Assembly: GCA_021199475.1 (NCBI GenBank) | Contig: JAJQHZ010000106.1 | Coordinates: 1 to 40,421, forward strand | DNA: 40,421 bases | Origin: Lachnospiraceae bacterium | GTDB lineage: Bacteria > Bacillota > Clostridia > Lachnospirales > Lachnospiraceae | Reading direction: 5' to 3' | The notes under the pieces: generated by a model | Told to the model about the DNA's origin: nothing | The model's database searches: none | Seen by the model: the letters and a program-made list of their open reading frames with translations, nothing else | Made by a program: the position numbers and the translations under genes | Shown here: piece after piece, positions 1 to 40,421 of the stretch | How positions within the stretch are numbered: position 1 is the first letter of the stretch | Layout of the letters: every line of letters begins with the position of its first letter

Positions 1-89
1 AGACTAAATTCAACTTGCATCCCTTCAGAGTGGAATTTACTTTTTCACTTCAGCCCCACAAAAAATTTTTTGAAAATCTTAAAAATACG

Positions 90-118
90 TTGACTTTGAA
101 GCCATCTTTGCATATAAT
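90..118 (+). promoter_or_regulatory. Sigma-A-type promoter of abiF-like RNA 1
   Basis: TTGACT at 90-95 and TATAAT at 113-118 are separated by 17 bp, a near-consensus housekeeping promoter. Transcription would start near 125, just before the structured RNA and about 85 nt ahead of the Abi_2 reading frame, so the RNA and the gene probably share this promoter. Confidence 0.8.
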
Positions 119-124
119 AACGCT

Positions 125-180
125 AACAGGACTCCCCACACCTCTCACTTAGTGATGTGTCCCATGGGGAGACATTTTTT
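125..180 (+). ncRNA. abiF-like structured RNA upstream of Abi_2 gene (copy 1)
   Basis: The segment folds as nested stems: CTCCCC 132-137 with GGGGAG 166-171, ACAC 138-141 with GTGT 157-160, and TCAC 145-148 with GTGA 152-155. GGAC 129-132 can also pair with GTCC 159-162, which suggests a pseudoknot. A T-run at 175-180 follows the outer stem, so part of the transcript may terminate here. An abiF RNA motif upstream of Abi_2-domain genes is known from comparative genomics, and position and architecture match it. A second copy of the same sequence class lies at 5977-6025. The assignment is by context and recalled motif, not by a covariance search. Confidence 0.65.
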
Positions 181-208
181 TGCTTTATTTAAGAAAAGGA
201 ATTGATGT

Positions 209-1114
209 ATGGATTCCAGAGATAATTCAGATGCTTCAAAAGAGAATACCACTGTGCCTGTAAAGCAACCGAAAAGTTATGATGAACAGGTGGCTCATAT
301 AGAAAAGAAAGGTTTTATTATTGATGATAGAGAATCTTGTGCTATGTTTTTACACAAGGCAAATTATTATCGACTTTCAGCTTATTTTCTACCATTCAGA
401 AAAGGAGATGGGACTTATTTTCCCAATATCAGATTTCAGCGGATTCAGAGGATATATGAATTCGATGGAAAGATAAGAAACTTTCTGTTCAAGTGCATCG
501 AAGAAATTGAACTTTATCTTAGGTCACAGTAATCTTACTACAGTGCTCATCATCATGGTCCTTTGGGGTATCTGGAAAAAGATGTGTTTTCTGAGAGACA
601 CGACCAGGATCGCTTCCTTGAACTTGTAAATAGTTGTATAGAAGAAAATAAAAGAACGCTTGTTGTTAAGCATCATAAGGAAAAATATTCCGGGCAATTT
701 CCGATTTGGGTTATTATTGAATTTTTCTCAATGGGAATGTTGTCTTATTTTTATGCCGACATGAAAACTAATGAGCAAAAAGAATTGGCTAAAGAATTAT
801 ATGGAACAACAGTCGCATGTTTAAAAAGCTGGCTTCGCTGTATTACTGTTCTACGAAATCGCTGTGCTCATTATTCAAGGCTTTATTATTGGTCATTCCC
901 AGCATTGCCCAAAATGCCAGATAACATAAGCTTCACTGCAAACCGGAGACTTTTTACACAGGTTATGGTTATTAAATTTCTATATCCGGAAAAGGATAAA
1001 TGGAACGCAAACGTACTGACTGAATTAGAAGCTATTATTGAAGAATATAGAAAAGATATTTCATTAAAACACATTGGTTTTCCAGACAACTGGGTAGATT
1101 TGCTGAGATACTAA
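209..1114 (+). pseudogene. Abi_2/AbiF-type HEPN abortive-infection gene with in-frame TAA
   Basis: The reading frame from ATG 209 (AAAGGA ribosome binding site at 195-200) encodes about 301 codons typical of the Abi_2 family, but codon 108 is TAA (530-532). The same frame continues without shift to 1114. The downstream half holds RNRCAH at 854-871, an RxxxxH motif characteristic of HEPN RNases. Upstream of the stop the protein has the usual family signatures (YYRLSAYFLPF, IEEIELYLRSQ). The paralogue at 6212 has a leucine where the stop lies, so a one-base TTA or TTG to TAA change fits. Loss of the HEPN half should inactivate the protein. Sequencing error, readthrough or reinitiation cannot be excluded from sequence alone. 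Confidence 0.8.
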
Positions 1115-1150
1115 TCAGTTTGTGTGGAAAAATAGAAGGAAGGTGATTTC

Positions 1151-1813
1151 TTGTCGCAGCTTGATACATATAGAAATACTATGCTTAGAAAACAAGAGGA
1201 CATAGTTAAATTGAATCAGGATTTGGCGAAGGAGTAGGCTAAGATAGCAGATTTGCAAAAGAAAATTATATCAGCCCAAAGCGCTATTGGACGAACGAAG
1301 AATCAGTCTACCATAAAATTAAGGCGGAATGACATTGAACGTGCAAATAAATCAATCGCAGATGCGCAAAAAAAATGTGGTGACATACAGAAAAAAATAG
1401 CTCAAAAAGAAAAAGAAAAGGCAACTGCTGAAAAGAATTATAGAAATGAAGAAGCTAAATTAAACAAGAAGAATATGGAAGCAGAGAAAAAACGTCAACG
1501 AGATGCGGCTCAGCAGACAGCGGAACTTGAACGTTCCATAAGGGAATATGGAAACACTCAAACGCAAATGCAAATGGAGATAGAAAAGCTGAAAGCTATT
1601 CCTGAAAAGATTACTGTCCTGTTTCTTGCTGCAAACCCAGGAGACACGCCGAAGCTTTCTCTTGATGAAGCAGCACGCTCTATACAAGAAAAAATTCGGC
1701 TTTCAGAATATCGAGATTCAATTAAATTTGAAACTCGTTGGGCAACACGATCATCAGATATATTGCAGGCAATCAATGAAACAAATCCAAGGAGATTATC
1801 ACTGCACTCGTGA
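1151..1813 (+). pseudogene. Coiled-coil/CHAT-like gene, in-frame TAG and truncated 3' end
   Basis: The frame begins at TTG 1151 after a GGAAGG site and reads SQLDTYRNTMLRKQEDIVKL. A TAG stop at 1235-1237 replaces one codon (CAG would give Q), then the same frame runs to 1813. The N-terminal two thirds are a Lys/Glu/Ala/Gln-rich coiled coil. From about 1606 the sequence (ITVLFLAANPGDTPKLSLDE, then SIQEKIRLSEYRDS and RWATRSSDILQAINETNP) matches the start of a CHAT-type caspase-like domain that follows coiled coils in known Firmicute proteins. The expected His and Cys catalytic segment is absent because the frame runs into another gene at about 1788. It lies 36 bp after the Abi_2 gene and may have been cotranscribed with it. 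Confidence 0.7.
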
Positions 1814-2897
1814 AGAGGTTCTGGGAATGCTCAGAGATGAACCACAGACCTCGATGGATGCAAAAATCCTTGAAGACTGGTCAATAAAAGATTTGAATAA
1901 GGAGTCTGTACAGGCGTATCGTAATCTGCATAGAAGCTGGAGACCGGGCCATGTTTGGGAAATGCTTGGAGATGAGGAATATCTAAAGAACATTGGAGCG
2001 GCCGCTGAATCAAAAAAGGATGGTAAAATGCATCCTACGGCAGCAGGTTTGCTCATGTTTGGAAATGAGTATGACATTGTTCGGGAATTTCCGCATTATT
2101 TTCTCGATTACCGCGAAGTGCTTGACCCAACAATAAGATGGACAGACAGACTTCAATCATGCTCTGGAGATTGGTCTGGTAACCTTTTTGATTTCTTCTT
2201 CCGCGTCAACAGTAAGCTTGTGAAAGATGTGAAAATTCCATTTGTGCTTGACGGTGCGATGAGAGTAGATGATACCCCTGTACACCAATCTATCCGTGAG
2301 GCACTGGCAAACTGTCTTGTAAACACAGATTTTTATCTATCGAGGGGTGTTGTCATTAAGAAAGATGCCGAGACGATTGTTTTTGAAAATCCAGGTAGTA
2401 TTCGGACAGGAAAGGCTCAGATGTTGAGAGGTGGGATTTCTGATCCGAGAAATGCGTCGATTTTGAAAATGTTGAATCTGATTGGTATAGGCGAGAGAGC
2501 TGGAAGCGGAGTTCCTGATATTTTTGCTACCTGGGACCAGCAGGGGTGGAAAGAACCAGAGGTAGAAGAGCAATATGGTCCTGACAGGACGATCCTAACG
2601 TTATCGTTCATCAAAAAAGAGGTGGCGAAAGGCAATAGCGAAAATGAGAACATGGTCAGTGACCATGTTAGTGACCATGTTAGTGACCATGATGACAGCT
2701 ATGAAGACAAAAAACATCGTCTGCAAGAATTTTGTACAGTACCGAGAACCAGACAAGAGATGCAGGACTTCCTGGGAATAGCAAGTAGAGGCTATTTCTC
2801 AAGACGATTTATCGTACCAATGGTTAATGAAGGAAAACTTAAACTAACGATACCAGATAAACCCAAAAGCCGTAGTCAGAAGTATATAAAGGCTTGA
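1788..2897 (+). pseudogene. 5'-truncated AlbA_2/Schlafen-type ATP-binding transcriptional regulator-like gene
   Basis: From GDYHCTREEVLGMLRDEP (1791 on) the frame reads about 369 residues of the AlbA_2 (divergent AAA) family. Landmarks are TAAGLLMFG, REALANCLVNTDF, VVIKKDAETIVFENPGS, IRTGKAQMLRGGISDPRN and GERAGSGVPDIF, the GHKL-like part. A winged-helix-like C-terminus follows (LGIASRGYFSRRFI). The N-terminal AlbA_2 domain is missing: the gene joins the coiled-coil/CHAT gene out of frame at about 1788. No ribosome binding site precedes the retained part, so it is probably not translated as an active protein. A three-unit VSDH repeat sits in the linker. Confidence 0.75.
2655..2690 (+). repeat. 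Three 12-bp tandem units encoding VSDH
   Basis: GTYAGTGACCAT occurs three times in a row (2655-2666, 2667-2678, 2679-2690), giving VSDHVSDHVSDH in the linker of the AlbA_2-type protein. The unit is a multiple of three, so copy changes keep the frame. Similar VSDH/VSDQ repeats are common in linkers of this family (recalled knowledge). Confidence 0.9.
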
Positions 2898-2957
2898 AAT
2901 TCTGATATTGCAGTTGAAAATATGTAGAGTATAAAAGATTTTTTGGAGAAAAATAAA

Positions 2958-3837
2958 ATGGAAGTAGTATCAGATTATTTGGCGGGCCTTGGGCTTGATG
3001 TTATCAAGGATTCTGCGGAAAAAAAGATTGATGAAGCTAAACTGAAAAATAAGCTTAAAATCTTTATTGAAGGACAGCGAAAATATAATGAAGTCTGTTC
3101 TTTAGCAGAAGAGTGTGACTTTCAAGGACTTATCGAGTTTATCTCTGATAATTTGATGGACATGGTAAAGACAAGATTTAGGTCAACTAAAAGCAAAGAA
3201 CGTAGCCGAGCGAGGGAGGAGATTGCTGCTGCAGCTGTCCTATATTCGTCAGCTAATACAGAGGAAGCAAAGAAACGGGTTGGTAGACTGGTTGAAAATA
3301 GTTTGGATATTGTTAGTGCTTTTTTTTAAGAGAAAGATTCGCTTGGAAGATTATTATCTGGCAGCAGAAGTGGTGGAAGCTGTAAAAGAAAACACAGATG
3401 AAACCGCTGAAAAGATGGCAGGGAAGGTAATTCAGACTGTAGTAAGTACAGGTGATGAGACAAATCGTTCTATCAATGAATTGTCTCAGAAAGTAGAGAA
3501 TCTTGAAAAAACAATCGCTACGGGTTCGCTCTTTTCCTTGGATCGAGCGTCTGCATTGCTTCAACAAGGACAGTATTCAGGAATAGAGTCAGGAATTAAA
3601 AAGCTTTTAGATCATATATCTGTAGAACATCCGCTTTTTCCAAAATACGGATATGGATTTGAAAATAATAAATTGAAAAGTATTCCACTTATGGAAAGCG
3701 CAACAAAATTGTATCCACCTAAATATCGTTTCACAGGGACGATTTGTGCGGGAGATCATTATTTTAATGACCCAAGTGTAAATCCTCTGGATTATGCGTA
3801 CCGGCATCAAGTATCACTTGTGCTTAGAATACCATAA
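2958..3837 (+). pseudogene. Uncharacterised gene split by a +1 frameshift in a T8 run
   Basis: ATG 2958 follows GGAG at 2945-2948. The first frame ends at TAA 3327-3329 after SLDIVSAFF, directly in a run of eight T (3320-3327). Removing one T joins it to the next frame (KRKIRLEDYYLAAEVVEAV), which runs to 3837 and gives about 293 residues. The protein has helical, charged segments and a coiled-coil stretch (SINELSQKVENLEKTI). I do not recognise the family; it resembles N-terminal parts of larger defence-associated proteins, but that is a guess. It ends abruptly (VSLVLRIP) next to a hairpin and remnants of other genes, so the 3' end may also be lost. The shift could be a mutation, a sequencing error or a slippage site. 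Confidence 0.6.
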
Positions 3838-3844
3838 CAGGCAT

Positions 3845-3881
3845 AGCCCGTTTGATTACACATATCGTGATCAGACGGGCT
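3845..3881. repeat. Long hairpin at a gene-remnant junction
   Basis: AGCCCGTTTGAT (3845-3856) is complementary to ATCAGACGGGCT (3870-3881) with one G-U pair and a 13-nt loop. No T-run follows in either direction, so it is not a standard terminator. It lies between the frameshifted unknown gene and the pRiA4b ORF-3-like remnant. Its loop contains ATCGTGAT, also found in the hairpin at 4412-4450. Confidence 0.7.
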
Positions 3882-4017
3882 GAATGTCTTGGATGACTGC
3901 GGCGGACTTCATGGATATTTGAATATGCTGGAGACCATAAACGGGGATGATAAAGAAGAAGCGGATGATATGAAAGCGTGGGCGAGGGGGCCTTGGCTGG
4001 ACAGGCCGGAAAAGTAA
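3871..4017 (+). pseudogene. 3' remnant of a pRiA4b ORF-3-like gene
   Basis: The frame 3871-4017 reads LDDCGGLHGYLNMLE followed by an acidic helix with EADDMKAWA. This is the C-terminal signature of plasmid pRiA4b ORF-3-like proteins (family ending in DCGG.xGY..LL and a W near the end). Everything N-terminal is missing and no start or ribosome binding site is present. It is a fragment left by deletion, between the hairpin and the Fic remnant. Function of the family is unknown to me; members are often found near mobile elements. Confidence 0.55.
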
Positions 4018-4070
4018 GCCTGGAAATATGCTGTAAATCTTCTGCAAATCCCCTGAAAATCTTCTCTGGC

Positions 4071-4397
4071 TATGATGCAACACCATTCATTCGCTATATG
4101 TTGAAAGTTATTCTGGCATGTTATATGGAATTTGAGGAACGAGTAGGACTTGTTGGGAAGGTTGGAGTAAGAAGTTCAGCTTACGATGTGGTTAAGACAT
4201 ATGTTTCCGGCAAAGTAGGAAAGTTTACAAGCGCGGAAGTGATTGCGTCCTGTCCGAGTTTTGGACGTTCAGCAGTTATGGCAGCAATAAAACGCCTTGT
4301 AGAGGAGAAAGAAATTATTAAAATTGGGACAGGAAGAGCTACTTGTTATGTCAGAACGGATTCCTCTGACGAGGATTATTTTATTCAGCCCAACTAA
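4071..4397 (+). pseudogene. C-terminal remnant of a Fic-family gene
   Basis: From 4071 the frame reads YDATPFIRYMLKVILACYME, then FEERVGLVGK and a winged-helix tail (VGKFTSAEVIASCPSFGRSA, RLVEEKEIIKIGTG). It aligns by eye with the last 110 residues of the intact Fic protein at 7639-8682 (DPTPFVKYILGVVLSAYRDF, IGKFTKSEIMELVPSVGKAS). The catalytic HPFxDGNGR motif and the N-terminal inhibitory motif are absent, so this is only the C-terminal arm plus HTH. The preceding sequence in the same frame (SLEICCKSSANPLKIFSG) is unlike Fic proteins and marks the deletion junction. Confidence 0.7.
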
Positions 4398-4411
4398 AAT
4401 AGTGGTTAAAA

Positions 4412-4450
4412 GGTTCTGTCATGTAATCGTGATGATCACACGATAGAACC
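4412..4450. terminator. Hairpin between convergent Fic remnants
   Basis: GGTTCTGTCATGT (4412-4424) pairs imperfectly with ACACGATAGAACC (4438-4450) around a 13-nt loop containing ATCGTGAT. It lies between the 3' end of the Fic remnant (4397) and the convergent frameshifted Fic gene (ends 4497). Position suggests a bidirectional terminator, but no T-run follows, so this is an inference from location. Confidence 0.4.
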
Positions 4451-4496
4451 CTGTAATAAGCACTTAGGAGAGTGCTTAGAAAGAATGGAATATCGC

Positions 4497-5650
4497 TTAC
4501 ATATCCTCACGGAGAATATTCAGATACTGCTCGTAAGAATACACTTTAGCTCTGTTTTCTTTTGAGTTTTCCTGAAGAATACCAATGTTGCAAAAGTCTG
4601 TGACATATCTTGCAACCGTATTGTATGCCATATTAAGAGCAGAAGCTGTTTTCTGAATCTCGATGATTGGATTTTGCTCAAGATATGAAAAGAGCTGCAT
4701 GGCGTTTTTCCTGGAGCGGGTTCTGAAGGAATCATCGATAAGCTTCTGGTTACTGTCATGAACTCAGACAGCAGATCAACTGTCCGAATGGCATCTTCGG
4801 CAGAGACAGCAACTGCACGGAGGAAGAACTTAACCCATTGTTCATAGTCTCCTGTTCGCCTGACTTCAGACATACGATCATAATACTCGATGCGATTCTG
4901 CTTGAGGTACCAGGAGAGATAAAGTGCGGGTGAGGAAAGCAAATGGTTCTCCATCAGGTAAAGCGTGATAATCAATCGACCGATTCGTCCATTGCCATCT
5001 AAAAAGGGGTGGATTGTCTCGAACTGGTAATGAATCAGTGCTATACGGATCAGATGATCAATGGTGTCTTCTGCATTGATGAATTGTTCCAGGTCTGACA
5101 TGGAGTCAACCATATCCTGGGGGTTCGGCGGAATGTAGCGAGCATTTCTTAAGGTACTGCCCTGCCCACCAATCCAGTTTTGGGGATATCGAAATTCACC
5201 GGGATTTTTTTCCTGACCGCGGACGTTTTCCATCAGGACAGCATGGGTTTCACGGATCAGTCGATTACAGAGAGGCAGAGACTTAAGGCTTTCCACAGCA
5301 TAATTAACAGCACGAATGTAATTGATAACATCAGCTACATCTCGATTTGCGTTTTTGTCTAACAATGGGTCGAGAATATCATCCAAGGTAGCCTGTGTGC
5401 CCTCAATCTGTGATGAAAGAAGTGCTTCTTTCCGAACACACATAGACACAAAGAGCTGCATATTCGGGATACGTTTTGAAAGTCCATCGAGAAGAGTTAG
5501 CTGGCTGTGTGCAGATATTAATAGCTGCGTCATTTCATCGTCGATGTTTATCTGAGGGTTTGGAGGCAGAGGAGTGGGGAGAAACGACTGATAAGCCATA
5601 TCTCCGGATAAGTTTGTAACAAATTTCCCGGCACGAGTTCTATTGTCCAT
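4497..5650 (-). pseudogene. Fic-family protein AMP-transferase with a 1-nt frameshift
   Basis: The frame from ATG 5650 carries an N-terminal Fic_N-like segment, an inhibitory S..IEG motif (SSQIEGT) in its first 100 residues, and the catalytic loop HPFLDGNGRIGRL. Fic proteins transfer AMP or other phosphate-containing groups to protein side chains; a class II-type N-terminal inhibitory helix is expected here. Near 4758-4762 one base is missing after DLLSEF: the intended continuation is in the next frame (DSNQKLIDDSFRTRSRKNAM, a helix-turn-helix tail, ending at 4497). With the base restored the protein would be about 384 residues. As read, the catalytic domain is intact but the DNA-binding tail is replaced by unrelated residues ending at 4520. 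The gene has its own promoter and paired operator-like repeats. Confidence 0.8.
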
Positions 5651-5678
5651 TGAGAAACCAACCTTTCTGTAAACTTGT

Positions 5679-5741
5679 GAATTTGAAATTACAGACTATA
5701 TTTTAAACGGACCATTTCAGAAAGTCAATCGAATTTGAAAT
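5679..5741 (-). promoter_or_regulatory. Promoter of the frameshifted Fic gene, bracketed by direct repeats
   Basis: On the minus strand TTGACT (plus 5723-5728) and TAAAAT (plus 5700-5705) are 17 bp apart. The 11-mer ATTTCAAATTC occurs twice in direct orientation: just upstream of the -35 (plus 5731-5741) and downstream of the -10 (plus 5679-5689). Their starts are 52 bp apart, close to five helical turns, as expected for a repressor binding both sites on one face. The HTH tail of the Fic protein is a candidate autoregulator (inference). Confidence 0.65.
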
Positions 5742-5844
5742 AAAGAATCGAGGCGTATTTCATGTTTGCTTGCAAAAATGAAATTAAAAAACTGAAAGAT
5801 GGCAAGCAACCGGAAAAAGTTTCTGATCGAAGAGCAGACCAGGC

Positions 5845-5979
5845 CGGACACGAGTAATCCTGATCAGAATGTTTGAGTATGCGATGATGGTGGCACGGAA
5901 TTCCGGTGTTGAAGAAGACAATGTGTTGAAGGTCGAGTTTCCGAACTGCGCGGTGTTAAAATGGTATAATACAAAGTAA
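5845..5979 (+). pseudogene. C-terminal remnant of an Rpn/PD-(D/E)XK transposase-like nuclease
   Basis: The frame ending at TAA 5977-5979 reads VILIRMFEYAMMVARNSG, then EDNVLKVEFPNCAVL. This is the conserved C-terminal part of the Rpn family (typically ..ILIRIFEYdtqiAl..vefP.saVLyLR). The upstream half is missing or frame-shifted (an IEEQTRPDT stretch lies in another frame). The last codons overlap the -10 of the orphan abiF-like RNA. A second remnant with the same VLKVEFPNCAVL block lies at 7349-7558, so the Abi_2 locus between them is flanked by Rpn debris. Confidence 0.65.
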
Positions 5980-6025
5980 CAGGACACCCCGTACCTATCG
6001 TTTGCTGATGTGTCCCAGGGGAGAC
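5965..6025 (+). ncRNA. Orphan abiF-like RNA (copy 2)
   Basis: TATAAT at 5965-5970 precedes a sequence close to copy 1. Shared blocks are AACAGGAC then CCCC, ACCT.TC, and TGATGTGTCCCA then GGGGAGACA. The outer stem CCCC 5987-5990 with GGGG 6018-6021 is kept, as is GGAC 5982-5985 with GTCC 6011-6014. No good -35 is spaced 17 bp upstream. No Abi_2 frame follows directly; the next features are a separate promoter and a different abiF-like RNA. It is either an orphan antitoxin-like RNA or a decayed leader of a lost Abi_2 gene. Confidence 0.5.
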
Positions 6026-6093
6026 AGTAAAGAAATTGTCAGATTATTGCTCTTGTTCACAGAAAATTTACAAAGCGTTTTTTGCTGATTCCA

Positions 6094-6122
6094 TTGACAT
6101 TTTCGGCTCAATTGAGTATAAT
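6094..6122 (+). promoter_or_regulatory. Promoter of abiF-like RNA 3 and Abi_2 gene
   Basis: TTGACA at 6094-6099 and TATAAT at 6117-6122 with a 17-bp spacer form a perfect consensus promoter. Transcription should start near 6129, at the beginning of the structured RNA, about 83 nt ahead of the Abi_2 start codon. Confidence 0.85.
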
Positions 6123-6128
6123 AACAAT

Positions 6129-6196
6129 AACCGAACCCGCCACGCCTCTGGTTACCCTTGTGGGTTTCTAAGCGCAACCCGGCGGGACTTTTTATT
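6129..6196 (+). ncRNA. abiF-like structured RNA upstream of intact Abi_2 gene (copy 3)
   Basis: An outer stem CCCGCC 6136-6141 pairs with GGCGGG 6181-6186. Inside it CGC 6143-6145 can pair with GCG 6172-6174, and ACCC 6154-6157 with GGGT 6162-6165. The segment CCACGCCTCT matches CCACACCTCT of copy 1, but the stems differ in sequence, so it belongs to a distinct specificity group of the same architecture. A T-rich tract (6189-6200) after the outer stem may terminate part of the transcripts before the ribosome binding site at 6201. The assignment to the abiF motif is based on architecture and on the adjacent Abi_2 gene. Confidence 0.65.
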
Positions 6197-6211
6197 TTTT
6201 GGAGTAATGTC

Positions 6212-7123
6212 ATGACACCGTATCCTAAGCAAATTTTAAATATAAATCAACAACTACAATCATATATTGACGCAGGAATGGTGATTCCCTCTCACGATGA
6301 AGCAATAAATGCTCTTGAAACTATAGGTTATTATCGGCTCAGAGGTTATTGCTATCACCTATATGATAACAGCACAAAGAAATATAAAAATGGCACTTCT
6401 TTCTCTGATGTGTTAGCACTATATCATTTTGATACGGAGCTTTCACATCTTCTGTTTTCACTATCGGCAGCAATAGAAGTGTCTCTGAGGGTAAGGTTGT
6501 CTGATTCACTTTTATCCGTGTATAATGATGCGCTTGCTTTATATGATCCTGCCGTTTTCAATAATAAAACACTGTATTGGAGAAATATCGGTACACTTTC
6601 CGGAGAAATCGCCCGCTCTAATGATGTGTTTATACAACATAATTTTGATAATCATGACGGTCTGGTTCCGATATGGGCAGCAGTTGAAATTATGTCTTTT
6701 GGAAACCTGTCAATGACGATAAAAAATCTTAAGACGGGGAAGGGCAGTACATCTCAGAAATTACTTTCACATTATCATTTTACCAGTCAGAAAGGGAAGA
6801 AGGTTACCCCATCGCTTCAGATGTTTACTTCCTGGACACAAGCCGTGTCTGTTCTCAGAAATATCTGTGCTCATAATGGAAGGATATATAGTCGTGCATT
6901 GAATACACATGTGCAAATCCCGGCTGTTGATGCACCAAGCAATCCCGGAAAATATAGTGGGGTTTATCAGATTGTGTTGGCTATGAAATATCTGCGCCCT
7001 TCCGATGATGTGTGGAACGGTTTTGTGTCTGACTTAACAGGACTGCTCCAAAAGTATGGCAGTGTTGTTGATTTGAGTAAGATAAATTTCCCGCCGGACT
7101 GGTCAAAACATATGACAGTCTAA
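6212..7123 (+). CDS. Abi_2/AbiF-type HEPN abortive-infection protein
   Basis: ATG 6212 follows GGAG (6201-6204) and gives 303 residues, a usual length for Abi_2 proteins. Signatures are an N-terminal IGYYRLRGYCYHLYD block, PIWAAVEIMSFGNLSM near residues 153-168, and RNICAH at 216-221, the RxxxxH motif of HEPN RNases. Family knowledge: Abi_2/AbiD/AbiF proteins act in abortive phage infection, and AbiF-type HEPN proteins are proposed to work with the upstream RNA as toxin-antitoxin-like pairs related to the origin of Cas13. Here the RNA, a consensus promoter and the gene form one compact unit. The frame is intact, in contrast to the paralogue at 209-1114. RNA-guided or RNA-inhibited nuclease activity is an inference from the motif and context. 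Confidence 0.85.
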   Translation: MTPYPKQILNINQQLQSYIDAGMVIPSHDEAINALETIGYYRLRGYCYHLYDNSTKKYKNGTSFSDVLALYHFDTELSHLLFSLSAAIEVSLRVRLSDSLLSVYNDALALYDPAVFNNKTLYWRNIGTLSGEIARSNDVFIQHNFDNHDGLVPIWAAVEIMSFGNLSMTIKNLKTGKGSTSQKLLSHYHFTSQKGKKVTPSLQMFTSWTQAVSVLRNICAHNGRIYSRALNTHVQIPAVDAPSNPGKYSGVYQIVLAMKYLRPSDDVWNGFVSDLTGLLQKYGSVVDLSKINFPPDWSKHMTV

Positions 7124-7348
7124 ACAGGGAAAAATTAGCTGAATATTTTTCGGATTGGTACATATAAATAATATGACCGAACCAATCAAGCCTCTCAACG
7201 ATGCTCAAACCGATTGGACGTCAATAAGGGGTGGAGGAGACTTCATCCCTTTCTTTATGTCTGCGTCTTGTTTATTAAGAAGTTCTGATACAATATTCTA
7301 CAAAATTTGCATTTTATGGGTGACAACCTGCAATATCTGTGGTAGTAT

Positions 7349-7558
7349 ATGCGTGCCGGGGATGCGTATGATAACGTTTATCGGACACTGTTGAATGACT
7401 GTCCACAGCTTCTGATCCCGCTTGTGTATGAGATTTTTCATGAACACTTTACAAAGGATGATAAAGTCGTATTTTCGAAAGACTTACATATAGTGAAGGT
7501 GCTGAAGGTCGAATTCCCGAACTGTGCGGTGCTGTTTTTGAGAGAACCAAAATTTTGA
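7349..7558 (+). pseudogene. Internally deleted Rpn/PD-(D/E)XK transposase-like gene
   Basis: The frame starts MRAGDAYDNVYRTLLNDCPQ and LIPLVYEIFHEHFTKDD, the N-terminus of Rpn-family recombination-promoting nucleases. It then jumps after VVFSKDLHI to VLKVEFPNCAVLFLREPKF, the C-terminal strand block. The central catalytic region (the ..LECQS..D. and IRIFEYD segments) is deleted in frame, leaving 69 residues, so it should be inactive. No clear ribosome binding site is seen. It is followed by a strong terminator. The 7124-7348 gap before it shows no recognisable gene. Confidence 0.65.
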
Positions 7559-7564
7559 AAAAAG

Positions 7565-7640
7565 ACCCCTGTGGTAGTTTTCCGGGATGTTGCCCCGTTT
7601 GCAGCGGTGAGCCGGATTTCTGCCAAAGGGGTTTTTTTTT
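7565..7640. terminator. Bidirectional terminator between Rpn remnant and Fic gene
   Basis: ACCCCTGTGG (7565-7574) pairs with CCAAAGGGGT (7623-7632) with one mismatch. A run of nine T follows on the plus strand and an A-run precedes (T-run on the minus strand). It serves the remnant on the left and the convergent Fic gene ending at 7639. Confidence 0.75.
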
Positions 7641-8682
7641 AATTTCGCGTGTAAAATGTCCCTTTCCCTTTGCCATGCCGCGTCAAAAACCCTTCGTCTA
7701 CGAGCTTTTTCAGCGAATTTTCTACGGACGCCTTTCCGACACTCGGAACAAGCTCCATAATCTCGCTCTTTGTGAATTTTCCAATTTTCTCAGTTGTCGC
7801 ATTTCTGACCAGTTCGATAGCGGGCAGTTTCTCATCCACAAGGCTGACGCGGTTTTCAAAATCACGGTACGCCGAAAGCACAACTCCTAAAATGTATTTG
7901 ACAAATGGAGTAGGATCGTTTGTCCCTTCGTGCCAGTTTGCACCGGCTTGCTCAAGCACATCGTAGTAGGTGGCTTTTGTTTTTTCAATCTTGCTTTCAA
8001 TGCTGATATAACGACCAACAACATAGCCACACTGGTAATGAAGTAGCGTGGTCAGAAGTCTCGACATTCTTCCATTCCCATCGTTGAATGGATGGATGCA
8101 AAGAAAGTCATTAATGAAAATGGGGATCAGCACGAGCGGATCAACAGTGCAGGCATCGATTGCCTGGTTGAAACTTGTGCAGATGGCGTCAACTGCGTCC
8201 GGTGTTTCGTAGGGGGCGAGAGGCATGAAGCGGACAAACTGCGTACCATCTGCATGTGTCTCGGCAATAAAATTCTGTGTGTTTTTGAACCTTCCACCGA
8301 TGGCTTTCTCGGAATACTTGTACAGATCCCTGTGCAATTGCAGAATGTAGGATGCACGGATAGGAATGTACTCGTAATTTTCGTGGATGGTGTTCAACAC
8401 AGCACGATATCCGAGAATCTCCTCCTCATCCCGGTTGCGGGGTGTGGTTTTTTCGTTGCAGAGCTGCTGTATCCTGGTGTTGGTAGTCACGATTCCTTCA
8501 ATCTTATTGGATGCCTCGGTGCTTTGGATTTTTGCGATTTCCACTAGCTTATCAAGGACTGTCGGCTTCTGTTTCAAAAACATCTCCTGGCGTCCTTTGA
8601 ATTCGTGTATCTGTGCAACAAGCCCAAGCGTCTCGCTGTCCCACTGCCTTGATGCAAGCTGCGTGTAATCAAATGTTCTCAT
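7639..8682 (-). CDS. Fic-family protein with C-terminal winged helix
   Basis: The 347-residue frame from ATG 8682 is full length. It has the class II-type inhibitory motif (STEASNKIEGI near residues 54-64), the catalytic loop HPFNDGNGRMSRLL near 197-210, and a C-terminal winged-helix region (KIGKFTKSEIMELVPSVGKA). Fic enzymes transfer AMP or related groups from nucleotides to Ser, Thr or Tyr of a target protein; the inhibitory glutamate should keep it off until released. The target is unknown. It is transcribed alone from a strong promoter surrounded by TTAGG/CCTAA sites, so autoregulation through the winged helix is plausible. It is intact, whereas the Fic gene at 4497 is frameshifted and a third copy at 4071 is only a tail. 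Confidence 0.88.
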   Translation of the reverse strand: MRTFDYTQLASRQWDSETLGLVAQIHEFKGRQEMFLKQKPTVLDKLVEIAKIQSTEASNKIEGIVTTNTRIQQLCNEKTTPRNRDEEEILGYRAVLNTIHENYEYIPIRASYILQLHRDLYKYSEKAIGGRFKNTQNFIAETHADGTQFVRFMPLAPYETPDAVDAICTSFNQAIDACTVDPLVLIPIFINDFLCIHPFNDGNGRMSRLLTTLLHYQCGYVVGRYISIESKIEKTKATYYDVLEQAGANWHEGTNDPTPFVKYILGVVLSAYRDFENRVSLVDEKLPAIELVRNATTEKIGKFTKSEIMELVPSVGKASVENSLKKLVDEGFLTRHGKGKGTFYTRN

Positions 8683-8715
8683 TCTATGCCCTTCTTTCTG
8701 TTACAGCTTTCTTTA

Positions 8716-8823
8716 CGCCTAATTATAGCGCGATATTAGGGGAAAGTCAAGACGGTTAGGAGAATAATCGCCTAATCGGAACTAGGAATTAGGAGAAAAC
8801 GTTTTTCGTTAGGCGAATATTAG
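8716..8823 (-). promoter_or_regulatory. Fic promoter with a cluster of TTAGG-type operator sites
   Basis: On the minus strand TTGACT (plus 8745-8750) and TATAAT (plus 8722-8727) are 17 bp apart. A CCTAAT-N11-ATTAGG dyad (8718-8740) covers the -10 and spacer. A TTAGGAG-N6-CGCCTAA dyad (8756-8775) lies just upstream of the -35. Further half sites are ATTAGGAG 8788-8795 and TTAGGCG 8809-8815. This is an array of at least four related sites, consistent with cooperative binding of a winged-helix repressor. The remaining 8824-8984 stretch shows no recognisable gene. Confidence 0.7.
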
Positions 8824-8984
8824 TATAGCCGTGAGAGGCAGAAACTATTCAGGAGAGCGGAGGTTGTGCATCATACGCGCGGCGGCGCAAGGCTTTCGGA
8901 ACAGTTGAATCCTAAAACAGAGATAGGCTCGAGAACTTTGAAAGCACTTGCGGAAGAACATTGGGACTATGTGGTGCTACCCTG

Positions 8985-10292
8985 TTATATATTCATTGCG
9001 GATTCATCCAGCAGGAAATCTTCTATGCCTATATAAAGAATTCCCTGTTCATCATGCCACGGCATGATATTATCTCGAACGACTACGATTTTTTTAAAGG
9101 AATCGCCGACCTTTGTCAGGGAATTGATTTCCTGGAGACGCTTTTCTTCAGCCGCCACAGTTAATGCGGACTGAATATAATAGCGCTGACTGCCTTTATT
9201 AGCAACAAAATCTATTTCAAGCTGTGAACGTATGCTCTTTCCGGCAGAATCCTTGTGATTGTATTGCACCATACCGACATCCACATCAAATTCCCTGGCC
9301 ATTAGTTCATTGAATAAGATATTTTCCATAATATGGTTTTCCTCTTGCTGGCGGAAATTCAACCGTGCATTACGCAATCCCACGTCTGTAAAATAATATT
9401 TTAACGGCGTCTCAATATATTTCTTCCCTTTTATATCATAGCGGCAGGCTTTGTACAGTATAAAAGCATCAATAAAAAAACTTAGATAACGGCTGATGGT
9501 GTTTGGGCTGACGCTGGTCTGCATTACACTAAGAAAAGTATTAGACAATTTTCTTGGATTGGTCAGCGACCCAATAGAAGAAGATACAATATTCAGTAAA
9601 GTTTCCAATACAGCCTGATCATTGGAAACCTTATTATGCTCCAGAACATCTGACAGATAAGTCCTGGAATAGAGGTCCTTCAGATATTTACTCTTTTCTT
9701 CATGTGTCTGCATGGACATAATCAATGGCATTCCACCATAGGTAAAGTACTCTCGCCATGCGTAACGTTTTTCCCCGGCATAAGCAGAATAAAACTCGCT
9801 GTATGTGAGAGGATTTACACGGATTTCATCGCCACGTCCACGGAACTCGGTCAGTATATCTGAGGAGAGCATTTTAGAATTGCTGCCAGTCACGTATAGG
9901 TCCACGTTTTTTAATTTCATTAGCCCCAACAGCACATCCACAAACCCGATTTTTGCATCTGGATTATCCACATAAGGGTTTTGAATCTCAGAAACCTTTT
10001 GGATTTCATCGAGGAAAATATATGTGGTTTCGTTGGTGTTTCTTTTAGTCAGTTCTTCCCGGATATACCGATCCAATTCCAGCGGATTGCGATATCTTGC
10101 GTTGGCAAGTTCATCAAGCGCAAGTTCAATCATGTGGTCTTCGGGAACACCATTATCTATGAGCCATCCATGATACAGCTCAAATAACAGAAAAGACTTT
10201 CCACATCTTCTAATGCCGGTAATCACTTTAATCAGGCTGTTTTTTCTTTTGGCGATCAGCTTATTTAAATATCTATCCCGTTTTATAACCAT
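8985..10292 (-). CDS. AAA ATPase with DUF4143 domain
   Basis: The start is placed at ATG 10292, preceded by GAGGTGAG, rather than at an upstream ATG (10337) without a site. The protein has 435 residues. The N-terminal AAA_14 domain carries the Walker A loop GIRRCGKSF and Walker B YIFLDEIQ, and the sensor-like YVTGSNSKML. The C-terminal DUF4143 half ends with LEIDFVANKG and a strand pattern similar to PD-(D/E)XK folds. Proteins of this type are abundant in gut Clostridia and Bacteroidetes; their role is unsettled, with defence or mobile-element functions proposed. It is monocistronic, with a promoter bracketed by two identical palindromes. Confidence 0.85.
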   Translation of the reverse strand: MVIKRDRYLNKLIAKRKNSLIKVITGIRRCGKSFLLFELYHGWLIDNGVPEDHMIELALDELANARYRNPLELDRYIREELTKRNTNETTYIFLDEIQKVSEIQNPYVDNPDAKIGFVDVLLGLMKLKNVDLYVTGSNSKMLSSDILTEFRGRGDEIRVNPLTYSEFYSAYAGEKRYAWREYFTYGGMPLIMSMQTHEEKSKYLKDLYSRTYLSDVLEHNKVSNDQAVLETLLNIVSSSIGSLTNPRKLSNTFLSVMQTSVSPNTISRYLSFFIDAFILYKACRYDIKGKKYIETPLKYYFTDVGLRNARLNFRQQEENHIMENILFNELMAREFDVDVGMVQYNHKDSAGKSIRSQLEIDFVANKGSQRYYIQSALTVAAEEKRLQEINSLTKVGDSFKKIVVVRDNIMPWHDEQGILYIGIEDFLLDESAMNI

Positions 10293-10372
10293 AACGCTCA
10301 CCTCACATAACTTTTTTGATTTGCCTGTTATTCTCATTTCTATAAACGAATCCGGATTAGATAAATTATTTT

Positions 10373-10465
10373 TGCGTAAATACGCATTTATTTTACGCTA
10401 CCTATTCTACCAGACTACTGGATTTTCGTCAAGAAGCATGTAAAATATTTTTGCGTAAATACGCA
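10373..10465 (-). promoter_or_regulatory. ATPase promoter bracketed by two identical palindromes
   Basis: TGCGTAAATACGCA occurs at 10373-10386 and 10452-10465; its arms TGCGTA and TACGCA are a perfect dyad. Between them, on the minus strand, TTGACG (plus 10427-10432) and TAGAAT (plus 10404-10409) are 17 bp apart. One palindrome lies about 20 bp upstream of the -35, the other about 18 bp downstream of the -10. The layout suggests repression by looping or by two bound dimers; the binding protein is not identifiable from the sequence. Confidence 0.7.
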
Positions 10466-10836
10466 TTTTTTCTCCGTTATTACGATTATTTCATTCTGCA
10501 CCTCTCACAGCAGTGGTATTGGCTCCAGTGCTGTAAACCTGAATGCATCCGGAGTATGTCGAAACTTTGCGGCACATATCAGCGGTAGAAATGGAGAACT
10601 GCTTCTGGATGAATATGGATAGATCATCCACATCGGATGACAGGATTTTAATTCCGGCGATACTGACCGGGAGCAAAGTTTGGAAACTGTTTTGTAAAAT
10701 GAGTATGGAAGCAGTTGTTTTTCCGTGATATACTGAGAAGACAGATTCTATGAAGATGAGAAGAGATAAAATAAGCTTGTGCAGGCAGAAGAGAGGCTGC
10801 ACGCTCCTGCCGGAGCTGGTCCGGTTTGAAAGATCT
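10466..10836. other. Intergenic stretch without a recognised gene
   Basis: Short open frames exist on both strands (for example minus 10491-10802) but none has a convincing ribosome binding site or a family I recognise. The stretch contains a roughly 50-bp segment at 10691-10740 that resembles 16247-16296 and ends with TATACT (10729-10734). Confidence 0.5.
10691..10740 (+). repeat. Dispersed ~50-bp repeat, also at 16247-16296
   Basis: A shared core GAGTATGGAAGCAG (10701-10714 and 16254-16267) is followed in both places by TGT, a T-rich stretch and GTGRTAT-type sequence. One copy lies in the leader region of the SNF2 gene, the other after the second AAA ATPase gene. It could be a fragment of a once mobile or regulatory element; no larger element was recognised. 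Confidence 0.4.
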
Positions 10837-10960
10837 GGCGCTTAAGAAAGATTTCTTGCGCAAAATGGCAAAACTTTGGTTCCAGTTTATCTGGGTTAGG
10901 CGCTTAAGAAAGATTTCCTGCGCAAAATGGCAAAACTTTGGTTCCGGTTTATCCGGGTTA
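10837..10960 (+). repeat. Two-copy 62-bp tandem repeat in SNF2 leader
   Basis: Copies at 10837-10898 and 10899-10960 differ at three positions. Two of these are the paired bases of a short stem: CCAG/CTGG (10882-10885 with 10891-10894) in copy 1 becomes CCGG/CCGG (10944-10947 with 10953-10956) in copy 2, keeping pairing. Each copy also carries a GCGC-flanked dyad (GCGCTTAAGAAA and TTTCTTGCGC, the latter with one change in copy 2). The array ends 24 bp before the SNF2 start codon, so it would lie in the 5' leader. Confidence 0.85.
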
Positions 10961-10984
10961 GAGTTATACTGAGGAAGAAGAACA

Positions 10985-13900
10985 ATGGAATGGAAGGATA
11001 GGTTTTCGAGCCTCACGCTTCAGGCGGGGCAGAGATTTTTTGAGGATGGCAAGGTCAGTTGTCTGACACGTACAGAGAAAAAAATCGAAGCACGTGTTGA
11101 CGACGGTCATTTCTGCCATGTAAAAATCGGTTTAAACAGAGAACGCATCACATCGCTGTCCTGCGACTGCAGTGTATCGAAATCACAAGTGTGGTGTAAG
11201 CATGTGGCGGCGGTTCTGTTTGCTGTACAAGATTCTGGGGATGGATGGCCGTCAGCGAAAGATGGAGAAGATTATGCAGACGATGAAAGCCCATATTTCC
11301 AGGTTGACCGGATGCGGGAATCTCTGGATATTTCTCCTTATTTGATGGATGCCGGAGAACTTCTGGTTGAGTATGGAACGATTATGCTTCAGTCTGTCCG
11401 CACGGATTACGTATGTTTGGATCAGGAGATGATCGGCATTGCGACCGGGGCTGTGAAGGAGGGATCTGACTCTTATCAGGTGCAGCTTGTGTTCGGGCCT
11501 GACAGGATACTGCAGAGAAAATGTGACTGCCCGGAATGCTCGTCCCGATATTTTTATGCGAATCGAAATTCGGAAAGAAGCTGTGAGCATCTGGCAGCTC
11601 TTTTTCTGCTGCTGGAGAAGTATTTAGAGGAAAATGAGATCGGAGATGCGACGGACCGGTCAGGGGATATGCTGATTGCTTCTTTTCGGGACAGGAAGGC
11701 TGTCATCCGCCAAATTGAGAACAACACGCGGGTGGGTTATCTGGATCTGGAGCCCCGGCTGCTGCAAAAAGACGGGAAGTTTTATGTGGATTTCCGCATC
11801 CTGGTGCAGGGAGGGAAAGGTTTTTCCATCAAGACGCTGTCAAAGTTTCTTTCTCTTGTGGATGGAAGCAGGGATGCTCGCTATGGAGCTTCTACCTATA
11901 TTAATCACAACATCCGGAATTTCACATCAAAAGCCCGGGAGTATATTTCATTTATCCGGGAGATCGCTGAGGAGGAAACGGGATATACAGGCGGTCCTGA
12001 CAGAAACGACGGTGCAGATACCGAAAATGAGAGGCTGAAGGATTTGTGGAGAACGGGGGAACTGCCTTATTCTTCCTGGCAATATCTGCAAAACGATGCA
12101 CAGCAGCAAACGAATGAGATCGGGCAGCAGATTTATCTTGATGGTAAAAGGATGGATGATTTTTATGACCTGGTCGAAACATCTCCGTTGTCTTATGAGT
12201 ACCGGGAAAATGGTTCAAAAAAGAAAAAAATTCTGACCTGCAGGGAGCATAACCCTCAGGTTACCATGCGGATTGACAACATCAGCAGCAGGCCGGGAAC
12301 TTTTATGGGGGTTGAGGTGTCTGCTGACCTGCCCTGTATGATCCATGGAAAGAAGGGTCATTATTATATTGAAGGGACGCATCTGAACCGGATGGGATCG
12401 GATTACGTAAAAGCGCTTGAACCTCTGGTCGCTTTGTCTGGTAAGGATGGAACGGTCACCTTCCGCGTAGGCCGCCATCAGTTGCAGACATTTTATTATA
12501 CGGTGATTCCCATGCTTGCAGAGTACCTGAACATCGAGCAAAAGAATGAAGAGGTGATCAACCGGCATCTTCTTCCGGAAGCACGTTTTGTTTTTTACCT
12601 GGATACAGAAAACGGAAAAACTTTCTGCCGGGCGAGGGCCATCTACGGGGAAAAGGAGTTTACCCTGATGGATTCTTTATCTGAGGAGAGTAAAGAATCG
12701 TTCCGCGATACGTTTCGTGAGAGGGAAGCGCTTGGCGTTGTGCTCGATTATTTCTCCATTGCAGACCGTATGGAGGATGAATTCCTGTGCGGGGGAGAGG
12801 AGGATGCATTATACCGGCTTCTCTCTGATGGAATCACGGAACTGATGAAGTATGGTGAGGTGCAGTGCTCGGATGCGTTCCGCAGACTGCGCCTGATCCG
12901 TCATTCCAAACTGAATGTCGCTGTTTCGCTTCGGAGCGGGCTTCTGGATCTCGATATTGCATCAGATGATCTTTCGCCCGAGGAGCTTCTGGAGGTGCTT
13001 GCCAGTTACCGGAAGAAAAAGAAGTTCCATCGTTTAAAGAATGGTGACTTTCTGTCCCTGGAATCGGACGCCTATGCCATGCTGGATGATCTGTTTGAAA
13101 CCCTCCACATCAGCCCCAAAGAGTTTGTGAATGGGAATATGCACATCCCTGCGTACCGTGCACTGTATCTTGACCGGATGCTCGAAGGAAAGGAAAGCAT
13201 TTATCTGGAACGGGATACGCGTTTCAAACAGCTGATCCGTGATTTTAGCACGGTGCAGGACGCAGATTATGAGGTTCCCACAAGCCTGCAGCCGGTTCTG
13301 CGGGGCTACCAGAAGACGGGGTATCGCTGGCTTCGGACGCTGCAGGCCGGGCACTTTGGCGGGATTCTCGCTGATGAAATGGGACTTGGCAAGACCCTGC
13401 AGGTGATTGCGGTGCTGCTGGCGAACAAGAATGGGCGGGATGGGAACATTGCTAAGAATACAACTGCGGCAGAGAATTATCCTTCACATGAACAGAATAT
13501 GTTATGCGCAGGAAATTCGCCCCGCCCGTCCCTCATCATCTGCCCTGCGTCGCTGGTCTATAACTGGGGAGAGGAGTTTTCGCGGTACGCGCCATTCCTT
13601 TCCGTTTCCTATGTGACAGGCACGCAGGCGGAAAGACACAAAAAAATACATACTGCATCCATGTGGGATGTGCTGATTACCTCGTATGATCTACTGAAAC
13701 GGGATATTGATGTCTATGAAGACATTGCATTTGCTTTTGAGGTTATCGATGAAGCGCAGTACATCAAGAATCATGAGACGGCGGCAGCGAAGGCCGTGAA
13801 GCTGATCTGTGCCGAAACGCGGTTCGCACTGACCGGCACACCGATTGAAAACCGGCTATCTGAACTATGGAGCATTTTTGACTTCCTGATGCCGGGATTT

Positions 13901-14767
13901 CTTTTCTCATACAAAGAATTCCGGACGAATTACGAGACCAGTATCATGAAAGACCAGGATGAGGAGGCAGCGAACCGGCTGGGGCGCCTCGTTTCGCCAT
14001 TCATTTTGCGCCGCCTGAAGAAGGATGTCCTGAAGGATCTGCCGGAAAAGATGGAGGAGACCAGATACGCACGCTTTGGGGAGGAACAGCAGACACTTTA
14101 CGACGCACAGGTCGTGCATATGAGACAGACAATTGCGCAGCAGAATTCCTCAGAATTTCAGAAAAATAAGCTGGAGGTGTTAAAGGAGCTTACCCGGCTT
14201 CGCCAGATCTGCTGTGATCCGGCGCTGATTTTTGAACAGTACGGCGGCGGGTCGGCGAAGCTGGATGCCTGTCTAGAACTGATAGAAAGTGCGATTGACG
14301 GCGGGCATCGTATGCTGCTGTTTTCCCAGTTTACGAGCATGCTGGAACGGATCCGGGCGAAACTGGATGAGCGCGGCATTGCCTGCTATGAGATCACAGG
14401 CAGCACTCCGAAAGAAAACCGCCTTGCGCTCGTGCGGCAGTTTAATCAGGATGAGACGCCGGTATTTTTGATTTCACTTAAGGCTGGAGGCACCGGCTTA
14501 AATCTGACTGGAGCGGATATCGTTATCCATTATGATCCGTGGTGGAATGTGGCGGCGCAGAATCAGGCAACGGATCGGGCTCACCGCATCGGACAGGAAA
14601 AGGTCGTGACCGTTTTCAAGCTGATTGTGAAAGGCACAATTGAAGAAAAAATTCAAAAGCTGCAGCAGAGCAAGCAGAATCTGGCCGATCAGATCATTGG
14701 CCAGGGAGAGGGTGGAAATCTGTCCTCGATGTCTCAGGAAGAATTGCTGGAACTGCTGGGGGAATGA
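10985..14767 (+). CDS. SNF2-family DEAD/DEAH-like helicase with SWIM zinc finger
   Basis: ATG 10985 follows GAGGAAGAAG. The 1260-residue protein starts with a SWIM zinc finger (C60, C62, C71, H73) and has a second Cys/His cluster ending in SCEHLAALFLLLEKYL. The bacterial SNF2-associated region follows. The ATPase core has Walker A ADEMGLGKT near residue 800, DEAQ near 920 and LTGTPIENRLSELW. The C-terminal helicase lobe has SLKAGGTGLNLTGAD and QATDRAHRIGQ near 1194. SNF2 proteins translocate on double-stranded DNA; bacterial members are linked to RNA polymerase recycling or to defence islands. An insertion of about 30 residues sits between motifs I and Ia (NGRDGNIAKNTTAAENYPSH). The 5' leader carries the 62-bp tandem repeat. 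It is adjacent to AAA/DUF4143 genes on both sides. Confidence 0.92.
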   Translation: MEWKDRFSSLTLQAGQRFFEDGKVSCLTRTEKKIEARVDDGHFCHVKIGLNRERITSLSCDCSVSKSQVWCKHVAAVLFAVQDSGDGWPSAKDGEDYADDESPYFQVDRMRESLDISPYLMDAGELLVEYGTIMLQSVRTDYVCLDQEMIGIATGAVKEGSDSYQVQLVFGPDRILQRKCDCPECSSRYFYANRNSERSCEHLAALFLLLEKYLEENEIGDATDRSGDMLIASFRDRKAVIRQIENNTRVGYLDLEPRLLQKDGKFYVDFRILVQGGKGFSIKTLSKFLSLVDGSRDARYGASTYINHNIRNFTSKAREYISFIREIAEEETGYTGGPDRNDGADTENERLKDLWRTGELPYSSWQYLQNDAQQQTNEIGQQIYLDGKRMDDFYDLVETSPLSYEYRENGSKKKKILTCREHNPQVTMRIDNISSRPGTFMGVEVSADLPCMIHGKKGHYYIEGTHLNRMGSDYVKALEPLVALSGKDGTVTFRVGRHQLQTFYYTVIPMLAEYLNIEQKNEEVINRHLLPEARFVFYLDTENGKTFCRARAIYGEKEFTLMDSLSEESKESFRDTFREREALGVVLDYFSIADRMEDEFLCGGEEDALYRLLSDGITELMKYGEVQCSDAFRRLRLIRHSKLNVAVSLRSGLLDLDIASDDLSPEELLEVLASYRKKKKFHRLKNGDFLSLESDAYAMLDDLFETLHISPKEFVNGNMHIPAYRALYLDRMLEGKESIYLERDTRFKQLIRDFSTVQDADYEVPTSLQPVLRGYQKTGYRWLRTLQAGHFGGILADEMGLGKTLQVIAVLLANKNGRDGNIAKNTTAAENYPSHEQNMLCAGNSPRPSLIICPASLVYNWGEEFSRYAPFLSVSYVTGTQAERHKKIHTASMWDVLITSYDLLKRDIDVYEDIAFAFEVIDEAQYIKNHETAAAKAVKLICAETRFALTGTPIENRLSELWSIFDFLMPGFLFSYKEFRTNYETSIMKDQDEEAANRLGRLVSPFILRRLKKDVLKDLPEKMEETRYARFGEEQQTLYDAQVVHMRQTIAQQNSSEFQKNKLEVLKELTRLRQICCDPALIFEQYGGGSAKLDACLELIESAIDGGHRMLLFSQFTSMLERIRAKLDERGIACYEITGSTPKENRLALVRQFNQDETPVFLISLKAGGTGLNLTGADIVIHYDPWWNVAAQNQATDRAHRIGQEKVVTVFKLIVKGTIEEKIQKLQQSKQNLADQIIGQGEGGNLSSMSQEELLELLGE

Positions 14768-14793
14768 CGTTAGTTATATAATTCTTGTTGGGG

Positions 14794-14822
14794 TTGTTTT
14801 TTTGAGAAAGAATGTATATAAT
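14794..14822 (+). promoter_or_regulatory. Promoter of second AAA/DUF4143 gene
   Basis: TTGTTT at 14794-14799 and TATAAT at 14817-14822 are 17 bp apart, 55 bp before the start codon at 14878. Confidence 0.6.
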
Positions 14823-14877
14823 AAAAATGTGATTATTATACACTTAAATATCAATAAAAGTGTGAGAAGGTGCGCAT

Positions 14878-16218
14878 ATGGAACGATTAATTTTGAATAA
14901 GCTGCTGGAATGGAAGAATTTTCCCTACCGCAAGCCCCTGATTTTAAAAGGCGTGCGGCAGGTAGGTAAGACCTGGGTTTTAAAAGAGTTTGGCAGACGT
15001 TATTACGAAAATACTGCTTATTTCAACTTTGATGAAAACGAAGAATACAGGCAGTTTTTTGAAACTACAAAAGATGTAGACCGGATCCTGCAGAATCTGA
15101 TGCTGGCAAGTGGTCAGAAAATCCTCCCGGAGAAAACCCTGATTATTTTTGATGAGATACAGGACTGCCCTAAGGTCATAAATTCCATGAAGTATTTCTG
15201 CGAGAATGCTCCGCAGTATCATATTGCCTGCGCCGGTTCTCTGCTTGGCATTGCTTTAGCAAAGCCTTCTTCTTTCCCTGTGGGAAAGGTTAACTTTATG
15301 CAGATTGATCCTATGACTTTTACGGAGTTTCTGCTCGCTAATGGAGATGAAAATCTGGCTAAGTACCTGGAATCGGTGGATACGATTGAACCAATTCCTG
15401 ATGCATTTTTTAATCCACTATACGAAAAACTCAAGATGTATTATGTGACTGGAGGAATGCCTGAACCAGTGAAGATGTGGACGGAAGCGCGAGACGTTTC
15501 TGCAATACAGGAGAGCTTATCCGGGATCATTGGCGCCTATGAGCGCGACTTTGCCAGGCATCCGAATATCAGCGAGTTTCCTAAGATTTCAATGGTCTGG
15601 AAGTCCATACCGTCCCAACTGGCAAGGGAGAACAAAAAATTCATTTACAAGGTTGTTAAGAATGGTGCCAGAGCCCGTGAATACGAGGATGCTTTGCAGT
15701 GGCTGGTAGATGCCCGACTGGTGCATAAGGTTTATCGCAGTTTGGCGCCGGGTCTCCCTATAGCTGCTTACGATGACCTCTCTGCTTTCAAGATTTATCT
15801 GGTGGATGTGGGCGTACTCCGTCGTCTGGCACAGCTGGCACCGACTGCTTTTGGAGAAGGGAATCGCCTGTTCACGGAATTCAAGGGAGCATTGACAGAG
15901 AACTATGTGCTTCAGACTTTGGTTACTCAGTTTGAAGTGCCGCCCCGGTACTGGACGCAGACAAATCCTCCTTATGAGGTGGACTTCCTCATTCAACGGG
16001 AAAATGATATTTTTCCTGTGGAAGTCAAATCGGAAGCGAATACCACCAGCAAGAGCCTCAGGAAGTTCAAAGAACTGTTCCCGGATCAGGTGAAGCTGCG
16101 GATAAGATTTTCTCTGGATAACCTGAAACTGGATGGTGATGTGCTGAACATTCCGCTGTTTATGGCAGATAAGGCAGATTGGTTGATTGGTCTGGCATTG
16201 GAACAGAGGAAAGAATAA
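14878..16218 (+). CDS. AAA ATPase with DUF4143 and nuclease-like C-terminus
   Basis: ATG 14878 follows GAGAAGGTG. The 446-residue protein has Walker A GVRQVGKTWVLKEFG near residues 25-39, Walker B LIIFDEIQDCP, and the sensor ACAGSLLGIAL. The DUF4143 half includes FKGALTENYVLQTL and YEVDFLIQRENDIFPVEVKS, with the D...ExK arrangement of PD-(D/E)XK nucleases. It belongs to the same broad class as the protein at 8985-10292 but to a different subgroup (fewer similarities outside the P-loop). Its role is not known; family members are common in gut Firmicutes. Confidence 0.88.
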   Translation: MERLILNKLLEWKNFPYRKPLILKGVRQVGKTWVLKEFGRRYYENTAYFNFDENEEYRQFFETTKDVDRILQNLMLASGQKILPEKTLIIFDEIQDCPKVINSMKYFCENAPQYHIACAGSLLGIALAKPSSFPVGKVNFMQIDPMTFTEFLLANGDENLAKYLESVDTIEPIPDAFFNPLYEKLKMYYVTGGMPEPVKMWTEARDVSAIQESLSGIIGAYERDFARHPNISEFPKISMVWKSIPSQLARENKKFIYKVVKNGARAREYEDALQWLVDARLVHKVYRSLAPGLPIAAYDDLSAFKIYLVDVGVLRRLAQLAPTAFGEGNRLFTEFKGALTENYVLQTLVTQFEVPPRYWTQTNPPYEVDFLIQRENDIFPVEVKSEANTTSKSLRKFKELFPDQVKLRIRFSLDNLKLDGDVLNIPLFMADKADWLIGLALEQRKE

Positions 16219-16402
16219 AAGTTAGAGATTACAAAGGGAGTTTTTTCAAACGAGTATGGAAGCAGATGTCTTTTTGTGGTATGGAAAAAATGAGGAGTAA
16301 GCTTTCAAATACGAAAACTTTCTCCTTTTAATTTCCAGTCAAAAGCAAATCATGAGTTCATATTTCTGAAGAAATACATTATGCATTGGCGGATGGTTTT
16401 TA

Positions 16403-16879
16403 TTAATGCACGTGTAGTTTTTGCCACAGTCTAAGTTCTATTATACCTTTCGTGTCTCCGAGAAGCGCGGTGAATTCTGAATAATCCATTACATATGATT
16501 TTCCATCCTTGATTAATTCGATAGAGGCGCCTTCATTATTTTCCACTTCGATTTTTTCATTAAGGCTCTGTTGCGAAGGTAGATAATTGTCATTGATAAT
16601 ATAGCCAATCGAATTGAGGTAATCGATAAAACCTTCAAATTCTTTGTTCCCATTTGCAAATCTTGGATATTTTTTTCCGGGATACATAGTTCCAATGAGT
16701 GAGAAAGAAGAAACGCCTAAAGCTGAAGCTATTTTTTCTATTGTACCGAGTTTGGGATTTAACGTACCTGCTTCATATCTTCGAATTGTCGGTTCAGCGA
16801 TTCCGCATAATTCCCCCAGCTTTTTTTGCGAGAGCCCTTTCTGTTGCCGTACGGCTCTGATATTTTCTCCGATAGACAT
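16403..16879 (-). CDS. XRE-family helix-turn-helix regulator
   Basis: The start is ATG 16879 (preceded by AGGA), giving 158 residues. Residues 3-60 form a classic HTH_3 domain (IGENIRAVRQQKGLSQKKLG, then IAEPTIRRYEAGTLNPKLGT and IEKIASALGV). The C-terminal 95 residues are not recognised and may be an effector or dimerisation region. It is divergent from the small genes at 17098 and 17402. The shared intergenic region holds TTTCTG/CAGAAA dyads, so it is the likely repressor of both directions. Confidence 0.88.
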   Translation of the reverse strand: MSIGENIRAVRQQKGLSQKKLGELCGIAEPTIRRYEAGTLNPKLGTIEKIASALGVSSFSLIGTMYPGKKYPRFANGNKEFEGFIDYLNSIGYIINDNYLPSQQSLNEKIEVENNEGASIELIKDGKSYVMDYSEFTALLGDTKGIIELRLWQKLHVH

Positions 16880-16904
16880 TTTAAAATTCCTGCCTTTTTG
16901 TTTG

Positions 16905-17011
16905 AGTATAGCATAAGGCAAGAAGGACAGCAATAAAAATTTCTGAAAGATACTATTGACAGAAACAATAATTAATGTTACTATAATACAAAACAGAAAT
17001 AAAAGTTTCTG
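16905..17011. promoter_or_regulatory. Divergent promoters with TTTCTG/CAGAAA dyads
   Basis: Minus strand: TTGCTG (plus 16928-16933) and TATACT (plus 16905-16910), 17-bp spacer, for the XRE gene. Plus strand: TTGACA 16956-16961 and TACTAT 16979-16984, 17-bp spacer (a TATAAT at 16982-16987 overlaps). Operator-like half sites are TTTCTG 16940-16945, CAGAAA 16960-16965, CAGAAA 16994-16999 and TTTCTG 17006-17011. They form one wide dyad overlapping the plus-strand -35 and one tight dyad (6-bp centre) after its -10. This matches XRE-type control. Confidence 0.7.
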
Positions 17012-17097
17012 CTTTGGGAAGAAAAATGGGATATTTTAATATCACGAGAGGTAGAGAAATGTTCCTGAAACCTTATACATAAGGAGGACATGATAGA

Positions 17098-17361
17098 ATG
17101 GATGTTAATTGTAAGACACTGGAATCGTCAGTGTTATCGGAATCCAAACTAATGGAAGTGGATGCCAATAACCGCAAGGCGAAGGCTATCCTTTCGGCGC
17201 TGGTGCACGCGACTGAACTGTCGGATATGGATGAAATGGAGATAACCGAACTGATTCAGGCCGCATACGATTGGATATGGTTACGGGTATGCATGCCGTA
17301 TTTTTACGGATGCTGGGCTGCAACCGCCGATTTTGCTTCTGGGTACCGCAGAAGGAAATAA
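17098..17361 (+). CDS. Small hypothetical protein
   Basis: ATG 17098 follows a strong AAGGAGG site (17081-17087) and gives 87 residues. The first 58 residues look like a helical small protein (AKAILSALVHATELSDMDEM). The last 25 are rich in Trp, Tyr and Cys and look unlike it, and another frame is open through that region into the next gene, so a frameshift near 17265 is possible. No family recognised. It is the first gene under the promoter controlled by the XRE-type sites. Confidence 0.5.
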   Translation: MDVNCKTLESSVLSESKLMEVDANNRKAKAILSALVHATELSDMDEMEITELIQAAYDWIWLRVCMPYFYGCWAATADFASGYRRRK

Positions 17362-17401
17362 GGTAGAAAATGCTGTGCAGAAGGAACGCCTCTTGGAAAG
17401 A

Positions 17402-17875
17402 ATGAACCAGTTTTACTCGATGTCTTCTAAAAATCACGCTGGAGATGATGAAAAAGAAGAGGAGCATGCTGTAAATGATATCGGTTTTGAACTGGAAACC
17501 TTTTGGGGATTCTTTCTGGCTTCTGGGCTTGCGAAAAGATTCGGTGAAGGCGACTGCGCGATTATCGCCGGAAGATCTGGTGTGGAAATTGCCTATATGG
17601 TCCTGGAGAGTTCCGGTATTCAGAATCACTATATAAAATCAAATTATTCATTGAATCGCAGCAGGGAATATTGGACAGGCTGGGCACTTGCGTGGTATCA
17701 GTGGAAAAAAGGTATATCGTTTGAAAATATTACCGCTAAGGTTTCGATCAGCGATATACGGGACTTGTATAATCCGTACCATGAAATGGATATTCGCCAA
17801 TTTGAGGATTGGATGGATGATCTGATTGATTTCGCTGGACAAAAGCGAGTGAATCTGCAAAAATATTCAGAGTGA
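17402..17875 (+). CDS. Uncharacterised Clostridial protein (YWTGWALAWYQW family)
   Basis: The frame is open from a TTG at 17333; ATG 17402 after GGAAAG is the more likely start, giving 157 residues. Conserved-looking blocks are LAKRFGEGDCAIIAGRSGVE, SREYWTGWALAWYQWKKG and NPYHEMDIRQFEDWMDDLID. I recall similar Firmicute proteins that continue into a C-terminal XRE domain; here the protein stops before such a domain, while a separate XRE protein is encoded divergently. This suggests a toxin-antitoxin-like or regulatory module, but that is speculative. In-frame codons after the stop (17888-18004) read as a short helical stretch that may be a remnant. Confidence 0.6.
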   Translation: MNQFYSMSSKNHAGDDEKEEEHAVNDIGFELETFWGFFLASGLAKRFGEGDCAIIAGRSGVEIAYMVLESSGIQNHYIKSNYSLNRSREYWTGWALAWYQWKKGISFENITAKVSISDIRDLYNPYHEMDIRQFEDWMDDLIDFAGQKRVNLQKYSE

Positions 17876-18114
17876 AGTCTGACGTATATGCAATATCTTG
17901 TGTATCCCCTGATTGCAAAACTCTTTCATAGCGAAAAGAAATGCAACCGGACGATGCTGGAAGCCTTTATGATTGTTCGAAAGGAACTATTAGAAGAAGA
18001 TTAAAATGATATGACATTTGCTTGACTTTTTTGCAACAGGTGTTTTATTGTGACAAGAGATTGCAAAGCGGGGAAAAATCCACCAGATAAAGTGAGCTTT
18101 TTAGGAGATTGCCT

Positions 18115-18759
18115 ATGGAAAAGAAAGGACGCGAGCGTGCACCGGACTACAGCTATTCAACGGCTTTTCTGGCGAATGAAGTTAATATTAGCGCAGAAGG
18201 GCTGCGGTACTATGAATCAAAAGGAATCGGAAGAGCGCTGAAGAAGGAAAATGGATATCGCGCTTACCATCCCCAGGAAGCGGCTGTGCTGCGTTTTACC
18301 CGAAATATGACTTCCTTCGGGTTTTCTTTAAACGAAGCGATTGATCTGATCACGAATAAGAATTTTTCAATTAAAGAGTTTCAAAATGCACTGGATGAAA
18401 AGGAAAAACTTTTAGAGAATGAAATTCGGGATCGAGAGAGGGCTCTCTCCTGTCTGAGAGGGATCAGAGATACTCTTCCTTATTTTGATGAGAATTGTCC
18501 GGTCAAAGTATGGTTTGAGGAACGTCCTTCTTTTTATTATCTGGAATACAAAGGGATACAATTTACAGAGGGATTTGACAAATATGCGTATGAACCGGAA
18601 ATCCATCAAATGGAAAATATTATTGAGCTTTTTAATCATCTATCTGATCGCGATCATCGGACTGGCTTTTTTTTACAGAGCTTCTATGGACAATGTGCGC
18701 AGTTCCGCGTCGGATTCTCTGGAGACGGTTCTTTATCAGCAAAAGGAAAACGCGTATGA
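18115..18759 (+). pseudogene. MerR-family regulator with 3' end replaced by kinase gene
   Basis: ATG 18115 lies 7 nt after AGGAG. Residues 10-75 form a MerR DNA-binding domain (STAFLANEVNISAEGLRYYE, NGYRAYHPQEAAVLRFTRNM), followed by a coiled coil (ALDEKEKLLENEIRDRERAL) and the beginning of an effector region (RPSFYYLEYKGIQF). After about 18575 the frame runs 176 nt inside the kinase gene, where the residues are just an out-of-frame reading of that gene. This points to a deletion that fused the MerR gene to the kinase start. The DNA-binding part may still be made. A TTGACT (18022-18027) with TATTGT 18 bp on is a possible promoter with the lengthened spacer usual at MerR targets. Confidence 0.7.
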
Positions 18760-20422
18760 TAAGCTGACGAGCGCAGAGGAGTTCACGCTTCTGATATCGA
18801 AGGACAGCGATCTGCAGAATGTGCTGCGGGAGGAATTGCCGGAGAATGAAAAAGACTATTACAGCCAGCGGTTGGAGTATAATTCCAGGCTTCTTGCCAT
18901 GAATCAGTATGAGACCGATGTTCTGGGCTGTTATGTGATTGGCGAAAATGGAATGTATTTTAAATCCTCGACCAATTCCTGGGAAGATGATGTTGATTTC
19001 TGGAATTGCGAGTGGTATCAGACGGTCATAGAGACAAGGGAATCTCTGTGGATCAGCCACCAGGACGGCTCTTTTCTGGTAAATGATCTGGACGCACCGG
19101 TTCTGACCCTTGTCATGCCCATCCAGGATCGCGCTTCCACCAATATTCTGGGAGTGGTAGTGACAGACATTCTGGCGGAGGATGTGTTGACTGCGGCCGA
19201 GGAGGATGCCGCGTTCGCCGGGGAACTGTATCTGCTGAGTGAAGATAATGAGATCATATGCAGCAATGAGAACACTGCTGATGGGAACGCCTCTGATGAG
19301 GACGCAGCCGATGAGAGCCCCGCTGATATCAGTGACAGGATCAGTCAGGTGCTAGCTGATGCAGATCTGACAGAGGACTTTACTGGTGAAATACAGATGG
19401 ATGGAGAAAAGTATCTCTTAAGCAACCGTATGCTGGAGGTGAGCGGCTGGAAGCTGACCGGCCTTATTTCCTATGCGGATTTATATGCGGATCTGCGCCA
19501 GATGAGGAATGTAATGATAGCTGCTGTAATTATCGCAACGCTCTTTGCTATTATCTTTGCGCTGACTGCGCTGGCTCGTTTTACAAAGCCAATCCTTGCG
19601 ATGCAGAGTACGATGGAGCAGGTGGCTGCCGGAGATTTGGATGCCAGGGTGAAGGTGCAGACGAAGGATGAGATTGGCTCTCTGGGAGAACATTTTAATG
19701 ACATGATCTGTCAGGTAAATGATCTGATGGAGCAGGAGAAGGAGAATCAGGATAAGCTGAGAAAGGCGGAGTTAAAAGCGCTGCAGGCACAGATCAATCC
19801 ACATTTTCTGTACAATGCGCTGGATTCCATCAATTGGCTTGCCAGAATGAAGCGGAACGATGAAGTGATTCGCATGATCAATGCGCTGAGCGGCTTTTAC
19901 CGGATATCCCTGAGCCGCGGCCGAACCTATATTACTCTTGAGGAGGAATTCCGGCACGCGGAAAATTATATTACGATTCAGCAGCTCCGCTATAAAAAAC
20001 TGCTGAACTATGAGATTGATCTTCCGGAAGGGCTGGGAAAGTATACCTGTCTGAAAATGATTCTTCAGCCGTTGATTGAAAACAGTATCTATCATGGCAT
20101 TAAAGAAAAAGGTGTTGCGGGGACGGTTCGGATCACCGCTTCGGAGCAGTCGGATGAAATTTGGATCCGGGTATCGGATGACGGCATGGGCATGGAAAAG
20201 GAACAGCTGGAGAAAATCCGGGAATTACTGGAAGGAGACCAGGAATATAACTCGGATGCGTATGGAATTATAAACGTACAGAGGCGGCTGAAAATGTATT
20301 TTGGCAGAGAATACGGGATTGAGATCGACAGTGCCGCAGGGGAATGGACCGTTGTGACGGTTCGGATTCCGAAGAAAGAGGGAGAGACGAATGCTTTGGA
20401 AGGTAATTCTGGTGGAAGATGA
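18584..20422 (+). CDS. YesM/LytS-type sensor histidine kinase
   Basis: The start is placed at ATG 18584 (AGAGGG 11 nt upstream). The 612-residue protein has TM1 (ILLSFLIIYLIAIIGLAFFY), a large extracellular sensor region, TM2 (VMIAAVIIATLFAIIFALTA), a HAMP segment, a His_kinase domain with QINPHFLYNALDSINW (phosphoacceptor His about residue 407) and an HATPase_c domain (LIENSIYHG, DDGMGM). Such kinases sense sugars or sugar-binding proteins and phosphorylate AraC-type regulators. The extracellular region carries an acidic low-complexity insert near 19260-19345. The gene overlaps the regulator by 32 nt. It has no promoter of its own because its start lies in the MerR gene, so it should be read from the MerR promoter. 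Confidence 0.9.
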   Translation: MRMNRKSIKWKILLSFLIIYLIAIIGLAFFYRASMDNVRSSASDSLETVLYQQKENAYDKLTSAEEFTLLISKDSDLQNVLREELPENEKDYYSQRLEYNSRLLAMNQYETDVLGCYVIGENGMYFKSSTNSWEDDVDFWNCEWYQTVIETRESLWISHQDGSFLVNDLDAPVLTLVMPIQDRASTNILGVVVTDILAEDVLTAAEEDAAFAGELYLLSEDNEIICSNENTADGNASDEDAADESPADISDRISQVLADADLTEDFTGEIQMDGEKYLLSNRMLEVSGWKLTGLISYADLYADLRQMRNVMIAAVIIATLFAIIFALTALARFTKPILAMQSTMEQVAAGDLDARVKVQTKDEIGSLGEHFNDMICQVNDLMEQEKENQDKLRKAELKALQAQINPHFLYNALDSINWLARMKRNDEVIRMINALSGFYRISLSRGRTYITLEEEFRHAENYITIQQLRYKKLLNYEIDLPEGLGKYTCLKMILQPLIENSIYHGIKEKGVAGTVRITASEQSDEIWIRVSDDGMGMEKEQLEKIRELLEGDQEYNSDAYGIINVQRRLKMYFGREYGIEIDSAAGEWTVVTVRIPKKEGETNALEGNSGGR

Positions 20423-22016
20423 GGATTTGCTGAGAGAAGGCCTGATGGAGTTTGTAGACTGGGAAGGACTCGGCTTTTCGATTGCAGGGGACGCTGACAC
20501 CGGTTTAAAAGGTCTGGCACTGGCTGAGGAGGTACACCCGGATGTGGTATTTACGGATATCCGGATGCCGGGCATGGACGGGATTGCCATGACAGAAAAA
20601 ATAAAAGCAGCGAATCCGGATACCATTTTTGTTATCTTAAGCGGGTATGACGAATTTGAATATGCCCGGCAGGCGGTGCGTCTTGGCGTAACGGATTACC
20701 TGCTTAAACCGGTCGAACCGGAGCAGGTGGAGGAGCTGATGCGAAAAATCGCATTGGAACTGCAAAACCGAAGTCAGGAACAAAAAGACATAGAAGAATT
20801 GCAGGAAATCCGCCGCCGCAGCGTGAAGGATATGAGAAGTAAATGGATTTTCGGCGCTTTGTTTGAGACAATTCCGGATGAAGAAATGGCTGAGATGGAG
20901 CGGCTTCTGGGATGGAATCCCGAGGAACAGTTCTTTCTTGCGGGCATCGTGGAGTGGAAGGATTTTTCCGCACAATCGATCAACTGTGACTATCTTCAGA
21001 TGATCGAGCTGGATCAGAAATTTCAGGAGGAATTTACGAACCGGCTAAATAAGACTTTGCCTGATGAACCGGATGAACAAATAGAACAGTTTCATCGGAA
21101 CGCGGGAGAATATGTCATCGTACAGTTTGATCGGAATCAGGAAGCATTGCTTGAAAAAAACCGCCTCCTGCTGGAGGGAATGGCCAGAAGAAAAGTATTT
21201 GAGCAGGAATTTCTGATGAGCTTTGGCAGCCCTGGAGCCGGGAAAAGAGGTCTTTGCGCATCCTGGGAGGAAGCAGGGAAAACGCGGGAAAACAATTATC
21301 TGGAGAACTGGAACAGGCGCGTAAAAGATAAGGAATCGGAAAACAGCCGGGGAGAATTTCGGGCGATCAGGTATAACCCTGCGCCGGTCCTTGGCGCGAT
21401 CCGGAACGGCGACGAGAGTGCGCTTCGGCTGGAATTTAAACAGTTTGAACAGGCACTGGTGGAAGAAAAGATTCAGTCGCAGATTCACCTGATGTATGTG
21501 GTCGGAGGGTTTTATAATGAGGTGGTTCGATTGCCTGAAGAGATTGATCTTAGCTTTGAAGAGACGATTGGCGACCCGATGGATTATTACAGCAAAATAG
21601 TCCGAAAATCGCAGATGACGTCAGTCATGGAGGAACTGCTCGCGGTATGTCTCAAGGTGGCAAAGCTGTTTGCCTCTTCGCAGGCCAGTCAGGTGAAGGT
21701 GGCATACCGGCGCGCCGTCGATTATATGGAACATGAATATAGCCGTTCCGATCTGGTTATGGCGGATGTGGCGCAGGCGGCTTTTATCAGCAATACGTAT
21801 CTTGGAATCATCCTGAAAAAGGAAACGGGGAAGACCTTCATTGAGTATATGACGGAGCTGCGGATCCGGCACGCAAAGGAGCTGCTGGATGGCTCTGAGA
21901 TGAAAAATTATGAGGTGGCGGAGGCCTGCGGATTTTCAGATGCGACTTATTTCAGCACCGTATTTAAAAAAGTGTGCGGGATGTCGCCATCCGCGTATCG
22001 GAAACGGGACCGGTAG
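20391..22016 (+). CDS. YesN-type response regulator, AraC DNA-binding domain
   Basis: ATG 20391 follows GGGAGAG inside the kinase 3' end. The 541-residue protein has an N-terminal receiver with phosphoacceptor Asp56 (VVFTDIRMPGMDG), conserved LSGYDEFEYARQA and LLKPV, a long linker, and two C-terminal AraC helix-turn-helix motifs (VAQAAFISNTYLGIILKKET and VAEACGFSDATYFSTVFKKV). It should activate the downstream sugar transporter promoter at 22138-22166. A terminator follows its stop. Confidence 0.92.
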   Translation: MLWKVILVEDEDLLREGLMEFVDWEGLGFSIAGDADTGLKGLALAEEVHPDVVFTDIRMPGMDGIAMTEKIKAANPDTIFVILSGYDEFEYARQAVRLGVTDYLLKPVEPEQVEELMRKIALELQNRSQEQKDIEELQEIRRRSVKDMRSKWIFGALFETIPDEEMAEMERLLGWNPEEQFFLAGIVEWKDFSAQSINCDYLQMIELDQKFQEEFTNRLNKTLPDEPDEQIEQFHRNAGEYVIVQFDRNQEALLEKNRLLLEGMARRKVFEQEFLMSFGSPGAGKRGLCASWEEAGKTRENNYLENWNRRVKDKESENSRGEFRAIRYNPAPVLGAIRNGDESALRLEFKQFEQALVEEKIQSQIHLMYVVGGFYNEVVRLPEEIDLSFEETIGDPMDYYSKIVRKSQMTSVMEELLAVCLKVAKLFASSQASQVKVAYRRAVDYMEHEYSRSDLVMADVAQAAFISNTYLGIILKKETGKTFIEYMTELRIRHAKELLDGSEMKNYEVAEACGFSDATYFSTVFKKVCGMSPSAYRKRDR

Positions 22017-22037
22017 AGTAAATTCTTCTGTGGGAAA

Positions 22038-22091
22038 AAGTGTGCTTCCTGGAGTTTTATAAATTCCTGAGTAATTGAAGCGCGCTTTTTT
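22038..22091 (+). terminator. Rho-independent terminator after response regulator
   Basis: AAGTGTGCTTC (22038-22048) pairs with GAAGCGCGCTT (22077-22087) using two G-U pairs, followed by T6 (22086-22091). A small stem can form inside the loop. It separates the regulatory genes from the transporter operon. Confidence 0.8.
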
Positions 22092-22137
22092 GTTTTAAAT
22101 TTTTAAAGGAAATCAGCCCGGAGTGTTGGATTTTACA

Positions 22138-22166
22138 TTAACTTTCCTGCCAGTTTTTTCTATAAT
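22138..22166 (+). promoter_or_regulatory. Promoter of the sugar transporter operon
   Basis: TTAACT (22138-22143) and TATAAT (22161-22166) are 17 bp apart, 71 bp before the start codon. The weak -35 and the room upstream (22092-22137) suit activation by the YesN-type regulator. Confidence 0.6.
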
Positions 22167-22237
22167 GGCACCATCAAAACAAACGAAGCCTGCAAGCCGG
22201 ACGGCATATCGGGCAAAAGAAAATGGAGGAAAAAGTA

Positions 22238-23221
22238 ATGAAAAAACATGCAATGGCAATGATGATGGCAGCGGTTATGGGAATGTCCCTGGTGGCAAGT
22301 ATGCCGGGCGTGAGTGCGGAAGAGGCAGAAACAGAGGCAGCAGCTGATCTGTCCAATTTAAGCGGGCTGACCATCGGATTTTCCCAGTCTGACAACAGCA
22401 GCAACTGGAAAATCGTAGAGACAGAGGACATGCAGGAAAAGGCAGAGGAATACGGTATTAACCTGATTTACACCGATGCTTCCGGGGATATTGCAAAACA
22501 GGCTTCGGATATCGAGGATCTGGTAGCGCAGGGCGTGGATTATCTGATTGTTGCACCGCAGCAGGAGGATGGCCTGCAGGCATCTCTGATTGCGGCAATG
22601 GATGCCGGGATTCCGGTTATTCTGGTTGACCGTGGGGTAAACGGAGATGCAGGAACTGTGTATACCTCGAGTATCATGTCGGACTTTGTCTGGGAGGCGG
22701 AACAGATCGCGGAACGCGTAATTGAGTATACTGGCGGCACAGGAAATGTTGTAATCATCGAAGGTACGCAGGGAGCGACTTCCACTACGGATCGCCAGGA
22801 AGGTTTTATGAATACCATTGAAGGTACGGACCTGGAGGTCATCAGCGATCAGGTGGCAAACTACAGTCAGCCGGAGGCGCAGGAGGTTATGGAAAACATT
22901 CTTCAGGCGCAGGGCGACAATATTGACATTGTATACTGCCACGGTGTAGATATGGCAATCGGTGCGATCACGGCGATCAAGGCAGCAAACTATGTGCCGG
23001 GAGAGGATATGCAGGTGGTATGTGTAGATGCCTCCAAGGATGGCATGGAAGCCATTCTTGCCGGTGAACTCCTGTGTGCATGCTCCTGCTCCCCGTTCTT
23101 TGGTGAGGCGACCTTCTCCCTGATTTCTCAGCTTGTAGATGGAGAAACGCTTGAGGTAGAGTATATCAATGAGGATACCGTTTACGATATCACAAACGCT
23201 GATGTAGCACTTGGATATTAA
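22238..23221 (+). CDS. YtfQ-like sugar ABC transporter substrate-binding protein
   Basis: ATG 22238 lies after GGAGG (22224-22228). The 327-residue protein has an export signal (KKHAMAMMMAAVMGMSLVAS, then an AxA-like VSA site) and a periplasmic-binding-protein type I fold: LTIGFSQSDNSSNWKIVETE, DIEDLVAQGVDYLIVAPQQE, AGIPVILVDRG. These match the galactofuranose-binding YtfQ branch of the ribose family. There is no cysteine at the cleavage site, so it is not a lipoprotein, unusual for a Gram-positive binding protein. A T-run hairpin follows before the ATPase gene, which would give more binding protein than transporter. Confidence 0.9.
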   Translation: MKKHAMAMMMAAVMGMSLVASMPGVSAEEAETEAAADLSNLSGLTIGFSQSDNSSNWKIVETEDMQEKAEEYGINLIYTDASGDIAKQASDIEDLVAQGVDYLIVAPQQEDGLQASLIAAMDAGIPVILVDRGVNGDAGTVYTSSIMSDFVWEAEQIAERVIEYTGGTGNVVIIEGTQGATSTTDRQEGFMNTIEGTDLEVISDQVANYSQPEAQEVMENILQAQGDNIDIVYCHGVDMAIGAITAIKAANYVPGEDMQVVCVDASKDGMEAILAGELLCACSCSPFFGEATFSLISQLVDGETLEVEYINEDTVYDITNADVALGY

Positions 23222-23292
23222 TGAATGCTCGGGTCTGACGGGTAAATCAGGATTCGGAAAATGATCTGCCCGGGAGCATCTGAGAATGTATT

Positions 23293-23346
23293 AAAAACAG
23301 CCATTGAACCATTGAATACCGTAAAAGGTCTGATGGCTGTTTTTTT
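23293..23346 (+). terminator. Attenuator-like terminator between binding protein and ATPase genes
   Basis: AAAAACAGCCAT (23293-23304) is fully complementary to ATGGCTGTTTTT (23333-23344), followed by T to 23346. It lies inside the operon, a common arrangement that keeps the binding protein abundant relative to the membrane components. Confidence 0.85.
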
Positions 23347-23458
23347 GTACCCAAAATGGAATGATATCAGGGCCGGAAACGCGGGAAAGCCGCAGATATT
23401 ATCAACTGAAAATACCTTTGACCCCGGTGTCATGGAAGCAGAAGAAAGGAGAAGGAGT

Positions 23459-24973
23459 ATGCCCAAACAGAAGGTTCTGCTGGAGATGAAGGGAATTGTC
23501 AAAGAGTTCCCCGGAGTGTAGGCGTTGAAGGGAGTAGATTTTTCTGTACGTGAGGGGGAAGTACACGCGCTGATGGGGGAAAACGGCGCGGGCAAATCTA
23601 CCTTGATTAAGGTGCTGACGGGAATTTACCCGAAAAGTGGCGGACAGATCTTTTTTGATGGAAAAGAGATTAACCCGAGGACCGTGCAGGAGGCGCAGGA
23701 GGTCGGAATCAGTACAATCTATCAGGAATTGAATCTGGTGCCGTTTCAGACGGTGTATGAGAACATGTTTTTGGGACGGGAGATACGCAATCGTTTCGGT
23801 GCCCTGGATCGGAAGAAGATGATACTGGAATGTGAGGCTATACTGAAGGATCTGGGTATCCAGGCCGATGTGACCCGGCCGCTTTCGGCGTATGGAACCG
23901 CAGTGCAGCAGATGGTCGCGATCGGCCGGGCAATTTCCGTCAATGCGAAGCTGGTGATTATGGACGAGCCGACTTCCTCTCTGGATACGAAAGAGGTTCA
24001 GGTTCTGTTCCGGGTCATCCGGCGTCTGAAGGAGAAGAATATTGCGGTGATTTTTATCAGCCACAGGCTGGATGAGATTTTTGAAATCTGTGAGCAGGTC
24101 ACGATCCTGCGGGATGGCGAGCTGGCCGGACAGGTTTCTGTCGATGAGATTGATCAGCTTCAGCTGATTGCCTGTATGATTGGAAAAGAAGCACGTCAGC
24201 TGGAGCGTAAAAAGGAAGGCTATCATTTGCAGGATGCATCCGTGCTCACTCAGATGAAGGACATACAGCAAGGCACCCGGCTGAACGGGATTGGGATCGA
24301 GATTAAAAAAGGCGAGGTGCTGGGGCTTGCCGGTCTGTTGGGATCGGGTCGTACGGAGCTGGCAAAGGTGCTGTTTGGTGCGACGCAGCCGGACAGCGGT
24401 GAAATCTTCTGGATGGGACAGAAGAAGAAATTTTCCACTCCCGCGGACGCGATTAAAGCGGAAATGGGGTTTTGCACGGAAGACCGGAAGGTGGAAGGCA
24501 TTATTCCTCATCTGTCGGTGCGGGAAAACATGACGATCGCCCTGCTTCCCCGCATCAGCAAATGCGGCGTCATTTCGAAGAAAAAGCAGGTCGAGGTCGT
24601 TGACCGATACATAAAAAGTCTGGGGATCAAAACACCAAATCAGAACCAGCCGATCCGGACACTCAGCGGCGGAAACCAGCAGAAGGTCCTTCTGGCGCGA
24701 TGGATGTGTATGAACCCGAAGCTGATCATTATGGATGAGCCGACGCGCGGAATCGATGTGGGCGCAAAGGCGGAAATTGAGGATCTGATACAGGAGCTCT
24801 CCTCGAACGGAATCAGCATTTTGATGATTTCCTCAGAGATTGCGGAGCTTGAACGTAACTGTGACCGGGTGGTCGTCATGAGAGAAGGAAAGAAGATGGG
24901 TGAACTGAGCGGAGATGATATCCGACAGGACACGGTTATGAAGATGATAGCGGGAGGAGAGGCACATGAGTAA
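23459..24973 (+). pseudogene. Sugar ABC transporter ATPase (YtfR/RbsA-like) with in-frame TAG at codon 21
   Basis: ATG 23459 follows AGGAGAAGGAG. The first 20 codons (PKQKVLLEMKGIVKEFPGV) are the normal N-terminus; codon 21 is TAG (23519-23521), where relatives have K, V or similar, and the frame continues unchanged (ALKGVDFSVREGEVHALMGE). Two ABC domains follow: Walker A GENGAGKST near residue 40, VIMDEPTSSL; second domain GLLGSGRTELAK, LSGGNQQKVLLARW, IIMDEPTRGIDVG. The first-domain signature LSAYGTAVQQM is degenerate, as usual for this family. A TTG at 23525 could only restart translation weakly, as no ribosome binding site precedes it. All other operon genes are intact, so this is either a recent nonsense mutation, a sequence error or readthrough. 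Confidence 0.85.
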
Positions 24974-25925
24974 ATCGGTTCATTCGAAAGCAGATATGGA
25001 AGCGTTGGTTCGAAAATACAGTGCGTTTGCTCTGCTGATACTGATGCTGCTGGTCAATGTTGTGGTAACACCGAACTTTTTCAGCACAGGCACGCTCTGG
25101 AATATCATCCGGCAGACCTGTACGATTATTCTGACCGGCATGGGCATGACTATGGTCATCTCGACCGGAGGCATTGATATTTCGGTCGGCGCGGTTATGG
25201 CGCTTTCCGGAATTGTAGCGGCGAAGATGCTGCCGTTCGGTGTTTTGCCGGCTGTTCTGGTTGCGCTCATTGCGTGCGCCGTTTCCGGAGCGATTGCCGG
25301 GTTTATGATCGGGACACTGAAGGTACAGCCGATGGTCGTTACTCTGGCTTTGATGATCGGGGTGCGCGGCGTGGCGCAGGTCATGAATGACGCGAAGATT
25401 TTCAATATCACCGGGACAAACGCGGAAGCATTTAAAAAACTTGGGACCGCAAAAATCTTTGGAGCTGTGCCGGTTCAGATCATTGTGATCGTGGTGGCAG
25501 TGGCGGTAACCTGGTTTATTCTGGAGAAGATGATCCTGGGCAGGCATATTCAGGCGGTCGGCGATAATCCGAAAAGCTCCGCTCTGGCAGGTATCAGCTC
25601 TGCAAAAACGCTGATGTTTGTTTATGTATTCTGTGCAGTGATGGCTGGACTCGCTGGCATTTTCGAGACTGCGAAAATCGGCGCGGCGGATGGCAATTCA
25701 CTGGGGCTTCTGGCAGAGCTTGATGCGATTGCGGCGGTAGCAGTCGGCGGAACCAGTATGTCCGGCGGACGCGCAAAGGTCTGGGGCACTGTGATTGGAG
25801 CTGTGATCATGCAGCTGATCACGGTTATGGTAAATATGAATAACATTACCTACGAATACGCTCAGGTATTCAAGGCAATCATCATCATTCTGGCCGTCTA
25901 TATCCAGAGAGAAAAGAATGCGTAG
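24966..25925 (+). CDS. Sugar ABC transporter permease (YtfT/RbsC-like)
   Basis: ATG 24966 overlaps the ATPase stop by 8 nt and follows GGGAGGAGAGG. The 319-residue protein has about 8-10 membrane segments and the BPD_transp_2 signatures STGGIDISVGAVMALSGIVA and GRHIQAVGDNPKSSALAGI. It is the first of two permeases, which with one double ATPase form the membrane channel, as in the YtfQRT-YjfF galactofuranose system. Confidence 0.9.
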   Translation: MSKSVHSKADMEALVRKYSAFALLILMLLVNVVVTPNFFSTGTLWNIIRQTCTIILTGMGMTMVISTGGIDISVGAVMALSGIVAAKMLPFGVLPAVLVALIACAVSGAIAGFMIGTLKVQPMVVTLALMIGVRGVAQVMNDAKIFNITGTNAEAFKKLGTAKIFGAVPVQIIVIVVAVAVTWFILEKMILGRHIQAVGDNPKSSALAGISSAKTLMFVYVFCAVMAGLAGIFETAKIGAADGNSLGLLAELDAIAAVAVGGTSMSGGRAKVWGTVIGAVIMQLITVMVNMNNITYEYAQVFKAIIIILAVYIQREKNA

Positions 25926-25937
25926 GAGGGGAAGAGC

Positions 25938-26930
25938 ATGAATGGGAAAAAGCTGATAAACCGATACATACAGTCGAAAAGTACGATTATGGTTTTCGTT
26001 ATATTACTGGTGTTTTCCAGCATTGTATTTGCGGATAAGAATTTCTTCTCAATCCTGTCCCTGCAGAATCTGGTCAAGAAGGGCGCCAGTGAGGGAGGGT
26101 TTCTGGCTCTCGGCATGACCTTTGTGATCCTGCTTGGTCAGATTGACCTTTCCGTCGGCTCGGTTCTGGCCCTGTCCGGCGTGGTAATGGCCATGTTTGG
26201 AAATGAGAATCCGCTGCTGGGAATCCTGCTTGGACTGGCAGTCGGCCTCGCGTGCGGTTTCGTAAACGGACTCATGGTCGCAAAAATGAAAATCTCTTCC
26301 TGGGTAGCAACATTGGCTATGATGCTTGGTATCCGCGGTGTGGTGCTTCTGATCACTTCTCAGAAAGCTGTCAGCCTGACGAACTCTACCCTGGTTTATT
26401 TTTCCGGCGGGAAAGTGCTTGGCATCTCCAGCATTATATGGCTGCTGCTCATCCTGACCCTGATCTGTATGTACATCTCCCGCAATACCAGACTGGGAAT
26501 GGGATTGTACGCGGTAGGCGGAAATGAGGAAGCTGCCAGAATGATGGGTCTGAAGGTAGACGCTATTAAAATTGCTGCTTACACATTCTGCGGACTGTTT
26601 GCGGCCATCGCCGGCATGGTACTTGCTTCCAAGTTGTATACAGCCCAACCGACCGCAGGCGACTCTTGGGAGACCACAGCGATTGCGATGTGCGCACTCG
26701 GGAGTGTGAAGCTCTCCGGCGGAGAAGGCAGATTTTCGGGTACCTTTTTCGGAATCCTGATCATCGCGGTCATTAACACAATCTTCAACTATGCAGGAAG
26801 TCTGAATTCCTGGTGGCAGAATATCATTATGGGTGTGCTGATTCTGATCTCGATCGGACTGCAGTCACAGGTGATTCATCTGCCGTCCGGCAGCAAAAAT
26901 AGAATGGAACAGGGTGGGAGCACAATATGA
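25938..26930 (+). CDS. Sugar ABC transporter permease (YjfF/RbsC-like)
   Basis: ATG 25938 follows GGAGGGGAAG, 12 bp after the first permease, whose stop is TAG. The 330-residue protein has multiple membrane segments and the family motifs LGQIDLSVGSVLALSGVVMA and GLYAVGGNEEAARMMGL. Together with the first permease it forms a heterodimer. It overlaps the kinase gene by 4 nt (ATGA). Confidence 0.9.
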   Translation: MNGKKLINRYIQSKSTIMVFVILLVFSSIVFADKNFFSILSLQNLVKKGASEGGFLALGMTFVILLGQIDLSVGSVLALSGVVMAMFGNENPLLGILLGLAVGLACGFVNGLMVAKMKISSWVATLAMMLGIRGVVLLITSQKAVSLTNSTLVYFSGGKVLGISSIIWLLLILTLICMYISRNTRLGMGLYAVGGNEEAARMMGLKVDAIKIAAYTFCGLFAAIAGMVLASKLYTAQPTAGDSWETTAIAMCALGSVKLSGGEGRFSGTFFGILIIAVINTIFNYAGSLNSWWQNIIMGVLILISIGLQSQVIHLPSGSKNRMEQGGSTI

Positions 26931-27889
26931 ATAAGCCGAAAATATTAGTGGTCGGAAGTATTTATATGGACCTGGTCATGCACGGAGTGGAACGTGAGCC
27001 TAAGACTGGTGAGTCCGTTTATTGTAACAGCTATCAGTACGCGACTGGCGGAAAAGGCTCGAATCAGGCGTATGCCGCCGCCATGCTGGGCGCGGACACT
27101 TCCCTGGTGGGACGAATCGGTACCGACGAAAACGGGAAGCGTATCCTGGAGCAGTTATATAAAGCGGAAGTAAAAACAGAGTATGTGGTAACAGATCCGG
27201 AACATCTTACCGGCTTGTCTACAATGAACATTTATCCGGACGGCACCTATTTCTCGATCGGGGCGACCGGCGCGAATCAGTATATTTCCCCGGAGGATGT
27301 CAAAAAAGCGCTGGATGCGGAGCCTTTTGAGATGGTTCTGATGCAGCTGGAAATGCCTTTGGAGACCGTATACGCGACTTATGAGATGGCAAAAGAAAGA
27401 GGCATTCCGGTGTTCCTGGATGCGGGACCCGCGATGCGGATTCCTCTGGATCGGCTAAAGGGAATCTTTATTCTCTCTCCGAATGAGGCGGAAGCGGAAG
27501 CCATGACAGGAATCCGCCCGGACACAGAAGCGCATATACTGGAAACGGCAGAAACGCTTTACGAAGAGGCTAAACCGCAGTACGTCATCCTGAAGCTTGG
27601 AAAACGGGGCGCATTTCTCTATGACGGAAAGGAGGGGCAGCTTATCGAAGGCTTCCGCGTCCCGGCAGTCGATTCTACAGCTGCGGGAGATACCTTTGGC
27701 GCAGCTCTGGCTGTCCGGTACTGCAAAGGATCTTCCATAGAAGAGGCCATACGATTCGGGCATGCCGCGGCGGCAATCTGTGTGACAAGAGAAGGCGGAC
27801 AGATATCGATTCCGTCTGCGGAAGAGGCCTTCTGGTTTTACGAGGAGAAAACAGGCAGAAAGGTGGGAATGTCAAATGATAACCAGTGA
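26927..27889 (+). CDS. PfkB-family (ribokinase-like) sugar kinase
   Basis: ATG 26927 overlaps the permease stop, with GGGTGGGAG upstream. The 320-residue protein shows both PfkB signatures: GGKGSNQAYAAAMLGADTSL near residues 42-61 and the C-terminal STAAGDTFGAALAV with the catalytic aspartate. It should phosphorylate the imported sugar at the expense of ATP in the cytoplasm. The exact sugar cannot be read from the sequence; ribose, fructose-like and other furanose or ketose substrates are all possible. Confidence 0.9.
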   Translation: MNKPKILVVGSIYMDLVMHGVEREPKTGESVYCNSYQYATGGKGSNQAYAAAMLGADTSLVGRIGTDENGKRILEQLYKAEVKTEYVVTDPEHLTGLSTMNIYPDGTYFSIGATGANQYISPEDVKKALDAEPFEMVLMQLEMPLETVYATYEMAKERGIPVFLDAGPAMRIPLDRLKGIFILSPNEAEAEAMTGIRPDTEAHILETAETLYEEAKPQYVILKLGKRGAFLYDGKEGQLIEGFRVPAVDSTAAGDTFGAALAVRYCKGSSIEEAIRFGHAAAAICVTREGGQISIPSAEEAFWFYEEKTGRKVGMSNDNQ

Positions 27890-28445
27890 AACCTATACAG
27901 AAGCAAAAAATACCGTGCTGGGCGAATGCCAGGCGGCGCTTGGCGCGATTGACACAGAGGCTGTAAACGAATATCTGGACATGATTTTAAAAGCAGACAA
28001 AGTGTTTTTTGTCGGCGTCGGACGCGTCCTGCTCGAGCTGGAATGTATCGCGAAACGGTTCGCGCATCTGGGCATCCAAACCGTGGTGGTCGGGCAGATC
28101 ACGGAACCGGCGATCACACCGTCCGATGTCCTTGTGGTCGGCTCCGGGAGCGGGGAGACCCTTTTTCCAGCCGGTATCGCCAGAAAGGCAAAAGCAATCG
28201 GGGCAAAAGTAATTCACATCGGGAGCAATCCGGAAAGCGGGTTAAAGACGGTAGCCGATCTGTTCGTTCGCATCCCTGTGGAAAGCCGCGCAAAGGCATC
28301 CGATGAGATCCACTCGGAGCAGCCAATGACGTCACTTTTCGAACAGTCGCTGCTCTTGTTTGGAGATACGACAGCAATGATGTTGGTAAAGGACAGGGGA
28401 ATTGTACTTGACGACCTGTGGCAATATCATGCGAATCTTGAATGA
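27876..28445 (+). CDS. SIS-domain sugar-phosphate isomerase (6-phospho-3-hexuloisomerase-like)
   Basis: ATG 27876 overlaps the kinase end by 14 nt; AAGGTGGG upstream is its likely site. The 189-residue protein is one SIS domain with FFVGVGRVLLELECIAKRFA, VVGSGSGETLFPAGIARKAK and QPMTSLFEQSLLLFGD, the pattern of 6-phospho-3-hexuloisomerases (HxlB/PHI). Those interconvert D-arabino-3-hexulose 6-phosphate and fructose 6-phosphate. No hexulose-phosphate synthase lies next to it, so here it likely isomerises the kinase product instead of serving formaldehyde fixation (inference). Confidence 0.85.
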   Translation: MITSETYTEAKNTVLGECQAALGAIDTEAVNEYLDMILKADKVFFVGVGRVLLELECIAKRFAHLGIQTVVVGQITEPAITPSDVLVVGSGSGETLFPAGIARKAKAIGAKVIHIGSNPESGLKTVADLFVRIPVESRAKASDEIHSEQPMTSLFEQSLLLFGDTTAMMLVKDRGIVLDDLWQYHANLE

Positions 28446-28630
28446 AGTCAATCCGATGGCAGCAGCTTTTTCCTGTTAAGGATAGACCGCAGCACGATCT
28501 ATTACGTCAATATCACCTTAAAATACATCAATTTCTCACCTGTTCTCATGAGAGGAAAAGCAGTATCATATGCATCGTAAGGAACAACAAACAGATAACG
28601 AAAAGATAATTTTGAAAGAGAGGCATATAT

Positions 28631-28753
28631 ATGAACAGAATTGCAAAGTATTTTAAGGAAAATCAGAAAGAGATTATGATGGCGCTGTATTCAATGAACC
28701 TTAGCGCGAATTCCAGCCAGGCGATGGATGTTATTGAGTATTCCTGCAGATAG
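28631..28753 (+). CDS. Possible 40-residue small protein or truncated gene start
   Basis: ATG 28631 follows GAGAGG (28618-28623). The frame has 40 codons (NRIAKYFKENQKEIMMALYS, then MNLSANSSQAMDVIEYSCR). It is amphipathic and could be a small helical protein, or the beginning of a larger gene cut short. A terminator follows at 28809-28855. No family recognised. The rest of 28446-28945 shows no gene. Confidence 0.35.
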   Translation: MNRIAKYFKENQKEIMMALYSMNLSANSSQAMDVIEYSCR

Positions 28754-28808
28754 TTGTAGGATACGTGCATTTTTTCCTGAGATCAAAATTGATTTAATCA
28801 TCGATAAG

Positions 28809-28855
28809 AACTCCAACCAGAAGCCATAGTCATGGTAAAGGTTGGAGTTTTTATT
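28809..28855 (+). terminator. Rho-independent terminator
   Basis: AACTCCAACC (28809-28818) is perfectly complementary to GGTTGGAGTT (28840-28849), followed by a T-rich tail. It ends the transporter operon and the small ORF transcript. Confidence 0.88.
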
Positions 28856-28907
28856 TTGCTGGCTGCAGGTATTTCACATTTTTTATTGGCTTCTTAAAAA
28901 CCATACA

Positions 28908-28936
28908 TTGAATAGCTGCTTGCTTTGTGGTAAGCT
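28908..28936 (+). promoter_or_regulatory. Possible promoter of the aminotransferase gene
   Basis: TTGAAT (28908-28913) and TAAGCT (28931-28936) have a 17-bp spacer, 45 bp before the chosen start. The -10 is weak. Confidence 0.45.
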
Positions 28937-28981
28937 AAAAGCGTCATGATTGGATTTTATTACAGGGAGATAGAGATTACG

Positions 28982-30142
28982 ATGAAATCATTGAGCAGAA
29001 AAACGGAAGGATTTACGGATTCGGTTATCCGCAGAATGACCCGGATCTCCAACCAATATCATGCGGTTAATTTGTCGCAGGGTTTTCCGGATTTTGATCC
29101 GCCAGGAGAAATTACGGATCGGTTAAAGGAGATTGCGCCACACGGTCCGCATCAGTATGCGCTGACCTGGGGAGCACAGAACTTCAGGGAGGCGCTTGCG
29201 CGCAAACAGGAGCACTTTTCAGGAATGGCGGTTGACCCGGAGCAGGAGATTGTCGTTACCTGTGGAAGTACAGAAGCTATGATGGCCGCCATGCTGACTG
29301 TTTGCGATCCGGGAGATAAGGTAGTTGTTTTTTCGCCTTTTTATGAAAATTATGGTGCGGACGCGATTCTGTCCGGGGCGGAGCCCATCTACGTTCCGCT
29401 GAATCCGCCGGATTTTTGTTTTGACCCGGATGTGCTGGAGGCGGCAGTTCGGCAGGATGGTGTAAAAGCACTGATCCTTTGCAACCCATCCAATCCCTGC
29501 GGGAAGGTTTTTACCAGGGATGAATTGCTGGTGATTGCAGATCTGGCTGTCCGGTATGACATTTATGTCATAACGGATGAGGTTTATGAGCATATTCTGT
29601 ACAAGCCGCACACACATACCTATATGGCAGCGCTGCCTGGTATGAGGGAGCGTACGATTTTATGCAGTTCGCTGTCAAAGACTTACTCGATTACCGGATG
29701 GCGGCTGGGGTATGTTATTGCATCGCCGCCGATTACTGATCGGATAAAAAAGGTTCATGATTTCCTGACAGTGGGGGCGGCTGCACCGTTGATGGAAGCG
29801 GTCATCCCCGGTTTGAATTTTGGAGACGAATATTATCAGGAACTGCAGGCAAATTACACGCACAAAAAGGATTTGTTCACAAAGGGGCTGCGTGATATCG
29901 GATTTTCCTTTGTGGAGCCACAGGGCGCCTATTATGTCATGGTAGATGTCAGTGCGTTCGGCTATGAGAATGATCAGGAGTTTTGCCTGGACCTTGCGAG
30001 AAAAGTCGGTGTCGGAGCAGTTCCAGGTTCCAGTTTTTTCCGTGAGAATATCAACAGCTATATTCGATTTCATTTTGCGAAACAGGATGATACCCTGTAT
30101 GAAGCACTGAACCGATTAGCTGATATACGGAAAAGGATGTGA
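28982..30142 (+). CDS. PLP-dependent class I/II aminotransferase
   Basis: ATG 28982 (GGGAG upstream) is preferred over ATG 28946, which lies only ten bases after the -10 candidate. The 386-residue protein has SQGFPDFDPP, NPSNPCGKVF, VITDEVYEHILY, the PLP-lysine motif SSLSKTYSITGWRLGY, and C-terminal YIRFHFAKQDD with the substrate-carboxylate arginine. It resembles aspartate/methionine/kynurenine-type aminotransferases (fold type I). The substrate is not fixed by sequence. D-serine ammonia-lyase follows after 118 bp, suggesting amino acid catabolism. The gap between them contains a short frame (SCAALAIGTGAM..) of unknown origin. Confidence 0.9.
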   Translation: MKSLSRKTEGFTDSVIRRMTRISNQYHAVNLSQGFPDFDPPGEITDRLKEIAPHGPHQYALTWGAQNFREALARKQEHFSGMAVDPEQEIVVTCGSTEAMMAAMLTVCDPGDKVVVFSPFYENYGADAILSGAEPIYVPLNPPDFCFDPDVLEAAVRQDGVKALILCNPSNPCGKVFTRDELLVIADLAVRYDIYVITDEVYEHILYKPHTHTYMAALPGMRERTILCSSLSKTYSITGWRLGYVIASPPITDRIKKVHDFLTVGAAAPLMEAVIPGLNFGDEYYQELQANYTHKKDLFTKGLRDIGFSFVEPQGAYYVMVDVSAFGYENDQEFCLDLARKVGVGAVPGSSFFRENINSYIRFHFAKQDDTLYEALNRLADIRKRM

Positions 30143-30260
30143 TAGCTGTGCCGCACTGGCCATTGGAACCGGTGCTATGCTTTGTGCCAAACTGGTGCAG
30201 GGAATACTGGTGGAAGCCCTTAAAAGGATATCATAGAACATCAGAAGGAGGATGACAGTT

Positions 30261-31595
30261 ATGGAAGCAATCAAAGAAATGCCGGAGAGAACTCCTATGC
30301 TGAAAAAAATGCAGGCTGCGGAGGAAGTGGTCTGGATCAATCCGGATAAAACTCCTTTTGCGGATTCACAGGACTCCTGCGAGATGACTATGGCTGATAT
30401 CGATGACGCGGAAGCGCGTCTGCAGCGCTTTGCGCCATTTATCATGAAGCGTTTTCCGGAAACGGAAGAGCGGGGCGGGATCATTGAATCTGTTTTAACG
30501 GATATCCCGAATATGCGCGTCCGCATCAATGAGAAGTATGACAGTCATTTGCAGGGACGGCTGCTTTTAAAGCAGGACAGCCATCTGGCGATTGCGGGAT
30601 CCGTGAAAGCAAGAGGCGGCATTTATGAGGTGCTGAAGCATACGGAGGAGCTGGCGCTTGCAAACGGAATCCTAAAAGAAAGTGACAACTATGTAAAGCT
30701 GGCGGAACCGGAATGCAGGGACTTTTTTGCACAGTATACGATACAGGTAGGTTCGACCGGAAACCTCGGCATGAGCATCGGCATTATGAGTGCTGCGGTG
30801 GGATACCATGTGATCGTCCACATGTCCGCGGATGCAAAGCAGTGGAAAAAGGATCTGCTGCGCAGCCATGGCGTGACCGTGATTGAGTATCAGGCCGACT
30901 ACAGCGAAGCTGTAAAGAATGGAAGAAAACAATCCGATGAAAACCCGATGAGCTATTTTGTGGATGATGAGAATTCCAGAAATCTGTTCCTTGGCTATGC
31001 GGTGGCGGCAAAGCGTCTGATCGGACAGCTGACCGAAAAACAGGTTCCGGTGGATGAAATGCATCCGCTGTTTGTCTATATTCCCTGCGGAGTCGGCGGA
31101 GCGCCGGGCGGTATTACCTTTGGGTTAAAGCAGGTGTTTGGCGATGCAGTGCATTGTTTCTTTGTGGAACCGGTGCAGGCTCCCTGTATGCTGCTTGGCA
31201 TGAGCACCGGACTGCAGAATGGCATTTCCGTACAGGACATCGGGCTGACCGGTCTGACCCATGCGGATGGACTTGCTGTCGGCAGGCCTTCCGGATTTGT
31301 GGGCGGCGTCATGAAGCCGCTGCTCAGCGGCGAATTCACCATCCACGATGGAAAGCTGTATAACTATATGCGCGATATGCTGGATACAGAGAAGATTTTT
31401 CTCGAACCGAGTGCCTGTGCCGCGTTCCAGGGGCCTGTGAAGCTGGAAGTCAGTCCGGAGACAATCAACTATCTTAAAAAGAACAACCTGACAGATAAAA
31501 TGAAAGAAGCTGTCCACATCGTTTGGGCTACAGGAGGAAGCCTCGTGCCTGAGGAGATCCGGGAGGAATACAGAAACACGTATGTGCAGGAATGA
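30261..31595 (+). CDS. dsdA: D-serine ammonia-lyase
   Basis: ATG 30261 has AAGGAGG (30245-30251) 9 nt upstream; the in-frame ATG at 30252 is too close to it. The 444-residue protein carries the PLP lysine motif GSVKARGGIYEVL (Lys116), the QVGSTGNLGMSIGIMSAAVG glycine-rich phosphate loop, and IPCGVGGAPGGITFGL. Length and motifs match DsdA, which deaminates D-serine to pyruvate and ammonia, giving detoxification and carbon/nitrogen supply. It lies in the cytoplasm. No DsdC or DsdX neighbour is present. Confidence 0.95.
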   Translation: MEAIKEMPERTPMLKKMQAAEEVVWINPDKTPFADSQDSCEMTMADIDDAEARLQRFAPFIMKRFPETEERGGIIESVLTDIPNMRVRINEKYDSHLQGRLLLKQDSHLAIAGSVKARGGIYEVLKHTEELALANGILKESDNYVKLAEPECRDFFAQYTIQVGSTGNLGMSIGIMSAAVGYHVIVHMSADAKQWKKDLLRSHGVTVIEYQADYSEAVKNGRKQSDENPMSYFVDDENSRNLFLGYAVAAKRLIGQLTEKQVPVDEMHPLFVYIPCGVGGAPGGITFGLKQVFGDAVHCFFVEPVQAPCMLLGMSTGLQNGISVQDIGLTGLTHADGLAVGRPSGFVGGVMKPLLSGEFTIHDGKLYNYMRDMLDTEKIFLEPSACAAFQGPVKLEVSPETINYLKKNNLTDKMKEAVHIVWATGGSLVPEEIREEYRNTYVQE

Positions 31596-31642
31596 GATTC
31601 CAACCAATGGGTCGTCCTTGTGGACCGTGACGAGGGTAAATT

Positions 31643-32077
31643 GTGCATGTGAATAGATGGATAACAGTTTTTCACTATACGGATAGTGAAATGGCGAAGA
31701 CTGTATCTGAAGCGTTTGATCCGGACGATCTTTCCATGTTTGTGATGGACGGCGAAAGTGTAGTCGTAGATGAAAGTGCGGATGAAGAAAGCAGCGATGA
31801 GGCTTCCGATGCTGACGCGGAAATAACGGATTCGGACACAACAGAGGAAGATGTGAGTGAAGAAGACGCTGATTCAGATACGGTCGAAGAAGATGCTTCA
31901 TCAGAGGACACAGATAATGTCGAAGAGGAAGCAGAGACAGAGGAGATACTGACTTCTGATCTGGCAGTTCCTTACTCTGTCTCTTCGTCTAGCGCTTCAA
32001 TCAGAAAGCTGACGGGACGAAATCCGTCATTACATGAGATCATAGCCGAGTTTTTGTTCTTCATCCATCCACTGTAA
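31643..32077 (+). CDS. Acidic low-complexity ORF, doubtful
   Basis: The frame reads a short normal-looking start (AKTVSEAFDPDDLSMFVMDG) and then about 75 residues composed mostly of D, E, S, T, A. Its last 106 nt overlap the 3' end of the convergent TIGR04076 gene, where the frame is just antisense. No good ribosome binding site is visible. It may be the tail of a lost extracellular protein or chance; the composition resembles the acidic insert in the sensor kinase at 19260-19345. Confidence 0.3.
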   Translation: MHVNRWITVFHYTDSEMAKTVSEAFDPDDLSMFVMDGESVVVDESADEESSDEASDADAEITDSDTTEEDVSEEDADSDTVEEDASSEDTDNVEEEAETEEILTSDLAVPYSVSSSSASIRKLTGRNPSLHEIIAEFLFFIHPL

Positions 32078-32301
32078 ATGTCTTCTCCACCATAGGCTAG
32101 TGTCATCACAAAAGGCGAAATGCTTTCCCATGCGCTGTCACAGAATCCTTCCGGCTTCTTCCATCCATTTGCAATAAAAACCTGTCCTTCCACCATATCG
32201 CAGGCATTTACTATCGGATTCTCGTATAGCTCCATTAAATCTCTGTAGGATGCGACTCTTATAACCGTAATTTTACATTTCCTCACTTTATATTTCCTCA
32301 T
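31972..32301 (-). CDS. TIGR04076 family protein
   Basis: The 109-residue protein matches the family pattern: CKITVIRV near the start, EGQVFIANGWKKPEGFCDSA, WMKNKNSAMISCNDGFRPVS and a final IEAL. The function of the family is unknown; members often sit near redox or flavodoxin-type genes in Clostridia. ATG 32301 has only a weak site; GTG 32286, preceded by GAGGAAA, is an equally good start that fits the family's MKKCKITV beginning. Confidence 0.82.
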   Translation of the reverse strand: MRKYKVRKCKITVIRVASYRDLMELYENPIVNACDMVEGQVFIANGWKKPEGFCDSAWESISPFVMTLAYGGEDIYSGWMKNKNSAMISCNDGFRPVSFLIEALDEETE

Positions 32302-32387
32302 TTGCCCTGATTATTATTTTTTTTCTGAAATTTGTGATGCTTCAGTACTTCGCTTGTTTGGTACTCGCAGCGAAAATGGCTGCTCGT

Positions 32388-32416
32388 ATTATATCAACTG
32401 AAAGAAACTCGAACAA
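32388..32416 (-). promoter_or_regulatory. Promoter of the TIGR04076 gene
   Basis: On the minus strand TTGTTC (plus 32411-32416) and TATAAT (plus 32388-32393) are 17 bp apart, leaving a leader of about 80 nt with a small GCAGC/GCTGC stem. In the rest of 32302-32730 I see no gene; the DUF2325 gene promoter was not identified. Confidence 0.6.
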
Positions 32417-32730
32417 GAGGCGAAGTGAAATCCTGTAAAAAAATCGGTTTCTGGTGAGTGGTTCCTGGGGTGCCATTCCTGCAGTATGCAAGGATCACTT
32501 TTTGATTTGTTGTGCTAAGAATATAAAATCTTTGGCAAAATGTGTCTATGCAGGATTCGGAAAGGAATACGTAATAATTGTCTGAAAATAATTGGCCTTC
32601 TGAAATGACACGATTTGTAGCAAAATCGAAATCCATCTGTATTTTGCGTGACTGTTATGTTAAAATGGGCTCAGTGCTAACGGCTTTTCGCCTGCAGACA
32701 AACCTGATATTTATGGAGGAGTATTATAAA

Positions 32731-34905
32731 ATGACCCGGGAAGAATTGATTGAGGATCTTTCTGATTTGCGGGATTACCATACGGTCACGCAGAGGACCT
32801 GTGATTTTCTGAAACTGGATCTTCTGCGAAAGGATGATCATTACAATGCCGGAAATGATTCCCGTATTACGGATTGGTTTGACTACCTTTCGCCGACAGA
32901 AAAAGATTTTTCGAAGTATATTGATTTTTTCGCATTCGCTGTCGTTGCGAATCTGTCGCGGTTCGGTATGCGGGTTCCGTCGAAGGATGAGATGCAGCAA
33001 ATGTTGGAGATCAGCGGATACACCGGAGAAGAGATGAAAGAATATCTCAAGCCCACTCTGTCGAGGAAGGCGTCCTGTATTTCCGCGAAGCGGATGGTGC
33101 CGACCGTCTGCCTTCTGGCTCGTGTATTTGCAGAGGCGATGATGGATAAGAGTGAGTGGCAGGGATATAAGAAGGGAAAGAAGAAGAAAAACTATACGCC
33201 GGTGCCGAATCCGTTCATGCAGAAGCTGCAGAGCCTCGTTGCTTATATGGAAGAAAACCGACTGCTGTTTCTGGATAAGAATCAGGATGAGGCTGAGGAT
33301 CAGAAGGAGTACACCAGATTCGTCGTCAACCATTCCCGTTTTATGTGCAGGCTGTCCTGTATCCATAAGGAGCTGCGATTGGTGACGGATGAGATCGAGC
33401 GGCAGCAACGGGCGCTTGCAAAAGAGACGACGCAGGAAATGAAGCGGCTGATAAAGAAGCAGTCAAGACTGGATACCCCGAATGGGAATCCTTCGAAATC
33501 AGGGAGTGTAAAGCCTCCTCTGATGGCGCCGCTTGCTTCACCGTCCGCGTCCCTGCCGCAGATTCCGCAGATGCCGTCCCCTGAGGAACTCTCTGCTATG
33601 ATGCAAACCTCGCAGCGATATTCGTATTCTTCCCGGACTTCCCGGAGCCGGGATCTGGATATCAACAGCCTTCGCGACATGCCGCCTGAAATCGAGGCGC
33701 TCTTCAAACGGATGGAAGAGTTTGATGACCTGGCGGGTTCCCTGCACGAGGAGTGCTGGCGTCTCTCAGATCAGTTGACGGAAGAAAACTCCGCAGAGCG
33801 GGCTGCATTTGTTTCAGATGAATATGCATATGAGCTTGCGATGGCAGTCTTCCAGGCAATCCGCAATGGGGATGAAATCTATAAGCTGAAGGTAGGCCGC
33901 ATTGTGATGGAAGACCTGATAGCGGTCAGCGATATCCCTCTTGGCAGCGCGTTTTCAACGGAATTGGAAGACGATGATGATTGGGATTATGTATTTACAG
34001 AGTGCAATGGAAAACTGGCGCTCCCGGTCATCAAAGAAGGGGAATGTCTTACCTTTCCTCTGGATGAAAAAGTTGAATCCTTCCAGTATACTATGTCCAT
34101 ATCAGCGATGATTGCCCGGTATGCGGAACGGCCATTTGAGGCGCCGCTTTATATCCGTAAAAGTCTGATTAAAAAATTCAAAGATTGCGGCTGTTCCGAC
34201 CGGAAGGCGAGGGATTACGCCGTCATCGTTGCAACTCTTGAAAAATTGAACGAGCTGGAGAAGGATGACCTCCGCTTTGCGGATGATTATCCGGATTCGA
34301 AAGAAAAGAAGAAAGAAAAGACAGAGACACCGGAAGAAAAAATGGATACCAGAGTCCGGAAGGAAATCGCGGCGCGGGAGGAGGCGGAACGTGCCCTGCG
34401 GCAGGCACAGAAAGAAAACCAGAACTGCCGCCACGAGATCAGTACCTTGCAGAGGGAGATCGAACGCCTGAAAAAACAGTTGGCAGAAAAAGAACCGTCC
34501 TCAAAGAACACAGAGAATGAGGCCGAGGATACGGAGGCTGGGACTCCAGGAGCTCTGACAAAAACCGGCGGTGCGGCCGGGGAGAGCATTACATTCCCAT
34601 ACCAGACGAAGCTTCGCGTCGTGCTCTATGGCGGTTTTGAAGTATTCCACAGAGAACTGCTGAAGCTCCTGCCGGATGTGCGGGTCATCGAGCCGACATC
34701 CCATATCGACGTCAATCCCATCCGGAACGCCGACATCGTATTCCTGCAGATCAACAAGACCGACCACAGCGGCTACTGGACCGTCTGCGACGCCTGTAAG
34801 ATCAGCGGTGTGCCGTATATTCATCTAAACTATGCCAGCGCAAAACGGTGCGCCAAGGTGATGGTGGAGGAGATACGGAAGATTGAAGGGAAAATGCAGA
34901 AGTAA
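32731..34905 (+). CDS. DUF2325 protein with coiled coil
   Basis: ATG 32731 is chosen over upstream in-frame TTGs because GGAGGAG (32716-32722) lies 8 nt before it. The 724-residue protein has a helical N-terminal half, a Pro/Ser-rich low-complexity linker near residues 250-310, a charged coiled coil near 530-600 (REEAERALRQAQKENQNCRH), and a C-terminal DUF2325 domain of about 95 residues (LRVVLYGGFEVFHRELLKLL, NADIVFLQINKTDHSGYW). DUF2325 domains occur at the end of varied bacterial proteins of unknown role. No partner genes are obvious. It is intact. Confidence 0.82.
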   Translation: MTREELIEDLSDLRDYHTVTQRTCDFLKLDLLRKDDHYNAGNDSRITDWFDYLSPTEKDFSKYIDFFAFAVVANLSRFGMRVPSKDEMQQMLEISGYTGEEMKEYLKPTLSRKASCISAKRMVPTVCLLARVFAEAMMDKSEWQGYKKGKKKKNYTPVPNPFMQKLQSLVAYMEENRLLFLDKNQDEAEDQKEYTRFVVNHSRFMCRLSCIHKELRLVTDEIERQQRALAKETTQEMKRLIKKQSRLDTPNGNPSKSGSVKPPLMAPLASPSASLPQIPQMPSPEELSAMMQTSQRYSYSSRTSRSRDLDINSLRDMPPEIEALFKRMEEFDDLAGSLHEECWRLSDQLTEENSAERAAFVSDEYAYELAMAVFQAIRNGDEIYKLKVGRIVMEDLIAVSDIPLGSAFSTELEDDDDWDYVFTECNGKLALPVIKEGECLTFPLDEKVESFQYTMSISAMIARYAERPFEAPLYIRKSLIKKFKDCGCSDRKARDYAVIVATLEKLNELEKDDLRFADDYPDSKEKKKEKTETPEEKMDTRVRKEIAAREEAERALRQAQKENQNCRHEISTLQREIERLKKQLAEKEPSSKNTENEAEDTEAGTPGALTKTGGAAGESITFPYQTKLRVVLYGGFEVFHRELLKLLPDVRVIEPTSHIDVNPIRNADIVFLQINKTDHSGYWTVCDACKISGVPYIHLNYASAKRCAKVMVEEIRKIEGKMQK

Positions 34906-34990
34906 GCTTGTTCCGTATATATTTGTACACCACATGAACTGGCGGCGGCTTTTGAAAGACAGATTAAAGGGATGCTCTGCACTGACGGAA

Positions 34991-35401
34991 TCAAATAATC
35001 AAATGATCTTCTTTTGCAGGTCTGCGGGGAGCCAGGAAAGAGAGGAAAGCGGGAAGAATTATGGCAAATGAAAAAGTGGCTGTCACATCACCGTTTCCAA
35101 GTGCTTCCTGCCATCCGGCCAGATCATCGATATGCCCCAGTCGGGTGTAACTCCAGGAGTTTGAACCGTAAAAGATTACAATCTGATTGCCATTGTACAG
35201 GACAATATCTCCGGCCTGCGTTGTCGTCTGGCTGTTGCTGGCAGGCAGACTGGCTCCAAGAGACCCGACTTTCTCAAAGCCGGAATAATCGCTCATCTCA
35301 ATCACAACAGGTGCTTCTTCCATCATTTCAACAAAAGCATTGACTGCCTCATTTTCCTCCAATGTGGCGGTAAAAACGATATTATCAATCTGAACCTTCA
35401 T
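34991..35401 (-). CDS. Cyclophilin-like fold protein, unusual C-terminal tail
   Basis: From ATG 35401 the 136 residues show the Cyclophil_like pattern: NIVFTATLEENEAVNAFVEM, VVIEMSDYSGFEKVGSLGAS, GDIVLYNGNQIVIFYGSNSW, YTRLGHIDDL and GDVTATFSF. Relatives stop soon after the last strand; here about 25 extra hydrophobic and basic residues follow (FAIILPAFLSFLAPRRPAKE), suggesting loss of the original stop. Just upstream lies a lipoprotein signal ORF in another frame; such proteins are usually secreted lipoproteins, so the domain and its signal appear to have been split. AGGAGGAGG lies upstream of the ATG but may only reflect the EKEEEN codons. Confidence 0.75.
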   Translation of the reverse strand: MKVQIDNIVFTATLEENEAVNAFVEMMEEAPVVIEMSDYSGFEKVGSLGASLPASNSQTTTQAGDIVLYNGNQIVIFYGSNSWSYTRLGHIDDLAGWQEALGNGDVTATFSFAIILPAFLSFLAPRRPAKEDHLII

Positions 35402-35403
35402 TT

Positions 35404-35556
35404 TTAATTTTCCTCCTCCTTTTCTACAGTGTCGGTTGTTTCTATAATCTCAGAAACAGCTGCAGTTGTTTCCGTATCGTTCTCCTGCGTACTTGCACAG
35501 CCGCTGACAGATAACAGCATACATAACAAGAGAACTATTGAAATCGGCTTTTTCAT
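35404..35556 (-). CDS. Lipoprotein signal peptide ORF, probably the detached N-terminus of the cyclophilin-like protein
   Basis: ATG 35556 overlaps the aldo/keto reductase stop (ATGA). The 50-residue product reads KKPISIVLLLCMLLSVSGC with the lipobox at Cys20, followed by an acidic Thr/Glu linker and TAA at 35404-35406. One extra T before the stop (giving TTA AAA ATG) would join it in frame to the cyclophilin-like domain, so a 1-nt loss is likely. As read, it would yield only a short lipopeptide. Confidence 0.7.
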   Translation of the reverse strand: MKKPISIVLLLCMLLSVSGCASTQENDTETTAAVSEIIETTDTVEKEEEN

Positions 35557-36647
35557 TTTCCAAACGCCTCGCATATCATTTTCATCCGCTCACTCTGACG
35601 GACATGGAACGGACAACGGCTGTCACAGTGACCACAGCTGATACAGTCCCCGGCGGTTTTCTCCAGTGTCAGATAATGTTCCCTTGCCAGATTATCACCC
35701 AGCATCATCAGGTCATAATACTTATTGATCAGCGCAATATCAAGACCGGCTGGGCATGGATGACAGTGCTTACAGTAAACACAGACCCCTTCGGTTTCCT
35801 TTGGTGTATATCCGGCAATTACAGAGTAATCCTTCTGTTCCTCCGGGACTCTGAAATATTCCAGCACCTCATTCAGCTCTGCTTCGTTTCCATATCCGGG
35901 GACAACGGTAAGCACTCCCGGCTTATCCAGGGCGTACTGAATACATTGATATTTTCCAAGTGCTGCCCCAAATGGAGACTTCTCTGCATCCAAAAGCTGC
36001 CCGCCACAGAAGGGTTTCATGACAACAATGCCAACACCTTCTTTTTCGCAGCGGCGATATAGTTCATAGCGTTCGGCACTGCTGCCGATGGCATAATCGC
36101 CCTGCCCATAATCATACAGTGGGTTGATGCTGAACATGAGAACATCCACAAGCCCCATGTCCAGCACTTTTTGTGCCACGGAAGGCGTGTGCGAAGACAT
36201 CCCGATATGATGGACGATTCCTTCCTTTTTCAATTCCAGGATGTAGTCCAATACGCCATTTTTGATGTAGGTATCCAGGTCTTTGGCTTCATCCATGCAG
36301 TGGATAAAGCCAAAATCCATATAGTCTGTCCGCAGCTTTTCCATCTGCCACCGTACAGATTTTTTGATTTTCTTCAGGCTGGTCGTCCATCCGTATTCCC
36401 CGGATGTGTAATCGGCACCAAAGTGAATCTGCAAATAGACCTGATCCCGTTTTCCCTCTATTGCTTTTCCGTAGGCGTCAAAAATCGTTGCATGGCCGCC
36501 GGCCATGTCGAAATAATTGATTCCGCTTTCCATGGCGGCACGGACAGTTGCAATGATTTCTTTTTCAGGTCGCTCCCCGATCACGGAAGACCCCATTCCG
36601 ATGACACTGATTTTTTCGCCCCCATGGGGCAGTACACGATATTCCAT
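35553..36647 (-). CDS. Aldo/keto reductase with C-terminal 4Fe-4S domain
   Basis: The 364-residue protein starts MEYRVLPHGGEKISVIGMGS. It shows the TIM-barrel reductase features (INYFDMAGGH with the catalytic Asp region, DYMDFGFIHCMD, GIVHHIGMSSHTP) and two cysteine clusters (CVYCKHCHPCP and CISCGHCDSRCPF) for [4Fe-4S] centres. Family members are NAD(P)H- or ferredoxin-linked oxidoreductases of unknown substrate, frequent in anaerobes. The usual Tyr of the tetrad is not obvious in the GGH segment. It is the fourth gene of the minus-strand operon, 57 bp after the alcohol dehydrogenase. Confidence 0.9.
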   Translation of the reverse strand: MEYRVLPHGGEKISVIGMGSSVIGERPEKEIIATVRAAMESGINYFDMAGGHATIFDAYGKAIEGKRDQVYLQIHFGADYTSGEYGWTTSLKKIKKSVRWQMEKLRTDYMDFGFIHCMDEAKDLDTYIKNGVLDYILELKKEGIVHHIGMSSHTPSVAQKVLDMGLVDVLMFSINPLYDYGQGDYAIGSSAERYELYRRCEKEGVGIVVMKPFCGGQLLDAEKSPFGAALGKYQCIQYALDKPGVLTVVPGYGNEAELNEVLEYFRVPEEQKDYSVIAGYTPKETEGVCVYCKHCHPCPAGLDIALINKYYDLMMLGDNLAREHYLTLEKTAGDCISCGHCDSRCPFHVRQSERMKMICEAFGK

Positions 36648-36704
36648 ATGGTTTTCCCTTTTATAGTGGCACTCAAAAATAACTTACGCGCTGCTTTTGC
36701 TCCT

Positions 36705-37877
36705 TTACAGACTTTCGCGCAAAATCTCTACGACCTCATCCTTCGTCAACGCCTTATAGCCATCCGTGAGCATGATCGTACTGTCGGCAATGCCGGGGAT
36801 CATATCCTTTGTAGCGCCGAGATCGGTGATGTTCATCACAAGACCCAGCTCCTTCATCCAGCTCTCCATACAATCCAGCCCTTCCGCGGCAATCTGTTCA
36901 GTTGTCTTACCGTTCGTCTGTACATTCCAGACGTTCTTTGCGAAACGGGCGAATTTCTCCAGCCCATACGGGCAGATATGGCGATAGTAAGCCATAGACA
37001 CTGCGGCAAGCGTCATCCCGTGGGTGGCATCGGTATATGCTCCCACAGCCTGGCCGATCATATGAACCATCCAGTCCGTGGTTTTCCCCTGGGCGACCAG
37101 CGTGTTCAGCGCCCACGTTGCCGTCCACATCAGATTACTGCGGGCCTCATAATCACGGGGATTCTGAATGGCAATGCGGGAGGAGTGAATCACAGAACGC
37201 ATCAGGCCCTCGCTGATATAGTCGCTGGTGTTGTCGTCCTCGCCAGAGAAATACTGCTCACAGATATGATTGAAAATATCATAGATGCCGGATACCATCT
37301 GATATTTTGGCAAGGTGTAGGTGAAGGTTGGGTCTAAAATGGAGAACTTCGGGAATACGTTGTCTCCAAAGACATGACCGATCTTCAGCTTCTGCTCGTG
37401 GTTGGTGATCACAGCACCGCCGTTCATCTCGCTGCCGGTTCCGACCATCGTCAGCACACAGCCCACCGGAATGATTTTGGTATCCGCATCTACATCCTGG
37501 AAGTTCAGATAATATTTCTGCCAGGGGTCTTCCTGACACCAGGCGGAGACAGAAACAGCCTTGGCGTAATCGCAGCAGGAGCCGCCGCCCACAGCGAGGA
37601 TCAGAGCTACATTGTTTTCCCTTGCAATGCGGCTGCCCTCATAGACCTTTTCCACTGTCGGATTCGGCATCACGCCTCCATCCTCGACAATGCGTTTTCC
37701 GTTGTCACGGAGCAGCTTTATGACCTGGTCATAGATCCCATTTTTCCTGATGGAGCCGCCGCCGTAAACAAGCTGCACTGTTTCTCCATACTTCGGCAGC
37801 TCCTCATTCAAACGCTTAAGTGAACCCTCCCCAAAGTAAAGCCTTGTCGGATTACAAAAAGTAAAATTTCCAAGCAT
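36705..37877 (-). CDS. Iron-containing (butanol-type) alcohol dehydrogenase
   Basis: The start is ATG 37877 with GGAGGAATTT upstream (an upstream in-frame ATG at 37892 lacks a site). The 390-residue protein has the NAD(P)-binding GGGSCCDYAKAV, the metal ligands D and H in GIYDIFNHICEQYF, and TDATHGMTLAA. At the place where the family commonly has a third ligand His (IxHxLSA) this protein reads MIGQAVGA. Whether this Gln still binds metal is uncertain. It should reduce aldehydes to alcohols with NAD(P)H. Confidence 0.88.
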   Translation of the reverse strand: MLGNFTFCNPTRLYFGEGSLKRLNEELPKYGETVQLVYGGGSIRKNGIYDQVIKLLRDNGKRIVEDGGVMPNPTVEKVYEGSRIARENNVALILAVGGGSCCDYAKAVSVSAWCQEDPWQKYYLNFQDVDADTKIIPVGCVLTMVGTGSEMNGGAVITNHEQKLKIGHVFGDNVFPKFSILDPTFTYTLPKYQMVSGIYDIFNHICEQYFSGEDDNTSDYISEGLMRSVIHSSRIAIQNPRDYEARSNLMWTATWALNTLVAQGKTTDWMVHMIGQAVGAYTDATHGMTLAAVSMAYYRHICPYGLEKFARFAKNVWNVQTNGKTTEQIAAEGLDCMESWMKELGLVMNITDLGATKDMIPGIADSTIMLTDGYKALTKDEVVEILRESL

Positions 37878-37904
37878 AATAAATTCCTCCAAATGATGAT
37901 TTTA

Positions 37905-37959
37905 CAACGGCTGAATCTGCCGTTGATCCTTCCTATTTTGTGGCAAGTCGGAGCCACAA
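37905..37959. repeat. Two hairpins between alcohol dehydrogenase and decarboxylase-cupin genes
   Basis: CAACGGC 37905-37911 pairs with GCCGTTG 37919-37925, and TTGTGGC 37938-37944 with GCCACAA 37953-37959. No long T-run follows on the minus strand. They may stabilise or attenuate the operon transcript. Confidence 0.5.
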
Positions 37960-37992
37960 TTTTACTGCCTTTTGTCGCTCAAACCATTTTGA

Positions 37993-38751
37993 TTACTTCA
38001 AAATATTATACTGGGTGTCATCCACCGGTTCAAGCCACTCGCTCGATCCGTTTTCTCCCGGCACTTCCACGGCAAGATGAGAGAACCAGCTGTCAGGTGC
38101 GGCACCGTGCCAATGCTTCACACCGACCGGGATGTTGATGCAGTCTCCGGGCGTCATTTCCACCGCGTCCTTGCCCCACTCCTGATAATAGCCGCGTCCG
38201 GCCACGCAGATCAGAATCTGACCGCCGCCTTTGTCTGCGTGGTGAATGTGCCAGTTGTTGCGGCAGCCCGGTTCAAATGTTACATTGGAAATGCCAACCT
38301 GGCTGGAGGACACGGGCGCAAGGTAACTCTGTCCAACGAAATACTGCGCATAGGCATCATTCGGCTCGCCTATCGGGAATATCATTTCAGCAGCATGAGC
38401 CGCCTTTGCATCAGTGGGAGCTGCTGCATCATCTGTCCAGATCTCCTTTGCCATGTTGAACACAGCCCAGCCCTTTGGCCAGCCAACGTAAAATGCAGCG
38501 TGGGTGATAATTGCCGCGATTTCTTTTCTTGTCACGCCGGCTTTCTTCGCGTTCTCCAGATGATACTTCAGAGAAGAATCCGTAATGCCGGAGGACATCA
38601 AAGCTACCACCGTGATGATACAGCGTGTCTTGTGGTCGATGTCCTGATTATTCCAGTTCTCGCCGAAAAGAATGTCATCATTAAAGTGGGCGAAATCCGG
38701 CGCGAACTCGCCAAGAGAGTTGCGTCCTGCTGTCTGTACTATTTTTTCCAT
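37993..38751 (-). CDS. Carboxymuconolactone decarboxylase-cupin fusion protein
   Basis: ATG 38751 follows AGGAGG. Residues 1-105 form a CMD/AhpD-like domain (HKTRCIITVVALMSSGI, ITHAAFYVGWPKGW). The CxxC of peroxidase-type AhpD is absent, so peroxidase activity is unlikely. Residues 140-252 are a cupin with metal-binding histidines (NNWHIHHADKGG, VKHWHGAAPDSWFSH). The fusion is common in gut bacteria next to alcohol and aldo/keto reductases and MerR/LysR regulators; the substrate is unknown. Confidence 0.9.
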   Translation of the reverse strand: MEKIVQTAGRNSLGEFAPDFAHFNDDILFGENWNNQDIDHKTRCIITVVALMSSGITDSSLKYHLENAKKAGVTRKEIAAIITHAAFYVGWPKGWAVFNMAKEIWTDDAAAPTDAKAAHAAEMIFPIGEPNDAYAQYFVGQSYLAPVSSSQVGISNVTFEPGCRNNWHIHHADKGGGQILICVAGRGYYQEWGKDAVEMTPGDCINIPVGVKHWHGAAPDSWFSHLAVEVPGENGSSEWLEPVDDTQYNILK

Positions 38752-38784
38752 AATGAACCTCCTTGTAAATCCGTGTTTCCTTTT

Positions 38785-39135
38785 TCATTGTCTGACGGAA
38801 CGGATGCTGTGGCGCAGATAATCCAGACGATCCAGCTGCGCTTCCCGGAAGTGGATCTCATCCAGTGCGCTTTTGCGCCGCCGGTTCAGCATGGCCATCC
38901 GCTGTTCCTTCGTGGATTCTCCCTCTAAGAGCAGCTGCATATAGGTTTCTACCTCACTATTCTCAAAACCGACATCGTGCAGCGTCATGATCATGCTCAG
39001 ACGCTCAATATCTTCATCATCATACTGCCACGCACCCATGACCTTCTTCACAGTCCCGCAAAGGCCCCAGCTTTCGTATTCGTGGAGAATCTCAAGCGGG
39101 ATGCCGTAGCGTTCACTTGCTTCATCAATCGTCAT
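38785..39135 (-). CDS. MerR-family regulator
   Basis: The start is ATG 39135 (GGAGGGAGT upstream). The 116-residue protein is a short MerR type: TIDEASERYGIPLEILHEYE winged helix, then IERLSMIMTLHDVGFENSEV and a coiled coil (RMAMLNRRRKSALDEIHFRE). It is the first gene of the redox operon and probably its regulator. A dyad GGACA-N8-TGTCC sits in the 18-bp spacer of the promoter at plus 39200-39229. Confidence 0.88.
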   Translation of the reverse strand: MTIDEASERYGIPLEILHEYESWGLCGTVKKVMGAWQYDDEDIERLSMIMTLHDVGFENSEVETYMQLLLEGESTKEQRMAMLNRRRKSALDEIHFREAQLDRLDYLRHSIRSVRQ

Positions 39136-39165
39136 TTGGCTACTCCCTCCTTTCCGTCACTGCCA

Positions 39166-39201
39166 CAAAAAAATGCAGGCATCCTTTTGGGATACCTACA
39201 T
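39166..39201 (-). terminator. Terminator after the LysR gene
   Basis: On the minus strand ATGTAGGTATCC (plus 39190-39201) pairs with GGATGCCTGCAT (plus 39173-39184) with two G-U pairs, followed by T7. It lies between LysR and MerR genes. Confidence 0.8.
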
Positions 39202-39229
39202 TTTACTTGGGACAAGGCTTAATGTCCAA
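39200..39229 (-). promoter_or_regulatory. MerR-type promoter of the redox operon
   Basis: On the minus strand TTGGAC (plus 39224-39229) and TAAAAT (plus 39200-39205) are 18 bp apart, with the dyad GGACA-N8-TGTCC (plus 39210-39227) overlapping the -35 and spacer. The -10 overlaps the first arm of the LysR terminator. Confidence 0.5.
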
Positions 39230-39255
39230 TGCCTATATTACATGGCCAGGAATGC

Positions 39256-40122
39256 TCAAATTGTATTTTTAACCTGATGGATAAACTGAGATGTCGCAGC
39301 AGCCAGCATCTGGCTTTTCTTCCACACAAGAACAGCACCTGTTTCCAATTCGGGAGACAATGGAATGAAACAGAGGTCTTCATATATCGCTCCAAAATCA
39401 AAGCAAAGCGCGATGCCTACCTTGCTGCGAACCATAGCTGCGGCGTTGATAATCAGGTTATAGGTGGCGACAATATTCAGTTGTTCGTAAATCTCTCCGA
39501 ACCAGTTGCCGATCTCATTTTTGACCTGGTCACGCTGCGGAAACAGCAATGGGGGCTCTGCCAGATCTTCTGGCGTAACTGCCTGCTTTTGGGCCAACAC
39601 CGAATCTTTGCGGGTGAGAATTCCCCATTTTTCTTTGTATGGCATACGAAGGAATTCATACCTGCCGACATCCACAGGCTCCATTAAAAGCCCGATATCC
39701 AGCAGCCCCTGCTCAATCCGCTCCTTGATGTCATCTGCCGTTGAACTGTGGATATGAAAACGTACCAGAGGGTACTCTGTCTGAAAGACAGCGATCTGAT
39801 CCGCAAGGGCTGACATATTTCTGGTCTCTCCGCAGCCAATCGTAATCTCTCCTGCAAGTGTATCCTCTTTGTGAGAAAGCTCCTGAATCGTTTTATCTGA
39901 CAGCTCCACAAGCTCCTGTGCGCGGCGCTTTAAGAGCATACCATCTTCAGTGAGCGTGACATTGTATTTCCCACGATGAAACAGCTTAACGCCCAGTTCT
40001 TCTTCCAGCTGCATCAGCTGGCGGGATAAAGTCGGCTGCGTAATGTGCAGAAGACTGGCGGCTTTTGTGATGTTTTCTTCCCGCGCCACCATCAGAAAAT
40101 ATTTTAATACCCGCAACTCCAT
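39256..40122 (-). CDS. LysR-family transcriptional regulator
   Basis: The start is ATG 40122 (GGAG nine bases upstream); in-frame ATGs further up lack a site. The 288-residue protein begins MELRVLKYFLMVAREENITK followed by the HTH (AASLLHITQPTLSRQLMQLE) and the LysR substrate-binding domain (LAGEITIGCGETRNMSALAD). It lies upstream of the MerR-led operon in the same orientation and is a likely regulator of it or of an upstream gene. Confidence 0.92.
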   Translation of the reverse strand: MELRVLKYFLMVAREENITKAASLLHITQPTLSRQLMQLEEELGVKLFHRGKYNVTLTEDGMLLKRRAQELVELSDKTIQELSHKEDTLAGEITIGCGETRNMSALADQIAVFQTEYPLVRFHIHSSTADDIKERIEQGLLDIGLLMEPVDVGRYEFLRMPYKEKWGILTRKDSVLAQKQAVTPEDLAEPPLLFPQRDQVKNEIGNWFGEIYEQLNIVATYNLIINAAAMVRSKVGIALCFDFGAIYEDLCFIPLSPELETGAVLVWKKSQMLAAATSQFIHQVKNTI

Positions 40123-40260
40123 AGTCTGCATCTCCGTTCCATATCTTAGCGCATTATACAGCATGAGTTATTGAAATTCAACATAATGAAGGCCAGGATA
40201 TGCCTTTTCTGGTATCATATCATCTTATCTCTTTGACCATCTGATCCGGAAAGGACATCG

Positions 40261-40421
40261 TTAAACGTGAATTTCGGTTTTGATTTTATTGATAAAGGCA
40301 GCAACGGTTTCCGACGGATGCTTTGCGTAAATAATCCCGTAAGGCATTTTGTAATCCCACATCATTGGGATCGTCACAATGGACGGATGAACATCTGCCC
40401 ATATGTCCAAAGTTTCCATCA
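40261..40421 (-). CDS. LysR-type regulator, C-terminal part (runs off window)
   Basis: The minus frame ending at TAA (40261-40263) reads ETLDIWADVHPSIVTIPMMW, DYKMPYGIIYAKHPS and a final IKTEIHV. This is the end of a LysR substrate-binding domain (..WDY..PYGllYak.PS). The rest lies beyond 40421. Confidence 0.75.
   Translation of the reverse strand, partial: METLDIWADVHPSIVTIPMMWDYKMPYGIIYAKHPSETVAAFINKIKTEIHV

Follow-up and report, generated by a model that had tools for sequence, protein, structure and literature searches.

The first 7 kb of the DNA analyzed here, a contig of 40,421 nucleotides from a Lachnospiraceae bacterium (hereafter the "window"), are very probably what is left of a defence island that held two AbiF modules, in which HEPN RNase toxins would be silenced by structured RNAs in a type III-like manner. 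Using the Rfam abiF model together with models of our own, we found four abiF-type RNAs in the window (copies 1-4), all on the forward strand, as are the associated genes. They are most likely AbiF antitoxin RNAs, an activity that we ascribe to them because of the published relatives RCd22-AbiFCd and PbAbiF-AbiFr; thus small folded RNAs, of two kinds matched to two kinds of toxin, probably keep a phage-defence toxin inactive. Copy 1 and the now broken gene 1 would constitute module A, to which copy 2 would be an extra, decayed RNA, and copy 3, toxin gene 3 and copy 4 would form module S, which is intact.

Class-A RNAs and the broken gene 1

The abiF-type architecture comprises an outer stem of ~6 bp, an inner stem of 3 bp, a loop, and a single-stranded bulge of 5-6 nt on the 3' side. 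Folding of single sequences is not decisive (z-scores of -1.13, -0.73, -2.41 and -1.03 for copies 1 to 4), so the case for these RNAs rests on homology and covariation; the latter shows the architecture to be kept in the class of copies 1 and 2 and in the RNA downstream of gene 3, and weakly in the RNA upstream of it. An earlier note, made from the sequence alone, had counted three abiF-like RNAs and proposed an Rfam scan as a check. Copies 1 and 3 are upheld, whereas the total was wrong, a fourth copy at 7182-7218 having been overlooked. This copy 4 is the only one above the RF03085 gathering score (50 bits, threshold 37); among the three sites claimed, the scan returned copy 3 just under the threshold (34.8 bits, E 0.0021), and copies 1 and 2 gave no match even at E<=10.

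The promoter of copy 1 (90-118) consists of TTGACT and TATAAT separated by 17 nt and scores 11/12, the score being the number of hexamer matches out of 12, with a mean of ~7.2 in shuffled sequence. The RNA with its T-tract (125-181) is directly followed by an Abi_2 coding sequence of the A clade (gene 1, 209-1114), both parts of which are recognized by Pfam Abi_2 and PADLOC AbiD. It is interrupted by a single in-frame stop (TAA at 530-532), and its second part encodes the RNxxxH motif and is 86% identical to the A-clade member L115. Promoters and Abi_2 genes at copies 1 and 3 had been noted before and are confirmed, except that the gene after copy 1 is broken.

Copies 1 and 2 belong to one sequence class, as proposed earlier: both are matched by our model R1 (53.4 bits, E 6e-12 and 43.1 bits, E 3e-9, respectively), built from 14 sequences, none of them from the window. 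They represent an RNA subclass overlooked by Rfam, termed here "class A", with covarying stems. In the class-A alignment, which was fitted to the structure, 99.4% of the cells are paired, and 5 of the 9 pairs, with 32 cells, are changed on both sides (0/500 shuffles); the number of further pair types is unremarkable, as it is reached in 288/500 shuffles. Membership of class A in RF03085 is unsupported, since the Rfam model does not detect it.

Copy 2 (5965-6026, the RNA itself at 5978-6026) looks like a further, decayed class-A RNA, to judge from its sequence. It has TATAAT at 5965-5970 but no good -35 box (promoter score 8/12, against the ~7.2 of shuffled sequence), its outer stem contains an A-A mismatch, and no T-tract follows. 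The layout ascribed earlier to all three copies holds for copies 1 and 3, which have the abiF layout and a T-tract, and is imperfect in copy 2. As noted before, no Abi_2 gene belongs to copy 2, yet the suggestion that it is an orphan antitoxin or decoy finds little support given its decayed look; with the mismatch and without a -35 box and T-tract, a functional orphan is the less likely reading. Toxinless class-A RNAs are, on the other hand, common elsewhere (see below).

RNA types, toxin clades and the RNA-toxin-RNA module

Class-A RNAs are tied to an Abi_2 clade other than that of copies 3 and 4 (the S clade). On the Abi_2 tree, RNA type tracks toxin clade, with 9 label changes against a mean of 37 after shuffling (0/200 shuffles as low); the labels are our own sequence patterns, and 19 of the 71 tree rows carry none. 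This lends indirect support to the earlier proposal that RNAs of different classes have distinct specificities. Some Abi_2 types (L030 and L034) are preceded by other kinds of RNA, outside our models.

Copy 3 (6127-6196, alignment A5) has a promoter at 6094-6122 with full consensus boxes (TTGACA, 17 nt, TATAAT; 12/12), and its outer stem and T-tract resemble a terminator. Thus at copies 1 and 3 an RNA gene with a promoter and a putative terminator precedes the toxin gene, as in type III systems. Gene 3 (6212-7123, 303 aa) is intact and has the features of an AbiF/Abi_2 HEPN toxin, namely the Abi_2 domain (Pfam E 1e-44; PADLOC AbiD), the RNxxxH motif, and homology to PbAbiF (PDB 8vz6, E 9e-23). 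It is followed by copy 4 (7177-7219) and a possible terminator hairpin (7226-7253, identified by eye). Rather than making up a single-RNA module with gene 3, copy 3 shares a conserved RNA-toxin-RNA module with copy 4: this order was found in 12/12 intact S-clade members, the window included, after merging same-protein loci by their last 120 residues, as was also done for the tree. Another type III trait, tandem antitoxin repeats before the toxin, is not seen in the S clade, where the gene is flanked by a single motif at either end.

In the downstream RNA, 99.1% of the cells are paired and 9 are changed on both sides (0/500 shuffles); the signal is modest in that only 3 pairs are changed on both sides, which is matched in 28/500 shuffles, and the number of further pair types is reached in 497/500. 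In the upstream RNA one pair is changed on both sides. Our model R2 of the S-clade downstream RNA, which counts copy 4 among its building members, matches 8/8 S-clade loci in a survey of 392 genomes; 7 of these loci are themselves building members. All of its 25 matches fall within 14 S-clade sources out of 73 (12 of the 13 downstream matches being building members). The apparent restriction of downstream RNAs to the S clade rests on R2, which would overlook RNAs of another kind; for the remaining Abi_2 clades, a generic descriptor of downstream RNAs proved too loose (9/57 against 3.2 expected from shuffles, and 5/12 in the S clade). At L020, a downstream RNA was seen by eye. Copy 4 lacks a convincing promoter (8/12), so it could be processed out of the toxin mRNA, or else be inactive.

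We propose that the upstream RNA is driven by its own promoter and mostly stops at its own terminator, so that RNA would be in excess and toxin mRNA would arise from read-through. The RNA would bind the HEPN dimer with the bulge between the inner and outer stems (UCCCA in class A, CAACCC in copy 3, CAAACC in copy 4) facing the active site, and the RNase activity would remain blocked until infection upsets the RNA/toxin balance. A different RNA may occupy each site of the dimer in module S.

Class-A RNAs without a toxin gene

We collected 55 exact class-A matches from public genomes and viruses, selected on an exact 5' half and hence biased towards young copies: 28 precede Abi_2, 20 do not, and 7 are undecidable. 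The "linked" set takes in two RNAs with no more than a short Abi_2 ORF (L087, 109 aa; L111, 126 aa) as well as some loci truncated where the contig stops (e.g. L098), and the "solitary" set is defined by the lack of Abi_2 despite at least 1.1 kb of following sequence. An intact-looking solitary class-A RNA is present in the same genome as the window (contig C91). Among plasmids no class-A match was found at E<=1e-3; two phage records have one, and by our reading an Abi-like ORF accompanies it in L171 but not in L172. As to a shared partner gene, the genes behind orphans (13 survey matches on 11 contigs, and the pattern set) are varied and by reading show no common family, the profile library having been used for neighbours at the phage site only.

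The chances are about even that solitary RNAs are mere leftovers, the toxin being freely lost, the antitoxin being unable to go first, and the remaining RNA then drifting. Toxin remnants 3' of the RNA in L123, L110 and the S-type L203, short end fragments in L192 and L194, short matches in L178 and L197, and the decay of copy 2 in the window all agree with such a course. Nonetheless, 18 of the 20 orphans have no accepted toxin remnant, yet retain the RNA, the T-tract and mostly the promoter. In this count, tblastn matches of L111 to orphans were set aside because the L111 ORF read through the RNA, and weak tblastn matches in L097, L106, L113 and L120 were taken as chance.

It is possible, at something short of an even chance, that solitary RNAs are instead under selection as antitoxins or decoys, which would neutralise AbiF toxins borne by other mobile elements, whether newly arriving or already resident, so that a toxinless phage or host survives. 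Their frequency (20/55) and condition are in keeping with this: the mean promoter score is 10.3/12 (n=20), against 9.96 in linked RNAs (n=28), a T-tract is present in 20/20, and one of the 260 conserved 3'-half positions is substituted. The bias of the collection towards young copies weakens the argument, and two of the promoters are poor (L077, 7/12; L113, 8/12). Three toxinless class-A RNAs occupy a phage cargo site, in genomes with no working toxin. In prophage-like L086 and L094 the RNA lies between phage TerS and HNH genes, with no Abi_2 in either genome; the RNAs are identical at 44/45 positions and an 88-nt cassette at 82/88, far above the flanking genes at the nucleotide level (HNH 74.7%, TerS 58.3%; spacers not alignable), which speaks against mere leftovers. 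This is, however, the one pair in which selection and recency can be told apart, and movement of the cassette from phage to phage could account for it. In the phage contig L123 most of the toxin is lost, leaving a remnant, and the RNA is still identical to that of L128, where the toxin is kept; but among 160 viral loci around HNH/TerS relatives, L123's own RNA is the only class-A RNA without Abi_2. Moreover, Abi_2 was found nowhere in 13 of the 19 orphan genomes, where a decoy would lack a ready target. Precedents exist in the phage pseudo-ToxI (PMC5086642) and RNA anti-CRISPRs (PMC10651486), as described in the accessible parts of these sources. According to the title of one paper, a DNA region of phage sk1 protects phage 712 from AbiF; against a decoy there, no abiF motif was found in sk1 (Rfam at E<=5; R1 and R2 at E<=10). 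The literature searched, mostly without subscription papers, names no solitary abiF RNAs or decoys. The stronger combined proposal, that solitary class-A RNAs are widespread anti-defence mimics of the antitoxin disarming the AbiF of rival elements and that the S-clade dimer is also under two different RNAs, produced from the two flanks of its gene, seems unlikely.

It is very improbable that the RNAs act solely as 5' regulatory elements (attenuators) of Abi_2 genes and not as antitoxins: their upstream position, the T-tract ahead of the start codon and the partly cis effect of RCd22 would fit, but a downstream copy is present in 12/12 intact S-clade loci, solitary copies exist, and RCd22 is active in trans, as stated in the accessible part of its report (PMC12373285).

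Comparison with known systems

The reading of the window RNAs as AbiF antitoxins bears on a family in which, according to the accessible part of PMC12737573, AbiF is described as the ancestor of Cas13 and its RNA as the forerunner of the CRISPR RNA. A subclass missed by Rfam, a toxin clade with two RNAs, and frequent toxinless RNAs provide material on how the specificities of RNA and toxin co-evolve, and for asking whether phages deploy toxinless RNAs against AbiF. If they do, solitary class-A RNAs would be the AbiF counterpart, in phages and chromosomes, of pseudo-ToxI and RNA anti-CRISPRs.

With respect to RF03085, copy 4 is a member by score and the other copies have the same layout, with the difference that copy 3 falls just under the threshold and class A is undetected. 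The closest functional parallel is RCd22-AbiFCd from the C. difficile phage phi027, whose RNA neutralises the toxin by direct binding; as far as the accessible text goes (PMC12373285), it shares the Abi_2 HEPN toxin with RNxxxH, the upstream structured RNA with promoter and terminator, and the abiF motif. RCd22, however, carries two motifs in one upstream transcript, whereas in the S-clade module the gene is preceded by one motif and followed by another, and the stem and bulge of class A are of a type outside the Rfam model. A review names PDB 8VZ6 as the PbAbiF-ncRNA structure; in the accessible part of its description (PMC12737573), PbAbiF-AbiFr is a dimer with one RNA per monomer, inhibited via the single-stranded bulge. 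The gene 3 toxin is homologous (E 9e-23), but PbAbiF-AbiFr is described there with one RNA type, in contrast to the two types around gene 3. Finally, pseudo-ToxI of phiTE and RNA anti-CRISPRs are likewise phage-borne mimics of a defence system's own RNA; their activity has been demonstrated, according to the parts of these reports at hand (PMC5086642, PMC10651486), whereas the solitary class-A RNAs would be active by analogy and were seemingly left from whole modules.

Two AbiF-type modules of the window

The window carries two AbiF-type modules, one intact and with paired RNAs, the other broken. The earlier note had described three abiF-like RNAs within 6 kb, two of them ahead of Abi_2 genes and the third an orphan. 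Their RNA class is borne out at copies 1-3 (125-181, 5978-6026 and 6127-6196, + strand) by our class-A model R1 or by relaxed Rfam searches, but a fourth RNA at 7182-7218 (copy 4) had gone unlisted, and it is the sole match of the whole window at the Rfam gathering threshold (abiF, 50 bits). The Rfam abiF scan proposed in that note, run with relaxed thresholds over positions 1-8500, matched only copy 3 among its three sites, below threshold (6136-6187, 34.8 bits, E 0.0021), and copies 1 and 2 were absent from the listing at E<=10. In the window's own genome at E<=0.001, the abiF model again returned just the sites of copies 3 and 4. Both Abi_2 genes exist, at 209-1114 (gene 1) and 6212-7123 (gene 3), but the first is broken by an in-frame TAA, while the second is intact. 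Gene 3 residues 3-299, including the RNxxxH region, align to PDB chain 8vz6, "Abi family protein" (E 9e-23); according to the review PMC12737573, 8VZ6 is the PbAbiF-ncRNA complex. The extra RNA, copy 2, is probably decayed. The notion of an orphan RNA holds in kind, with toxinless class-A RNAs found elsewhere, but is probably wrong for copy 2, its original example.

Contig C100 of the same genome has a third, short Abi_2 match. The intact module is flanked by a 36-nt direct repeat (5920-5955 and 7496-7531, 86%), whose two copies look like remains of the same type of gene, and by Fic-domain genes on the other strand (PADLOC SoFic, 4520-5650 and 7639-8682).

The paired RNAs of module S

When the gene 3 protein was searched against 392 genomes of the order (E<=1e-20), eight places, including the gene itself, showed at least 52% identity, and all others at most 34%. 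Every intact locus of this S clade, 12 of 12 (the window, L026, L027, L029, L031, L032, L033, L035, L042, L130, L132 and L135), has the gene between an upstream and a downstream RNA, the latter about 30-115 nt past the stop codon. The broken locus L136 also retains the downstream RNA, while none was found in the broken L043. In a structure-free MAFFT alignment, 99.1% of cells of the downstream RNA are paired; 3/10 pairs changed on both sides (28/500 shuffles as high), in 9 cells (0/500 as high). Covariation in the upstream RNA is weak (1/9 pairs).

The model R2, derived from the 12 downstream RNAs, was run over 73 sources at E<=1, and all its matches, 13 downstream RNAs and 12 upstream ones, fell in the 14 S-clade sources; L136 is the only downstream match that did not contribute to the model. 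In the 392 genomes at E<=0.01 it gave 14 matches: nine above 47 bits, three of the upstream type and two weak. The nine correspond to eight S-clade loci, seven of them builders, and to genome G507, in which the toxin between the RNAs is reduced to fragments matching residues 1-23 and 271-301. A weak R2-type abiF RNA (L212:1501-1540, 28.8 bits) lies 3' of a peptidase gene resembling a phage lysin, in a genome where no Abi_2 was found. By eye, an RNA of a different type follows the Abi_2 stop in L020, a non-S-clade gene.

Class-A RNAs and the toxin clade

The second part of gene 1 found matches in 62 of 299 genomes of the family, its own included, and in the close relatives L007 and L008 an RNA nearly identical to copy 1 precedes the gene. 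The 5' half of copy 1, AACAGGACTCCCCNCACCTCTC, used as an exact pattern for class A, occurs at 49 loci in genome_contigs and six in viral_contigs; by record title these come from many Bacillota, together with a few Spirochaetota, Synergistota, Actinomycetota and others, and metagenome bins account for several of them. At gathering, Rfam missed the class-A RNA in all 16 of these loci that were scanned; the same scan covered the S-clade loci L130 and L135 and detected a downstream RNA in the former (43.3 bits) but not in the latter. With R1, built from 14 short-loop sequences excluding the window, copy 1 reaches 53.4 bits and copy 2 reaches 43.1. In an alignment of 77 matches (58 distinct, the 14 builders among them), which was fitted to the structure and is biased towards it, 99.4% of cells are paired; both sides changed in 5/9 pairs (32 cells), reached by 0/500 shuffles, the number of further pair types was unremarkable (288/500 as high), and pairing is lost once partners are slid.

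Seven RNA labels, assigned by sequence patterns, were placed on a maximum likelihood tree of 71 Abi_2 proteins. They require 9 changes, where shuffled labels average 37 (0/200 as low), a count that is supportive only, since near-copies cluster labels. All 29 class-A rows fall inside a single group of 32 rows (99/98), and a separate group (100/100) holds the 12 S-clade rows; 19 rows were unassigned, four of them S-clade rows with an RNA recognizable by eye. Gene 1, whose pieces are too short for the tree, is 86% identical in its second part to L115 of the A group. These data support the view that RNA type follows toxin clade.

Class-A RNAs without a toxin

By our own Abi_2 profile, 28/55 pattern-derived RNAs are linked to an Abi_2 ORF whose start lies within 300 nt (two to a short ORF only) and 27 are not. 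Setting aside six close to a contig end and L088, with a masked stretch after the RNA, leaves 20 orphans. Among these, tblastn with Abi_2 proteins revealed N-terminal toxin remnants in L110 and L123. The PF07751 profile is present in 6 of the 20 source records, and was not found in 13/19 orphan genomes (completeness not given) nor in the single viral record. The orphans appear well preserved: promoter scores average 10.3 of 12 (range 7-12; linked 9.96, shuffles about 7.2), T-tracts follow 20/20 (linked 27/28), and 13 conserved 3'-half positions show 1/260 substitutions (linked 1/364). Selection by an exact 5' half favours young copies, therefore good preservation alone is no proof of selection.

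Independently of the pattern, R1 gave 29 matches in 22 of 392 genomes, sharing at least three loci with the pattern set (G263:C52, G027:C16, G060:C105). Fourteen precede Abi_2, two of these genes being in pieces (those of copy 1 and L182), and 15, in 10 genomes, do not, among them copy 2, three matches in G195, two in G532 and one in the window's own genome; scores do not differ (medians 37.3 and 43.1 bits, p 0.50). Short toxin fragments follow the RNA in L192 and L194, with short matches in L178 and L197. G195 has three class-A-like RNAs (L198, L191) and no Abi_2, and two of these RNAs lie on either side of small genes resembling a HicAB pair. In G532:C151 (L174:1501-2082) three or more RNAs lie in tandem, all with a promoter, in an array that runs into the contig end (R1 matches 303 and 582 nt from it, a third copy cut by it); by eye, loops differ and pairing is retained, and PF07751 was not found in this 76% complete genome. 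In the window's own genome, a solitary RNA at C91:16592-16636 (L175:1501-1545), with promoter score 11, a T-tract and an outer stem altered yet paired, looks intact. Its neighbours resemble pilus genes, with no Abi_2 nearby.

Three viral contigs (L125, L127, L128) have the order TerS, RNA, Abi_2, HNH, with RNA and Abi_2 opposite to TerS and HNH (genes identified by Pfam in L128, by similarity in the others). L086 and L094 have TerS, RNA and HNH, the toxin being absent and PF07751 not found in their bacterial genomes; L123 keeps the RNA and a toxin remnant. Between L086 and L094, nucleotide identity is 44/45 in the RNA, 82/88 in an 88-nt cassette, 269/360 in HNH and 313/537 in TerS, and the spacers are not alignable; had the RNA diverged at 22% (HNH: 25%), at most one difference in 45 would have p = 2e-4. 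The small trees are discordant, L094 grouping with the toxin carrier L127 for TerS and with L086 for HNH, and in both L123 groups with the toxin carrier L128. This makes at least two losses of the toxin probable, one for L123 and one or two for L086 and L094. Among 160 viral loci gathered via relatives of HNH or TerS, in which some contigs appear more than once, Abi_2 occurs in 14 and class-A RNA in four (three contigs), with RNA lacking Abi_2 solely in L297, the same contig as L123, which counts against toxinless RNA as a general rule. Besides L328, ten further viral loci have Abi_2 and no R1 match; all six inspected by eye have a different RNA type. In L302, L305, L314, L321, L324 and L325 the site is occupied by a different AbiF type, accompanied by its own RNA; it is a cargo site, with different cargo or none in other phages. 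In a fecal phage contig (L172:3000-3044) a class-A-like RNA (61 bits) lies just 5' of a tRNA-Gly gene and terminase genes, and no Abi_2 was seen on reading its ORFs.

A downstream RNA partner was not found in the portion of PMC12373285 consulted, and the other literature searched, its scope excluding the 2017 motif description and the primary PbAbiF paper, contained no further use of the phrase "abiF motif"; an earlier account of the paired arrangement may exist elsewhere. The paired-RNA clade and the frequent, well-preserved toxinless RNAs appear to be new and are open to direct testing, but they belong to a family that, like its mode of action, was already known.
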